This document shows positions 1 through 64,000 of a DNA stretch of 64,000 nt, in pieces. The DNA lies in assembly GCA_028819255.1 (NCBI GenBank), contig JAPPMB010000034.1, forward strand, positions 1-64,000. Reading direction: 5' to 3'. The notes beneath the pieces were generated by a model. It was not told where the DNA came from and did not search any database. It saw only the letters and a list, made by a program, of their open reading frames with translations. The position numbers and the translations under genes were made by a program. Origin of the DNA: Bryobacterales bacterium (GTDB taxonomy: Bacteria > Acidobacteriota > Terriglobia > Bryobacterales > UBA6623). Within the stretch, counting starts at the first letter, position 1. Each line of letters begins with the position of its first letter.

Positions 1-1
1 C

Positions 2-55
2 CGCGAGGGCGGCCGCACCATCGGCGCCGGCACCGTCTCCTCCATCGTGGAATAG
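2..55 (+). CDS. tuf: Elongation factor Tu, C-terminal end (5' truncated)
   Basis: Only the last 17 residues and the stop are in the window; the rest lies before base 1. The frame reads REGGRTIGAGTVSSIVE, matching the very conserved EF-Tu C-terminus (EGGRTVGAGVV-). EF-Tu delivers aminoacyl-tRNA to the ribosome as a GTP complex. Its position just before rpmG, tRNA-Trp, secE and nusG is the standard bacterial order, which supports the call despite the short length. Confidence 0.85.
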   Translation, partial: REGGRTIGAGTVSSIVE

Positions 56-73
56 AATGGACGGGAGGTCGGA

Positions 74-226
74 ATGGCGCGCGAAGTGGTCACCCTGCAG
101 TGCACTGTCACCAAGGACAGGAACTACACGACAACGAAGAACAAGAGGAAGCAGACGGGGCGTCTCGAGCTCATGAAGTACTCGCCGAGGCTTCGCAAGC
201 ACACGCTCCACCGCGAGATCAAGTAG
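74..226 (+). CDS. rpmG: 50S ribosomal protein L33
   Basis: This 50-residue protein starts [18 protein letters not shown] and ends HTLHREIK, the usual size and signature of bacterial L33, a small basic protein near the E-site of the large subunit. A GGAGG-like stretch (gggaggtcgga) lies just before the ATG. Only one cysteine is present and the paired CxxC zinc motifs are missing, so this is the zinc-free (C-minus) form. It lies 18 nt after tuf and 24 nt before tRNA-Trp, probably in one transcript. Confidence 0.93.
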
Positions 227-250
227 ACTGGGGGAAGCCACCCGGAGCCG

Positions 251-324
251 AGGGGCGTCGGTTAACGGTAAACCAGCGGTCTCCAAAACCGCCAATGGGG
301 GTTCGATTCCCTCCGCCCCTGCCA
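251..324 (+). tRNA. tRNA-Trp (anticodon CCA)
   Basis: A full cloverleaf can be drawn. The 7-bp acceptor stem is aggggcg/cgcccct (251-257 with 314-320). The D-arm stem is ggtt/aacc. The anticodon stem is gcggt/accgc around loop ctccaaa, giving anticodon CCA. The T-arm has loop ttcgatt. Discriminator G is at 321 and the 3' CCA is encoded at 322-324. The site between rpmG and secE is a common one for tRNA-Trp. Confidence 0.95.
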
Positions 325-355
325 TCTCGCGAACACCGCGGAAGATCACGAACTT

Positions 356-601
356 ATGGCCAAGGCACTTAGGAGAAAAGCCGCCGAGCAGGCGCCTCTG
401 CCTGTCCGGGTACGCACCTACATCGACGGGGTCGTCCGCGAGCTGCGGCTCGTGACGTGGCCGGGCCGCGAACAGGTTCGGGCGACGACGGCTGTGGTTC
501 TCGTGTGCGTCTTCGCCTTCGCCCTGTTCTTCGGAGTCGTCGACTACCTGCTGGCCTGGGGCCAGCGCCTGCTGTACGAGACATTCACGCTGGCAGGCTG
601 A
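356..601 (+). CDS. secE: Preprotein translocase subunit SecE
   Basis: This 81-residue membrane protein stabilises SecY in the SecYEG protein-export channel. Residues about 24-42 (GVVRELRLVTWPGREQVRA) are the conserved amphipathic SecE helix with the E-x-x-x-V-x-W-P motif. One transmembrane helix follows (about residues 43-68, rich in V, A and F). It is the short single-helix form seen outside Enterobacteria. It follows tRNA-Trp and lies 12 nt before nusG, the usual secE-nusG pairing. Confidence 0.95.
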   Translation: MAKALRRKAAEQAPLPVRVRTYIDGVVRELRLVTWPGREQVRATTAVVLVCVFAFALFFGVVDYLLAWGQRLLYETFTLAG

Positions 602-613
602 GGAGGGGCAGCA

Positions 614-1213
614 GTGCAGGACACCGTAAGCCCGAATGGCGGCGAGGCCGTTGCGGCGGCCGGAGAGGGGCCGGCTGCGCCCGACCTGCGGTGGTACATC
701 ATCCACACCTATTCGCGATTCGAGAACAAGGTCAAGGAAAGCCTTGAAGCGCGCGCCGACGCCCTGGGCATCGCCGACCGGATCGGCCAGATTCTGATTC
801 CCACCGAAGACGTCGTGGAGATGCGCAACGGGAAGAAGGTCACGGTGAAGCGTCTCCTCTATCCCGGATACGTGCTGCTGGAGCTGGACCTCGACGACAG
901 TGTCTGGCACGCGGTCAAGAACACGCCCCGAGTCACGGGATTCGTCGGCGGGGGGCAGACGCCGACCCCGCTGACCGCCAACGAGGTCAACCAGATCCTG
1001 CACCGCCAGGAGACCTCCAAGGACCACCCGAGGCCGCGCGTGAAGTTCGCGCGCAACGATCGGGTCAACATCGTCGACGGGCCGTTCACTGGGTTCTCGG
1101 GATCCGTCGAGGAAGTCAATGCGGACCGGAGCACCCTCAAGGTGATGGTGACGATCTTCGGCCGGGGCACTCCGGTGGAACTGGAGTACTTCCAGGTCAA
1201 GAAGGCGACTTAG
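614..1213 (+). CDS. nusG: Transcription termination/antitermination protein NusG
   Basis: The 199-residue protein starts at GTG behind the ribosome-binding site gaggaggggcag. After a short Ala/Gly-rich lead, the NGN domain begins near residue 27 (RWYIIHTYSRFENKVKESL). A C-terminal KOW domain follows from about residue 145 (VNIVDGPFTGFSGSVEEVN). NusG binds RNA polymerase, reduces pausing, and links it to Rho or the ribosome. It is slightly longer than E. coli NusG (181) because of the N-terminal lead. Confidence 0.96.
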   Translation: MQDTVSPNGGEAVAAAGEGPAAPDLRWYIIHTYSRFENKVKESLEARADALGIADRIGQILIPTEDVVEMRNGKKVTVKRLLYPGYVLLELDLDDSVWHAVKNTPRVTGFVGGGQTPTPLTANEVNQILHRQETSKDHPRPRVKFARNDRVNIVDGPFTGFSGSVEEVNADRSTLKVMVTIFGRGTPVELEYFQVKKAT

Positions 1214-1258
1214 GTGTGAATTGCCGCCCGGCGGCGGAGCGGACAGGAGAGGCAGACG

Positions 1259-1699
1259 ATGGCAGCGCCGAGAGCAATGCGAGTCAAGCAGCAGATCAAG
1301 CTGCAGATCATGGCCGGGAAGGCCACTCCCGCGCCGCCGGTTGGTCCGGCGCTGGGCCAGGCCGGACTGAACATCATGCAGTTCTGCAAGGAGTTCAACG
1401 CGCGCACGTCCAAGCCGGAGCTCGAAGGCCTGATCATCCCGGTGGTCATCAGCGTGTACCGGAACCGCACGCACGACTTCATCACCAAGACGCCCCCCGC
1501 GGCGGTCCTGATCAAGCGCAGCGCGAACCTGGCGAAGGGTTCCGGCGAGCCCAACCGGAACAAGGTCGGGACCATCACGGAGGCGCAGCTCAAGGAGATC
1601 GCAGAGCAGAAGATGCCCGACCTCAACTGCTACACCGTCGAGCAGGCGATGGCATGCGTCCGGGGCACAGCCAACAGCATGGGCGTGCAGGTGGTATGA
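1259..1699 (+). CDS. rplK: 50S ribosomal protein L11
   Basis: The 146-residue protein has the family signature [20 protein letters not shown] in its N-terminal domain and the rRNA-binding C-terminal domain with [12 protein letters not shown] and a conserved ending [11 protein letters not shown]11 forms part of the GTPase-associated centre and is the stringent-response sensor site. It sits 45 nt after nusG with ggacaggagaggcag before the ATG, and precedes rplA as in most bacteria. Confidence 0.97.
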
Positions 1700-1717
1700 T
1701 CGGGTAATCGGGACCCC

Positions 1718-1759
1718 GTGGGAGACCTGCTCCGGCCGATGCCGGCAGGTCGCTGGCAC
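1718..1759 (+). promoter_or_regulatory. Strong hairpin directly before rplA, candidate L1 autoregulatory site
   Basis: A 7-bp arm gacctgc (1724-1730) pairs with gcaggtc (1745-1751). Inside it, after a two-base bulge, cggc pairs with gccg around loop cgat. An outer GTG/CAC pairing (1718-1720 with 1757-1759) leaves an asymmetric internal loop containing GGAG. It ends 11 nt before the rplA start. L1 is known to repress its own operon by binding an mRNA mimic of its 23S site, so an L1 target is plausible. The assignment is inference, and a plain hairpin is possible. Confidence 0.35.
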
Positions 1760-1770
1760 CAAGGTGGCAC

Positions 1771-2460
1771 ATGGCAGGAAAGAAGTACCGCGCCGTAGCG
1801 GATAAGATCGAGAAGCGTCCCTACGCCCTGAACGAGGCGATTCCGTTCCTTCAAAGGAACCGCGTCTCGAGGTTCAACGAGACCGTTGAGGTGCATCTGA
1901 ATCTGGGCGTCGATCCCCGGCATGCGGACCAGATGGTCCGCGGAACGGTCGTGCTGCCGCACGGGCTGGGCATCTCCAAGAAGGTGCTGGTCTTCGCCGC
2001 GGGCGGGAAGGTCCAGGAAGCTCTGAACGCGGGCGCGGACTTCGCCGGAGGCGACGAGTACATCCAGAAGATCCAGAAGGACGGCTGGCTCGGGTTCGAC
2101 GCGTGTGTTGCAACGCCCGACATGATGCGGTTCGTGTCGCGTCTGGGCCGCATCCTCGGGCCCCGTGGCCTGATGCCCAACCCCAAGGTCGGCACGGTGA
2201 CGTTCGACGTGGCCAAGGCGGTCGGCGAGGTGAAGGCCGGCAAGGTGGAGTTCCGCGTCGACAAGGGCGCGGTGATTCACGCGCCGGTCGGGAAGCTGGC
2301 CTTCGAGCAGAGCAAGCTCGCCGAGAACGCGGAGACGCTGATCGGCGCGGTGCTGAAGGCCCGGCCGCAGGCCGCCAAGGGACGCTACCTGATGAAGGCG
2401 TCCATCTGTTCCACGATGAGTCCGGCTCTCACGCTCAATGTGGCCGAGTTCGGCGGATAG
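1771..2460 (+). CDS. rplA: 50S ribosomal protein L1
   Basis: The 229-residue protein has the L1 opening [20 protein letters not shown] and the strongly conserved core [19 protein letters not shown] followed by the [20 protein letters not shown] block. L1 binds 23S rRNA at the mobile L1 stalk and helps release deacylated tRNA; in several bacteria it also represses its own mRNA. Length is typical. Ten nucleotides separate its stop from the rplJ ATG, so the two are likely cotranscribed. Confidence 0.97.
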
Positions 2461-2470
2461 CAGGGAAGCC

Positions 2471-2983
2471 ATGAAGACGAAGGCAGACAAGCAGGCCATT
2501 CTTACGAGCCTGAAGGGCGAATTCCTGGGCGCGGACGCCGTCGTGATCTGTAAGTTCGAGGGCCTCACCGTCGCGGAGGACCAGCAGCTGCGCGGCGCCC
2601 TCCGGTCGCTGGGCGCCCGCTACCGGGTCGTGTCCAACAGGCTCGCGCGCATCGCGGCGAAGGACACACCGTACGAGGCCATGCTGCAGGACCAGCGGGG
2701 CATGACAGCCCTGGCGTTTCCCGGGGAGGACCTGATCGGCGCGGTCAAGGCGCTGGTCGGCTACGCCAAGGAGCAGGAGCACTTCTCGTTCGCGTCGGGA
2801 GTGGTCGAGGGCAGGGCCCTCGACATCGGCGGCCTGACGGAGCTTTCCAGGCTGCCGGGCAAGGAAGGCGTATACGCCCAGCTGCTGTTTCTGATCAATT
2901 CCCCCGCACAGCGGCTGCTGAGCACCGTGAACGCCCCGGGTCGCAACATCGCGGCTGTCGTGCAGCAGGGAGTCGAGCACTAG
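2471..2983 (+). CDS. rplJ: 50S ribosomal protein L10
   Basis: I place the start at the ATG at 2471 (MKTKADKQAILTSLKGEF), giving 170 residues, a normal L10 length, with cagggaagcc just before it. An earlier in-frame start would overlap rplA and add residues unlike L10. The core ADAVVICKFEGLTVAEDQQLR and the later VSNRLARIAAKDT block match the family. L10 anchors L7/L12 dimers to form the ribosomal stalk. The next gene is rplL, its functional partner. Confidence 0.94.
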   Translation: MKTKADKQAILTSLKGEFLGADAVVICKFEGLTVAEDQQLRGALRSLGARYRVVSNRLARIAAKDTPYEAMLQDQRGMTALAFPGEDLIGAVKALVGYAKEQEHFSFASGVVEGRALDIGGLTELSRLPGKEGVYAQLLFLINSPAQRLLSTVNAPGRNIAAVVQQGVEH

Positions 2984-3014
2984 AAGTTCGCAGGGTAGCC
3001 CTTGGAGGGGCGTG

Positions 3015-3043
3015 CCCCGCCCGCAGGTGGGGAATCAGTTTTT
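3015..3043 (+). terminator. Hairpin plus T-run between rplJ and rplL, possible attenuator
   Basis: The arms ccccgcc (3015-3021) and ggtgggg (3026-3032) form a 7-bp stem (one G-T pair) on a four-base loop. A run of five T follows after six bases. A competing ggggc/gcccc pairing lies just upstream. It could trim or tune readthrough into rplL, which is needed in excess over L10. The gap between stem and T-run is long, so function is uncertain. Confidence 0.25.
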
Positions 3044-3073
3044 CGCTTGGAGTCAAGCAAAGGAGTAAGGAAG

Positions 3074-3451
3074 ATGGCGGACATTGCTGCAATCTCGGAG
3101 TCGATCAAGGCGCTGACCTTGATGGAGGCTTCGGAACTGGTTAAGAGGCTTGAGGAAGAGCTCGGCGTTTCGGCGGTAGCGGCCGTTGCGGCAGCTCCCG
3201 CGGCCGCCGGCGGGGCCGAGGAAGAGGCGGCCGTCGAGCAGACCGAGTTCACCGTGGTGCTGAAGGCCTTCGGCAAGCAGAAGATCAAGGTCATCAAGGC
3301 GGTGCGCGAAATCACCGGCCTGGGCCTGAAGGAAGCCAAGGACCTGGTGGACTCGGCCCCGAACCCGGTCAAGGAGGACGTCCCGAAGGAAGAGGCCGAA
3401 CAGGTCCGGGACAAGCTCGCCGGGGTCGGTGCGGAAGTCGAAGTCAAGTAG
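3074..3451 (+). CDS. rplL: 50S ribosomal protein L7/L12
   Basis: I choose the ATG at 3074, after aaaggagtaagga, giving 125 residues as expected for L12. It starts [20 protein letters not shown] (dimerisation domain). An Ala/Gly/Glu-rich hinge follows near residues 35-55. The globular C-terminal domain has [20 protein letters not shown] and [16 protein letters not shown]. It is the multicopy stalk protein that recruits translational GTPases. An upstream start would add unrelated residues. Confidence 0.96.
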
Positions 3452-3753
3452 TCCTGCGGGACTGCGCTTGCCAAGGACGCGGTTCTCTGCTACGATGCGT
3501 TCTGCGGGTAAGGAGTCGCTCGTTCGGCGGCGGCGTGAACGATCGATCCAGAAAACAGCAGGTTTGCCAAGACGGGATGCGCTGAGCCAGTCGAGGTGCG
3601 TCTTCACTCCAGTTCCAGTCTGGTTCCGGGGTGAGGTGCGCCCTCGGTCGGCATCTTTGTGCCTCTGCGTTCCGGCAAGCCACCCTCGGCCGCAGTCCTC
3701 CAGTCACCTCCGGTAACGGGGCGGCTGGACCTAACAGCCCGTAGGAGGCGTGT
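3452..3753 (+). other. rplL-rpoB intergenic region (302 nt)
   Basis: No coding sequence is convincing here. It starts with a small hairpin (agtcc/ggact) right at the rplL stop, then has the promoter-like pair listed separately. The last bases carry a good ribosome-binding site (taggaggcgtgt) for the GTG start of rpoB. A long rplL-rpoB gap with an attenuator or promoter is known in other bacteria. Confidence 0.6.
3468..3496 (+). promoter_or_regulatory. Sigma70-like promoter upstream of rpoB
   Basis: TTGCCA at 3468-3473 (5 of 6 to consensus -35) is followed by exactly 17 nt and then TACGAT at 3491-3496 (4 of 6 to consensus -10). It lies about 260 nt before rpoB and just after rplL, where a secondary promoter could adjust RNA polymerase levels apart from ribosomal proteins. 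It rests only on the two hexamers and their spacing. Confidence 0.4.
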
Positions 3754-8229
<4,476 letters not shown>

Positions 8230-8320
8230 CGGCTCTCCGCAAAGAGAGCGAAACGAGACGGCTCGACCGTGGCCGCAGGACGGAGCGGGCGAGGCGGGAG
8301 CAAGGACCAGGGAGGCAGAT

Positions 8321-12619
<4,299 letters not shown>

Positions 12620-12631
12620 ACGCACCCTCGA

Positions 12632-12646
12632 CCGGGGATGCCCCGG
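12632..12646. terminator. GC hairpin in the rpoC / lolC-like convergent gap
   Basis: The arms ccgggg and ccccgg form a 6-bp stem around a three-base loop, 12 nt after the rpoC stop and before the stop of the convergent permease gene. No T-run follows on either strand, so it is at most a weak terminator or 3'-end stabiliser. Confidence 0.3.
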
Positions 12647-12670
12647 AAAGTGGAATGCCGAACGCGCCGT

Positions 12671-13936
12671 CTACTCGTAGCGGAGGATCTCGGCAGGAGC
12701 GACTCGAGCCGCGCTGCTCGATGGATAAACGGTGATCAGATAGCTGATTGCCACCGCCGAAAGCGCCACGGTGACTGCATCCAGGGCTTCCGGTGCAAAC
12801 GGAACGTATGCCAGCCCGTACACCTCGGCGTTGAGCGGCAGCAGCCGATACCGCTCGCACACCCAGCACGCCAGATGCCCAACGAGGAGTCCGAATCCGG
12901 TTCCGAACGCGCCGATGATCATTCCCTGCCACATGAAGATCCGCCGGATCTGGTTCTGCCGAGCACCGATGGACTTCAGGATCGCGATTTCCTTGGTCTT
13001 CTCGATCACCATCATGACGAGCGAGATCAGGATGTTCATGGCCGCCACGAGCATCGTCATGCTGATGATGAGCGTGGAGACCAGCTTCTCGACCTGCAGG
13101 GCGTTGAAAAGCGAGCGGTTCCGCTCAATCCACGTCGAGGCGACATAGTCGGGACCGGCGGCCTCCTCGACCGCTATCGCGGCCTCTTCGGCTGTGTCGA
13201 GGTCCCGCAGGCGAAACTCGATAGAGTTCACGACATCCTTGAGCGAGAGGGCCCGCTGAGCATCTCGGAGCAGGCAGACACTCCAGTGGTTGTCCAGTTC
13301 GAAGAAGCCAGTCTCGAAGATCCCCACAACCTGGAACTGCTTGAAGGCCGGAATCCTGCCGAGTGGGGTGACTTCGCCCTGCGGATTCATGAGTGTCACG
13401 ATGGTTGAGACCCTCGCCCCGATTGTGTCGGCCAGTCCCCGACCCAGGAGGATTCCCGGAAACTCGTCGGTCTCGGTCTGCAAGCCCTCGAACGAGCCCT
13501 CGACGATTCTCGAGAGGAGGCCGGAAACGCGCAGTTCGGCATCGGGGTCCACGCCTTTCAGAAACGAGCCCGTGGCACGAAGAGGGGTCGTGATCATCAT
13601 CTCGCCGTAAAGTGTCGGGGCCACTGCCTCGATATGGTCTACGCCCTGAAGCGTCTGCATGAGGGCGCGATAGTCCCCGATCCCGTACTCCGGCTCCCTC
13701 TCGACCAAGTTGATGTGGGAACTCGCTCCGATGAGGTGGTCCCGGAGCCCCTCGTGAAAACCGTTGTTGATGGCCATCGCGATGATCAACGCGGCAACTC
13801 CCACCGAGACTCCGACGACCGAGATGATCGTGGCAATCGAGAAAAACCGATCCCTTCGCTTTGCGCGCAGATAGCGTTGCGCGACATACAGTTCAAACCG
13901 CACTCGAGATGTGACCCAAGTCTCATTGTCTACCAA
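12671..13936 (-). CDS. LolC/LolE-family ABC transporter permease (FtsX-like)
   Basis: This 421-residue inner-membrane protein has the LolC/E layout: a cytoplasmic start, a first TM helix (FFSIATIISVVGVSVGVAAL), a large periplasmic domain (about residues 60-275), then three TM helices (about 280-410). In LolCDE this subunit pulls lipoproteins from the inner membrane toward LolA. No lolD ATPase gene is adjacent, so it may work with an unlinked LolD or another MacB-like system. An in-frame GTG at 13904 begins VRFELYVAQRYLRAKRR, the usual family start, so the true protein may be 11 residues shorter. Confidence 0.88.
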   Translation of the reverse strand: MVDNETWVTSRVRFELYVAQRYLRAKRRDRFFSIATIISVVGVSVGVAALIIAMAINNGFHEGLRDHLIGASSHINLVEREPEYGIGDYRALMQTLQGVDHIEAVAPTLYGEMMITTPLRATGSFLKGVDPDAELRVSGLLSRIVEGSFEGLQTETDEFPGILLGRGLADTIGARVSTIVTLMNPQGEVTPLGRIPAFKQFQVVGIFETGFFELDNHWSVCLLRDAQRALSLKDVVNSIEFRLRDLDTAEEAAIAVEEAAGPDYVASTWIERNRSLFNALQVEKLVSTLIISMTMLVAAMNILISLVMMVIEKTKEIAILKSIGARQNQIRRIFMWQGMIIGAFGTGFGLLVGHLACWVCERYRLLPLNAEVYGLAYVPFAPEALDAVTVALSAVAISYLITVYPSSSAARVAPAEILRYE

Positions 13937-14264
13937 ACGATCGAATCACGTGCTGCCCTGACCTCGTCGGGTTGGCTACAAGCGCCTCGCCAAGCCAGCC
14001 TCCTGGACGGCTGCTGCAGCGGCCCCAAAGATTCCTCGGTGTGAATTCCCCCAGTGTCGGATGCTCGCGGTGAACTCTCCGGCCGATCCGTCCGAGCCTC
14101 TCGGGCTGGGCGAGGGCCCAGGGCGCGTAGCGGCGCTCGGTCGCCGCCGGGCTCCCTTGTCCCGGCAGCGTGGACACCTACTCCAGCAGGAGGGACACCG
14201 CGAACATGTCGCGCGAGTCACGGAGTACCGGCAACCGGTCCGCCTCGTCCGTCGGCGATCGCCT
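13937..14264. other. Intergenic region between divergent permease and sulfatase genes (328 nt)
   Basis: The sulfatase frame stays open through most of this stretch, but its translation is low-complexity and Arg-rich, with no family resemblance until the signal peptide at 14265. It should contain promoters for both divergent genes. I saw no convincing -35/-10 pair or small gene. Confidence 0.5.
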
Positions 14265-15758
14265 ATGCTTGGGTGCATGTGCTTGCGGTGGATCCTTGCA
14301 CTTGGGCTCGCACCTGTGATCCCGGTGTCCGCGTCGCCGAACATCGCCGTGATCCTTGCCGACGACCTCGGCTACGGGGATGTGGGAGCCTACAATCCGG
14401 AGTCCAGGATTCCGACGCCGAACCTTGATCGGCTGGCGGACGAAGGGATCCTCCTTACCGACTCCCATGCTCCGGACGGGGTCTGCACACCCACGAGGTA
14501 CGGGCTGCTCACCGGGCGGTACGCGTGGCGCACCCGGCTGAAGCGAGGTGTTCTTACCGGCTCGGACCCTCCATTGATCGAGCCTGGCCGGCTCACCCTG
14601 GCCTCCATGCTGAAAGGTCGGGGGTACCGGACGGCCATGGTGGGCAAGTGGCACCTTGGTCGGCGCTGGCCCTTGATCAACGAAGCGGGCGAGCAGACGG
14701 CCCGGAATGTCGACTGGTCGAAGCGGGTCCTCGACGGTCCGTTGCAGCACGGATTCACCTACTCCTTCGGGCTTGCGAAGCCCGCCTGGGCCTTTCTCGA
14801 GAACGGATCGGTGCTTGCCGCCCCAACCCTCCGGTTCGACTTGACTCATGTGCCGGCGTACCTGATCGGTCCGAACAACAACCGAGGCATGAAGTCTCCC
14901 GGATTCGAGTTCGAGCGCATGCTGCCCCGGTTCACGGAGGAGGCGGCCGGTTTCATCTCGGAATCCGCGAGCGCGGGGAAGCCGTGGTTCCTTTATTTCA
15001 CGCCGCTGGCGCCCCACCGTCCGGTCGTTCCGAACAAGGACTTCCTTGATGACAGCGCAGCGGGACTCTACGGAGACTTCGTGAGCGAGGTCGACTGGGC
15101 TGTCGGCGAGATCCTCGCAGCGGTAGGGCGGGCGGGCGCCACCGCAAACACACTGGTCATCGTCACCAGTGACAACGGCCCGGAGAACGACGCCTACCGG
15201 CGCCTTCTGGAATACCGGCACGCAAGCATGGGGTCCTTGCGCGGCGTCAAGCGAGATCTATGGGAAGGCGGTCACCGGGTTCCGTTTCTGGCCCGCTGGC
15301 CGGGAAGGATTCCTGCGGGCGAGGTCCAGGACGAAGTGCTGTGCCTGACCGATCTGATGGCGACCATTGCGGCCATCGTCGGAATCGAGCTCCCCGCAGA
15401 CGCTGCGGAGGACAGCTACGATCTCAGCGATGCCTTGCTCGGAAGGCCGATCCACTCCCCGATCCGTGAAGCGACAGTGCATCACGGGGCACGGGGCGGG
15501 TTCGGAATCCGCCAAGGTGACTGGGTGCTGATCGATCAGCCCACTGGCGATGACAACAGAGGAGCCGGCGCCGAGCCGGACTGGTTCCGGAAGGAGCGGC
15601 TGGTCAGGGCACACGGCCAGGATGTGGAACTTTTCAATCTGAAGAGCGATCCCGCTCAGACCACCAACCTGGCGGCCGACCAGCCGGATCGCGTACGGGC
15701 GATGAAGGGCTTGCTTGAACGGTACCGGCGAAGCGGTCGCAGCGCTCCCGCGCGGTGA
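14265..15758 (+). CDS. Exported arylsulfatase A-like sulfatase
   Basis: The chosen ATG gives 497 residues starting with a signal peptide (MLGCMCLRWILALGLAPVIP, cut near VSAS). A second ATG is four codons on. The mature start NIAVILADDLGYGDVGAYNP has the metal-binding DD of type I sulfatases. C74-T-P-T-R78 is the formylglycine motif CxPxR. Later motifs include GKWHLG and TSDNGPEND. It hydrolyses sulfate esters in the periplasm or outside the cell; the substrate (possibly sulfated polysaccharide) cannot be told. A separate formylglycine-generating enzyme would be needed and is not in this window. Confidence 0.93.
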   Translation: MLGCMCLRWILALGLAPVIPVSASPNIAVILADDLGYGDVGAYNPESRIPTPNLDRLADEGILLTDSHAPDGVCTPTRYGLLTGRYAWRTRLKRGVLTGSDPPLIEPGRLTLASMLKGRGYRTAMVGKWHLGRRWPLINEAGEQTARNVDWSKRVLDGPLQHGFTYSFGLAKPAWAFLENGSVLAAPTLRFDLTHVPAYLIGPNNNRGMKSPGFEFERMLPRFTEEAAGFISESASAGKPWFLYFTPLAPHRPVVPNKDFLDDSAAGLYGDFVSEVDWAVGEILAAVGRAGATANTLVIVTSDNGPENDAYRRLLEYRHASMGSLRGVKRDLWEGGHRVPFLARWPGRIPAGEVQDEVLCLTDLMATIAAIVGIELPADAAEDSYDLSDALLGRPIHSPIREATVHHGARGGFGIRQGDWVLIDQPTGDDNRGAGAEPDWFRKERLVRAHGQDVELFNLKSDPAQTTNLAADQPDRVRAMKGLLERYRRSGRSAPAR

Positions 15759-15783
15759 GCTTGGCGAGTCCGGCAGAGGTGAA

Positions 15784-17214
15784 TCAGGCAATTGCTCGCT
15801 CGGTGCGCCGGCCAAGCCCGCACTCGCTGTGGATGGCTGAGACGGCAGTACGCAAGTCGTTCTGGTTCACAACGATCGCGATCGTAAGTTCGCTCGATCC
15901 CTGAGCGATCGCGATGATGTTGACGTTCTCCTTGGAAATGGCCGTGAACAGGCGCCCGGCCAAGCCGGGAGTGCCGCGCATCCCCTCTCCGACCGCCGCC
16001 AGCAGGCCGACACTGCGGTCCACTCCGATCGGGCGCAGGTATCCGTGAGCGAGCTCCAGCGCCAACTCCCCGCGCAGGCTCTCCAGGACGGTCTCGACGT
16101 CGCCTCCATGGACCAGCATGCAGAAGTTCTGACGGAAGCTGGAGCGAGTGAGCAGCAGAACCTCGACCTTGGCGCGCGCGGCCGCCGCCAGTGCCCGGGA
16201 CATCAGCTGTGCACCCGACAGTGTCGAGTTGGCGGCCTCGATCGATATCAGGACGACATCCGACAGCGACGTGACGGCTCGCACCCCCTCGCGACCGCCG
16301 ACCTGGCCGGAAATGCGGGTCCCCGACCTGTCTGGCCGGAAGCTGTTCTTGATGCGAACGGGAATGCCCATCTCAGCCAGCGGCGCGAGCGTGCGGGGAT
16401 GGAGGACCTTGGCGCCGTTGAATGCGAGCTCCGCCGCCTCGTTGTAGGTCACCTCGGAGAGCAGGCGGGCGTCCGGGGCGATCCTCGGGTCGCCGCTGAG
16501 AATTCCGTCGACGTCGGTCCAGATCCACAGCGCATCCGCGCCAAGTGCAGCGGCCACAATGGCTGCGGAGTAGTCCGATCCGCCACGCCCGAGCGTCGTG
16601 GGGACTCCGTCCCGGGTCGAACCGTTATAACCGGTCACGACCGGCACCTTCCCCGCATCCAGCAAGGGGCGCAGGGCCTCCTCAGCCTTCGTGGCCGTTT
16701 CGTCCAGAAACGGCGCCGCGGACCCGAAGACCGCATCCGTGACGATCACGTCGGCCCCACTCACGGCCACGGATTCCACACCCTCGGCGCAGAGCACTTC
16801 GCTCACGAGACGCGCTGCCAGCAGCTCGCCGGTCGGCGCGGCCTCGTCCACGGACCTCGGCGGGCGCTCTCGCAACAGCAGCATTCCCTTGGCAATGCGA
16901 CCGAAGTCCTGGAGGATGGCCGCCATGCGCGCACGCACCGCCGCCTGGCGCTCCGGCGGCAGAAGATCAGAGCACGCCGCAAAGTGCTTGTCCCGCAGTC
17001 GGGCCAGATTGGCTTCCACGGTGGCCGAATCGCCTCTCGCGCCGGCGTCAAGCGTGGCCAGCAGCCGGTTTGTGACCTGCGACATCGCCGACGCCACCAC
17101 GGCGACCCTGCGACGCCGAGCCTGTTCCCGGATCAGTCGGGCCGCGCGAGCGATCGCTTCCGGAGATCCGACGCTGGTTCCCCCGAATTTCATGACAAGG
17201 ACTGGCTGGGACAT
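15784..17214 (-). CDS. lysC: Aspartate kinase (monofunctional, lysC type)
   Basis: The 476-residue enzyme phosphorylates aspartate, the first step to lysine, threonine and methionine. It opens with VLVMKFGGTSVGSPEAI (kinase nucleotide-binding motif) and has the substrate region GRGGSDYSAAIVAAALGADA and the WTDVDGI block. The C-terminal third (about residues 310-470) carries tandem ACT-like regulatory repeats, suggesting feedback control by an amino acid. Length fits aspartokinase III types and no homoserine dehydrogenase is fused. It lies 90 nt after the DUF507 gene on the same strand. Confidence 0.93.
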   Translation of the reverse strand: MSQPVLVMKFGGTSVGSPEAIARAARLIREQARRRRVAVVASAMSQVTNRLLATLDAGARGDSATVEANLARLRDKHFAACSDLLPPERQAAVRARMAAILQDFGRIAKGMLLLRERPPRSVDEAAPTGELLAARLVSEVLCAEGVESVAVSGADVIVTDAVFGSAAPFLDETATKAEEALRPLLDAGKVPVVTGYNGSTRDGVPTTLGRGGSDYSAAIVAAALGADALWIWTDVDGILSGDPRIAPDARLLSEVTYNEAAELAFNGAKVLHPRTLAPLAEMGIPVRIKNSFRPDRSGTRISGQVGGREGVRAVTSLSDVVLISIEAANSTLSGAQLMSRALAAAARAKVEVLLLTRSSFRQNFCMLVHGGDVETVLESLRGELALELAHGYLRPIGVDRSVGLLAAVGEGMRGTPGLAGRLFTAISKENVNIIAIAQGSSELTIAIVVNQNDLRTAVSAIHSECGLGRRTERAIA

Positions 17215-17304
17215 GTCTGTGTTCCTGCGGGCCGACCTTTACGGCGGCCCATCTTGTGGGAAGGGTGTGGCCTCTCGCAAGGCCGAAGGTCCCGAGCCTG
17301 CGGC

Positions 17305-17916
17305 CTAACCGATGCTCTCCGTCGGCTCGCGAGTCAGAAAGACACCGTATTTCTTCAACTCGTCCTCGTAGTAGTTCCGGTGGAGCACCTGCCATTCCTC
17401 GCTGCCTTCCGGAATCTCTCGCTTCTGCAGGGTGATCTTCCGCTTCGCCAAACGGTCACTCTTTTCCTCCAGCATGAGGATGTCCGTCAAATGGCGTTGA
17501 ATCTCGAGCCTCGTGGCGTTCCAGCCCTTGGTCAGCCGTGTTCCGGGAATGCGGGGCAATGTGGCCGCCATCTTGTGCGAGATCTCAAGCACCTTGTCGC
17601 GCGAGAGCTTCATGGTGCGCCTGCCCCTGCCGTCCGCAGCGGCGGAAACGACCTTGCGCTCAGCGAGAATCTTCCGCTTCACTCGGCTGAACATCTCGTG
17701 ATAGGAGATGTCCTGGTGCCTCATGTACTCGCTGTACTGGGACAGGAGGGCTCTCGCCTCGGCGTTGATCTCGTCCTCCAGGCTCAACTCATCCAGCACG
17801 ATGGACTCGAAATCCCTCGACACGCGGTCCAAGTCCCTGATTGTGCACGCCTGCTTGGCGAGGCGCTTTGCGACCTCCCTCGCCAGGAATTCTATGAACG
17901 GCACGGGGATCAGCAT
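17305..17916 (-). CDS. Tandem DUF507 protein (two family copies fused)
   Basis: The 203-residue protein holds two DUF507-like halves. Residues 1-90 start MLIPVPFIEFLAREVAKRL and contain LEDEINAEARALL and FSRVKRKILAERK. Residues 102-203 start MKLSRDKVLEISHKM and contain QKREIPEGSEEW and a YYEDELKKYG end. In relatives I recall these as two adjacent short genes; here the linker SAAADGRGRR joins them with no stop. The second half starts with Met, so internal initiation is possible. Function is unknown. It lies upstream of lysC on the same strand. Confidence 0.82.
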   Translation of the reverse strand: MLIPVPFIEFLAREVAKRLAKQACTIRDLDRVSRDFESIVLDELSLEDEINAEARALLSQYSEYMRHQDISYHEMFSRVKRKILAERKVVSAAADGRGRRTMKLSRDKVLEISHKMAATLPRIPGTRLTKGWNATRLEIQRHLTDILMLEEKSDRLAKRKITLQKREIPEGSEEWQVLHRNYYEDELKKYGVFLTREPTESIG

Positions 17917-18059
17917 CCCTTGAGTATTCAGTGTACCGAGTCGGCGGATCGTGTGTCCATTCGCCGGTCCAAGGGCATCGAGAACGCGATTCTCGGGTCC
18001 TGTCAGCGCTTCTGAAGTCGCCGGGCACCGACTCGGAGAGGGTTCGGTAGAGTCGGTAC

Positions 18060-18716
18060 ATGGCCAAGATCACGGCGCTCACGGAGGATCTCTGCAGGTA
18101 CATGCTGCGCAACCGAGCCGAGGAGGCTTCGGTGCTGCGCGACCTGCGCCGCGAAACGGAATCCAGTGTCGGGGATCAGGCCGGGATGATGATCTCAGAA
18201 GAGCAGGGCGTTCTGCTGCGGATTCTGACTGGAGCCCTCGCACCGCGCCTCGCGATCGAGATCGGAACGTTCACAGGCTACAGCTCCGCATGCATCGCGT
18301 CCGCCCTGCCGTCCGGCGGCAAGCTGATCTGCTGTGACCTCAGTGAGGAGTGGACGTCGATCGGCGTGCCCTACTGGCGGCGCTGCGGCGTTGCGGACCG
18401 GATCGAACTGCGGATCGCGGCGGCGCTCGACACGTTGGCGGCACTGCCCGAAGACACCGTCATCGACTTCGTGTTCCTCGACGCCGACAAGCACAACTAT
18501 GTCGCCTACTACGAGGCGATCCTGCCCGCACTGCGGCCGAACGGCCTGATCGCCGTCGACAACGTCATGTGGCACAACTGGAGCATGGACGCCGAGAACC
18601 AGGATCCGGAGACGGTCGGCATCCGCGAGTTCAACGACCACGTCCTTAGGGACAGCCGGGTCGAGAGCGTCATGCTCCATGTCGGAGACGGACTGACGCT
18701 CGTGCGCAAGCTCTGA
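18060..18716 (+). CDS. Class I SAM-dependent O-methyltransferase
   Basis: The 218-residue protein belongs to the caffeoyl-CoA/catechol O-methyltransferase-like family (Methyltransf_3). The SAM motif I is AIEIGTFTGYSSACIASAL near residues 64-82. The metal-binding block FVFLDADKHNYVAYYE is near residue 140, and the substrate loop VDNVMWHNW near 165. Such enzymes methylate hydroxyl groups of small aromatic acceptors using Mg2+. The actual acceptor is unknown. It is a single gene divergent from the DUF507 gene, with a palindromic hairpin just after its stop. Confidence 0.9.
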   Translation: MAKITALTEDLCRYMLRNRAEEASVLRDLRRETESSVGDQAGMMISEEQGVLLRILTGALAPRLAIEIGTFTGYSSACIASALPSGGKLICCDLSEEWTSIGVPYWRRCGVADRIELRIAAALDTLAALPEDTVIDFVFLDADKHNYVAYYEAILPALRPNGLIAVDNVMWHNWSMDAENQDPETVGIREFNDHVLRDSRVESVMLHVGDGLTLVRKL

Positions 18717-18723
18717 CCGGGCG

Positions 18724-18737
18724 GACAGGCGCCTGTC
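18724..18737. terminator. Perfect 14-bp palindrome in a convergent gap
   Basis: The sequence gacaggcgcctgtc is its own reverse complement. It sits 8 nt after the methyltransferase stop and 14 nt before the stop of the convergent enolase-family gene. The position suggests a bidirectional termination hairpin, although no T-run follows. Confidence 0.3.
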
Positions 18738-18750
18738 GGCACGGGACGGT

Positions 18751-19974
18751 TCAGCCGATATCGAGGAGGCTGTCCCGAACGCGGTCCTCCGGGACCCTGA
18801 TTCCCAGGCCGGGCGTTTCCGGCACGGTAACCGTCACTCCGTCCATCCGAATGTCTTCCGCCAGAAGGTCTGCAAGAAACTGCGGTCCGTTGAGCTCCGG
18901 AGGCAGCAGCAGGTCCAGCGTGGAGTAGAGATGTACCGACGCCATGAGGCTGACGCCCGCATCCGTGAGGCCGCTGCCCAGCAGCCCGAGGCCGTGAGCC
19001 TCGGCGACCACCGCACTCTTCGCGCAGTTCGTGATCCCTCCGCTCTTGGCGACCTTAAGGACCACCAGGTCCGCGGCACGCATCTCCGCGGCGCGGGCGA
19101 CATCGAAAGAGGAGAAGCACCCTTCATCGATCGCCACGGGAAACGGGCTCTTCTCGCGAGCACGCCGCAGGCCCATCCAGTCCTCGCTGCGGACCGGCTG
19201 CTCGAAGCAGCGGATATTGTCGAACTCGGCCAATGCATCAAGGAATCGCTCCAGCTGAATCGGCTGGTAGGACTGGTTCGCATCCAGCCAGACGTCGATC
19301 TCAGGCCGCGCCCGCACGATGGACTCCAGCCGCCGGATGTCCTCGTCGGCGCTTCCGGCGACCTTCACCTTGAAGCAGCGGCAGGCAGGCCAGCGCACGA
19401 CTTCCTCCGCCATCGCCTCCGGAGAGTCAATGCTCACGGCATAGCAGAGTTCCACCGTCTCCCGCAGCTTGCCGCCCAAGAGCCGGTGGACCGGCACGCC
19501 CGCCACCTGCCCGGCCAAGTCCAGGAATGCAATTTCCAGTGCGCTCTTGGCGAACGGCGCCCCGTTGCTGACCGCCGGACGAATCGTCTCGTCCATCTGC
19601 TTCTTGAGGGAATTCCACTCGAACGGAGTTCTCCCAATCGCCATGGGGGCGAGATAGTGCCGCAGTGTTCCGACGACCGCCTCGATCGTCTCGTACGACC
19701 ATGCCGGGATGGTGAGTGTCATGCCCCAGCCGACGTGGCCGTCCTCCGTCTCCGCCCTGACCATCACGTACCGGCCGGGCTTTGCCTTGCCGCCGACCGT
19801 GCCGACTCCAATCTTGAACTGCGTCTGGAACTGGATGCCGACCGGCAGCACATCCACCTTCCGGATGCGCGAGCCGGGCTTCGGGGTGCTCGCCGCGCCG
19901 AGCGCGGATGCCGTCGCCAGGCCGGCGCCGCCGCCCGCAAACAGACGTGTGAAGGATCTACGATTCGTGGTCAT
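18751..19974 (-). CDS. Tat-exported enolase-superfamily enzyme (MLE-like subgroup)
   Basis: The 407-residue protein starts with a twin-arginine signal (NRRSFTRLFAGGG). The enolase fold follows with the lysine pair in CFKVKVAG, metal ligands in WLDANQSY, CFEQPV and AIDEGCFS, and the second catalytic lysine in VLKVAKSGG. A KxK motif plus an opposite Lys is typical of the muconate-lactonizing/dipeptide-epimerase branch. The reaction cannot be assigned: cycloisomerase, epimerase or dehydratase are all possible. Tat export of this superfamily is unusual in most phyla, but two other members in this window also carry leader sequences. Confidence 0.88.
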   Translation of the reverse strand: MTTNRRSFTRLFAGGGAGLATASALGAASTPKPGSRIRKVDVLPVGIQFQTQFKIGVGTVGGKAKPGRYVMVRAETEDGHVGWGMTLTIPAWSYETIEAVVGTLRHYLAPMAIGRTPFEWNSLKKQMDETIRPAVSNGAPFAKSALEIAFLDLAGQVAGVPVHRLLGGKLRETVELCYAVSIDSPEAMAEEVVRWPACRCFKVKVAGSADEDIRRLESIVRARPEIDVWLDANQSYQPIQLERFLDALAEFDNIRCFEQPVRSEDWMGLRRAREKSPFPVAIDEGCFSSFDVARAAEMRAADLVVLKVAKSGGITNCAKSAVVAEAHGLGLLGSGLTDAGVSLMASVHLYSTLDLLLPPELNGPQFLADLLAEDIRMDGVTVTVPETPGLGIRVPEDRVRDSLLDIG

Positions 19975-20088
19975 GGAGTGCTCGGCCGGTCAACATCGGT
20001 TGCCTCCGCAGGTAGATTCTACAGGGAAGGGAAGTCTCGGCCTCCCATGAGGGTCGATCGCCGGCCACGAACGCCGCTCGGGGACCGA

Positions 20089-21003
20089 CTAACTCCGGCC
20101 CACCTGCACTCCTTCGCTCGTGAGCCGGACCCGCCGGACCTGGCCGCTGGAGCCGACCGGCGCCTGCTCCCGGCCGTTGATCCGCAGCACCACACCACCA
20201 GCGTTCCCGAGCATGAGCTCTACGGAAGCCTCGGCTCGGGCCTGCCACCGCTCGCCGGGCTGCAGAACGAATTCGCGTCTCGAGGTGCCGTCGGAAACTG
20301 CGCGGATCCAGACCTGTTCCGTCGCAAGGACTTCCACGTGGAGCGAGCTCTGCGGAGGAGTGGCCGCGGCCCGCTCAGTCCGGGCCGCCGCCGCAGCTGT
20401 CGGGACACGATCGGCGGCTACGGGAGCCGGAGCCGGGACGGACTGGCCTTGGAGAGTGGTTGTTGGGGCGTTGCGGACCGCCTCCGGCGATTCCCCGGAT
20501 CCCCCGTCCAGTGTCTCCGCAACGGCGGCCGGCACCGAAACGGCGTCAGACCCAAGACCACCGTCCGCCGCAGACCGGGTGTATCTGTAGGCCCAGTACA
20601 AGCCGCCCGCGAGGACCACCGCCAAGGCCACCTTTCCGACAAGGCCAGCACTCTTCCCCATGGCGGCGCGGACACGTGAGAGTGCCCGAATCCAGAAGTA
20701 CATTTTCGAGCGGGACGGAATCGAACGCGCCGTTGCCGGACCCGCCTCGCCACTCTCCCGGAGTTCCTTGCGGAGCGCCCGCCGGTCTGTCGCCTTGAAT
20801 TCAAGGTCCAAAGCGCTCGCGTACTGGTGCAGGAAGTTGACCACGAAGAACTGGCCGGGCAGCTGGTCATGGCGGCCGGCCTCAAGGGACTTCAGGAATT
20901 CGGGCCGGATCTTCGTGACGCTGGCGACTTCCTCGACACTCATGTTCTTCTCGAGTCTCGTATTTCGAAGCAATTCTCCGACTTGTGGCAAACTCACCGG
21001 CAC
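20089..21003 (-). CDS. RodZ-like protein: helix-turn-helix, one TM helix, DUF4115
   Basis: I place the start at the GTG at 21003, giving 304 residues; the frame is open further up but reads as unrelated sequence. Residues about 4-70 form an HTH_25 domain (LPQVGELLRNTRLEKNMSVE, then LEAGRHDQLPGQFFVVNFL). One TM helix lies near 121-140. A Pro/Ala-rich periplasmic linker leads to a C-terminal DUF4115-like domain (VEVLATEQVWIRAVSDGTSR). RodZ links MreB to the cell-wall elongation machinery. No mre genes are adjacent, so the symbol is withheld. Confidence 0.85.
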   Translation of the reverse strand: MPVSLPQVGELLRNTRLEKNMSVEEVASVTKIRPEFLKSLEAGRHDQLPGQFFVVNFLHQYASALDLEFKATDRRALRKELRESGEAGPATARSIPSRSKMYFWIRALSRVRAAMGKSAGLVGKVALAVVLAGGLYWAYRYTRSAADGGLGSDAVSVPAAVAETLDGGSGESPEAVRNAPTTTLQGQSVPAPAPVAADRVPTAAAAARTERAAATPPQSSLHVEVLATEQVWIRAVSDGTSRREFVLQPGERWQARAEASVELMLGNAGGVVLRINGREQAPVGSSGQVRRVRLTSEGVQVGRS

Positions 21004-21162
21004 TTGTTTTGATTGTAGGCGATCCGGTCCACGGACGGCCAACCATGTTGCGTTCCCCGCCTGAGCGCATGACAGCGGGAGGCTCCGGCCGTCAAGATGC
21101 TCTAACGTAGGGAGACGCTCCATCGGCGGCTTCCGAGAGTCCCCGAGCCCTACTCCACTCCA

Positions 21163-22137
21163 ATGCCAGAGGAGCCTGCGCCCCCACCGACTTCGGATGG
21201 TCTCTGTCCGGGCTGCCTGACGGAAGCCCACTGGGTCGTTGCCCAGGGCTCGGACAGGTTCTTCGGCAAGACCACCGACCAATTCAGCCTTGTGGAGTGC
21301 TGCAACTGCGGCCTTGTCCGGCTGAACCCGTTTCCGACCGAGGTCCAGCTCAAGGCCTTCTCAAATGGATTGCCTTGGTGGGAGTCGACGCAGGCGAGTG
21401 AGGGCAGGATTCTCAGGGCGCTCCGTGCCATGGCGTTCCGGGGCCAGATGCGGTTCATTCTGGGCGCCCAGGTCCGGCGCATGCCGACTCTCGACGTGAG
21501 CGGAGGGGGCGCGCCGCATGTCAGCGTGCTGCAGGATCTGGGTCTCGCGGTCGAGAAAGCAGACATTGCGAACGTCCGAGTGCAGCAAGCCCGCATCCCG
21601 CGGGCCGAGCCTGCAACCGCGGCCGCAGGGGCTGTTGCCGCGTACGCCCGTCGATCCTTTGGAACGATTGTCGCGCTGCACGTGGTCGAGCATCTGAGGG
21701 ACCCGTGGTCCGCACTCGCGATGCTCCGCGACCTCCTCGACGACGACGGCAGCATCGTCGTTCAGGTTCCGGATGCCTCCTCGTGGGAAGCCTTGTTGCT
21801 GGGAGAGCGCTGGAACGGCTTCGACATTCCGCGCCATCCGGTTTCCTTTCGCGAGGAGAATCTGGAGGCCTTGCTGGAGGCGTGCGGGTACCAGGTCCTG
21901 CGCCGCAAGCGGTTCTGGCTCGCTCAGGGCCCTGCGGGCCTCGCCACCAGCCTATGCCCGGGACTGGCTCCGGCGGTTCGGCACGGACGAGGAATGACTG
22001 AACGCGGATACCTGCGGGTCCTCAAGGACCTGGCGCATCGGTCGATCGTGGTGGGGGTGATGCCATTGACGCTGCTGGCCGCGTCGGCCGGGATCGGATC
22101 CTCCATAATGATGGAGGCTCGCAAGGCGGATCGCTAG
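21163..22137 (+). CDS. SAM-dependent methyltransferase with N-terminal zinc ribbon
   Basis: The 324-residue protein begins with a zinc-ribbon-like pair (CPGC near residue 15, CCNCGLV near 47). A Methyltransf_23-type domain follows: a motif I-like LDVSGGGAPHVSVLQDLG near 111, LHVVEHLRDPWSAL near 170 and DDDGSIVVQVPDASSWE near 190. Motif I is less canonical than usual (S-GGG). The layout resembles methyltransferases of O-antigen or sugar modification. The C-terminus has a hydrophobic stretch (VVGVMPLTLLAASAGIGSS) that could touch the membrane. The target is unknown. Confidence 0.85.
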   Translation: MPEEPAPPPTSDGLCPGCLTEAHWVVAQGSDRFFGKTTDQFSLVECCNCGLVRLNPFPTEVQLKAFSNGLPWWESTQASEGRILRALRAMAFRGQMRFILGAQVRRMPTLDVSGGGAPHVSVLQDLGLAVEKADIANVRVQQARIPRAEPATAAAGAVAAYARRSFGTIVALHVVEHLRDPWSALAMLRDLLDDDGSIVVQVPDASSWEALLLGERWNGFDIPRHPVSFREENLEALLEACGYQVLRRKRFWLAQGPAGLATSLCPGLAPAVRHGRGMTERGYLRVLKDLAHRSIVVGVMPLTLLAASAGIGSSIMMEARKADR

Positions 22138-22167
22138 CCGAGACGCGCACCGCCGCCGAACCCAGCG

Positions 22168-23121
22168 ATGTGCGCTCTCCACAGACGCAGACCGCGATTC
22201 GCCAGGCGCTTCGGCCTCGCTTCCGGCATGCTGCTGTGCTGGGGGCTAGTGTTCAGCACCGGGGAGGCCTGGGGCCAGACCGGAGGTGCGAAGGATCCTC
22301 CTGCCGAGTACGTGCTCGCGGGACAGGCGGCGCTGAACTGGACTCGTCGCTTCGTGGAACTCGGTCCGCGGCCCGCCGGATCGTCGGCGCTGGCCACGCA
22401 GACCGCGACGATGGCCGAGGCGCTCGGCGAGATGTCCTGCACCGTGGAAATCAATGAATTCGTTGCCGCGACTCCCGTCGGGGCGCTTCCCATGCGCAAC
22501 GTGATTGCGCGATTCGGTCCTCCGTCTCCGGACAAGGTCGTAGTGGTCTCGGGCCACTACGACACGTTGCGCAAGGAGGGGTTCCTCGGGGCGAACGACG
22601 GGGGCTCTTCGGCGGGGCTCCTGATGGCGCTGGCGGAGCGCCTGGACGCCTGCGTCCCGGGACCCGTCTGGATCGTTTTCTTTGACGGAGAGGAAGCCAC
22701 TGTCGCCTGGCGCGGCCTCGACAACACCTACGGCAGCCGCCACCTGGCGAACAAGTGGGCCGATGACGGGACGTTGGAGAAGATCCGCGCCCTGATCAAC
22801 GTCGACATGATCGGCGACAGCGACTTGCAGTTGGTCTACGAGGGGAACTCGGACCCGAGCCTGAGGGAAGCGGTGTGGAAGCTGGCGGGCGAGCTCGGCT
22901 ACCGGGACGCATTCCCAAGAGAGGTCGGCTACATCTCCGACGACCACATCCCGTTCCGGCGCCTCGGTGTCCGGAGCCTCAACCTGATTGACTTCACCTT
23001 CGGTCCGGACAACTCGTACTGGCACACCGACGAGGATACGCTCGACAAGCTCCACGCCCGCAGCTTTGCCACCGTGCTGCACGTCGTCGAAGCCGCCGTG
23101 AGCCGTCTGCTCGCGGACTGA
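22168..23121 (+). CDS. Exported M28-family zinc peptidase / glutaminyl cyclase-like
   Basis: The 317-residue protein starts with a signal peptide (basic MCALHRRRPRFARRF, then a hydrophobic stretch to about residue 36, ending EAWGQ). M28 zinc ligands are visible in order: VVVSGHYDT (His), GANDGGSSAG (Asp), FFDGEEA (Glu), VDMIGD (Asp) and YWHTDEDT (His). It is close to secreted glutaminyl-peptide cyclotransferases as well as aminopeptidases, and sequence alone does not choose. It lies 30 nt after the methyltransferase and only 9 nt from the convergent enolase-family gene. Confidence 0.9.
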   Translation: MCALHRRRPRFARRFGLASGMLLCWGLVFSTGEAWGQTGGAKDPPAEYVLAGQAALNWTRRFVELGPRPAGSSALATQTATMAEALGEMSCTVEINEFVAATPVGALPMRNVIARFGPPSPDKVVVVSGHYDTLRKEGFLGANDGGSSAGLLMALAERLDACVPGPVWIVFFDGEEATVAWRGLDNTYGSRHLANKWADDGTLEKIRALINVDMIGDSDLQLVYEGNSDPSLREAVWKLAGELGYRDAFPREVGYISDDHIPFRRLGVRSLNLIDFTFGPDNSYWHTDEDTLDKLHARSFATVLHVVEAAVSRLLAD

Positions 23122-23130
23122 CCGGAAGGG

Positions 23131-24333
23131 TCAGCCGTCGAACCGTGTCCATCGGGCGGGGTTGAGTTCGTATCCGATGCCGGGCCTGTCCGATACGGTC
23201 AGGAAGCCCGACTCCACCCTCTCAGCCGGCACCACGGTGTCCGCCCGCCACGGCACCTCGCCGTATGCCATTTCGAGGATGGTGAAGTTGGGCAGCGTCG
23301 CGCAGACATGCGCTGCCGCCATGTTCCCAATCGGGCTGGCGGGACCGTGCGGCGAACACGCCAGACCGGCCGCTTCGGCCATGGCTGCGATCTTCTTGAG
23401 CTCGAACATGCCTCCGCAGTACTTCACGTCGGGCATGACCGTGTCGACGGCGCCGGATCGAATGTAGTCGTAGAACGCGCCTGCGCCCCACAGGGACTCG
23501 CCGCCGGCGGTCTGGACATGGGTGGCGTCGTTGAACCGCCTGAGATCATCGACACCACGGCACATTTCCTCCATCCAGTAGAGGCGGAGTGATTCGAGCC
23601 GCCGCCCAACCTCGATGGCCTGGCTCGCGCTAAAGCGGCTGTGCCCGTCGACGAGCAGGTCGCGGTCCGGCCCGATCGCTTGCCTGACGGCCCGGACGAA
23701 GCCGATTCCACGGCTGACGCCCTCCCTGAATCGGGCCGGAACAGTCTCGTTCCTCGACATGTGGTCGAACGGAGCGAGCTTGAACGCGTCGAATCCCGCC
23801 GTCGCACCGCGCAGGGCATTGGCTGCGAAGCCCTCGGCCGTGCGGTCGTCGCCCCGCGTGGCGCGGTTGATGTTGGCATAGTTTCGGATCCTCGTGCGGA
23901 GCGCCCCCCCGAGGAGCTCGTAGCAGGGCAGTCCCAGGAGCTTGCCCTGCAGGTCCCACATGCACTGCTCGACCGCAGAGCACGCTGCGGCCGTGGGCCG
24001 CGAGTCGGACGGCGCGGCTTCCGCGACCGCGGACATTGCCGCCGCTCTCAACCGCTCGACTTCGAAGGGGCTGCGACCCCGGATGAAGTCGAGCAGGCGT
24101 CTTGCGACCGCCGATCCCGTTACGGGAACACGCTCGCCGGCGGACGCGTCGCCCAGTCCGGTCAGGCCGTCCGAGGTGGCGAGCTCAAGAGCCACCCACG
24201 CGCGGGGGCCCACCCGCGTGGAATAGATGGCAACGCTCTCAATCGAGGCACCCTTTGCAGAGGAGGGGCGATAGGCGCCCGAAACGAAGAGCCCGGCCAA
24301 ACCGAGACAGCCACGCCGTGTCATGATGGTCAC
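23131..24333 (-). CDS. Tat-exported enolase-superfamily enzyme (mandelate racemase-like)
   Basis: The 400-residue protein starts MTIMTRRGCLGLAGLF, a twin-arginine leader. Metal ligands appear in LLVDGHSRFS, YWMEEMCRG and TAGGESLWG. Asp in VMPDVKYCGGM and His in ACSPHGPASP form the His-Asp dyad of the mandelate racemase branch, which includes many acid-sugar dehydratases. The substrate is unassigned. It is divergent from the receptor gene at 24341 with only 7 nt between the starts, so their promoters overlap the neighbouring coding regions and the two may be coregulated. Confidence 0.88.
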   Translation of the reverse strand: MTIMTRRGCLGLAGLFVSGAYRPSSAKGASIESVAIYSTRVGPRAWVALELATSDGLTGLGDASAGERVPVTGSAVARRLLDFIRGRSPFEVERLRAAAMSAVAEAAPSDSRPTAAACSAVEQCMWDLQGKLLGLPCYELLGGALRTRIRNYANINRATRGDDRTAEGFAANALRGATAGFDAFKLAPFDHMSRNETVPARFREGVSRGIGFVRAVRQAIGPDRDLLVDGHSRFSASQAIEVGRRLESLRLYWMEEMCRGVDDLRRFNDATHVQTAGGESLWGAGAFYDYIRSGAVDTVMPDVKYCGGMFELKKIAAMAEAAGLACSPHGPASPIGNMAAAHVCATLPNFTILEMAYGEVPWRADTVVPAERVESGFLTVSDRPGIGYELNPARWTRFDG

Positions 24334-24340
24334 AGTCTAG

Positions 24341-27049
24341 GTGAGCCCATCGGTCCCATTCCGCTGGAACCTGCGGCCCGGAAGCCTGCCGGGGCTGCTG
24401 CTCGCTCTGTTCGGCGCCCTTGCGGCGGATTGCGCGGCCCAGCAGCCTGCCGGCGCTGGTTCGGATCCCCCCTCTTCCGGTCCAGCGACCGCTTCGGAAG
24501 CTCCAGATCGGGCCGAGGGCGGCGAGCCCGTCAGTGGGGCGGCCGAGGGGGACCGCACACGCCTGAATCTGCTCGGGGAGATCGATTCCGACTCCGGGGA
24601 GGCGCGGCGAAACGAGAACGTCCGACTGACGCTGATCGACAACAACGTCCTCAAGGAGCTGCTTCGAAGGATGGGCGCGACCGCAACAATCATTGAGGGT
24701 TTTCCGGCGGAACGGTCGTTCTTCGGGCTCGAGTACGGCGGTTCCCCCAAACCCAGCCTGCATTTGCCGAAGACGGCCGCAAGGGCAGTTCACGGCGAGC
24801 TCTTCTGGAGCCACCAGAACAGTGCGCTCTCGGCGCGCTCGTTCTTTCAGGCCGGCGACGTGCGTCCAGCCCGCACCCACGACTACGGACTCAATCTCGG
24901 AACTCCACTGGGGTCCGGGACCGCGCTCACCGTTCAGTTGAGCCAGCGCAAGATGCTGGGACAGGTCAACGGCAACGTGCTCGTCCCGGCCGCAGATGAG
25001 CGCGTTCCCACGACGACGGATCCCGCCAAGAGAGCGCTGGTGCAGAGGATCATCGGCGCGTACCCCAGTGAGCTGCCCAACCGGACCGACATCAACGAGC
25101 GTGCTCTTAACACCAACGCGCCGCAGCAGATCAACAACGATCGGGCCAGCGCGGTGCTGGACAGCGGTCTAGGGGAAAGCCGGCTGACTCTGCGCTACAA
25201 CGTGACCCTCCAGCATGTGGAGGCATTTCAGCTCGTCGGCGGGCAGAACCCCGACACGACGACAAAGAATCACGGCGCGCGATCGACGTGGAGCCGTTCC
25301 TTCAGCCCGTACACGGACGTCGACCTGACCGCCGGATACGAGCGCATCGGTTCGCTGCTGGTCCCGGAGGAGACCTCGCTGGGGCCGTTCTTCCTGTTCA
25401 GCCGAATCCTGCAATCGATCGGGCCCAGCAGCTCGATGCCGATCGACCGCGTCCAGAACCTCTTCAGGGCAGGCGGGCGGCTGGCGATGCGGGCGCGCAA
25501 TCACAACCTTACGGCAGGCTTCGAGACTCTGCGCAAGCAGGTGAACGGATTCGAGAGCAACAATCACCGCGGCACATTCAGCTTCCGCGCAGACTTCGGC
25601 AGGAACGCCGTCGAGAACTTGCTCGCGGGAGAGCCCAGCCAGTACCGCTTTGCCGTCGGCAACGCCCATCGGGGGTTTCGCAACAGCTCGATGCTGGCCT
25701 ACCTCCACGACAGCTGGAAGGTCCGTCCCGACCTGACACTGCAAGTCGGCCTCCGCTTTGAGCCGGTCGGCAGGCCCATGGAGGTCGACCACCTCAGTGA
25801 AGTTGCCTACGGCGCCGACTGGAACAACGTCGCTCCGTCCCTGGGGTTGGCGTTCCGGCCGGGGTGGGGGCTGGGGGTGCTGCGAGGGGCGTACGGCCTG
25901 CATTACGGACAGCTCTTCAACACCACCTTCATGCAATCCAGGTTCAACACACCGGGGGTCCTGTCCTTGGTCGTCAATGCGGCCGACCTGATTGATCCGC
26001 TGCGCGACCTCTCGTCATCCGACCTGGACCCGACAGCACGCAGCATCCGGTACAGCCTCGATCCGGAGCTCTCGACTCCGTACTCGCACCAGTACAACTT
26101 TTCCTGGACGGTCGAGCCGTTCAAAGGCACCGCCCTGGAGGTGGGCTACGTCGGGAGCAGGTCCCACCGCCTGCTCAATCAGCGCTACACGAACCGAGCG
26201 CGTCCAGTCGATGGCATCCGGCAGATTACCCGCACCATCAACCTGCGCCGCCCGGACCCTCGGTATTTCGACGTGCTGCACGTCGTGAACGGGTCGATTG
26301 GCTACTTTGACGCGGCCAAGGCAACCTTTCGCGTCGTGAACCGGGCCGGTCTCAACCTGGATGCGTCGTACTGGTTCAGCAAGGCCATCGATCTCGCCTC
26401 CGACTACACCAACACGGCGGTAGGCCGCGACGGGCGCCTGGCGCGCAGTCCGGTGGAATTCGACGTCTGGGGCTACATGAAGGGAGTGAGCGAGTACCAC
26501 CAGCCGCACGCGACGCTGCTTCGGGTCAGCTACGCGATTCCCGCAAGACACCACCTTCCCCCGGGCTTGCGCCGAATCTTCAGCGGATGGCAGTTGAGCT
26601 CCGTCGTGCTGTGGAAGTCGGGAACTCCCTTCGGGATTCGGGCAGGGTCGGACTCGCCCGGAATCGGCAATGTGGACGGGGCCGGAAGCGACAGGCCGAA
26701 CGTCCTCGATGCCTCAGTCCTCGGGCGCACCGTAGACCATCCCGACCGGTCCGCGGCCCTGCTGCCCAAGAGCGCCTTCGAGTTGATCCAGCCTACCGAT
26801 GCGGGCGGCAACCTTGGCCGGAACACGTTCCGCAAGGACAGCGTCTGGAACGTCAACACGGCGCTCTCGCGACGGATCCTGTTACCGAAGAAGAGATCAC
26901 TGCTGTTCCGCGCCGAGTCGCTCAACGCCCTGAATCATCCGCAGTTCGCAGAGCCGGACATCAATCTGGCCTCGCGGACGTTCGGGGCGATCACGAACAC
27001 GCTCAACGACGGCCGCGCATTCCGCTTCACGCTGCGCATCGAATTCTGA
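24341..27049 (+). CDS. TonB-dependent receptor-like outer-membrane beta-barrel (Oar-like)
   Basis: The 902-residue protein starts at GTG right after a stop codon. A signal peptide (LPGLLLALFGALAADCAAQQ) is followed by a Gly/Pro/Ser-rich segment. The rest reads as alternating aromatic beta-strands, with Oar-family blocks such as SSMLAYLHDSWKVRPDLTLQ, GLRFEPVGRP and FNFSWTVEPF-like strands, and the C-terminal Phe (FRFTLRIEF) of outer-membrane barrels. A carboxypeptidase-regulatory N-domain and a clear plug are not obvious, unlike the receptor at 27958. It probably imports or binds large substrates. It is next to an enolase-family gene and upstream of an OsmC-like gene. Confidence 0.85.
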   Translation: MSPSVPFRWNLRPGSLPGLLLALFGALAADCAAQQPAGAGSDPPSSGPATASEAPDRAEGGEPVSGAAEGDRTRLNLLGEIDSDSGEARRNENVRLTLIDNNVLKELLRRMGATATIIEGFPAERSFFGLEYGGSPKPSLHLPKTAARAVHGELFWSHQNSALSARSFFQAGDVRPARTHDYGLNLGTPLGSGTALTVQLSQRKMLGQVNGNVLVPAADERVPTTTDPAKRALVQRIIGAYPSELPNRTDINERALNTNAPQQINNDRASAVLDSGLGESRLTLRYNVTLQHVEAFQLVGGQNPDTTTKNHGARSTWSRSFSPYTDVDLTAGYERIGSLLVPEETSLGPFFLFSRILQSIGPSSSMPIDRVQNLFRAGGRLAMRARNHNLTAGFETLRKQVNGFESNNHRGTFSFRADFGRNAVENLLAGEPSQYRFAVGNAHRGFRNSSMLAYLHDSWKVRPDLTLQVGLRFEPVGRPMEVDHLSEVAYGADWNNVAPSLGLAFRPGWGLGVLRGAYGLHYGQLFNTTFMQSRFNTPGVLSLVVNAADLIDPLRDLSSSDLDPTARSIRYSLDPELSTPYSHQYNFSWTVEPFKGTALEVGYVGSRSHRLLNQRYTNRARPVDGIRQITRTINLRRPDPRYFDVLHVVNGSIGYFDAAKATFRVVNRAGLNLDASYWFSKAIDLASDYTNTAVGRDGRLARSPVEFDVWGYMKGVSEYHQPHATLLRVSYAIPARHHLPPGLRRIFSGWQLSSVVLWKSGTPFGIRAGSDSPGIGNVDGAGSDRPNVLDASVLGRTVDHPDRSAALLPKSAFELIQPTDAGGNLGRNTFRKDSVWNVNTALSRRILLPKKRSLLFRAESLNALNHPQFAEPDINLASRTFGAITNTLNDGRAFRFTLRIEF

Positions 27050-27099
27050 GAATGCGCACCGGGGCGGGGAACGGCATCCGGATTGCGAACCTGTCAAGG

Positions 27100-27582
27100 A
27101 TGAGCCAGGGAATGGCGGCGGAACACAGCTACACGGCGAGGGTGACGTGGACGGGCAATCGCGGCGAGGGCACTCGAAGCTACGGAGGCTACGGTCGGAA
27201 CCATGACATCGCCTGTCCCGGGAAGCCGCTTATCCGGAGTTCGGCGGACACTTCCTTTCGCGGCGATGCCGAACGACACAATCCCGAGGACCTGCTGGTT
27301 GCGGCCCTGTCGGCCTGCCACATGCTGTGGTACTTGCACCTTTGCGCGAGCGCCGGGGTCGTCGTCACAGCCTACGAGGACAACGCGGAGGGCACGATGC
27401 GGACCGGTCCGGACGGCGTTGGCGAGTTCACCAAGGTCACGCTCCGACCGCGGGTGACGGTTGGCGGCGACAGCGACCCTGCGATGGCGGAACGTCTGCA
27501 CGCGAAGGCGGGCGCCTTGTGCTTCATCGCCCGTTCGGTGAGCTTCCCGGTGGCGCATGTGCCGGAGACCGTGTCCGAATAG
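27100..27582 (+). CDS. OsmC/Ohr-family protein
   Basis: The 160-residue protein (start at the ATG after gtcaagg) has the OsmC layout: HSYTARVTWTGNRGEGT, then RHNPEDLLVAALSACHMLWY with the first redox cysteine, and KAGALCFIARSVSFPVAH with the second. OsmC/Ohr proteins reduce organic peroxides in the cytoplasm using a cysteine pair. It follows the receptor stop by 50 nt, so it may be cotranscribed. Another ATG is four codons in. Assignment to OsmC proper or Ohr is not possible by eye. Confidence 0.88.
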   Translation: MSQGMAAEHSYTARVTWTGNRGEGTRSYGGYGRNHDIACPGKPLIRSSADTSFRGDAERHNPEDLLVAALSACHMLWYLHLCASAGVVVTAYEDNAEGTMRTGPDGVGEFTKVTLRPRVTVGGDSDPAMAERLHAKAGALCFIARSVSFPVAHVPETVSE

Positions 27583-27957
27583 AACCGCGGATCATGTGGG
27601 GTGGCCGCGCATTCGCACGGACCCCTGAGGCGGATTGAGTGGCACTCAATTCCCGGCAGGTCCGCACCCGGGGAGCAGCCCCTGCGTGTTCGAACCGGAT
27701 GGCTTGGGAGAGACGCTCGAGTCGGCGTGGCGAGTGGAATCGGGTATGGGTTTGGGTGCTCTCAGATCTCGGCAAGCCCGGTTTGCTCGCCTCTAGGGCG
27801 GACTGGCGACCCGGCACGTTCTTACGCGAAGCTGGAGCGGAATCATCGCGATGGCGTGGCCTTCGAGGAGCCGAGGGAGGCTGGCGGCCGCGCCTATTCA
27901 ACAGGGATGCAGTTCCGCTCGCACCCTGGCTGTAGACTGAATGAACAGCATGAGCCT
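27583..27957 (+). other. Long upstream region of the second receptor gene (375 nt)
   Basis: The frame of the following receptor is open through this stretch, but the translation (Arg/Gly/Ser-rich) has no signal peptide or family resemblance. I read it as an untranslated or regulatory leader. An imperfect inverted pair gattgagtggcactcaattc is visible near 27633. No small gene is convincing. Confidence 0.4.
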
Positions 27958-30900
27958 ATGGCTATGGATTCACGGCAATGTTCCCCGCTGGTGCGAACGG
28001 AATCGCCAAGAGCGGACCTTGGTCGTCGGCCTTTGAAGCCAGATTCCCGGCCGGCCGCGGGCTCCCCTAGTACCTTAGGGACCGGACCACAGCGCACGAA
28101 GAGCGTAGGACCGCGGAACGGGTGGTGGCTCGCCGCTGCCGCGGGTGCCTGCTTGACGGCGGGTGCGCTGGCATGGTCCCAGCCAGCCTTCGCGCAAACG
28201 TTCCAAGGCGGTGTGCGCGGTATCGTGCAGGACGCGAACTCCGGACTCGTTCCCGGAGCGGAGCTGACCCTGGTCAATGACGAGACAGGTGTTGCTCGGT
28301 CCGTGTCCTCCAATGCGGCCGGAGAGTATTCCTTTGCCAACGTCCAGCCGGGCGTGTACTCGTTGCGTGCGGAACTCGAGGGCTTCCGCTCCTTCGTGGC
28401 GGAGGGGCTGACGGTAGGAATCTCCGCGTTCCTGGTCTCGGACATCACATTGAGCGTGGGAGGGGTCGAGGAAACCGTCACGGTCACCGCCGAGGCGCCA
28501 CTGATCGAGAACGGAACGGCATCGGTGGGCTCAACGATCGACCGCAAGCAGATCGAGATCCTGCCTTCGCCCGGCCGCAACGTCTTCATCCTGGCTGTGA
28601 CCACACCCAACGTGGTGCATACCGGAAACCCGGTCTGGGTCAAGCAATCCGACCAGACGAACTCATCCCTGCTGTCGCTCGGCGGCGGGCCTCTGCGCGG
28701 CAACAACTACACCATCGACGGCGTTTCGATGACCGACTTGCGCAACCGTTCAGTGATCATCCCCGTCTTCGAGGCGGTCCAGGAGATGAAGGTCCAGACC
28801 AACACGTACGACGCGGAGATGGGGCGAACCGGCGGCGGCGTGTTCAACACGATCCACAGAAGCGGCACCAACAACTGGGCCGGCAGCGCTCTCTACCAGT
28901 TCCGTCCGGGTGAGCTGAACACCTTCTGGAGAAAGCTGGCATATTTCCAGCAGCGGGATTTCGACAGCGGGCTGCTGCGCCGGGAGGATCTTGAGAAGGC
29001 CCCATACAACCTCTTCGGTGGCTCGTTGGGCGGCCCGATCTCAGCGGGCCGGACGTTCTTCTGGCTCGCCACGGAGGGATATTCCGACAACGCGATCGGC
29101 AACACCACGGTGACCGTGCCAACACCGGCAGAGGCCTCCGGCGACTTCTCGCAAAGCAGGAGCGCGATCTACGATCCCTTCAGCCTCGCCCGGGACGGCA
29201 GCAGGCCGGCGTTCCCCAACAACCGGATTCCAGCGAGTTCCAGAGACCCTGCCGGAACGGCGCTGACAGACCTTCTGGCCACGTTGGGTCCAGGTGGCCA
29301 GATCTCGACTTCCGGGGTCCAGACCGTGCGGGCTATGCAGACTACGGGAAACCTAAACCACACGTTCAATGATCTCTGGCATCTGACTGGAACATATCTG
29401 TATTACCGATCGTCCGAACCACGCTTCGGGCACTACCAGGATCTGCTGAACTCTGATACTCGCCCCGCATTTGGGATCGGCTCGTCGACACTCGGCCGGA
29501 ACGTGCATGCGTTGGCGATCAACAACACCTTCCTGCCGGCGGCCACCTCGGTGCTCACGCTGCGCTATGGACAGACCTACTTCAATGACTCCTGGAGCAA
29601 CCCTGCCTTCGGCAAGGACCAGTTCGGATCCCGATTGGCGATCGAGGGCGGATTCCTGGACAAGCTCTATGCGCAAGAGGGCTACGAGGGGCAATTCCCC
29701 AAGATCCTCGTCGCGGACTTTGGAGACAGCGGCGATGCGCTGGGGGGAACGAGCAACGACGATGTCCAGTGGCTGTCGCGCGAAGTCAGTGGGACATACG
29801 GTCAATTCGTCGGCAACCATACGCTGAAGTGGGGCGGGCAATGGCGCAGGCTCGGGCTGCATACGGCCAACTTCGGCAACGGAATGGTGCTTAGCTTCGC
29901 CAAGAAGTTCACCCAGGGCCCCAATGCGGCGCATCCGGCAACGGGTTCGGGAAGTGCGTTGGCGGACCTGCTGCTGGGCGTTCCCGACGGGGGCTCTGCG
30001 ACCTTGGCTGTGCCGGCCGACCTGTATCTGGACTACTTCGGCGGATTCTTCCAAGACGACTGGAGAGTCTCCCCGAACCTGGTGCTGAACCTCGGGCTCC
30101 GGGTCGAACACGAGACGGGCCTCCAGGAAGACAGCGACGATTTCGCGGTCGGATGGGATCGCCAGAGCCCGTTCCCGCTGCAGGTCGACCTCCCTCCAGG
30201 GCTCGAGGGAAGGCTCCCCGGGTTTCCCCTACGGGGAGGCCTCATGTACGCCGGGCTGGAGGGCAATCCCTCCCATCAATGGAACCCTCCGCCGGTCAAG
30301 CTCGGCCCGCGGGCAGGATTCGCCTACTCGCTGAACGCCTCAACTGTGGTCCGCGGGGGCTTCGCCGTGTTCTGGGCGCCGTACGCGATTCCGGCGGGGA
30401 CAGGGGCGTCGGAGATCGGCACATACGGATACACGGCGGTGACCAACATTGAGGCCAGCGTGGACGGCATCACGCCTCCGCCGGCGACGGCTTCCAATCC
30501 CTTCCCGCACGGGATTCTCGACCCGGTGGGCAACGCGAACGGCCGCCTGCAGAACATCGGAGGCGACGTCTACTTCAACGACCAGCACCGCGACTCTCCG
30601 TACGTCAAGAAGTGGTCCCTGGATCTGCAGCGGGACATCGGTCGGTCGGTCGCGCTCAAGATCGGCTATGTCGGCAGCCACGGGACAAACCTGCCGATCG
30701 GCGGAACGCTGAATTCGGTCGTCAACATCAACCAGCTCGCAGACGGCTATCTGGAGCTGGGAGAGCGGCTCAACGAGCGCCGTTCGAATCCCTTCTTCGG
30801 CGACTCACGCTTTGGATCATTTGCGGAAGAGGAGACACTGCCGCTGGGCCAGCTTCTGCGCCCGTTCCCACAGTTCCGCAATGTCTACGCCCGCCACGTC

Positions 30901-31641
30901 AGCGCCGGGAGGTCAATGTATCACGGTCTTCGATTCGAAGTCGAAAGGCGATTCAGCCGCGCCTGGGGCACCCGCCTGAACTACAGCCACACAAGACATC
31001 GGGACAGCATCTATGAGGCCAACACCTTGGTGGAGAGCCTGATCCAAACCGTTTACAACACCCCCGACGGGTGCGCGTCGGGCAAGTGCCCGGCACTGGA
31101 ATCCGACTACTCGGTCTCGCGACTGCATGCGCCGCACCAAGTGAATTTGAACCTCATGTACCAGACGAGGGGGAGTTCCAGACTGCTGTCCGGGTGGGCT
31201 TTCACAATGGCCACGATCTTGCGCAGCGGCTTTCCGCTGGTCATCACCCAGAACGAGAACCCACTCAGCGCGTACGGATTCAGCCACCAGCGCCCCGAGA
31301 ATGCGCAGGTCGGGGGCGGGGGAGATCCCGGCAGCAATCCGAACCAGTACGTGACCGCCGGGGCCGTCGTGCCCACCGAAGGCCTGCAGCTGAGCCAGGC
31401 GCCGCACACGACCGACGCGGTGCGCACCCCGGCACTGGTCAACTGGGACGTCTCCCTGGAGAAGGGCCTCACGATACTCGAGAACGTGAGCCTGTCCCTG
31501 AGGTTCGAGTTCATCAACCTCCTGAACAACGTCAACTGGCGCGGCCCGCGAACAGTCTACGGGTCAGACACCTTTGGCAGCATCCCCGGAACCCGCGGAT
31601 TTCCCAGGACGTTTCAGATGCTCACCAAGATCGTGTTCTGA
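27958..31641 (+). CDS. TonB-dependent receptor with N-terminal carboxypeptidase-regulatory-like domain
   Basis: The ATG at 27958 gives 1227 residues; other ATGs exist at 27907 and 27964. A long basic N-region leads to a signal peptide (hydrophobic WWLAAAAGACLTAGALAW, cut after PAFA). Residues about 83-170 are a CarboxypepD_reg-like beta-sandwich (GGVRGIVQDANSGLVPGAEL, VQPGVYSLRAELEGF). A plug-like segment follows (NNYTIDGVSMTDLRN, EMGRTGGGVFNTIHRSGTN), then a large barrel ending TFQMLTKIVF with terminal Phe. This is the expanded Oar-like receptor class of Acidobacteriota. The ligand is unknown. Confidence 0.92.
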   Translation: MAMDSRQCSPLVRTESPRADLGRRPLKPDSRPAAGSPSTLGTGPQRTKSVGPRNGWWLAAAAGACLTAGALAWSQPAFAQTFQGGVRGIVQDANSGLVPGAELTLVNDETGVARSVSSNAAGEYSFANVQPGVYSLRAELEGFRSFVAEGLTVGISAFLVSDITLSVGGVEETVTVTAEAPLIENGTASVGSTIDRKQIEILPSPGRNVFILAVTTPNVVHTGNPVWVKQSDQTNSSLLSLGGGPLRGNNYTIDGVSMTDLRNRSVIIPVFEAVQEMKVQTNTYDAEMGRTGGGVFNTIHRSGTNNWAGSALYQFRPGELNTFWRKLAYFQQRDFDSGLLRREDLEKAPYNLFGGSLGGPISAGRTFFWLATEGYSDNAIGNTTVTVPTPAEASGDFSQSRSAIYDPFSLARDGSRPAFPNNRIPASSRDPAGTALTDLLATLGPGGQISTSGVQTVRAMQTTGNLNHTFNDLWHLTGTYLYYRSSEPRFGHYQDLLNSDTRPAFGIGSSTLGRNVHALAINNTFLPAATSVLTLRYGQTYFNDSWSNPAFGKDQFGSRLAIEGGFLDKLYAQEGYEGQFPKILVADFGDSGDALGGTSNDDVQWLSREVSGTYGQFVGNHTLKWGGQWRRLGLHTANFGNGMVLSFAKKFTQGPNAAHPATGSGSALADLLLGVPDGGSATLAVPADLYLDYFGGFFQDDWRVSPNLVLNLGLRVEHETGLQEDSDDFAVGWDRQSPFPLQVDLPPGLEGRLPGFPLRGGLMYAGLEGNPSHQWNPPPVKLGPRAGFAYSLNASTVVRGGFAVFWAPYAIPAGTGASEIGTYGYTAVTNIEASVDGITPPPATASNPFPHGILDPVGNANGRLQNIGGDVYFNDQHRDSPYVKKWSLDLQRDIGRSVALKIGYVGSHGTNLPIGGTLNSVVNINQLADGYLELGERLNERRSNPFFGDSRFGSFAEEETLPLGQLLRPFPQFRNVYARHVSAGRSMYHGLRFEVERRFSRAWGTRLNYSHTRHRDSIYEANTLVESLIQTVYNTPDGCASGKCPALESDYSVSRLHAPHQVNLNLMYQTRGSSRLLSGWAFTMATILRSGFPLVITQNENPLSAYGFSHQRPENAQVGGGGDPGSNPNQYVTAGAVVPTEGLQLSQAPHTTDAVRTPALVNWDVSLEKGLTILENVSLSLRFEFINLLNNVNWRGPRTVYGSDTFGSIPGTRGFPRTFQMLTKIVF

Positions 31642-31759
31642 ACCGTCCGCGACGGCTGCGAACACCGGCCGAGTGTCACCAAGGAGCGTCGGAACGGCTG
31701 CGGGGCGATGGATTCCCAGCCGAGCACGTCCGCCTCTCCGGAGCCGGGGCACGCGGTCA

Positions 31760-32761
31760 TCAGAACCCTTGGGCCGCAATTCTGTAGGTTCCCGTCCAAG
31801 TGTCGCCGGGCCGCACCGTGGGGAGTTCCGGATACAGTTTCCTGTGGGCGAGGTTGAACGCGTTCGTGATGCCGGACATCGGCTCGAAACAAAGGAACTG
31901 CTGTCCCTCGCCGCTTGGGGCGTAGACGACCGCGACGGGATAGCCGTCCCCGTACGACACGGTCAGGCGCTCGCCTGCGCCATGAACGCTGAACCGGGCC
32001 CACCCGTCCGAATCCGGGCGCAAGTCACCGAAGACGTGGTCGAGGAACTCGCCGCGGAGCGGCATGTCGGCGGCGCCCGGAAACGTGGCTTTGAGAGGGG
32101 ACTTCGTCCCCGTCGGCGTAAAGCGCTCGTTCAAGTCCCACAGACTGGACGCCGCCAGCTGAACGCTCCAATCGTCGCGCCGGCTGCCGGGCAGTTGGAA
32201 GTATGGATGGAATCCCACAGATACCGGCATCGTCTCCGCGCCCTGATTCCGGATCTCAGTGCGGACCTCCAGGGTTGCGCCCGCCAGCGTGTACGTTATG
32301 TCTATGCGGTGTGCGAACGGGAACTGCGCCATCAGAGCGGGAAACCGACTGAATTCCAAGCGGCTCTTCGCCCAGGCCGAGTCCGGCCCCGATCCGAAGT
32401 CCACGACCTCCCACTCGCCGGCATAGAGCAGCAGCCCATGGATCGGCTGCCCGTCGGGGTCCGACAGGTAGTTGCCGATGGAGCGGTTCAGCTCGTAGCG
32501 CACGCCGTGGGCGTAGAACGCGTGCTCGTCTAGCCGGTTCGCCCACGGAGCGAGAAACGGGTTGCCGCACAGTTCGGGATTGGCCGCAAAGTCGCCGACC
32601 GAGCCGAACGGGAACCAGAACGCGTTCTTGCCGTTGACGATGAACTCGTAGGCGTTGTTGCCGATCTTCGGTGCGATCGACACGACGACATCGTCCGGTC
32701 CGCGCAGGCGGACGATTGCGACATCGTCAGAACTGGTCAGTCTCGCGGAGTAGGTCTGCAC
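31760..32761 (-). CDS. Aldose 1-epimerase (GalM-like)
   Basis: The 333-residue protein starts at GTG. It has the galactose-mutarotase fold signature: NPFLAPWANRL (sugar-binding Asn and Arg), DGQPIHGLL (first His), MPVSVGFHPYFQLP (catalytic His) and FLCFEPMSG (catalytic Glu). It interconverts alpha and beta anomers of hexoses, feeding sugar breakdown. No signal peptide is seen, so it is probably cytoplasmic. It lies 44 nt downstream of the Cys-rich exported protein gene on the same strand, so they could share a transcript. Confidence 0.9.
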   Translation of the reverse strand: MQTYSARLTSSDDVAIVRLRGPDDVVVSIAPKIGNNAYEFIVNGKNAFWFPFGSVGDFAANPELCGNPFLAPWANRLDEHAFYAHGVRYELNRSIGNYLSDPDGQPIHGLLLYAGEWEVVDFGSGPDSAWAKSRLEFSRFPALMAQFPFAHRIDITYTLAGATLEVRTEIRNQGAETMPVSVGFHPYFQLPGSRRDDWSVQLAASSLWDLNERFTPTGTKSPLKATFPGAADMPLRGEFLDHVFGDLRPDSDGWARFSVHGAGERLTVSYGDGYPVAVVYAPSGEGQQFLCFEPMSGITNAFNLAHRKLYPELPTVRPGDTWTGTYRIAAQGF

Positions 32762-32805
32762 GGAGGGGCCGGATGGTCCACCAGAGTACCGCAGCGCCGC
32801 TCACG

Positions 32806-33210
32806 CTATTCGCCGGGAAGCTCGCGCAGGTCGGTGTCGCCCTGGCAGCACATGCACAGTCCGGGCTCGTGCGTCGTGATGTGACAAATCTCGCAATAGT
32901 AGGTCACGCGATGCAGCTCGCCGTCCTTCACGGTGAAGATCTTCTCCACGACAAGCCGGCCATCCTCCTGGTGTCTGCCGCGCACCTCCCACAGCCGCTC
33001 CGCCAGTTGCGGATCGCGCATGGTGAGCTCAAGGCCCTCGTCCAGTTCCAGCTCCACGGTCCCGCCGCTCGCGAGAGCCAGTCGCAGCGCCTCGCCGACG
33101 ACGGGCGGGACCAGCGTGCCCCGAATCGCCGTGGTGGAAGCCAATGCGGAGACCGCCACCATCAGGGCCCCAGCCACCGCGATTCGCCGAAATGTAATTT
33201 CCGATAACAT
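32806..33210 (-). CDS. Small exported Cys-rich protein, unknown function
   Basis: The 134-residue protein has an N-terminal hydrophobic leader (about residues 9-27: IAVAGALMVAVSALASTTAI). A Glu/Leu-rich middle precedes a tight cysteine cluster: C-E-I-C at about 105 and C-M-C-C about 13 residues later (YCEICHITTHEPGLCMCCQG). Two histidines lie between. The spacing suggests a bound metal, perhaps zinc. I recall similar small proteins in Acidobacteriota without a known role, but cannot check. An AT-rich patch just upstream of the start probably holds the promoter. Confidence 0.7.
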   Translation of the reverse strand: MLSEITFRRIAVAGALMVAVSALASTTAIRGTLVPPVVGEALRLALASGGTVELELDEGLELTMRDPQLAERLWEVRGRHQEDGRLVVEKIFTVKDGELHRVTYYCEICHITTHEPGLCMCCQGDTDLRELPGE

Positions 33211-33361
33211 GGATTATGTAAACTTTTCTGTGCAGGCGTGGCGGAGAGTTGCTATCAGTGTAGGGCATGGGCGGCTCCGGCCTCGTGGAGCGTTGGCCAT
33301 CCGACCCCCGAGCCGAGCAGGCGTCAACGAAGCCGGGTCAACCGGGAGACTGCCCTGAGAA

Positions 33362-33391
33362 TTGACGGGCACAGTTCAAGTTCAATAGAAT
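33362..33391 (+). promoter_or_regulatory. Sigma70-like promoter for the unknown 616-aa protein gene
   Basis: TTGACG at 33362-33367 (5 of 6) is separated by 18 nt from TAGAAT at 33386-33391 (5 of 6). This is one of the best hexamer pairs in the window. It lies inside the most upstream possible frame of the gene, which argues that translation starts downstream of it. The GTG at 33400 would then be almost leaderless. Confidence 0.45.
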
Positions 33392-33399
33392 CACCTACC

Positions 33400-35250
33400 G
33401 TGCGATCGCCATCCGGAGCCGCCTGGAGCCTGAAGGGCTCCGAAGCTCTGGCCGACGTCGGCGCACGACTGCAGCGGAACGCCGACGCGGTCGACCTTTG
33501 GCTATTCGTCGCAGAAATTGGCCGCAACCGTCCGGCGATGCAACCATGTCGCTTCACGATCCGAAAGATTCCCTTTCGGTGGAGGCAGGCATCTGCAGGC
33601 AGGCCGGACGGGCAAGCCGCTCTCACCGAGCGGATCCGCCGCAGGAACCAGCGCCGAGCAATTCGGGAGATCTGGTCGTGGGCGCAATCCTTTGTCCCGG
33701 GCGCGCTTCCCAGATACGGCTGGCAGCGCCGCTGGTTCGAGGATTCGTACGCAAACGCCACTTGTCGTGCCTATTGGAATCGCAGCAAGCTGCTGAGCAC
33801 ATGGTCGTTCCATCTGAGGACCCTCGACGAAAAGCGTCCTCGCGAATCCTGGAATCTCGAAGCAGCCGTCCATCGACAGGTCGGTTCGACGCCAACCCTG
33901 AGTGTTCGAACCTTCTGCGAAACGGCGGAACGCAGGAACGAGGACCGGGACACCCGTCTGGAGCTTCCTTCCTTCATCCGAGCTATCGCGGACCGGACCG
34001 GCCTGCGGATCGGGAATGCCGACATGAGCGCGACGCCAACGGTAGTGCGATCGGATGCCGATGTCCGGGGCCTAGCAGATGGCTTGCTCGACAATGGCCG
34101 CAGACACACCGCGATCGTGTTTCTTTCGCCGGACGGAGACGAGACGTCGCGGTTGCGACCAGGCAGCGTGGCCCGAGGCACGGTAGGACTGGCGAAGGTC
34201 TTCGTCGTCCCGCCCGACGCGGCGCTCTCACTCAGCGCACGTCTCGGCTGCGACATCACCGCCGACGGCTGGGGAGTTCGAGTCTTCAGCCCCGGATTCT
34301 CCGCAAGCGACCGCACGGAGTTTTTTCCCGCGCAGGATCTTTTTGCGGAGCGTCAAGCCCGTAATTCGAGGCGCTGGCTGGAGGCCTTCCTGGCAGCTGA
34401 CAACATCGAGCAGTTTCGATTGGGGACAGACGTGAGGGAGTTCGACATCGGGCAGTTCCGAAGAGCGGAGCGACGTGCGAAGTCCAAGACAGCGCGCCGG
34501 AAGCGTGCCTCGAAGTCCCGTGCTGATCGCGCGGCACCGTCGCCGCCAATCTTGCCGGACACGCAAACTGCACAAGCCCCATGGCTGGAGTTTGTCCGCT
34601 CGATTCCGGGCCGGGTGATGATCGGACGGCGGAAGAAGCAGATGGAGCAGCAGCTTCGGGACAAGGACGCGGAGATCCAACGATACAAGAAGGAACTTTC
34701 CGAGGCCAAGGCGGAGGCCCAGTGGCTGTCCGACGAGCACGACAAGGCTGAGACGGAGGCGAAGCGGCTTCGGGAGCGCCTTGACGGGATCGAGCCGCGG
34801 CTGGAGGAGTATCGCCGCAGGCTTCAGGATCGTGGCGAGAATCCCGATATCCCGCTGCCGGATACATGGGAGAGCTTCTACGAATGGCACCTGGAGCACC
34901 TGACGGACAAGCTTCTCCTGTCGCAGAGAGCCGTCCGCGAAATCAAGAGCACACGATTCAAGGATGTGGAACTCGCGGCAAAGGGCCTGGTCTGGCTGGC
35001 CACAAAGTATCGGAAGTCCCGGATTGGAGGCCGCGGAGAGAACCTGAGAGGAGCTTGCGGCTCGGGGCTGGCAAACCAGCCCTGCGGCGGGGACACATTC
35101 CTATTCAAGTGGGCGGACAAGAGAATCCCCGTCAAATGGCATGTCAAGGGCACTAACACCCGCGATCCGGAACGCTGCCTGCGAATCTACTATTTCTGGG
35201 ATGCCCGGAACCAGCAGGTCGTGGTGGCCTCCATGCCCGGCCATGTGTAG
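33400..35250 (+). CDS. Unknown protein: basic and coiled-coil middle, RelE/ParE-like C-terminal segment
   Basis: I do not recognise this gene as a named family. The chosen GTG gives 616 residues; GTG 33238 and ATG 33538 are alternatives. Residues about 1-250 are mixed alpha/beta and Arg/Trp-rich. About 215-310 have a regular pattern (VVRSDADVRGLADGLLDNGR, KVFVVPPDAALSLSARLG, VRVFSPGF). About 352-385 are very basic, and 411-477 are a charged coiled coil. The last 47 residues (HVKGTNTRDPERCLRIYY, then FWDARNQQVVVASMPGHV) resemble the closing strands of RelE/ParE toxins. No signal peptide, TM helix or antitoxin-like partner is seen. It stands alone, which suggests a defence or toxin-like role (inference). 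Confidence 0.75.
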   Translation: MRSPSGAAWSLKGSEALADVGARLQRNADAVDLWLFVAEIGRNRPAMQPCRFTIRKIPFRWRQASAGRPDGQAALTERIRRRNQRRAIREIWSWAQSFVPGALPRYGWQRRWFEDSYANATCRAYWNRSKLLSTWSFHLRTLDEKRPRESWNLEAAVHRQVGSTPTLSVRTFCETAERRNEDRDTRLELPSFIRAIADRTGLRIGNADMSATPTVVRSDADVRGLADGLLDNGRRHTAIVFLSPDGDETSRLRPGSVARGTVGLAKVFVVPPDAALSLSARLGCDITADGWGVRVFSPGFSASDRTEFFPAQDLFAERQARNSRRWLEAFLAADNIEQFRLGTDVREFDIGQFRRAERRAKSKTARRKRASKSRADRAAPSPPILPDTQTAQAPWLEFVRSIPGRVMIGRRKKQMEQQLRDKDAEIQRYKKELSEAKAEAQWLSDEHDKAETEAKRLRERLDGIEPRLEEYRRRLQDRGENPDIPLPDTWESFYEWHLEHLTDKLLLSQRAVREIKSTRFKDVELAAKGLVWLATKYRKSRIGGRGENLRGACGSGLANQPCGGDTFLFKWADKRIPVKWHVKGTNTRDPERCLRIYYFWDARNQQVVVASMPGHV

Positions 35251-35257
35251 CTCCGCG

Positions 35258-35277
35258 CCCGGCAAAGCATCGCCGGG
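35258..35277. terminator. GC hairpin after the unknown protein gene
   Basis: The arms cccggc (35258-35263) and gccggg (35272-35277) pair around an 8-nt loop, starting 8 nt after the stop. The sequence ttcct follows. It lies between convergent genes and is a reasonable 3'-end hairpin. Confidence 0.4.
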
Positions 35278-35313
35278 TTCCTAGCATCTGGCGAGGAATC
35301 TGCCGGGAGGAGC

Positions 35314-36531
35314 CTACCAGTCGGTGACCGACCCGTCGAAAGCGTCGTACGGCTCGGGGTTCCTCCAGTCGTGGTCGATCTTGTCGGCGATCGCGTCGTC
35401 ATCGAGCTCCACGCCGAGACCCGGCTTCGTGGGCAGATCCACGTAGCCCGCGTCAAAGCGCAGGGGTTCCTTGAAATATCCCTCGCCCAGCGACCTGAAC
35501 TCCTGGCACATGAAGTTCGGAATGGTGGCATCGAGATGGACGCACACCGCCGTCGCAATCGGGCCGAGCGGATTGTGCGGCGCGATAGCCGCATAATACG
35601 ACTCGGCCATGCCCGCGATCAGCCGGGCCTCCATGATGCCCCCACAGTGCGACAGGTCAGGCTGCAGGATTGACGCGGCACCCTTCTCCAGCACCTCCCG
35701 GAAGCCCCACTTCGTGAATACCCTCTCACCGGTCGCGATCGGCAGGTGCGTGCCGCGCGCGATCTCGGCCATGATGTCATGGTTCTGACAGTTCACGGGC
35801 TCCTCGATGAACATCGGCTGATAGGGTTCGAGTGCCTTGATCAGCAGCTTGGCGGTCTGAGGACTGATCGCACCGTGAAAGTCGATCCCGATGTCGACTT
35901 CGTCGCCGCCGGCATCCCGCAGAGCCCGGAAGTGCTCGGCAGCTCGCTCGACGAACGCCTTGCTCTCAACGACGCGCGCCGGACGCTCCTTGAACGGGCC
36001 GACCTTGAATGCGGTGAATCCGCTGGCCATGTCGTCGCGGATCGTGTCCGGGGTCGTGCCGCCCTTGTAGAGCCGCACGCGGTCCCGGGTCGGCCCCCCG
36101 AGCAGTGCGTAGACCGGTACGCCGAACGCCTGTCCCGTGATGTCCCACATCGCCTGCTCCACTCCGCTGAGAGCGCTCGTCAAGACCGGTCCGCCGCGAT
36201 AGAACGAATGGCGATAGATTGCCTGCCAGTGGTGCTGGACGCGCCGCGGGTCCTTCCCGATCAGGTAGGGCGCCATCTCCCGCACGGCTTCGGCACAGGT
36301 CTTTGCCCTTCCCTCGACGATGGGCTCGCCGAGCCCGACGAGGCCGGCATCCGTGTGCATCTTGAGGAACAGCCACCGTGGCTTGACGAGAAATGTCTCG
36401 AGTTTGGTGATCCTCAGCGGCTCGCCGTGCGGAACCGGGGCGGCGGAGGCCGACTGGGCAAGAGCGGCAGACGCAGCGAACCCCGCTGCGGCGCCTTGCA
36501 GGACCGATCGGCGCTTCAGGTCGTCTCCCAT
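35314..36531 (-). CDS. D-galactonate dehydratase-like enolase-superfamily enzyme (exported)
   Basis: The 405-residue protein starts with a twin-arginine-like leader (LKRRSVLQGAAAGFAASAAL). The enzyme closely follows the DgoD/gluconate-dehydratase pattern: IGIDFHGAISP (metal Asp and catalytic His), PMFIEEPV (Glu), IATGERVFTKW (Glu), LQPDLSHCGG (Asp) and AIAPHNPLGPIA (catalytic His). DgoD dehydrates D-galactonate to 2-keto-3-deoxygalactonate. Cytoplasmic DgoD lacks a leader, so export is odd and the substrate may be a related aldonate. It is a lone gene, convergent with the unknown protein gene. Confidence 0.88.
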   Translation of the reverse strand: MGDDLKRRSVLQGAAAGFAASAALAQSASAAPVPHGEPLRITKLETFLVKPRWLFLKMHTDAGLVGLGEPIVEGRAKTCAEAVREMAPYLIGKDPRRVQHHWQAIYRHSFYRGGPVLTSALSGVEQAMWDITGQAFGVPVYALLGGPTRDRVRLYKGGTTPDTIRDDMASGFTAFKVGPFKERPARVVESKAFVERAAEHFRALRDAGGDEVDIGIDFHGAISPQTAKLLIKALEPYQPMFIEEPVNCQNHDIMAEIARGTHLPIATGERVFTKWGFREVLEKGAASILQPDLSHCGGIMEARLIAGMAESYYAAIAPHNPLGPIATAVCVHLDATIPNFMCQEFRSLGEGYFKEPLRFDAGYVDLPTKPGLGVELDDDAIADKIDHDWRNPEPYDAFDGSVTDW

Positions 36532-36728
36532 GGCGCCTTCATTAGACCACCGACGACGATCGACTCACGATAGGGGTTGCGATTCGTCGTCCTGCTGTAT
36601 ATCATTGGATTGGCTATGCCCTCCTGCCGCGGGATCCCGACACACCACAGCCCGCAAACCTCGCAGTAGAGCCGATCCGTTCAGGGCAGGCCGGCAATTC
36701 CCGCTGGTCGCGACCAGGCAGAACTCCC

Positions 36729-37388
36729 ATGTATCAGGCGACCATCATCGGACACCGCGGGGCTCATGGTCACCGCGAGAACACCATGCCGAGCTTCGAG
36801 CTGGCGCTCGAACTGGGCGCTGACGGCGTGGAACTGGACGTTCACCGGTCCGGGGACGGGCAGCTGGTAGTCGTGCATAGCGCGGTGGCGAGCGGATTGG
36901 CGGTCAAGTCCAATCCGTACGAGAACTACCGCAATCTTCCGGACGGATATGAGATTCCCCTGTTCGAAGATGTCCTGAAGACCCTTTCAGGCCGCACGTT
37001 CCTGGACATCGAGCTGAAGGAGCCCGGATTCGAAGAGCAGGCGATTGAGCTGATCCAGAAGTATGCGGACCCGGCGAGGGTCATGATCAGCGGATTCCAC
37101 ACGGTCATGCTCAACCGGGTCTACGACCTTCTGCCGGATATTCGGCTGGGGTACATCTACAACAAGACTCAGGACGAGGAATTGAGGCACAACAGTCCGA
37201 TCGACTTCGTGATCCCCCAGTTCCGTCTGGCATCCAGGCAGCTGATTGAGGAGGTCCATGACGAGGATCTCCAGGTTTTCGCCTGGACCGTCAACGACGA
37301 GAGAGAGATGGGTCGATTGCTTTCGCTTGGCGTCGACGGCATCATCACGGACAAGCCGGGCCTGCTCGCCAAGGTGCTCGGACGCTGA
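36729..37388 (+). CDS. Glycerophosphodiester phosphodiesterase
   Basis: The 219-residue protein shows the GDPD signature at the start: IGHRGAHGHRENTMPSFELA, then GADGVELDVHRSGDGQ with the metal ligands E-x-D, and LVVVHS with the second catalytic His. Later blocks FLDIELKEPG and the C-terminal VFAWTVNDEREM and GVDGIITDKPG are typical. It cleaves glycerophosphodiesters to glycerol-3-phosphate and an alcohol. No signal peptide, so cytoplasmic like UgpQ. No Shine-Dalgarno is obvious before the ATG. It lies 75 nt before the aminotransferase gene. Confidence 0.93.
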   Translation: MYQATIIGHRGAHGHRENTMPSFELALELGADGVELDVHRSGDGQLVVVHSAVASGLAVKSNPYENYRNLPDGYEIPLFEDVLKTLSGRTFLDIELKEPGFEEQAIELIQKYADPARVMISGFHTVMLNRVYDLLPDIRLGYIYNKTQDEELRHNSPIDFVIPQFRLASRQLIEEVHDEDLQVFAWTVNDEREMGRLLSLGVDGIITDKPGLLAKVLGR

Positions 37389-37463
37389 TCTCGTCTATTT
37401 CCCTGCCCTATTGGGGGCCCGAGACTTCGCCGCCACCGGCCTCCCGAGTGCAGCCTTCAGTCG

Positions 37464-38885
37464 ATGAACGGCATCCAGGCCCTCAGGCCTGACCGGAGCG
37501 CGGCGCGGCCCCGGGTGGTCATGGAACACCGTACGATGGGTACGGTTTCCAAACTGATGCACGCTTCCGACGACCTGCGGTCAAGAGACGAGCTCCTGCT
37601 TGCGGCCAAGGAGTTTCTCTTCCCGGCCGTCTTCCACTACTACGAGAAGCCGCTCGTCATCGAGCGTGCCGAGGGGCCCTGTGTCTGGGATTCGGAGGGA
37701 TGCCGGTACCTAGACTTCTTCGGCGGCATCGTGACCATCAGCGTCGGCCATCGGAACGAGCGGGTTGACCGCGCAGTCCATCGTCAGATCGACACGCTGC
37801 AACATGTTTCGACGCTCTATGCGACCCGGCCGCAGATCGGGCTGGCAGCCCGGATCGCCCGGCTTTCGCCCCGAAGCTCGCTCACCAAGTCCTTCTTCAC
37901 CAACAGCGGCTCCGAGGCCAATGAGACCGCAGTCCAGCTGGCCCGGTGCCATACCGGCAACTCCGAGATCATCGCGCTGCGCCACGGATACCACGGCCGC
38001 ACCCTCGCCGGCCGTGCGATGACCGGCCAGAGCGCCTGGCGCGGTCCGGGCTTGCCCCGCGGCGGGTTCGTTCTCGCCCACAACGCGTACTGCTACCGCT
38101 GCCCCCTTGAAAAGACCTACCCCTCCTGCGACATCGCGTGCGCCCGGGACATGAAGGAGCTCATCGAGACTTCGACCTCGGGCAGCGTAGCGGGCATCCT
38201 AGCCGAGCCAGTCCAGGGAATCGGGGGCTTCATCACCCCGCCCGACGAGTATTTCCGTATCGTTGCGGAAATTGTCCGAGAACACGGCGGCGTCTTCATT
38301 AGCGACGAGGTCCAAACCGGGTGCGGGCGCACCGGCAAGTGGTTCGGCATCGAACACTACGGAGTGGAGCCGGACATCGTCACGATGGCGAAGGGCCTTG
38401 GCAACGGAATGCCGATCGGGGCAACCACCGCCCGGGCGGAAATCGCGGATTCCCTGCGGCACCTCACCCTCTCGACCTTCGGCGGCAATCCCGTCACCGC
38501 GACCGCCGCCGGTGCCGTTCTCGATTTCATCGAGCGCGAGCGGCTGCTGGAGAACTCGCAAGACATGGGAGAGATCCTCGCAGGACATCTCACTGAGATG
38601 CAGGCCGAGTTTCCGTTGATCGGCGACGTTAGGGGCAAGGGCCTGATGCAGGCAATCGAACTCGTTTCCGACAGGACCACCAAGGAGCCCGCCCCGCGCG
38701 AGACGGCCCGTATTCTGGAGTGCGCCAGGGAGCAGGGCCTGCTGGTGGGCAAGGGAGGGCTCTACGGTAACGTCATCCGGATCACTCCGCCGCTGAACAT
38801 CGGGCGATCCGAAGTCGATGCGTTCGCGACCATGATGCGGGCGGCCTTGGATTCGGTGCAGCGGAACGGGCCTGGGAATGGCTGA
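37464..38885 (+). CDS. Class III PLP-dependent aminotransferase
   Basis: The 473-residue protein matches the alanine-glyoxylate/4-aminobutyrate aminotransferase branch. Visible motifs are FFTNSGSEANETAVQLA (phosphate binding), HGYHGRTLAG, ISDEVQTGCGRTGKWFG (Asp contacting PLP) and TMAKGLGNGMPIGA (Schiff-base Lys). An insert with C-x(5)-C-like spacing (YCYRCPLEKTYPSCDIAC) is typical of AGXT2-like members. ATGs at 37521, 37536 and 37557 are alternative starts, and the first ~20 residues look non-homologous. The amino donor is not assignable. Confidence 0.9.
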   Translation: MNGIQALRPDRSAARPRVVMEHRTMGTVSKLMHASDDLRSRDELLLAAKEFLFPAVFHYYEKPLVIERAEGPCVWDSEGCRYLDFFGGIVTISVGHRNERVDRAVHRQIDTLQHVSTLYATRPQIGLAARIARLSPRSSLTKSFFTNSGSEANETAVQLARCHTGNSEIIALRHGYHGRTLAGRAMTGQSAWRGPGLPRGGFVLAHNAYCYRCPLEKTYPSCDIACARDMKELIETSTSGSVAGILAEPVQGIGGFITPPDEYFRIVAEIVREHGGVFISDEVQTGCGRTGKWFGIEHYGVEPDIVTMAKGLGNGMPIGATTARAEIADSLRHLTLSTFGGNPVTATAAGAVLDFIERERLLENSQDMGEILAGHLTEMQAEFPLIGDVRGKGLMQAIELVSDRTTKEPAPRETARILECAREQGLLVGKGGLYGNVIRITPPLNIGRSEVDAFATMMRAALDSVQRNGPGNG

Positions 38886-38929
38886 CAGTCCCGGCCGGCA
38901 TTCGCGTCCCCGCCGGACTCCCTCGTCCG

Positions 38930-40711
38930 CTACCCCGGAGTGGTTTCCTCGCAGATGCCGTCCTTGATCATCGTGTCGATGCGTTCCGCCTCGTAGCCGA
39001 GTGACTTGAGGACCTGCCTCGAGTGCTCGCCGCGGGCGGGTGCGTCGCCTGCAATGTATCCGGGAGTGCCGTCCAGCTTCGGAAACACGCCGAGCTGTTC
39101 GTAAACGATCCCCTTCTTTCCGCGAACGGGAGTGAACATGGCGCGCTCGGAGACTGCCTCGTCCTGAACGGCGCGGGAGATTTCCCTCACCTCTGTGACA
39201 CACACGTCCTCATCGCCGAAGATCTCCATCCAGTCGGAGACCTCCTTCTTCTGGAACGTTCGCGTGAGTTCGGCCATCAGGATCTGCTGCGCATCGCCCT
39301 CGACGTACTGGTCCTCAATGAGGTCGGGCCGGTTCAGCGCCGTGCAGAGGGTCCGCCAGAACTTGGGTTCGAGGGCGGCGACAGCCACGTATCGGCCGTT
39401 TCGGACCGGATAGACGTTGTAGCAGGCATAGCGGCCGAAGAGGCGCTCGTGACCCCGCTTCGGCCGGCGCTTCGTTGCGGTGTAGTTCGCAACCTGCACG
39501 GGCATCAGCCCGAGCAGCGAGTCGAACATCGAGACGTCCACCATCTGACCCTTGCCAGTGCCGGACCGGTGATGCAGCGCCAGCAGGACCCCGATCACCG
39601 TTGGAAGCGCCCCGGCGGCAACGTCGGCGAGTTGGATGCCCGGCACGGCGGGCATCCCGTTCGACTCGCCGAGGAGGTCGAGCATGCCGGCGAGAGCGAC
39701 GTAGTTCAGATCGTGGCCAGCGCGCCCCGAACGCTGCCCCGTCTGTCCGTAGCCGGTGAGCGCCACATATACGAGCTTCGGATTCGCCTGGCTCAGCTCC
39801 GCGTATCCAAGACCCAGACGCTCCATGACGCCGGGACGGAATCCGTCAAGAACCACGTCTGATCGCTTGATCAGCTGGAGGAAGGCCTTCTTTCCGTCGG
39901 CCTGCTTCAGATCGATCGCCAGACTCTTTTTGCCCCGGTTGATTGTGAGGAAGGCTGCGTTGCAACCCTGGACCCGGGGAAGGTACTCGCGCATGTAGTC
40001 CCCTTCACCCGGCTTCTCGATCTTGATCACTTCCGCGCCGAAATTGGCCAGTATGTGGGTCGCGTAGGGACCGGGCAGCAACCGACTGAGGTCGAGCACG
40101 CGAATGCCGTCGAGCGGCCGGCGCCCCTCGGTCACCGCCTTCCGCTCGGCTTTCTTGAGCTTCTCCTGTGTCGTTACCTTCTTCGGTGCCTTCTTCGCGG
40201 CGCGCTTGATCTTCGGCCCGGGCAGCACCGCCCTCTTGGCGACGGGCTTTCGCGAGGCCCTCGCCGCTCGGGACTGTTTCGCCGGCCGACCTCCGACGGC
40301 AAGGGGAGCCTTCCGGCCGGACTTTGGTCCTGCTTTGCGGGAAACAGCCTTCTTCTTGGCTGCCTTCCCGCGAGCGCTCGTGGCCTTCCCCTTCGCTTTG
40401 GTCCGGCGAGCAGCGGGCTCCTTCTTCGCCTTTGGCGAAGCCTTGGCTCTTGAAGCCCGAGCGGTCCTGCGCTTCGCTGCAGGCTCGGGAGGAGCAGCGG
40501 GCGGAGTCGCCGAACCGCTCCTGTCCGACGCCTCCTTGGTCCCGGTCTTGCTTTTGGAGGATGGACTAGACTGCGCGCTCTTGGCTGGCCGGGCCGGCTT
40601 CTTCGAGTTCCCCGCCTTCACGCTTTCGGCCTTCTTCCTGTCAGAGCGTACATTGGTCACCGAGGCTTGCCCACGGACGGTTAGTTCGGCGGGAGGCAGG
40701 GGATGGTCCAA
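38930..40711 (-). CDS. CaiB/BaiF family III CoA-transferase with histone-H1-like N-terminal tail
   Basis: The 593-residue protein has two parts. Residues 1 to about 190 are almost only Lys, Ala, Arg, Pro and Ser in H1-like steps (KKAVSRKAGPKSGRKAP, KRAAKKAPKKVTT). Residues 195-593 are a complete family III CoA-transferase or alpha-methylacyl-CoA racemase: DGIRVLDLSRLLPGPYAT, FGAEVIKIEKPGEGDYMR, and AGHDLNYVALAG with the catalytic Asp. An in-frame GTG at 40135 could give an enzyme without the tail, but no stop separates the parts. The tail could bind nucleic acid or other polyanions (inference). I know no such fusion with confidence. Confidence 0.85.
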   Translation of the reverse strand: MDHPLPPAELTVRGQASVTNVRSDRKKAESVKAGNSKKPARPAKSAQSSPSSKSKTGTKEASDRSGSATPPAAPPEPAAKRRTARASRAKASPKAKKEPAARRTKAKGKATSARGKAAKKKAVSRKAGPKSGRKAPLAVGGRPAKQSRAARASRKPVAKRAVLPGPKIKRAAKKAPKKVTTQEKLKKAERKAVTEGRRPLDGIRVLDLSRLLPGPYATHILANFGAEVIKIEKPGEGDYMREYLPRVQGCNAAFLTINRGKKSLAIDLKQADGKKAFLQLIKRSDVVLDGFRPGVMERLGLGYAELSQANPKLVYVALTGYGQTGQRSGRAGHDLNYVALAGMLDLLGESNGMPAVPGIQLADVAAGALPTVIGVLLALHHRSGTGKGQMVDVSMFDSLLGLMPVQVANYTATKRRPKRGHERLFGRYACYNVYPVRNGRYVAVAALEPKFWRTLCTALNRPDLIEDQYVEGDAQQILMAELTRTFQKKEVSDWMEIFGDEDVCVTEVREISRAVQDEAVSERAMFTPVRGKKGIVYEQLGVFPKLDGTPGYIAGDAPARGEHSRQVLKSLGYEAERIDTMIKDGICEETTPG

Positions 40712-41166
40712 CTCGGCCCGTCGTTGGGAGGGGCATGCGCGAGACGGCGCAACGGCGCGCCGCTAGTCCGATCGCTGGAAAGCACCTCCAATTACCCCAT
40801 TGCGCGTCAACGGGAAAGTTCCAAGCCTCTTTGGATCAATAGGATAGCACATGTTTGCGGTTCGGAGCGTTCGGCCGTCCGGGCGCTCCGGCGCCTGAGC
40901 GAAGGAGCTCCGTCCGGCAACGGCCGGCCCTCCCCCCGAAGGCTTTCGGACCTGTTTCGGGTCCGCCGTGCGGAGCGGCTCGTGACGCTCCCAGAGCCAA
41001 CATCGAGAGAACCTTGACGCCCGGCGGACCGAGACGGGTCCGGGCGGCGGACAAGCCGGAGTCCCGAATTCGTCCGGGGAATCCGGGATCGCCGCCACGA
41101 CCGTGCGCCCACTCCCGAGAATTGCAAGGCAAACGGCCGTTCCGGCGAAGATCGGGCAGAATTCTC

Positions 41167-41222
41167 GACTCCGATGGCAACCTGCCTCGCCGCCAGTGCG
41201 TCCAACCGACTCCAATGGCAAC
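41167..41222 (+). repeat. 15-nt direct repeat upstream of the sigma-factor gene
   Basis: gactccgatggcaac (41167-41181) and gactccaatggcaac (41208-41222) differ at one base and start 41 nt apart, close to four helical turns. The second copy overlaps where the -35 element of the 41232 promoter would be, so it could be an operator or the activator site for this operon. Confidence 0.45.
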
Positions 41223-41231
41223 GACAACGAG

Positions 41232-41237
41232 TATAAT
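41232..41237 (+). promoter_or_regulatory. -10 element (TATAAT) of the sigma-factor operon
   Basis: A perfect TATAAT in otherwise GC-rich DNA lies 20 nt before the chosen start at 41257. No good -35 hexamer is found 17 nt upstream, where the direct repeat lies instead. This fits a promoter needing an activator. Confidence 0.4.
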
Positions 41238-41256
41238 TTCCGGTAAGGGTCTCTCG

Positions 41257-41889
41257 ATGGCTCAGTTCGGCCGGACAGCTGCGAACCGCCACGTGTCCTC
41301 TGACAACGTGTCAGAAGCGGAAATTGTCCGTCGCGCCAAGGCTGGTGACGAACAGGCCTACGCCGAGATCATCCAGCGCCACCAGAACATGGTCTTCAGC
41401 GTCGCGTACCGCATGGTGCGACGCCGGATCGACGCCGAAGATGTGGCGCAGCAGGTGTTCGCGAAGATCTTCTACGCGCTGAAGAAATTCGACATGCGGT
41501 CTTCGCTGTCGACTTGGATCTACCGCATCGCGCTGAACGAGACCTACGACTACCTGCGCAAGCTGAAGACCCGTCGGGTCCTGTACGAAGGGGACTTGGG
41601 CCAGCATGTGGACGAGGTCATCGAGGACTCCGCGATCTCGGCAGACAGGGCTCCTCGGATCGATGAGCGGTCCGAGAAGCGCGACTACCTCGTGAAGCTG
41701 CTGGCGCATGTGTCCGAGCAGGAGCGCATGCTTCTGTTCCAAAAGGAGGTCGAGGGCCGCACGGTCCGGGAACTCTCGAACCTGACCGGGATCAACGAGA
41801 ACACCATCAAGGTGAAGCTCTTCCGGGCCCGCAAGAAGCTCGTGAAGGCCGCAAGCAAGCTCGAGGCCGGCAACAAGCTCCCGCGCTAG
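41257..41889 (+). CDS. ECF-type RNA polymerase sigma factor
   Basis: I choose the ATG at 41257 (210 residues), after ggtaagggtctctcg and downstream of TATAAT; an ATG at 41215 would lie upstream of that element. Region 2 covers residues about 25-95 (AYAEIIQRHQNMVFSVAYRM, AEDVAQQVFAKIFYALKKF, STWIYRIALNETYDYLR). Region 4 is near 150-200 (ERMLLFQKEVEGRTVRELSN, INENTIKVKLFRARKKLV). ECF sigma factors switch on small regulons and are held by a membrane anti-sigma factor, which the next gene probably encodes. Confidence 0.93.
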   Translation: MAQFGRTAANRHVSSDNVSEAEIVRRAKAGDEQAYAEIIQRHQNMVFSVAYRMVRRRIDAEDVAQQVFAKIFYALKKFDMRSSLSTWIYRIALNETYDYLRKLKTRRVLYEGDLGQHVDEVIEDSAISADRAPRIDERSEKRDYLVKLLAHVSEQERMLLFQKEVEGRTVRELSNLTGINENTIKVKLFRARKKLVKAASKLEAGNKLPR

Positions 41890-41920
41890 CACAATTGGAG
41901 GCAAAGAGAGGTACCAGATA

Positions 41921-42418
41921 ATGGACAAGTTCCTGATCGCCAACTTGGAGGGCTACCTCTCAGGCCAGCTCGGCGAGTCGAAACGCCGCAGGTTCAAGGA
42001 TCGCCTGGCAAAGAGAAGCAAGGACCGCCGGACCGTTGAGGAGATGGCTTCGGTCTCCGGCCTCTTCGAGTCGCTCAACCTGCCGCCGCAGGACGGTCTC
42101 GGACCGTCACCGGGATTCCATGCCCGCGTCCTCGACCGGATCGAGCGCGAGCGCCGACCCCCGTTCTGGGATCTGTTCCTGCGACCGGCGGTGATGCGGC
42201 GATCGGCAGTCGCCGCCTGCGCCTGGCTGCTGGTGCTTTTCTCGGCGGCTCTCTACCAATCCTCCGCACAGGCTTCCGTGAACGATCTGGCCCGGACGAT
42301 CTTGGCCAAGCCCCCCGAGAGCGCCGACTATTGCAACGTAAGGCTCGGTTGCGACATCGATTTGAATCGCAGTTCCATGCTCGCCGCCGTGATGGTGTCA
42401 GGGGCCGGCGGTCGGTAG
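41921..42418 (+). CDS. Putative anti-sigma factor, single TM helix
   Basis: The 165-residue protein has a charged cytoplasmic half starting DKFLIANLEGYLSGQLGESK, like the zinc-less anti-sigma domains that start with a short helix. One TM helix lies at about 92-110 (SAVAACAWLLVLFSAALYQ), and a short periplasmic tail holds two cysteines (YCNVRLGCDID). Size, topology and position 31 nt after an ECF sigma gene support an anti-sigma role; direct family similarity is weak. Its stop overlaps the GTG of the next gene (TAGTG), implying coupled translation. Confidence 0.75.
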   Translation: MDKFLIANLEGYLSGQLGESKRRRFKDRLAKRSKDRRTVEEMASVSGLFESLNLPPQDGLGPSPGFHARVLDRIERERRPPFWDLFLRPAVMRRSAVAACAWLLVLFSAALYQSSAQASVNDLARTILAKPPESADYCNVRLGCDIDLNRSSMLAAVMVSGAGGR

Positions 42419-42780
42419 TGCAGAAACATCCTTCGGTGTCCGTTGGCAAGGCCATCGGCATCTTCGCGCTGGTATTCTTCAGCGGCTTCGCAACGGGACT
42501 CCTCAGCTCCAACCTCCGGGACCTGTTCCTGCCGGAAAAGGGCGAACAGTTCCGAATTGAAGCCACGCTGCAGGATCTTTCCCAACAGCTGTCACTCAAT
42601 CCCAGCCAAGCCGAAAAGATCCGGGTCGTCCTTGACGACGTGATCATGGAGGAGGCCGAGCTGCTCAGCGAACTCAAGTGGAATCAGCTGGAGGCGCGCC
42701 AGCGAATCATCCAGTACCTGACGCCGGATCAGGCCCGGCGCTTCAACGAGATGATGGAACTGCAGGCTCGGGCGCAATGA
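42418..42780 (+). CDS. Membrane-anchored Spy/CpxP-like periplasmic protein
   Basis: The 120-residue protein starts at the GTG sharing a base with the previous stop. An N-terminal hydrophobic anchor (residues about 9-27: AIGIFALVFFSGFATGLLSS) leads to an alpha-helical domain. It has LSLNPSQAEKIRVVLDDV and YLTPDQARRFNEMMELQ, where the repeated L-x-P-x-Q pattern recalls LTxxQ motifs of CpxP/Spy/CnrX-type stress sensors. In CnrYXH such a protein senses metal and controls an ECF sigma factor, so a sensing role here is a reasonable inference. Its TGA overlaps the ATG of the cupin gene. Confidence 0.75.
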   Translation: MQKHPSVSVGKAIGIFALVFFSGFATGLLSSNLRDLFLPEKGEQFRIEATLQDLSQQLSLNPSQAEKIRVVLDDVIMEEAELLSELKWNQLEARQRIIQYLTPDQARRFNEMMELQARAQ

Positions 42781-43118
42781 TTGTTCGCAAGGCGGTGGGC
42801 CGGGCGGTGTTCGCCGAGGCCAAGATGGGCAAGACGACGCTGCTGGCGGGCGAAAAGGTCTTCGCTGGCCTCAACTGCTTTCTGCCGGGTCAGCGCCATG
42901 CGCTCCACACGCATGCCGGCCAAGACAAGCTCTACTTCATACTGCAGGGGACCGGCGAGGTCACCGTCGGAGACACAACCGACAAGGTCGAGCCCGGCGA
43001 TCTCGTGATGGCCGGTTCGGACCAGCCCCACGGCATCAGCAATCCCGGTCCGAACAAGCTTGTCGTGCTCACGGTGATGGCCCCGCCGCCGGGACCAGCG
43101 CCGCCGAGAGACCGGTAG
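42777..43118 (+). CDS. Small cupin-domain protein
   Basis: The 113-residue protein is a single cupin barrel. Motif 1 reads LPGQRHALHTHAGQDKLYFI with His residues and the Gln/Asp in place of the usual Glu. Motif 2 reads PGDLVMAGSDQPHGISN with the last His. Metal binding is likely. The start ATG overlaps the upstream TGA (ATGA), making it the fourth gene of the sigma operon. Cupins can be enzymes or small-ligand sensors (a cupin anti-sigma factor, ChrR, is known), so it may act in the same pathway; that is inference. Confidence 0.85.
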   Translation: MIVRKAVGRAVFAEAKMGKTTLLAGEKVFAGLNCFLPGQRHALHTHAGQDKLYFILQGTGEVTVGDTTDKVEPGDLVMAGSDQPHGISNPGPNKLVVLTVMAPPPGPAPPRDR

Positions 43119-43136
43119 GCCGGGACTTCCGGCGAT

Positions 43137-44570
43137 CTAGTCGGCGGCAGTCGCCCGGGGAGCCGAAGTCACGTCCCGCGGCTGGCGGCCCATTCCCTCG
43201 ATCTCGGCGAACGCCACCTTGCGCTGCTCGTCCATGGCGAGGTTGGCAAGGATCACCGCCACGGAGTCCCGCAGCCCGACCTCGATGTCGGCCCGCGGAC
43301 GGCCGCCGGTAGCAACATCTTTGAGGAAGCTGGAGAGCTCGGCGTACTCAGGGTCGACGGTCTCGCTGGGCCGGAGAATTCCCTTGTTGTAGGCCCACGT
43401 CTTCGCGAAGAACAGTTCCTTCTCGATGAAGCCGACCTCGTCCGGATTGACCGCCTCCGGGTCGATCGGAAAGCCGTCACCCTGCTCCGCGGTGTCCATA
43501 CCGACCGTCGCGCCGGCGACCCAGTTCTCCTCGACTTCCTTCTGCTTCGCCTGATCCTCCATCTTGACCTTCATCACGTCGCGGTAGAACATGCCATCGC
43601 CGTACGGGATCAGTGTCAGCTCGATCGCGCCATCGGTGCCGAGAATCGTCTCGCGGCAGCCGTCGCCGGGCACGCGGCGCCCGGCAATGTGCCGGTTGGT
43701 CATGATCGAGCTGTACTGCAGCTTCTGTCCGCCTGGATACTCGAAGATCAGCTGGATGTTGTCGTAAATGTCGCGACCGTCCCTCCAGTAGTCCAGACCA
43801 CCGACTCCGACCACTGTGGCCGGGTGCTGGTCGAGGAACCAGTCAGCGACGTCCACCTGGTGAGACATCAGCTCCGCACAAAGACCGCCCGAGTACTTGC
43901 GGTACAGGCGCCAGTTGAACTGATCCTCGAAGTCCGGCTTGGCCTTGCGCCGCCAGTTCGTGTTGCGGTGCCACTGGGCCTGGATGTGGGTGATGTCCCC
44001 GATCGCGCCCGCATCGATCATCTGCTTGGCACGCCGGTAGAGGAGGCTGTAGCGCCTCTGCAGTCCCACCTGGATCGTCAGATCGGGATGCGCCTCGTGC
44101 AGATCCGCGAGGGCATGCACCTCCGCGGGCGTGAACACAAGGGACTTCTCGCAAAAGACATGCTTGCCTGCCTCCAGAGCGGCCTTCATGACCGGAAAGT
44201 GAAGGAAAAGCGGCACGGTGATGAACACCGCCTCGATGTCGTCCTGCGCAAGGAGCTCGTTGTAGTCCGTGTACGCGCGCGGCTCGTCGTTGAAGACCTT
44301 CAGAGCGCGGTTCAGGTTCTTTTCATAGATGTCGCAGAGCGCCACACACTTGCCATGGTCCATATGGACGAGATGCCGCTCGAGCAGCCTCCGCCCGCGA
44401 CTGCCCGGGCCGATCATGGCGTAGTTGACGACCCGGCTGTCTGCCTTCGCAGACCGAACGAACGGTCCGTGGCTCGCCGCAGTTGCGGCCACGCCGGCCG
44501 CCGCCGCCACCTTGGCGAAATCGCGCCTGTCCAGTTGAATACCGGTCATCTCACTCTCGGCCATCAGCAC
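43137..44570 (-). CDS. Tat-exported Gfo/Idh/MocA-family oxidoreductase
   Basis: The 477-residue protein has a twin-arginine signal (LDRRDFAKVAAAAGVAATAA). The NAD(P)-binding Rossmann start follows (YAMIGPGSRGRRLLERHL), then the family hallmark EAGKHVFCEKSLVFTPAEV with the EK-P-like motif, and a C-terminal alpha/beta domain with KYSGGLCAELMSHQVDVADW. Such enzymes act on sugars or inositols with a tightly bound cofactor, as for periplasmic glucose-fructose oxidoreductase. The substrate is unknown. It converges on the cupin operon with 18 nt between stops. Confidence 0.9.
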   Translation of the reverse strand: MLMAESEMTGIQLDRRDFAKVAAAAGVAATAASHGPFVRSAKADSRVVNYAMIGPGSRGRRLLERHLVHMDHGKCVALCDIYEKNLNRALKVFNDEPRAYTDYNELLAQDDIEAVFITVPLFLHFPVMKAALEAGKHVFCEKSLVFTPAEVHALADLHEAHPDLTIQVGLQRRYSLLYRRAKQMIDAGAIGDITHIQAQWHRNTNWRRKAKPDFEDQFNWRLYRKYSGGLCAELMSHQVDVADWFLDQHPATVVGVGGLDYWRDGRDIYDNIQLIFEYPGGQKLQYSSIMTNRHIAGRRVPGDGCRETILGTDGAIELTLIPYGDGMFYRDVMKVKMEDQAKQKEVEENWVAGATVGMDTAEQGDGFPIDPEAVNPDEVGFIEKELFFAKTWAYNKGILRPSETVDPEYAELSSFLKDVATGGRPRADIEVGLRDSVAVILANLAMDEQRKVAFAEIEGMGRQPRDVTSAPRATAAD

Positions 44571-44709
44571 CTCCGGGACATTCGCCGTCCCCTGTCGAGT
44601 CTAGCCTGTGGCAGCCGAACTCCGCAATAGCAAGGCCGACGGCGGTGACCGGACAGGCGCAACCAGCCCCAGTGCGGGACCGGAAGACCCGGCGGGCGGC
44701 GGCGGGCCG

Positions 44710-45111
44710 TCATTCTCCGAGCAGTCCGGACGGCTCTTGGGCATCCTCGCAAGACCGGAGGTAGGCTTCCACCTGGCTGTCGAGGACCGCTCCCTGTCCA
44801 GTCGGCACTCCACGCCCGACCATGCCCCCGGCTACGGGATAGTGGCCGCGCTCCAAGGACCACCGGACTTCGCCGCGGGACTTCAGACTCAGGCGAACGG
44901 CGTCAGGGGCGCTGGCGGGGACCCGGCTGCAGGCGGAGCGGGCGTACCCGATGTTGCATGCGGTGGTCAGGAGATTCCCGTCCGGCTCGAATGCCTCTCC
45001 CGGCTTCGCCCGGCAGAGGCCACGGTAGGGTCGGCCCAGCGGAGGGCGATACCTGCCTGGCCACAGCTTCCAGGAAAGGGGGGCACTCGGCTCAAAGCAC
45101 GCGCATGCCAT
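44710..45111 (-). CDS. Small conserved Cys-containing protein, unknown function
   Basis: The 133-residue protein has cysteines in a regular layout: MACACFEP at the start, YRGLCRAKPGEAFEPDGN near residue 30, then ACNIGYARSACSRVP near 53. The C-terminal part (LSLKSRGEVRWSLERGHYPV) looks like paired beta-strands. I recall acidobacterial proteins with the same C-N-x-G-Y-A-x(3)-C pattern, but no function. Four to five cysteines could hold a metal. The opposite strand is also open but lacks any motif. It is divergent from the TPR gene. Confidence 0.65.
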   Translation of the reverse strand: MACACFEPSAPLSWKLWPGRYRPPLGRPYRGLCRAKPGEAFEPDGNLLTTACNIGYARSACSRVPASAPDAVRLSLKSRGEVRWSLERGHYPVAGGMVGRGVPTGQGAVLDSQVEAYLRSCEDAQEPSGLLGE

Positions 45112-45194
45112 ACGCTCCCAGTGTAGTGCGCCCGATGTGACGGGGACCGCCCGCGCAGCGCCCGCTCCGGGCGTTGTATCCTGTTCGTTCGGCC

Positions 45195-45506
45195 ATGGAC
45201 CGGATTGCAGCGCTGCAAGGGATGCTGGAGGCGGACGCTTCCAACCACTTCGTGCGGTACGCGTTGGCCCAGGAGCACGTCAAGCGTGGTGACGATCTCA
45301 GGGCTCATCAGGAATTCTCCCGAATCCTTCGAGAGAACGCGGACTATCAGGCCGCTTACTATCACGACGGAAAGGCGCTGGAACGGCTGGGCCGCGGCGG
45401 GGAAGCGCAGGCGATCTACCGGCGGGGCATCGAGGCGGCGCTCAGAAACGGCGACCTACACGCTCGGGACGAACTGGAAGCCGCGCTCACCGAGTCCCCG
45501 GCGTAA
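45195..45506 (+). CDS. Short tetratricopeptide-repeat protein
   Basis: The 103-residue protein (start MDRIAALQGMLEADASNHFV) has two to three TPR-like helix pairs: NHFVRYALAQEHVKRGD, then ADYQAAYYHDGKALERLGR and GEAQAIYRRGIEAALRNGD. No signal peptide or TM segment. TPR proteins mediate protein contacts; no partner is indicated. A TTG 21 nt upstream is an alternative start. It lies 11 nt before the double M42 peptidase frame and may share its transcript. Confidence 0.78.
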   Translation: MDRIAALQGMLEADASNHFVRYALAQEHVKRGDDLRAHQEFSRILRENADYQAAYYHDGKALERLGRGGEAQAIYRRGIEAALRNGDLHARDELEAALTESPA

Positions 45507-45517
45507 GCCCTCCGGCG

Positions 45518-47722
45518 GTGTCTGCGAGCGGAGGTCGGCCACGGCGGACCTGCGCCGGGCATTCGATCTCCGGGTCCGGGCCTTCGCAGCCGCCGACGGC
45601 TCCTGTGTCCCGCCTGGCGGCCCTCCGACGAACGGCGGCGTGCGGTCTGCTCGCGGCATTGACACTGCCGGCTATGGACCTGGCCGCGCTGGCCGGTCTG
45701 GCCGGCGCCCCGGGCGACGAGTTCCGCGTCATTGAATTCATTCGCGAGAGGGTCGGCGGGGACCAGCTCACCGGGTCCAACGGATCACTTCTCGCAACCT
45801 TCGGCGAAGGGTCTCCAGAGACGCTGCTCATGGCGGGGGTGGACGAGCCGGGCTTCGTCGTCTCCGCGGTCGACCCACACGGATACCTGTGGCTGCACCC
45901 ACTCGCCAGGACCCGGCTCGGTGCGGGGCTTGAGGGGTATTTCCGCGGGCAGCATGTGCGCGTGTCAGCACGTTCGGGCCGACTCCTTCCTGGGGTGGTC
46001 GCGGCCCCGTCAATGCACTTCGCGTCCGTTTCCAGGACACGTCGCGCAGTTGGCCCGGACGCTCTCGCGGTCGACATTGGAGCGTCCAGCCTAGGCGAGG
46101 CCGCCGGGGCCGGAGTCGGCGTGCTTGACCGCGTGACTCTCGAGAAGCGCGTAGCGTGGCTGTCCGACGACTGGCTCTCGGCTCCATGGATCTCGAGCCG
46201 AGTCGGGGCAGCCCTGCTTCTGACCTTGGCGCATCGCCTCCGTGAGGGCCCGTTGCGCGGGACCGTGACCCTTGCATTCCTCACTCAGCAGAATCCGCAC
46301 AACGCAGGCCTGGCACGGGTTCTGCAGTCCGCAGAGGCGGACCGCATCCTCCTGATCGGGGCAGAGGGTGAAACTGAGTCCGCAGTAGCACCTGTCGCCG
46401 GCACGGCGCCCGGCGAGACATCCCACTATCTGGGCCTGGCCGAGAAGGCGGGGATTCGACTGAACCGCAAGTCCTCCCACTCCCTGCACTTCGGGCCGTT
46501 CGGGAGCGGCCAGCCCTGGAAACCCGGCCAGAATGTGACTGTGCTGCTTCCGGCGGTGCGCAACCGTGCGACTCCCTCGGAATCGGTCAGCGCGAGGGAA
46601 CTCTCGCGTCTCACAGAGCTGCTCAGCCTGGTTGTCGGCCTCGACTGGGACGGGGCATCCGGCAATCCTCCGATCCATCGGGACCGGTTCGAGGAAGTCG
46701 GCGCGTCCGAACAAGAGGAACCGGCGGGCGGCTTCTTCGAGCGGGCGGTCAGGAATCTGGTGGGGCTGCCGGGAGTCAGCGGCCACGAGGACCGGGTGCG
46801 ACACCACATCCGGCAACTCGTGCCAACGGATGTGCAGGCCGCTTCCCGAGTCGACGAGCAGGGGAACCTGATCGTCAGACTGGGACGCGGCGACAGGGTT
46901 TCGGCCGCGTTCATCGCGCACATGGATGAGATCGGATACGAGGTGCGGTCCGTATTTCCGGACGGGTCCGTTTCCGCCGAGTTGAAGGGTGGAGGAGCCC
47001 GAGAGCACTTCGCTTGGCAGCCCGCCGCCGTGCACGGCCGGTACGGGACACTCGACGCCGTCATGACGACCGCAGGCAGACTCGAGTTCGGGGGCCTTGC
47101 AAGGGCCGAGGTGGAGCAGGCGGGAATCCGGACAGGAGATTCGGTGACCGTGCCCAAGCGATACCGGAAACTGCTCGGCAGCAGGATCAGCGGGAGGTCT
47201 CTCGACGACAGGCTGGGATGCGCAGTGCTGCTTGAAGTGATCCGCAGAATCAAGCGGAGAGCCGGGAGAGCCGGCGGGGCCGTGGAATTCGTGTTCAGCG
47301 TGGAGGAGGAAACAGGCCTGGCCGGCGCCCGCCACTACGCGGAGTCCTCGCGCCCCGGCGTCGTCTATCCGGTCGACACGTTCGTGACCTCCGACACGCC
47401 GTTCGGCCCTGGCCATCTGGCGCTCGCCGTGCTCGGAAGGGGCGCGGTGCTCCGCGCGGTTGACGAGAGCGGCATGACGCCCAGGGGCGAGGTCGAGCGG
47501 GTTGCCGACTTGGCCAGGCGCAACGGCATTCCCCTGCAATTCGGCGTGACGGCGGGCGGGAATGACGGATCGGTCTTCATGTCGCTTGAGACCGCGAACA
47601 TCCCGATTGGATTCCCACTCCGCTACGCTCACACACCGGTCGAAACTGCGGACATGCGCGATGTGCAGGCAGTGGCCGATCTGGTCGAAGTGCTGGCGCT
47701 CGCGGCAGTCCGGGGGCACTGA
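45518..47722 (+). CDS. Double M42-family aminopeptidase: degenerate first copy, intact second copy
   Basis: The 734-residue frame (numbering from the GTG at 45518) holds two M42-like copies. The second, about 395-734, is complete: H468 (AFIAHMDEIGYEV), D563/D564 (GRSLDDRLGC), E596/E597 (SVEEETGLAGA), D626 (TSDTPFG) and H705 (RYAHTPVE) are the two-zinc ligands and base. The first, about 53-390, keeps the fold pattern (LLMAGVDEPGFVVS; SSRVGAALLL; FLTQQNPHNAGLA) but has lost the His, Asp and Glu-Glu. M42 enzymes are large cytoplasmic oligomers that trim peptides. The start is uncertain: GTG 45605 or ATG 45674 (MDLAALAG) may be real, since the first ~50 residues look non-homologous. Confidence 0.87.
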   Translation: MSASGGRPRRTCAGHSISGSGPSQPPTAPVSRLAALRRTAACGLLAALTLPAMDLAALAGLAGAPGDEFRVIEFIRERVGGDQLTGSNGSLLATFGEGSPETLLMAGVDEPGFVVSAVDPHGYLWLHPLARTRLGAGLEGYFRGQHVRVSARSGRLLPGVVAAPSMHFASVSRTRRAVGPDALAVDIGASSLGEAAGAGVGVLDRVTLEKRVAWLSDDWLSAPWISSRVGAALLLTLAHRLREGPLRGTVTLAFLTQQNPHNAGLARVLQSAEADRILLIGAEGETESAVAPVAGTAPGETSHYLGLAEKAGIRLNRKSSHSLHFGPFGSGQPWKPGQNVTVLLPAVRNRATPSESVSARELSRLTELLSLVVGLDWDGASGNPPIHRDRFEEVGASEQEEPAGGFFERAVRNLVGLPGVSGHEDRVRHHIRQLVPTDVQAASRVDEQGNLIVRLGRGDRVSAAFIAHMDEIGYEVRSVFPDGSVSAELKGGGAREHFAWQPAAVHGRYGTLDAVMTTAGRLEFGGLARAEVEQAGIRTGDSVTVPKRYRKLLGSRISGRSLDDRLGCAVLLEVIRRIKRRAGRAGGAVEFVFSVEEETGLAGARHYAESSRPGVVYPVDTFVTSDTPFGPGHLALAVLGRGAVLRAVDESGMTPRGEVERVADLARRNGIPLQFGVTAGGNDGSVFMSLETANIPIGFPLRYAHTPVETADMRDVQAVADLVEVLALAAVRGH

Positions 47723-47734
47723 GCCGGAGCTCGC

Positions 47735-48805
47735 CTACTCGAAGGGCGAGGCGTCGATTCCGGGGATCAGCCGCAGGGCGTTCTTCCAGTAGATGTGCTT
47801 GAGCGTGTCGTCGGGCAGGCCAAGTCCGTAGAGCCGCCAGTGGGCGTGATAGCGCCGGTAGTACTCGATGTACTCGTCGCGCGTCTCCAGCACACGCCAG
47901 TAGTACGGAAACTCGTCCGCGGCGTACGAGTCCTTGCCGAACAGCACGCGGTCCCTGTATCGATTCAGGAACTCAGGTCCGCTGAACGGCACGCGACCAA
48001 GCTCGTACAGAACGGCGGCGATGTCCACGTGCACGTTGGAATGCCTATCGAGAAGCGCGCCGAGCCTGCCGAGATCGTGGCCTTGCCAGCCCATGTGGGC
48101 CAGGATGAAGTTCACGTTCGGATGCCTCTGCAGCAAGCGGTCCCGCTCGGCGATCAGATCGTCAAAGCTGGGCGGCGCCGAGCGCTTCCTCCGGGGCCGC
48201 AGCGCCAGCTCGAGCCATCGCTCGTTGCGAGCATCGTGCTCAGACCAGAACTCGGCCGGGTCGGCGACATGGATCAGCACGGGAACCCCCAGACGGGCGC
48301 ACGCCTCAAACAAGGGATCCATGGAAGGATCGTCCACCGGGACTCGCCTGCCGGACCGGTCGCGCACGCTCATGCCGAAGTTCTTGAAAATCTTCAGCCC
48401 CTGCGCCCCTGCCTCGACATCCTCCTCGAGCTGGCGGGCAGCGCGCCCCGGCCAGCCGGGACTTCCGATTCCGTTGAAGTCGGGATTGGCGAAGACGGCG
48501 AACCGCCCGGGATGCCGAAGACGGAAGTTCCGCACGGTTGTCCTGAGCCGCTCCCCGTGCCCTCCGCTCAGGTTGACGAGAACGGCGAGGTTGAGCTCGT
48601 CCATCTCGGCGACGATCCGGCTCGTCGTCGCCAGGGCCGCGTGGCTCCTGTGATGGCTGTGAACGTCGATGACCGGGAACTTCGCCCGCGCGACCGGATG
48701 CTCTTCAGTCACCAGTGTCGATCGCGGGTTCCAGTCCTCGACGCTGAGCTCCTGTCCCGAGGCACAGTGCAGGAGCAGCCCAAACAGGACTGGGAGGCAC
48801 CTCAT
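47735..48805 (-). CDS. Exported amidohydrolase (amidohydrolase_2 family)
   Basis: The ATG at 48805 gives 356 residues with a signal peptide (MRCLPVLFGLLLHCASGQEL). The TIM-barrel metal motif is VIDVHSHHRSH. Further ligands are VLIHVADPAEFW (His), NFILAHMGWQG (His) and LFGKDSYAAD (Asp). The family includes ACMSD-like decarboxylases and lactone hydrolases; secreted members are common in Acidobacteriota and Planctomycetota. The substrate is unknown. The frame stays open upstream but reads as Arg-rich sequence over the antisense side of rpoZ. It converges with the M42 gene, 12 nt apart. Confidence 0.88.
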   Translation of the reverse strand: MRCLPVLFGLLLHCASGQELSVEDWNPRSTLVTEEHPVARAKFPVIDVHSHHRSHAALATTSRIVAEMDELNLAVLVNLSGGHGERLRTTVRNFRLRHPGRFAVFANPDFNGIGSPGWPGRAARQLEEDVEAGAQGLKIFKNFGMSVRDRSGRRVPVDDPSMDPLFEACARLGVPVLIHVADPAEFWSEHDARNERWLELALRPRRKRSAPPSFDDLIAERDRLLQRHPNVNFILAHMGWQGHDLGRLGALLDRHSNVHVDIAAVLYELGRVPFSGPEFLNRYRDRVLFGKDSYAADEFPYYWRVLETRDEYIEYYRRYHAHWRLYGLGLPDDTLKHIYWKNALRLIPGIDASPFE

Positions 48806-48896
48806 GGCATCACCGTTCGAGACGGCACACAGCCTTCGACGCCGGCAAGCGGCGGCGGACCCGCGCCTCACACCGGGGGTGCCGGCAGAGCACGGC

Positions 48897-49223
48897 TTAA
48901 CGAGCCGGGGGGAACCCGTCGGGTGGAAGTTCTCCGAAGGGATCGTCCTCGAAACCCACCGGAGGCGGAGGCGGCCAAGGCTGATCCTCCGGAACGATCT
49001 CCACATCGACCGCCCCTGAACGCACTTCCTCCATGGCAATCTTGGTCGGCTTGCGCGAGGTCGTGGTGATCGACGGGCGCGCACCGCTCTGGAGCTGCCT
49101 CGCCCTGCGAGCCGCGGCAAGGATGAAGCGGTACACGCCTTGGTCGTCGTCATTCGGGATAGTCCAGACCTGGTCCGCCGGCTTCTCGTATTCGCCGAAA
49201 ACCTTCTGATCGTTGTCGCTCAT
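48897..49223 (-). CDS. rpoZ: RNA polymerase omega subunit, long C-terminal tail
   Basis: The 108-residue protein has the omega core VYRFILAAARRARQLQSG followed by TSRKPTKIAMEEVRSG, the conserved A-R-R-A-x-Q and K-x-x-x-I-A-x-E-E motifs. A Pro-rich tail (PWPPPPPVGFEDDP) extends the C-terminus. Omega helps assemble beta' and can bind ppGpp in some bacteria. Its ATG overlaps the stop of gmk (ATGA-type), the common gmk-rpoZ pairing, so the two are translationally coupled. Confidence 0.92.
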   Translation of the reverse strand: MSDNDQKVFGEYEKPADQVWTIPNDDDQGVYRFILAAARRARQLQSGARPSITTTSRKPTKIAMEEVRSGAVDVEIVPEDQPWPPPPPVGFEDDPFGELPPDGFPPAR

Positions 49224-49858
49224 CCGTTCTTCTCTCCTGTAGCGTCTTCGTGGACAGCGAAGCTCCTCAGAATGGGCTCAACTGTCGATTCCATGTTCTC
49301 CCGCTTGCTGCGCTCAGCCCTAACGATCTCCGACAGTCTCTCGACGGACCTGTCGATGTCATCATTGACGACCACGTAGTCGTAGAACCTGTAGCTGCGA
49401 ACCTCTCTCGATGCCTCGCCTAGGCGGCGTTCGATCACTTCCCGATCGTCCGACGAACGATCCCTCAACCGCTGGGCGAGCACCTCGCTGGACGGCGGCA
49501 GGATAAAGACCAGCGAAGCGCCTGGGAGCTTCTGCCTTAATGATGCCGCACCTTGCACGTCAATGTCCAGGAGCAGATCGGTTCCTCGACTGCGCGCCTC
49601 CTCAACGGCGGACCAGGGCGTTCCGTATAAATGCCCGAACACCTCCGCCCATTCGAGAAACTCCCCACGGTCCCGCATTTCCCGGAAACAATCCTCGGTG
49701 ACGAATTGGTAGGCCTCGCCATCGACTTCAGCCGCACGGGGCTGGCGTGTGGTCACTGAGATCGCAAACGACAGCCTGCGGTCCCGCGCAACGAGCCGAC
49801 TGACAAGCGTGGACTTCCCGGTCCCGGACGGCGCCGAAATCACGAACACAGTCGACAT
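49220..49858 (-). CDS. gmk: Guanylate kinase
   Basis: The ATG at 49858 gives 212 residues: VFVISAPSGTGKSTLVSRLV (P-loop), TTRQPRAAEVDGEAYQFV (GMP-binding motif), GEFLEWAEVFGHLYGTP and LLLDIDVQGAASLRQ. It phosphorylates GMP to GDP. Length is typical. The first ATG codon lies within the repeat described at 49851-49912. The frame is open about 480 nt upstream but without similarity, so the longer start is rejected. Confidence 0.96.
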   Translation of the reverse strand: MSTVFVISAPSGTGKSTLVSRLVARDRRLSFAISVTTRQPRAAEVDGEAYQFVTEDCFREMRDRGEFLEWAEVFGHLYGTPWSAVEEARSRGTDLLLDIDVQGAASLRQKLPGASLVFILPPSSEVLAQRLRDRSSDDREVIERRLGEASREVRSYRFYDYVVVNDDIDRSVERLSEIVRAERSKRENMESTVEPILRSFAVHEDATGEKNG

Positions 49859-49912
49859 TGAGCGATGGCCGGCTAGGTTCCGGGAGGTCGCACCGCCCGG
49901 CAACCCAGTGTA
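49851..49912 (-). repeat. 62-bp repeat, copy A, spanning the gmk start
   Basis: Copy A matches copy B (50868-50929) at 50 of 62 positions without gaps, counted by eye. The best blocks are tcgacattgagcga and ccgcccggcaaccc. Copy A covers the first codons and leader of gmk. Read on +, both copies also give similar peptides (DIER-PA-F, then PPGNP-Y), so a coding origin is possible. Confidence 0.6.
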
Positions 49913-50318
49913 TCTTCCGGCTGTCCAGACAGCTGGCCGGTAAGGCCAATACGGACTCCGCCACTCCTCTGACCAACCGGCCAGGACGGTCATTCCGAAA
50001 CGGGAGGTCATCGTCATCCCGTGTCCCCGCCTTGTACGCGCTCTTCCGCAGATGAGGGCCGCGCCCTCCAGATGGCCTTGCTCGTTCCTACACCTGACCC
50101 GGTACGCCCCGGAGGCCGCTCGGTCCGTCCCCACCGGCACCGTTCGCAGCGATCGGGTGTAATCTTCAGGGCGGCATTGCCCGAACCCGTCCGGAAAAGC
50201 TAAGGCCGCGAGACCACACCTCACGCCGGGCTTCTGGTGCCCCTCCGGCAGTCTTGTCTCTGCCAGCACCCGAGCCACCGCAAGACCCGGAGTCGTTTCG
50301 CCATGAGATGCCGCGAGC
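49913..50318. other. Region upstream of gmk without a clear gene
   Basis: About 400 nt of GC-rich sequence with only short, composition-driven open frames. It probably contains the gmk promoter and leader. No recognisable DUF370 or YicC gene lies upstream of gmk, although both are common there in other phyla. Confidence 0.5.
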
Positions 50319-50876
50319 GTGGAATTGGTTCGCAACGGGCTGATGGCGGTCGCTGTGGCGGTTTCGCTGGCCGCCTACATTCGAGTCAGCTTCGTCAGGC
50401 TGGAACGGGCGATCGGCCGCGAGGGCGAGCGGCGGCGTGAAGGTTCTCGGGCTCTTTCCCAGCGGCAGCGCGAGGATCATGCGACGCTGGAGGCGGCCAT
50501 CGTCAAGCTTGCGGAGAAGTTGGCCGGAACGACCGAGAGAACGGCACACATCGAAGGAATCCTGGCACGCGTGTGGATGCCCCAACACGAGGCGACGGCT
50601 GCACAAGCCGTGCCCGACGAACCGCCCGACACGTGGCAGTTGCATTCACAGTCGGAAGGGATCGGGGAGCTGTCCCCCTGCATCGAGTCGCCGAGAGCGC
50701 CGGTGCGACCCTCACCGGGACGACGTTCGCCTACGCTGCGGGAAGCGGACCGTCCGGACTGGCGGAGGCATTCGCGCAGGGGCCAAGCTGCGAGGCTGGC
50801 AGCGTCGGAAGCAAGGGGCCCCGGACCCGCGACAGCGCTACTGTGCCCGACAACGATGGAATCCAATCGACATTGA
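50319..50876 (+). CDS. Possible small membrane protein with coiled coil (doubtful)
   Basis: A GTG-started frame of 185 residues begins MELVRNGLMAVAVAVSLAAY, a plausible TM helix. A charged helix follows (VRLERAIGREGERRREG, then DHATLEAAIVKLAEKLAG). This anchor-plus-coil pattern is protein-like up to about residue 85; after that it becomes Pro/Arg-rich and looks non-coding. No Shine-Dalgarno, no family, and a repeat begins near its end. It may be a real short gene whose true end has been lost, or chance. Confidence 0.3.
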   Translation: MELVRNGLMAVAVAVSLAAYIRVSFVRLERAIGREGERRREGSRALSQRQREDHATLEAAIVKLAEKLAGTTERTAHIEGILARVWMPQHEATAAQAVPDEPPDTWQLHSQSEGIGELSPCIESPRAPVRPSPGRRSPTLREADRPDWRRHSRRGQAARLAASEARGPGPATALLCPTTMESNRH

Positions 50877-50929
50877 GCGACGGCCCGCAATGTTCCAGGA
50901 CGGCGTGCCGCCCGGCAACCCGGAGTACG
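50868..50929 (-). repeat. 62-bp repeat, copy B, near the msbA-like gene 3' end
   Basis: Copy B lies 41 nt beyond the stop of the msbA-like gene and about 1 kb from copy A, in the same orientation. The two share 50 of 62 bases. It is not itself at a gene start, so the match to copy A is not explained by gene duplication. Confidence 0.6.
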
Positions 50930-50969
50930 CAGGGGAACCGGAAGCCAATCTTCGAACCTCCGCCCCGGT

Positions 50970-52781
50970 TCATGTGGGCACCGACTGCAATTCGACAAGC
51001 CGCCGGTAGAGAGGGCACGAGCGCATCAGGGATCCGTGCCGGCCGCGATCGACGATTCGGCCTTCGTCCATCACAAGGATCAGGTGCGCCCTGCGAATGG
51101 TTGAGAGCCGGTGTGCGCTGACGATCACCGTTCGGCCGTGGATCAGGTTCGACAGCGCCCGCTGCACCAGGATTTCCGCCTCGCTGTCCAGATGGGACGT
51201 GGCCTCGTCCAGAAGCAGGACAGGGGCGTCCTTGAGCAGGGCCCGGGCGATCGCAATGCGCTGCCTCTGACCGCCGCTCAGACGGAGTCCGCTCTCGCCA
51301 AGCTGCGTCGCGTACCCGTCAGGCAGAGCTTCGATGAACTCCGCCGCATAGGCGGAAGTCGCAGCGGCACGGACCCGCTCGGGATCGATTCCGGGCCTGC
51401 CGTACGCGATGTTGTTGAAGACGGTGTCGTCGAACAGGACCGTCTCCTGCGTCACGATCGCGATCTGCCGGCGCAACGACTCCACGGTCACGTCGCGGAG
51501 GTCCCACCCATCGATGCGGATCGCGCCCTGAGTAGGGTCGAAGAATCGCGGCAGCAGGCTCATGAGAGTGGTCTTCCCCGCCCCGCTGAGCCCAACCAGG
51601 GCCACGACCCGCCGGGCTCCGACGCGAAAGCTGATCCCGTCCAGAGCCGCACTCCCGGAGTCCCCGGGGTAGTGGAACCTCACGCCGTCGAATTCGATCA
51701 GATTCCGAAACGTCTGGAGTTCCTCCGCACCGGCTGCGTCCTGGATGTCGTGCGGATGGTCCATGTACTCGAACGCCCGCTGAATCGCGCCGAGCGCCTG
51801 CTGGAAGATGTTGTAGATGCCGATCAGCCGCTTGACCGGCTGCAGCAGCATGACCAGCGCCACGATGAAACTGACCACCTGACCCGCAGTCATCTCGCCG
51901 GCGAGAATCCGGCTTCTGACGTAGACCAAGAGGCACAGGATCATGGCTGCGCCGAGCGTCTCGATGATCGGCGACACCATCGCCTGCTGCTTCACCATCC
52001 TCAGACTCGCAGCGAACAGCAGGTCGGCCCGCCCGCGGAAGCGGCGGATCTCGAAGCGCTCCATCGCAAACGCCTTGACGATCCTGTTTCCCGAGATCGT
52101 CTCCTGCATGATCTTGACCAGCCGGGCAAGGTACGCCTGGGCGCGCGTCGAGGTCCGGCGCAGCCTCCGGCCGATCCTCGAGGCCGGCATCAGCACCAGC
52201 GGGAGGACGACGACACAGCCCGCTGCCAGCACGGCGTCATGCTGGAGCAGCACGAACAGCAGTGCGATGACCGTGAACACCTGGCGCATGAGGTCGGCCA
52301 AGAAGTGCGAGCAGGCGGACTGAATCCTCTCGATGTCACTCACGAGCGATGAGATCAGCTCCCCTGTGTGCTTGGTCTGGAAGAACGCCGGCGACTGGCG
52401 GAGGATGATGCCGTACATCTCGTTGCGGAGGTCACGGACCGCAGCGAAGCCCGCGTAGTTCACGAGATAGCTGGCACTGAAGTCGGACAGCCCCTTCACG
52501 ACCGAGACACAGAGGAAGACGGCACAAAAGAGCCCGAAGGCTCCGGCTCCGGAAACCGGTATCAGGTCGTCGAGCGTGATGGTCGTCTCGATGAAAGGCA
52601 ATTCCACGAGCTCGATCGGTGCCGGGCTCGGGGCGGGGCTCAGGAATCGGTCCAGAAGGGGCTCGAGCAGGAGCGCGAAGAGGCCATAGCTGGCCCCGAC
52701 CACGGCCATCAGGGCCACTGCGAGCGCGATTCGGACCGAATACGGGCGAACGTAGCCGAAGAGCCTTCGCAGATCGCCCAC
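50970..52781 (-). CDS. MsbA-like ABC exporter (TM domain fused to ATPase)
   Basis: The 603-residue half-transporter has six predicted TM helices in residues about 15-320 and a C-terminal ATPase. Walker A is ALVGLSGAGKTTLMSLLPRF, the Q-loop IAIVTQETVLFDD, the ABC signature LSGGQRQRIAIARALL, Walker B PVLLLDEATSHLD, and the H-loop VSAHRLST. Homodimers of this type flip lipid A or other lipids across the inner membrane, and some export drugs or peptides. Placement next to no lipid-A genes leaves the substrate open. The first periplasmic loop (SPAPSPAPIELVELPF) is longer than in E. coli MsbA. Confidence 0.9.
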   Translation of the reverse strand: MGDLRRLFGYVRPYSVRIALAVALMAVVGASYGLFALLLEPLLDRFLSPAPSPAPIELVELPFIETTITLDDLIPVSGAGAFGLFCAVFLCVSVVKGLSDFSASYLVNYAGFAAVRDLRNEMYGIILRQSPAFFQTKHTGELISSLVSDIERIQSACSHFLADLMRQVFTVIALLFVLLQHDAVLAAGCVVVLPLVLMPASRIGRRLRRTSTRAQAYLARLVKIMQETISGNRIVKAFAMERFEIRRFRGRADLLFAASLRMVKQQAMVSPIIETLGAAMILCLLVYVRSRILAGEMTAGQVVSFIVALVMLLQPVKRLIGIYNIFQQALGAIQRAFEYMDHPHDIQDAAGAEELQTFRNLIEFDGVRFHYPGDSGSAALDGISFRVGARRVVALVGLSGAGKTTLMSLLPRFFDPTQGAIRIDGWDLRDVTVESLRRQIAIVTQETVLFDDTVFNNIAYGRPGIDPERVRAAATSAYAAEFIEALPDGYATQLGESGLRLSGGQRQRIAIARALLKDAPVLLLDEATSHLDSEAEILVQRALSNLIHGRTVIVSAHRLSTIRRAHLILVMDEGRIVDRGRHGSLMRSCPLYRRLVELQSVPT

Positions 52782-52960
52782 GGGTTCATGATGCCATAGG
52801 GCACCACGATCCCAGCCGGGCGCAGCAGGCCGCCGAAAGCGCCTGCAAACGCAGGCAATTGAGAGCTCGGAAGCGAGGCAGCACGTTAAGTCCGGACCCT
52901 CATGTGGCTGGATACAGGCTGACTACAGGACTGCTGCCATGACCCTCCGCCTGCAGCGGG

Positions 52961-52980
52961 GCCGGGTGAATCGACCCGGC
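52961..52980 (-). terminator. GC hairpin after the aldolase gene
   Basis: The arms gccgggt (52961-52967) and acccggc (52974-52980) form a perfect 7-bp stem on a 6-nt loop, 13 nt past the aldolase stop. A second hairpin (gcctgc/gcaggc, 52841-52856) lies further on. Neither has a T-run. It is a likely 3'-end structure of the aldolase-dehydrogenase operon. Confidence 0.4.
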
Positions 52981-52993
52981 AGCTGATTCGCTG

Positions 52994-53779
52994 CTAGTCC
53001 CGCTTCGGCACGAGCCCACGGGCTGCCGCAACCTCGGACACCAGTGCCGAGCCATAGATCGTGATGTCGGTGCTGTAGGAGATCATGTCGAACCCGAGCG
53101 CCATCCAGTCCCTTGCCTGTTCCGGACTCCCGGGCTGGATTCCGGCCAGATGACCATGCTCCCTGCAGGCCGCCACGACGTCCCGCAGAGCGGCGAGAAA
53201 GTCGGGATGATGGAACTGGCCCACGATTCCCATGGACTGGGTGAGGTCCATGTGTCCGACCCACAAGCAGTCCACGCCTGGTTCGGAGGCGATCCGGTCG
53301 AGATTGCGGAGTGCTGTGGTGCTCTCGATCTGGCAGAGGAGCATGTTGCTGCGATTCGCCCTCGACATGTAGTCGACGGGGTCCGGACGGACAAAGTCAT
53401 TGTGCGAGGTGCCGAGGCCGAGGCCCCGATTGCCCTCGGGCGCGTAGCGCATCGCGTCGTTGAGGAGCCGCGCCTGTTCCGGCGTGCGGACGTTGGGCGC
53501 CATGATTCCCTGTGCGCCGGCGTCCATGACCCTCGCCACGAAGTGGTACTCGGATGCGGGGACGCGGACGATGGGGCTCGCGCCTGTCGCCTTGAATCGG
53601 GCGATGATGCCCGCGACCTGCGGGAGGTCGAGCGGCCCGTGCTCCATGTCGATCAGCACGAAGTCCAGGTCGGCCAAGGCGCAGAGCTTTGCAATGCCGG
53701 GCGTGTCGAACTCCATCAGCATGTGTCCGAACGCCACGCGGCCTTCAGCGGCCGCCTGTCGGGCTCGGTTCGGCTTCAT
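52994..53779 (-). CDS. HpcH/HpaI-family class II aldolase
   Basis: The ATG at 53779 gives 261 residues, typical for HpcH/HpaI aldolases. Motifs: LDFVLIDMEHGPLDLPQV (catalytic His), PIVRVPASEYHFVARVMDAG (Arg), GAQGIMAPNVRTPEQA, and LLCQIESTTALRNLD with the metal Glu, then DCLWVGHMDL. These metal-dependent enzymes cleave 4-hydroxy-2-oxo-acids such as 2-keto-3-deoxy sugars or hydroxyketo-heptanedioate. Its ATG overlaps the stop of the upstream dehydrogenase, so both form one operon. The product of an acid-sugar dehydratase could be its substrate (inference). Confidence 0.92.
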   Translation of the reverse strand: MKPNRARQAAAEGRVAFGHMLMEFDTPGIAKLCALADLDFVLIDMEHGPLDLPQVAGIIARFKATGASPIVRVPASEYHFVARVMDAGAQGIMAPNVRTPEQARLLNDAMRYAPEGNRGLGLGTSHNDFVRPDPVDYMSRANRSNMLLCQIESTTALRNLDRIASEPGVDCLWVGHMDLTQSMGIVGQFHHPDFLAALRDVVAACREHGHLAGIQPGSPEQARDWMALGFDMISYSTDITIYGSALVSEVAAARGLVPKRD

Positions 53780-54828
53780 GTCGACCTCCACTTCGCGAGC
53801 TTGGCCCGCACGCTGTCCAGTTCCGCGGCCTCGGGATTCGCGAGACACGGCGGCACCTCTCCCTCCGCGACGAGCAGCAGGTTCCTGCACGCATCCCGGC
53901 TGTTTCCGGCCAAGCCCTCCTGCGTCCAGGCCATGCTGTGAGGCGAAACAATCACATGGTCCATGCCCAAGAGCGGATTGTCTTCGGAAGGGGGTTCCTT
54001 CTCGAACACGTCGATCCCCGCACCTGCGATCCGCCCCTCCCGCAAGACCTCGATCAGAGCCTCTTCGCGGACGATCGGGCCTCTGGCCGTGTTGACGAAG
54101 TAGGCGCTGGGCTTCATCAGGGCAAACTCCCTCCGGCCGACGAGTCCCCGCGTCTCGCTGTTCAGCAACGCGTTGACCGTGACGAAGTCGCCCTCGGCCA
54201 TGACCGTCTCGAGATCGACGAGCTCGACGCCGATCGCGCTTGCTCGATCCTTCGGACAGTACGGATCGTAAGCCAGACATCGACCGAAACCCAGACCGCG
54301 CGCCATGGAGAACATTTCGGCGCCGATCCGTCCGCAGCCGACCGACGAGATCGTCTTGCCGATGACGTCGGTGCCGAGAATCGGCATGTCGGTGCGCCAC
54401 TGCCCCGCCCTGGTGCGCCTGTCCAGATCCGGCACCCTCTTGGCAAGGGCGAGAACCAGCGCGATCTGGGCTTCGGCCACCGCTCGCGCGATTGCATCAG
54501 GAGTCAGCGCCACCAAGACGCCGGCGGCGTTGGCCGACGGTATGTCGATGGCGTCAAAGCCGACCCCCCAGCGGGCGATGCAGACGAGACGCTCGACGCC
54601 CTCGAAGCTTGCGTGGTCGAATCGCGTTCCCAGAATGATCACCCCGTCGTATCGGTCGACGACTTCCGCCCGCGCGGCCCTGCCGCGTCCCGGATCGTGG
54701 AGATCGTTCATGACCTCCCAGCGAACGTCCGAACCGTTCTCGAAGAGGGAGCGCGCGAAGCGCCCCATGTACGACTCGAACGCGTCGCCCCAGCCCGGGT
54801 CGATACCTACATGAAATTCCTTGCCCAT
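53776..54828 (-). CDS. D-isomer-specific 2-hydroxyacid dehydrogenase
   Basis: The ATG at 54828 gives 350 residues. The NAD-binding Rossmann motif is GKTISSVGCGRIGAEMFSMA (G-x-G-x-x-G). Catalytic Arg lies in VNALLNSETRGLVG with TARGPIVREEALIEVL, Glu in GAGIDVFEKEPP, and His in VIVSPHSMAWTQ. It reduces or oxidises 2-keto/2-hydroxy acids with NAD(P). It overlaps the aldolase gene by four bases and is first in the operon. The frame stays open upstream, but that translation overlaps the divergent RraA-like gene and has no similarity. Confidence 0.92.
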   Translation of the reverse strand: MGKEFHVGIDPGWGDAFESYMGRFARSLFENGSDVRWEVMNDLHDPGRGRAARAEVVDRYDGVIILGTRFDHASFEGVERLVCIARWGVGFDAIDIPSANAAGVLVALTPDAIARAVAEAQIALVLALAKRVPDLDRRTRAGQWRTDMPILGTDVIGKTISSVGCGRIGAEMFSMARGLGFGRCLAYDPYCPKDRASAIGVELVDLETVMAEGDFVTVNALLNSETRGLVGRREFALMKPSAYFVNTARGPIVREEALIEVLREGRIAGAGIDVFEKEPPSEDNPLLGMDHVIVSPHSMAWTQEGLAGNSRDACRNLLLVAEGEVPPCLANPEAAELDSVRAKLAKWRST

Positions 54829-54927
54829 CTCGAATCCGAACAATTGTACTCGCCCGGTTGCCTGTTGGGTGCAAATGCCATGGATTGTCCCCATTCTGCG
54901 CCGCCCACACCTGATAGAGTTGCGGCC

Positions 54928-55809
54928 ATGACCGCCCTGCGCTGGCTCGGCGTGCTCCTGGCAGCTGGATCCCTCTCCGCGCAAGTCGACGGATTCGGCA
55001 AGGAGCAGCTTCTCAAGTACACGAGCGACAACCCGTTCGGCCGGTTCGAGGATGGCCGGCCGAAGGTGCCCCAAGACATGATCGACGTTCTGCGGAACGC
55101 GAGTTCGGAGATGCTCTGGGGCCCGCTGCGGAACCTCGGGTTCCACCACCAGTGGTCCGGCGGCTGGCAAATCGTCCACCCGGAGAAGAAACTGATCGGG
55201 CGGGCAGTGACGGCCTCTTTCCTGCCCGTGCGGCCGGACCTGCAACGGATTCTCGACAAGGACGCGGACATCCGCAACGTCGCGCGAAGCCAAAGCCAGA
55301 GAGTCATCGACACCCTCCGTCCTGGGGACGTCCTGGTAGTGGATCTATTCGGCAAGGTGGAGGGCGGTGCGTTTGCCGGCGACAACCTTGCCACGGCCAT
55401 TCACGGCGCCACGGGCCAGGGATTCGTGGTGGACGGGGGAATCCGCGACCTCGACGGGATTTACGACCTGGGAATCCCGGTCTACGTTCGGGGCTTCCAC
55501 GTTCTTCCAATCCAGGACGTGATCCTCACCGGGATCAACGTGCCGGTCCGGATCGGGTCCACGACGGTCATGCCGGGTGATCTGGTGGTCGGCGACCGGG
55601 AGGGCCTAACATTCGTGCCTCCGCAGGTCGTCGAACAGGTTGCGAACCAGGCGCGGATCACCGAGCTGCACGACATCTGGACGAAGGCGAAGCTGGCGAC
55701 CGGAAAGTACCGGGCGAGCGAACTCTATCCGAGCCCGTCCGACGTGGCCCTCAAGAAGGAATACACGGAGTGGCTGGAGGCCCGGAAACGGGAGCTCGGC
55801 CTCGAGTAG
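54928..55809 (+). CDS. Secreted RraA-family protein (HMG aldolase-like)
   Basis: The ATG at 54928 gives 293 residues, longer than the usual 160-230. It starts with a signal peptide (MTALRWLGVLLAAGSLSAQ). The RraA core is residues about 90-240: RPGDVLVVDLFGKVEGGAFA, GDNLATAIHGATGQGFVVDG and GGIRDLDGIYDLGIPVYVRG, with the G-x(3)-D and R-D residues that bind metal and oxaloacetate-like substrates in aldolase members. Typical RraA proteins are cytoplasmic, so export is notable. It is divergent from the dehydrogenase-aldolase operon with 99 nt between starts. Confidence 0.88.
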   Translation: MTALRWLGVLLAAGSLSAQVDGFGKEQLLKYTSDNPFGRFEDGRPKVPQDMIDVLRNASSEMLWGPLRNLGFHHQWSGGWQIVHPEKKLIGRAVTASFLPVRPDLQRILDKDADIRNVARSQSQRVIDTLRPGDVLVVDLFGKVEGGAFAGDNLATAIHGATGQGFVVDGGIRDLDGIYDLGIPVYVRGFHVLPIQDVILTGINVPVRIGSTTVMPGDLVVGDREGLTFVPPQVVEQVANQARITELHDIWTKAKLATGKYRASELYPSPSDVALKKEYTEWLEARKRELGLE

Positions 55810-56413
55810 CCGAGATCCAGGGGCATCAAGGGAAACGCACGGAAACAAGCCGGCTCGTGCTGCTCGGTGACGAGCGCGGGCCGCAGGTCATCCTTCTCTC
55901 GGTGGTCGGCATGGTCGCTATGCGGCAAATGGCGCTGTCTGGTCAGGCTCGCAGGTTCCCGACCATTGAAAACGGGCCTGCACGCTGTTGACCGGCGCAC
56001 CTGGTCAACGACGTTCATTGCAGGTTTGAGTCCGTCCACCCGGGAATCATGCTCCGACAAGCCACTTGGCAGCAATTCGAGGCTTCCAGAGGGCAATCAC
56101 ATGTGAGGGCCGCCAAATGTGAAGACAGGGGGCGGCCGGACGGAGTGCGGACACCCTGCACCGACGGCTGGCAGCGGGACCGGCACCGGTCAATTGCCGG
56201 TCGAGGGCCTGCCGATGTCCCGGATACCCAGACCGACCACGCCTCATGGGAGATCGGAACTCCTCGGCGGCCGACGGGCGGCCCGGCATACCCGCGTTTG
56301 GCGCAGTCGCCGACATCTCTTCGCTTTCCCGCGGGCCGGAGTGGGCTGCGCGTTCCGCCGGCAACCTGCACTGGGTGCCATGCTCGTGGCCGATGCCCGC
56401 GCCCCGCTCCGAC
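55810..56413. other. Region without a recognisable gene (604 nt)
   Basis: Only short open frames with Arg/Pro-rich translations are present on both strands. Codon pattern and composition look unlike the neighbours, and no family, tRNA or strong hairpin is seen. It could be decayed sequence, since the nearby 57.7-58.2 kb stretch holds a transposase relic. Confidence 0.45.
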
Positions 56414-57196
56414 CTAGCCGGCAAGCTTCACGAAAAAGACTGAGGTGCCCTCCGCTGACTTGGATTTCCTCGTCTCGAACAAGTCGTGTCGAGACTTGAT
56501 CAGCAACGACAGCTGCTTGTACCCGAAACTGCGCGGATCGAATGCGGGATCGAGCTGGCGAATATAGGAGCCAACAGCGGAAAGGAGAGCCCATCCGTCG
56601 TCCTGGCCCGCTGATTCGACGGCCTTCTTGGCGGTGTCGACCCAGCTGGCTTCCTCACTCGATTTCGGCTCAGCCCCGCTTGGCCTGGCCTCGTCAGCAA
56701 GGTTCTCCGTGTACACAAACACATCGCATGCATTGACGAACGACTTCGGTGTCTGCTTCTTGCCGACACCGACCACGAACAAGCCTTGCTCTCGGATTCT
56801 CGTCGCGAGGCGGGTGTAGTCGCTGTCGCTCGACGCGATGCAGAATCCGCTGACCATTCCGGAGTGCAGCAGGTCCATTGCGTCGATGATCAGCGCACTG
56901 TCCGTGGCGTTCTTGCCGGTGGTGTACCGAAACTGCTGCACGGGCTGCACGGCGTGGGTGTGCAGCATCCCCTTCCATCCGGACATTTGCGGCGAAGTCC
57001 AGTCCCCGTAAATGCGTCGTACGGTGATCGATCCATAGCGTGCCGTTTCGGCCAGCATGAGGCCAAGCAATGACGGTTGAGCATTGTCGCCGTCAATGAG
57101 CAGCGCAAGACTTGGCGCCTGCGCCGAGGATTCCTGGGAGGGGTTCACGGAGTTTCTCGCGGTCCGGCGTCGTGCTCTGCAGCGGTCCCGATGCAA
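56414..57196 (-). CDS. NYN-domain (LabA/DUF88) putative RNase with C-terminal OST-HTH/LOTUS domain
   Basis: The 260-residue frame has a NYN (PIN-like) domain from about residue 29: LALLIDGDNAQPSLL, KNATDSALIIDAMDLL and FCIASSDSDYTRLATRIRE supply the acidic metal-binding residues. VGVGKKQTPKSFVNACDVFV closes it. Residues about 185-260 (WVDTAKKAVESAGQD, GYKQLSLLIKSRHDLFE) match the OST-HTH/LOTUS fold, an RNA-binding module. The likely role is RNA processing or decay. The start is uncertain: the first 16 residues are Arg-rich, and a GTG at 57149 is plausible. Confidence 0.87.
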   Translation of the reverse strand: MHRDRCRARRRTARNSVNPSQESSAQAPSLALLIDGDNAQPSLLGLMLAETARYGSITVRRIYGDWTSPQMSGWKGMLHTHAVQPVQQFRYTTGKNATDSALIIDAMDLLHSGMVSGFCIASSDSDYTRLATRIREQGLFVVGVGKKQTPKSFVNACDVFVYTENLADEARPSGAEPKSSEEASWVDTAKKAVESAGQDDGWALLSAVGSYIRQLDPAFDPRSFGYKQLSLLIKSRHDLFETRKSKSAEGTSVFFVKLAG

Positions 57197-57750
57197 CCCA
57201 TTGCCGGAATTCAGCCTCCACGCAATCCAGGCTGGAGGGCGCCATGGTTCAGGTGCTCGGCGTGGCGCGAAGGCAGCCAGACATCCAGATTGCCTACGTT
57301 AGCACCTGGGGAATGTCTACGCGGCACCTAGCGCTGGCCGGACATCTCACCAACATCTGGCAATCCAAGGGACCACGGTTGTGAGGCCAGAAACTGGGAT
57401 CCCGGACAGCTCGTCAGCGGGCCTCCCACCCGCAGTCGCCCTGCTTGATACGGCCAGAGTCCATTCTGAGGGGCCATTCCAAGGGGTTCCCGGGCTGCGT
57501 TGCCGCGGTTCCGCGGTCAGCACGCACTCCTCCCCTTGCCATCCCGGCTCAGCCCGCTCTCACTGCCGAATGAGGTGCAATCCGTGATTGTCGGTGTGGA
57601 AAGATGCCCGCAGGGCCGTTCACACGCTGCGGAGCGGAACCGGCTCATTCGCCCGGATGTTCCTGCAAGGCGCGGGGAGCGATCCGTGCGGCCTCCGCCG
57701 TCCTCAGCGGGACATGCAGATGGCTGAAACGGGACTCGGGCATTCTGCGC
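57197..57750. other. Region without a recognisable gene (554 nt)
   Basis: No open frame here has a motif or protein-like composition. It adjoins the transposase relic and may be part of the same decayed insertion. No terminal inverted repeats were found by eye. Confidence 0.4.
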
Positions 57751-58215
57751 TCAAAGCCAATCCCCGACAAGATGTCCAACCGCTTGAAGGGCCGCCTTCC
57801 ACTTGCTCTCGAGGTCTCACAGGGCCGGGACCAGCGGCTTGCCCGCCGCCCGGCCATTCGGGACTGGGTCAGTATCTTAATGACATTCCGCAGGTTCGTT
57901 CAGAATCTCGATGGCATTCGTCTTGGACAGCGGACACCCCACCAAGGGGGCGAAGGCGAACACCGGGATCCCGTCCTTCCAGTTGTTCCGCCGGGTCGCC
58001 TCCACCGAAGGGTAGCGCTTCCACCATCGATCTTCGAACTCGTTCAGGCGGTATTCTGCGGCCTCCAGGCTCTCGGCTCGGTCGGAGCCCTTCCTGCCCG
58101 GCGCCATCTCCTTCCGCTCCCCGTACGGGCACAGGTGCAGCGCATGACGCAGCGCGCGCACAACCGCAGGCCTGCACCGCTGTTCAGGGAATTCAAGCGA
58201 AACGCCCGGACGGGC
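57751..58215 (-). pseudogene. IS256-family (mutator-type) transposase remnant
   Basis: From 58215 down, one frame reads EFPEQRCRPAVVRALRHALH, then SLEAAEYRLNEFEDRWWKRY and IPVFAFAPLVGCPLSKTNAI. This is the order of IS256 transposase blocks (FPEA-VQRC-VH, YPEI-RNW-IPFFAFP, TTNAIESLN). After NAIEILNE the frame breaks; LRNVIKIL continues in a second frame and ESKWKAALQAVGHLVGDWL with a stop (57751) in a third. The 5' side is cut by a stop at 58216-58218. So it lacks the N-terminal half and is frameshifted at least twice. Confidence 0.75.
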
Positions 58216-58268
58216 TTAGGCTAGACTCTTGAGTCATCGGCTCCGTCGGAGGGCACCGAGGGTCCAGC

Positions 58269-60131
58269 ATGAATCACCCGGGCACCATCAGCGAATTCAC
58301 ACTCCGGGCTCTCGTCATCGGGCTCCTCACCGGAACCGTCCTCACCGCCGCAAACACGTATCTGGGACTGTATGCGGGGATGACGGTCTCAGGCAGCATC
58401 CCCGCCGCCATCGTCTCGATGGGCATCCTGCGGGGCGTTCTGCGACGTGGCACGATCCACGAGAACAACATCGTGCAAACCATCGCGTCCTCCGGCGAGG
58501 CGGTCGCTGCGGGCATCATCTTCACCGTTCCGGCCCTGATCATCACGGGAGCCTGGTCGGACTTTCCGTTCTGGCAGGTCTCCCTGATGGGGGTGCTCGG
58601 CGGCGCCCTCGGAATCCTGTTCATGATTCCGCTTAGGAGGGTGCTGATCGTCGAGGACAAGGACCTGATCTACCCGGAAGGCGTGGCCTGCGCCCGTGTG
58701 CTCGAGGCTGGGGAGAGCGGCGGCGGCCCGATGCGTCAGATCCTGGGCGCGCTCTGCGGCGGGATCGTGTTCAAGTCTCTCGTCGGTCTGGTTTCGGTGT
58801 TCCAGACGACGGCCGAGGTCGCCTGGCGATTCGCGGGCACCGTGTTCTACGCCGGAACCGATGTGTCTGTCGCGCTGCTGGGTGTGGGCGTGATTGTGGG
58901 GATGGAGATTGGTGTGGCGGTCCTAGCCGGCAGCGCCATTGCCTGGCTCGTGGCGATTCCGATCTACGTCGCCCAGAACCCGGTCCCAGGGCAGTCCGCA
59001 ATGGATGCGGCCTGGGATGCATGGAGCGGGCAAATCCGGTACATGGGCGTCGGGGCGATGATCGTCGGCGGACTTGCCTCGATGTGGGCCGTCCGCCGCG
59101 GCATCGCCCGGGCCATGCGACAGCTGGCGAGCGGGGTTGGCCGCGCCAGAGGGGCGGTCTCCCGGACCGACCGGGACATGTCGAACGCCTGGATCGGGAC
59201 GATCCTCTTCCTTGTCGCAATCGGCACGTTCGTGCTCTACCGGACCGTGTCCGGGTCGCTGTCGATCGCGATCACAGCCGGGATCGTCATGCTGGTCGCT
59301 TCGCTGTTCTTCGTGGCGGTCTCAAGCTACATCTGCGGCTTGGTCGGCTCATCCAACAATCCGATTTCCGGCATGACCATCTGCGCCCTGATGTTCTCCT
59401 CGGTGGTGCTGCTGATCCTCGGTCTCTCGGGCTCGGCCGGAATCCTCGGAGCCCTCGGAGTTGCGAGCATTGTCTGCTGTGCCGCGGCGACGGGAGGAGA
59501 TACGTCGCAGGACCTCAAGACGGGCCACTTGGTCGGCGCCACGCCGGTAAAGCAGCAGGTCGCCCAATTCGTCGGGATCGTCGTGCCGGTCTTTACGATC
59601 GCTCCGGTGCTGACGCTGCTCAACGACGCATACGGAATCGGGACGAGCGATCCTGGGGCGCTGCGCGCCCCACAGGCCAGCCTCTTCGCTTCGATCGCAG
59701 AGGCGCTGTTCGGGGATTCGGACCTGCCTTGGGGGATGGTCTGGCTCGGCGCCGCCGTCGCCGTCGGCCTGCTGATCCTTGACGCGCGCCTGAAGCGTTC
59801 CGGAAGCCGATTTCGCGCGCACGTCATGCCCGTGGCGGTTGGAATCTACCTGCCAATCGCAATCATGGTCCCGATCTTTCTGGGAGGGCTGATCTCCCAA
59901 CGCCTGAAGAATCGCTCGAAGAGCGCGACCCACAACGGAGTCCTGATCGCCTCGGGCCTGATCGCCGGCGAGGCGATAGCGGGCATCCTGATCGCGATTC
60001 CGAAGACCGTCGCGACCGAGATGACCATCCCGGTGCCTGTCGCCGACAGTGTTCCGCTCTCCCTGGCGGGTTTGGCGGCGGCCATGGTTCTGATCCACCG
60101 ATTTGCGTCCCGGACCTCCGGACCGGACTGA
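58269..60131 (+). CDS. OPT-family oligopeptide transporter
   Basis: The 620-residue integral membrane protein has about 14 hydrophobic segments. It opens with SEFTLRALVIGLLTGTVLTA and NTYLGLYAGMTVSGSIPAAI, the usual start of prokaryotic OPT proteins. Conserved blocks include EDKDLIYPEGVACARVLEAG, SSNNPISGMTICALMF and GDTSQDLKTGHLVGATPVKQ. These carriers take up oligopeptides or metal chelates by proton symport. No peptide-binding or peptidase partner is adjacent. It follows the transposase remnant by 53 nt, so its promoter may lie at that boundary. Confidence 0.93.
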   Translation: MNHPGTISEFTLRALVIGLLTGTVLTAANTYLGLYAGMTVSGSIPAAIVSMGILRGVLRRGTIHENNIVQTIASSGEAVAAGIIFTVPALIITGAWSDFPFWQVSLMGVLGGALGILFMIPLRRVLIVEDKDLIYPEGVACARVLEAGESGGGPMRQILGALCGGIVFKSLVGLVSVFQTTAEVAWRFAGTVFYAGTDVSVALLGVGVIVGMEIGVAVLAGSAIAWLVAIPIYVAQNPVPGQSAMDAAWDAWSGQIRYMGVGAMIVGGLASMWAVRRGIARAMRQLASGVGRARGAVSRTDRDMSNAWIGTILFLVAIGTFVLYRTVSGSLSIAITAGIVMLVASLFFVAVSSYICGLVGSSNNPISGMTICALMFSSVVLLILGLSGSAGILGALGVASIVCCAAATGGDTSQDLKTGHLVGATPVKQQVAQFVGIVVPVFTIAPVLTLLNDAYGIGTSDPGALRAPQASLFASIAEALFGDSDLPWGMVWLGAAVAVGLLILDARLKRSGSRFRAHVMPVAVGIYLPIAIMVPIFLGGLISQRLKNRSKSATHNGVLIASGLIAGEAIAGILIAIPKTVATEMTIPVPVADSVPLSLAGLAAAMVLIHRFASRTSGPD

Positions 60132-60260
60132 ACGGCCGGGCAGTCGAGACGCCAAGTCAGGCTGCAATGGCCGGACGAAGATCCTCTCGCCCGGCATACC
60201 GTGCCGTGGTTCAGCGACCAGATTCCGGGGCGCAAGCGACGAATACAGGCCGATTGGCCC

Positions 60261-60311
60261 GAGTTTTCCACAGGAGCTGTGGAGAACTTCCCACAGGACT
60301 GTGGAAAACTC
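60261..60311. other. Palindromic cluster of DnaA-box-like sequences
   Basis: The outer arms (13 nt, 60261-60273 and 60299-60311) are perfect inverted copies. Inside, ctgtgg pairs with ccacag. The 9-mers are TTTTCCACA at 60264-60272 (+) and 60300-60308 (-), both fitting TTWTNCACA, plus TTCTCCACA at 60278-60286 (-, one mismatch) and CTTCCCACA at 60287-60295 (+, two mismatches). It lies in the 249-nt gap between convergent genes. It could be a DnaA-binding site or part of an origin; a plain termination hairpin is the alternative. No AT-rich unwinding element is seen beside it. Confidence 0.5.
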
Positions 60312-60380
60312 CGCTAGAGCCCGTCGCTCAAGGAGTGTCCACGATGCGGATCTGCTCCATCCGACGGTCCGGGAGCGACC

Positions 60381-61820
60381 TCAGGCCCCGGCCTGCGATC
60401 CGTAGTTCTTGCGCTTGGCCCGCAAGGCGAGGTACTCCCGAGCCTCTTTCCTCAGCCGTCGACGCTCCTTGCCGTCAAACAGGGCCTTGCGCACAATCCG
60501 CCACGCTGCTCGCGGCCTGAAGTAGTACTCGTCGTAGAACCGCTCCACCCATTGCATGATCTCCTTCTGGTCAAGGTCGTCATAGCGGATGTTGGGCAGC
60601 TGGTGCCCGGCGGAATCCGTCATGGAATCGCCGGTCAGCCACCCGTTCGAGAGAGCCTGGTCGAAGAAGGTGGTACCGGGATAGGGGTGCGCGACGGAGA
60701 CCTGGATCGTTTCCGTGTCGAGCCGCTTCGCGAACTCGAGGGAACGGCGGATCGTCTCACGGGTCTCCCCCGGCAGGCCCACGATAAAGTCCCCATGAAT
60801 CGTGAGTCCGGCTTTGTGCGCGTCTCGCGTGAACCGCAGCGCACGCTCGACCGTGGCCCCCTTCTTGATGTTCTTCAGGATCTGAGGATCCCCGGACTCG
60901 TAGCCCACGATGAGAAGCCGACAGCCCGCGGCCCGCATCGCCTTCAGCGTTTCGTAGTCGACATTCACGCGCGACGTACACGACCAGGTGAAGTCCAGGG
61001 GCTTGAGTTTGGCGCAGAGCTCCAGGACGCGGGCCTTGCGGATATTGAATGTGTCGTCGTCGAAGAAGATCTCGGAGAGTCCGGGAAGACTGTCCAGCGC
61101 CCAGCGGACCTCGTTGGCGACGTCATCGGCTGAGCGGACCCTCCAGCTGTGGCCCGAAATCGTCTGGGGCCAAAGGCAGAACGAGCACAGCGCCGGGCAT
61201 CCTCTGGTGGTATAGAACGACACGAACGGGTGCTTGAGGAACGGGACGTTGTATCTCCGGATGTCGAGGCACCGCTTGTATACCGGCGTGACCCAGGGGA
61301 GCGCGTCCAGGTCGTCAATCCTCGGAACATCCGGATTGTGGACCACGCTCCCGTCGGGCGCCCGGTAGCTCACGCCTCCGAGTTCCGACGCCGGCGTCCC
61401 GTTGGCGAATTCCACGACCTGGTAGTCGAACTCCTTGCGGACTACAAAGTCGATCGCCTGCGACTCCTCCAGGCTCTCCGTGGGCCGGGACCCCACGTGA
61501 GGCCCGACGAAACAGATCCCGATCTCGGGATTTGCCGCCTTCATCGCCTCGGCCAGCAGGCAGTCCTTCGAGAAGCCGGGAGTGGAGGTGAAGAGCACGA
61601 CGAACTCGAAGTCGCTGACCATGTCGACAGTGGCGGCAGGGCTGACCTTGTGGGGCGGAGCGTCGACCACTTCGCTCCCCGGCAGCATCCCGGCCGGATA
61701 GCAAAGCCAGACCGGATACCAGTACGACTCGATCTCCCGAGTCGCCGGCCAGCGGGAACTGGCTCCTCCATCGAACTTCTCGTAGGACGGCGGGTTCAGG
61801 AACAGCGTTCGCTTGGGCAT
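60381..61820 (-). CDS. hpnJ: Hopanoid-type B12-binding radical SAM protein HpnJ
   Basis: The 479-residue protein closely follows HpnJ: KRTLFLNPPSYEKFDGGASS and REIESYWYPVWLCYPAGML at the start, a cobalamin-binding-like domain to about residue 170, then the radical SAM cluster motif TTRGCPALCSFCLWPQTISG (C-x3-C-x2-C). EIFFDDDTFN and IHGDFIVGLPGETRETIRRS follow. HpnJ rearranges the ribosyl side chain of hopanoids toward the cyclitol ether head group. No other hpn genes are in the window, so the gene is separate from any hopanoid cluster here. Its stop is near the DnaA-box-like palindrome. Confidence 0.88.
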   Translation of the reverse strand: MPKRTLFLNPPSYEKFDGGASSRWPATREIESYWYPVWLCYPAGMLPGSEVVDAPPHKVSPAATVDMVSDFEFVVLFTSTPGFSKDCLLAEAMKAANPEIGICFVGPHVGSRPTESLEESQAIDFVVRKEFDYQVVEFANGTPASELGGVSYRAPDGSVVHNPDVPRIDDLDALPWVTPVYKRCLDIRRYNVPFLKHPFVSFYTTRGCPALCSFCLWPQTISGHSWRVRSADDVANEVRWALDSLPGLSEIFFDDDTFNIRKARVLELCAKLKPLDFTWSCTSRVNVDYETLKAMRAAGCRLLIVGYESGDPQILKNIKKGATVERALRFTRDAHKAGLTIHGDFIVGLPGETRETIRRSLEFAKRLDTETIQVSVAHPYPGTTFFDQALSNGWLTGDSMTDSAGHQLPNIRYDDLDQKEIMQWVERFYDEYYFRPRAAWRIVRKALFDGKERRRLRKEAREYLALRAKRKNYGSQAGA

Positions 61821-62169
61821 TCAGGCGGAGCCTCGCGAGTTCCGGTCCGCTCGCAGGCACCATCCAATGTAGCGCGAGCGCCGGCCTGCGGGGGCGCTCA
61901 AGCTGGCATTGAATCAGGACCGGCGTCTCCCGCCGTGACCGCATCTCGACTGAGGCCGGGCTTGGCGGTTGAGAGCCCGTTCAAAGTCAATGTGTGAGGA
62001 TCGACATCCATGCACTTCCCCGGACCACGACGAACGGGCCTCCGCCTCACGCCTTCCGCGTCCCCGGGGAGAATCCGAACTCGGTTCAGTCGTCAACACC
62101 TCACGGTTGTCTAACACGATGACCCGATGCACCTCTGGGTTTCAACTGCGAACTAGCGCGGCGCCTCGG
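61821..62169. other. Intergenic region between xerC and hpnJ (349 nt)
   Basis: No gene is convincing. A 72-residue frame on - (61914-62132) begins plausibly (MHRVIVLDNREVLTT) but turns into Arg/Ser-rich sequence without motifs. The stretch should hold the hpnJ promoter and the xerC 3' end. Confidence 0.45.
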
Positions 62170-63114
62170 CTACGCCTTCGGGTGCGAGGCGTCGTAGACC
62201 TTCATCAGCTGCTGCATGGAGAGCTGAGTGTACCGCTGCGTGGTCGACAGGCTCGCATGACCCAGTAGTTCCTGGATCGCCCGCAAGTCGGCTCCCTCGG
62301 AGAGCAGGTGCGTCGCGAACGCGTGGCGCAGCGAATGGGGATGCAGCGACGGGTCACCCGCACACGCCTGGGCGTATTTCTTCACGATGCTCCCGACGCT
62401 GCGGGCAGTGAGGCGCCGGAAGGCCCCGCCCCATCGGTGGACGAAGAGGGCGCGCATGTCCTTAGGCGGACCAAGTCTCGCTCGAACGGCCATGTACCGG
62501 TCCAGCGCCTCCCCCGCCCTCGCACCGTAGGGCACCTGTCGCTCCTTCCGGCCCTTTCCGCGCACTCGGATCCAGCGTTCGCGAGTGTCGAGGTCGTCAA
62601 CATCGAGCCCGACCAGCTCGCTCACGCGCAGTCCCGCCCCGTAGAGCAGTTCGAAGATGAGGCGGTCGCGCAGCACTTTGTCCTCAAACCGGTCGCGCTT
62701 CCCTTCGTAGCTGACCTGGTCGACCAGACGGTTGGCGTCCTCGGCATTCATCACGGGCGGCAGCTTCCTGGGGATCTTCGGCGTCGAGACGGTCCGGGCG
62801 GGATTGCTGGGCAGCCCCTCCTCCCGGACGAGGTAGTCGAAGAACGCCCTTAGGGCCGACAGGCGGCGCGCAAGGGTGGCCTGGGTCAGCCCGCGGCTGT
62901 GCTGATCCGCCATGAACTCCCTGATTCGGAGGCGCGTGATCTTGTCGACAACCGGCGGATGCCCATCCTGGCCGGCAAGGAAATCGGCGAACTGGGCCAG
63001 ATCCTTGCCGTAGTTGAGGACCGTGCTCTCGGAGACGTCGCGCAACGAGAGCGAGGCCAGAAACCGCTGGGCGGCGGCCGCCAGGCTCCGGTCAGGCTGC
63101 GGCTCGGCCGGCAT
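62170..63114 (-). CDS. xerC: Tyrosine recombinase XerC
   Basis: The 314-residue protein has an N-terminal SAM-like DNA-binding domain (residues about 10-105) and a catalytic domain with all six residues visible: Arg in LLYGAGLRVSELVGL, Lys in RGKGRKERQVPY, His and Arg in HPHSLRHAFATHLL, His in ELLGHASLSTTQ and Tyr in TQRYTQLS. XerC with XerD resolves chromosome dimers at dif. Its start overlaps the trmFO end by 23 nt. The trmFO-xerC order is a known conserved pair and favours XerC over XerD. Confidence 0.92.
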   Translation of the reverse strand: MPAEPQPDRSLAAAAQRFLASLSLRDVSESTVLNYGKDLAQFADFLAGQDGHPPVVDKITRLRIREFMADQHSRGLTQATLARRLSALRAFFDYLVREEGLPSNPARTVSTPKIPRKLPPVMNAEDANRLVDQVSYEGKRDRFEDKVLRDRLIFELLYGAGLRVSELVGLDVDDLDTRERWIRVRGKGRKERQVPYGARAGEALDRYMAVRARLGPPKDMRALFVHRWGGAFRRLTARSVGSIVKKYAQACAGDPSLHPHSLRHAFATHLLSEGADLRAIQELLGHASLSTTQRYTQLSMQQLMKVYDASHPKA

Positions 63115-64000
63115 CCAGGAATCCTTTCAGCGCAGCGAGGCCAAGTTCGCACTGCTTCTTGCGCCGCTCTCGCTTGCGCCGCCTGTACTTCCGCCTGATC
63201 TCGACCGGCGCCGGAGGCAGGAGGTCGAACGTGATGTTGGCGGGCTGGTAGTTGGTCGCGCTGGCCCCGGAAATGTATGTGCAAAGGGACCCGTGGGCGG
63301 TCTCGCGGGGCCAGACCAGGGCAGGCTGCGACCGAGCCAGCCGAGCGGCGTTCCAGCCGGCGATCAGACCTGTGGCCATGGATTCCACATACCCCTCGAC
63401 GCCGGAGATCTGGCCGGCGAACAGCACATTCGGATGCTGCTTCCACTGCAGTGTCGGACGCAACAGGGCCGGCGCGTTGATGTAGGTGTTGCGGTGAATC
63501 TGCCCGTATCGCAGGAACTCGGCATGCTCAAGGCCCGGAATCATGCGCAGCAGCCGCTTCTGCTCGCCGTACTTGAGGTGGTTCTGGAAGCCCACGATGT
63601 TGTAGGATCCGGCCCTCGCGTCCTCCTGGCGAAGCTGCACGACGGCGTATGAGGATTCACCTGTCCGGGGATTCCGCAGGCCGACAGGCTTCATCGGACC
63701 GAATCGGAGCGTGTTGGCGCCCCTCCTAGCAAGCTCCTCAATCGGCAGGCAGCCCTCGAAGTAGTTGGGGCTGTCGAACTCGTGGGACTGGTGCTGCCTG
63801 GCCGCGAGCAGGGCCGACACGAACCGGTCGTACTGCTCCCGGTCCATCGGACAGTTGACGTAGTCGTCGCTGCCGTCCAGTGAGTTGCCGTACCGCGATG
63901 CACGGTAGGCAACGGACATGTCGATGGTCTCGGCATCCACGATCGGGCTGATGGCGTCATGAAAGAAAAGCCGTTCCCTGCCCGTCACGCCTACAAGGAA
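63092..64000 (-). CDS. trmFO: FADH2-dependent tRNA U54 methyltransferase TrmFO (5' part outside window)
   Basis: About 303 C-terminal residues are present; the N-terminal FAD-binding part lies beyond base 64000 (the frame is open to the edge). Recognisable blocks are FFHDAISPIVDAETIDM, YVNCPMDREQYDRF, FEGCLPIEELARRGANTLRF with the catalytic Cys, FGPMKPVGLRNPRTG, and FAGQISGVEGYVESMATGL with GASATNYQPANITFDL-like end. TrmFO makes 5-methyluridine at position 54 using methylene-tetrahydrofolate. It overlaps xerC by 23 nt. Confidence 0.95.
   Translation of the reverse strand, partial: FLVGVTGRERLFFHDAISPIVDAETIDMSVAYRASRYGNSLDGSDDYVNCPMDREQYDRFVSALLAARQHQSHEFDSPNYFEGCLPIEELARRGANTLRFGPMKPVGLRNPRTGESSYAVVQLRQEDARAGSYNIVGFQNHLKYGEQKRLLRMIPGLEHAEFLRYGQIHRNTYINAPALLRPTLQWKQHPNVLFAGQISGVEGYVESMATGLIAGWNAARLARSQPALVWPRETAHGSLCTYISGASATNYQPANITFDLLPPAPVEIRRKYRRRKRERRKKQCELGLAALKGFLDAGRAAA

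Follow-up and report, generated by a model that had tools for sequence, protein, structure and literature searches.

A HEC-07 family protein with a predicted RelE/YoeB-fold C-terminal module in a Bryobacterales bacterium

The HEC-07 gene and its site

The window analysed here is a 64,000-nucleotide stretch of a contig from a Bryobacterales bacterium. On its forward strand, an open frame ends at position 35250 (Table 1). The mechanical ORF starts at GTG 33238 and encodes 670 amino acids, whereas the first-pass annotation had started at the in-frame GTG 33400 and described a 616-residue protein. The frame itself is real, and the start now judged likeliest from the sequence is ATG 33538, which would give 570 amino acids, GTG 33400 and GTG 33238 being the alternatives. 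ATG 33538 is favoured because homologues carry about 45 residues ahead of the first conserved block and because the codon-position base composition upstream of about 33400 is not coding-like. Residue numbers below refer to a 571-residue frame in which residue 1 is the codon 33535-33537. The gene had also been credited with a sigma70-like promoter of its own and with a terminator-like hairpin. The promoter match, TTGACG-18-TAGAAT, was recovered and scores 10/12 against the consensus, with 0.2 such matches expected. The hairpin directly after the stop has no T run, and a search 3′ of the gene gave no intrinsic terminator.

Table 1. Positions of the HEC-07 gene, its predicted domains and candidate catalytic codons, and its neighbours in the window
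Feature	Position	Strand	Basis
Flanking aldose-1-epimerase-like gene	31760..32761	-	in 11/11 genus genomes
Stretch without counterpart in genus relatives (about 150 bp there)	33224..35313	.	genome comparison
Sigma70-like promoter match TTGACG-18-TAGAAT	33362..33391	+	consensus match only
HEC-07 gene	33538..35250	+	profile match, homologue length, codon-position composition
START-like (helix-grip) domain, model residues 23-140	33601..33954	+	model; VIA-align 6cay_A Z 8.3, 4xhr_A Z 8.1
Thioredoxin-like domain, model residues 145-294	33967..34416	+	model; VIA-align 5xwm_A Z 10.4
Basic linker region RRAERRAKSKTARRKRASKSR	34457..34546	+	sequence, model
Coiled-coil helix, model residues 360-432	34612..34830	+	sequence, model
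C-terminal RelE/YoeB-fold module, model residues 448-571, alpha/beta	34876..35247	+	model, structure search
Invariant His536 codon	35140..35142	+	strand bearing RelE K52/K54 and YafQ H63; putative correspondence
Lys538 codon	35146-35148	+	same strand as His536; putative correspondence
Arg550 codon (R-I-Y-Y)	35182..35184	+	putative position of RelE R61 / YoeB R65; motif and spacing
Invariant His570 codon	35242..35244	+	putative position of YoeB H83 / RelE R81
Flanking enolase-superfamily (mandelate-racemase-like) gene	35314..36531	-	in 11/11 genus genomes

The protein had been called an orphan matching no family. This description has to be abandoned: PADLOC assigned it to HEC-07 (PDLC04161, E 2.9e-96), with a match that covers nearly the full length in two stretches (profile positions 35-333 and 328-549). 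Pfam and NCBIfam models run against the whole protein returned generic coiled-coil noise alone. The gene belongs to a candidate family already catalogued; what is new is the mechanism that we propose for HEC-07. HEC stands for Hma-embedded candidate, the family having been discovered through its embedding in Hma defence loci. Antiviral activity has been stated for several HECs including HEC-06 (PMC12988326, 2026). The papers searched, which did not include bioRxiv preprints, gave no account of HEC-07 or of how it works.

From their sequences, we take the two flanking genes to be an aldose-1-epimerase-like and an enolase-superfamily gene. In ten relatives from the genus, the gap between them is about 600-630 bp on the same contig, as compared to 2.55 kb in the window, and within the genus only the window genome has a HEC-07 gene at this site. 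The simplest reading of this comparison would be that the gene was gained in the window lineage, inserted between the epimerase-like and enolase-like genes. The ends of the insertion in the window showed no repeats of the kind that mark mobile elements. Positions 32806-33210 encode a small protein that has CxxC pairs and looks secreted; it is kept between the two flanking genes. The window copy is surrounded by metabolic genes, with no defence genes adjoining. Elsewhere in the genus genomes, a divergent full-length member (G006) and a short one (G004) are present. Two further genomes, G007 and G008 (loci L015 and L016), have no more of the toxin module than broken or very short fragments, which suggest repeated gain and loss.

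Predicted architecture and the C-terminal module

An AlphaFold2 model of the window protein, built with 59 homologues, reached a mean pLDDT of 82.9. Its front half consists of two predicted domains. VIA-align matched residues 22-156 to START domains (Z 8.1-8.3, 3.5-3.8 Å). The thioredoxin-like domain that follows superimposes on 5xwm_A with an rmsd of 2.7 Å over 103 residues and has no CxxC. The regular alpha/beta middle, the basic stretch and the coiled coil that had been read from the letters are all three present. Whole-protein Foldseek gave nothing below E 1e-3. In profile searches against PDB sequences, the family as a whole drew coiled coils alone, and the C-terminal module drew no meaningful match. 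A fold search in BFVD gave no match, nor did a sequence search of phage records and viral contigs.

The C-terminal module was modelled alone from a homologue, L065, whose module is 50% identical to that of the window and has a complete tail (pLDDT 90.3, pTM 0.87). In a VIA comparison with solved structures, the first 39 rows were all RelE, YoeB, YafQ, ParE or HigB toxins, with the exception of Txp40 (rank 29, Z 5.2). The best match was HP0892, at Z 7.2 and 2.8 Å over 86 of 91 residues, and RelE, YoeB and YafQ scored 6.9, 6.8 and 6.6. Row 40 was an MqsA-MqsR entry, and unrelated rows reached Z 2.6 at most. Taken by itself, a Z of about 7 would be too little to decide the fold; the gap to unrelated rows and the coverage carry most weight. 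Foldseek placed eight RelE or HigB toxins at the top of its list, with weak E-values (best 0.035). These comparisons support the view that the module adopts a BECR/RelE-type fold, as judged on a model predicted for a homologue with 50% identity, the Z of 7.2 being itself moderate. The first-pass annotation had read a RelE/ParE-like end into residues 570-616 and had named a RelE-like fold as a check. The C-terminal module indeed folds, by prediction, like the RelE/YoeB/YafQ toxins; the toxin-type part of the claim stands, and its extent was too small, the module spanning about 120 residues.

Membership of the Pfam BECR sequence families is rejected, since none of these models (RelE, ParE, YoeB, YafQ, HigB and others) matches any of 50 modules. 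An hhalign comparison with E. coli YafQ also failed to match. The kinship with BECR toxins is therefore visible only in structure.

We then considered the residues that could serve catalysis. Across the 50 modules, which come from many phyla, H536 and H570 (positions 110 and 145 of the module) never vary. The VIA alignment with YoeB 2a6r_C ends on the pair formed by module residue 145 (H570) and YoeB residue 83, H83 of YoeB being known to serve catalysis. R550 stands at the start of the penultimate strand, in the motif R-I-Y-Y, to be compared with R-L-V-Y at R61 of RelE and at R65 of YoeB. The spacing from this arginine to the terminal residue is 20 in the window (R550-H570), 20 in RelE (R61-R81) and 18 in YoeB. 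Strand order, motif, spacing and one structural range thus suggest that R550, H570, H536 and K538 occupy RelE/YoeB catalytic positions. For YafQ, residues H50, H63, H87, D67 and F91 have been reported as important (PMC7584586).

The fold alone would also accommodate a ParE-like gyrase poison, or a binder that does not cut RNA, since ParE toxins share it and appear in the VIA list at Z 5-6. Such an activity of the module is, in our estimation, very improbable. The best structural matches are the RNases HP0892, RelE, YoeB and YafQ. Moreover, the RNase residues are absent from ParE gyrase poisons (PMC11980606), while in HEC-07 H536, R550 and H570 range from conserved to invariant, so that an RNase is the better guess for what the module would be.

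Homologues, their neighbourhoods and the state of the window copy

A first contig search with the single protein as query gave no match. In a survey of 396 genomes of the phylum, homologues were found in 8 genomes by sequence and in 23 by the HEC-07 profile, about 14 of them strongly. Weak profile matches confined to profile positions 305-410 were left uncounted, as they are coiled coils of unrelated proteins such as the PilT-like ATPase L044. The patchy distribution foreseen in the first pass is thus borne out. Beyond the phylum survey, 77 named loci were assembled from Proteobacteria, Gemmatimonadota, Acidobacteriota, Verrucomicrobia, Nitrospirae and others.

Defence genes recur next to these homologues. 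HmaA, HmaB or HmaC lies beside the homologue in 8 of the 77 loci (L062, L065, L069, L071-L073, L075 and L103), and some homologues are placed between HmaA and HmaB, with Hma genes on both sides. Type I restriction genes (hsd) adjoin the homologue or lie near it in about nine loci. Both counts are lower bounds because many contigs are short. The expected clustering with defence genes is therefore seen for the homologues. Apart from Hma and type I restriction, a PADLOC scan of the other neighbours yielded little, and Pfam identified Schlafen-AlbA, integrase and relaxase neighbours in single loci. In the alphaproteobacterial loci L100 (10468-11976), L107 and L124, the next downstream gene encodes a Schlafen AlbA_2 protein of about 500 amino acids, possibly a functional partner.

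The genus genomes also carry a relative of the front half. All 11 contain a paralogue of it (L002 1387-2709, on contig C69 of the window's own genome, and L004-L013), and in those read through, the toxin module is replaced by a coiled coil that is short and a tail rich in arginine and glycine. Other genera of the family gave no such paralogue. Its presence throughout the genus would be consistent with HEC-07 being a family for physiological control of RNA or translation, which would merely hitch-hike with Hma and restriction genes. The Gemmatimonadota homologues point the same way, as they lie mostly among ordinary genes in shared neighbourhoods, like the window copy. We nevertheless hold a physiological role to be improbable, in view of the patchy distribution, the lineage insertion, the repeated embedding between HmaA and HmaB, the adjacency to hsd genes and the plasmid copies near integrases.

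We also compared the window copy with its close homologues, a position being called conserved when kept in at least 85% of them. Before residue 300, 15 of 33 conserved positions are changed in the window copy, as compared to 1 in the median homologue, and the changes include His261, which every other member keeps. After residue 300, only 4 of 44 are changed (median homologue 2). The window copy ends in ...SMPGHV and nearly all homologues run on for about six residues of the type RTGAT. As residues after the last His contribute to activity in YafQ-type toxins (PMC7584586), the absence of this tail could impair the window copy. By this analysis, the copy might have reduced activity, respond to a different trigger or be in decay.

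A former defence gene, now decaying or repurposed, would have a drifted sensor half and an RNase crippled by the missing tail. In addition to the two features just described, its third-position GC is 0.73, as compared to 0.79-0.83 in neighbouring genes; the remnants in G007 and G008 and the lack of defence genes next to the window copy fit the same explanation. On the other side, 570 codons remain open, and 40 of the 44 conserved positions after residue 300 are kept, the likely catalytic ones included. Furthermore, a Vicinamibacteraceae homologue (L091) shows comparable drift in its front half with a complete tail. We rate decay or repurposing as unlikely, while giving it some real weight.

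Proposed mechanism and comparison with known systems

A small cognate-antitoxin gene was sought in 33211-33540 and 35250-35314, and these intervals contain no candidate ORF. A type II toxin-antitoxin module was rejected, because no cognate antitoxin gene adjoins the HEC-07 gene. Within the protein, no antitoxin domain was recognised in the front half, which has START-like and thioredoxin-like folds instead. An unrestrained RelE-type RNase would be expected to kill its cell. We therefore propose that restraint acts in cis and that the module is probably held in check by the front half, by the coiled coil or through oligomerisation.

The module is also found on other front halves, in the L059-type, L079/L134, L033 and L003/L121 proteins. 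Loci L059, L061, L063, L076, L079, L134, L033 and L121, from alphaproteobacterial and Acidobacteriota MAGs, all combine a RelE-fold module with differing front halves, a sign of module swapping. Three Comamonadaceae plasmids (L161:7524-9705, L163:7557-9545 and L164:7425-9495) carry a module protein of 300-356 amino acids, with a gene for 345-364 amino acids directly after it. The genes in second place resemble each other weakly (30% for L163 against L164), and the arrangement suggests a two-gene form with a partner. Plasmid-borne copies of the module lie near integrases.

Overall, we favour, with moderate confidence, a horizontally acquired HEC-07 member that acts as a self-restrained RelE-type RNase in abortive phage defence. 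In the uninfected cell, the START-like and thioredoxin-like front half and the coiled coil would keep the RNase module inactive. A signal derived from the phage would alter the front half or the assembly of the coiled coil and thereby free the module. The freed module would cut mRNA, probably on the ribosome, and the infected cell would then cease to produce phage. The toxin or defence role proposed in the first pass thus gains from the fold, the family, the neighbourhoods of the homologues and the lineage-specific insertion; the window copy itself lies outside any defence island, and its activity is presumed.

For the family as a whole, the RelE-type fold joined to a likely sensor front half gives a testable hypothesis in which toxin, restraint and trigger reside in one protein. 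This would account for a toxin without an antitoxin gene, and effector modules are seen swapped among different front halves. HEC-07 might accordingly represent a class of immune effectors that is widespread, works without an antitoxin and consists of a single protein, an extension that we put forward tentatively, at slightly under even chances. In such a class, a RelE/YoeB-fold RNase outside the Pfam BECR families would be under the cis control of a front half that can be exchanged (START and thioredoxin-like, or other unrelated regions), and would occur stand-alone, in Hma or type I restriction loci, or in a two-gene plasmid form.

Several known systems can be set beside this protein. With HEC-07, a single-gene candidate of PADLOC-DB 2.0 (PDLC04158-04161), it has in common that a front half is followed by a coiled coil and then by the C-terminal module. 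The window copy is distinct in having a drifted front half and no C-terminal tail, and it is not embedded in Hma. Genes of the Hma system (helicase, methylase, ATPase; PMC8565338) flank some HEC-07 homologues and are absent around the window copy. As compared to the RelE/YoeB/YafQ mRNA interferases of BECR fold, the module shares the fold and has basic, Arg and terminal His residues at putative catalytic positions. Unlike them, it sits in a large protein, with neither an antitoxin gene nor a Pfam match. It also has a longer loop ahead of the R-I-Y-Y strand and a tail without an aromatic residue, and it lacks the Arg that YafQ carries four residues before its last His. The survey of Gerdes (2025; PMC11980606) left aside multidomain proteins without a recognisable antitoxin. 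HEC-07 shows no recognised antitoxin domain, in contrast to CapRel-type fused toxin-antitoxins (PMC9712102) and to the multidomain or fused BECR toxins of that survey, but like them it unites a toxin-type module and a putative control region in one polypeptide.
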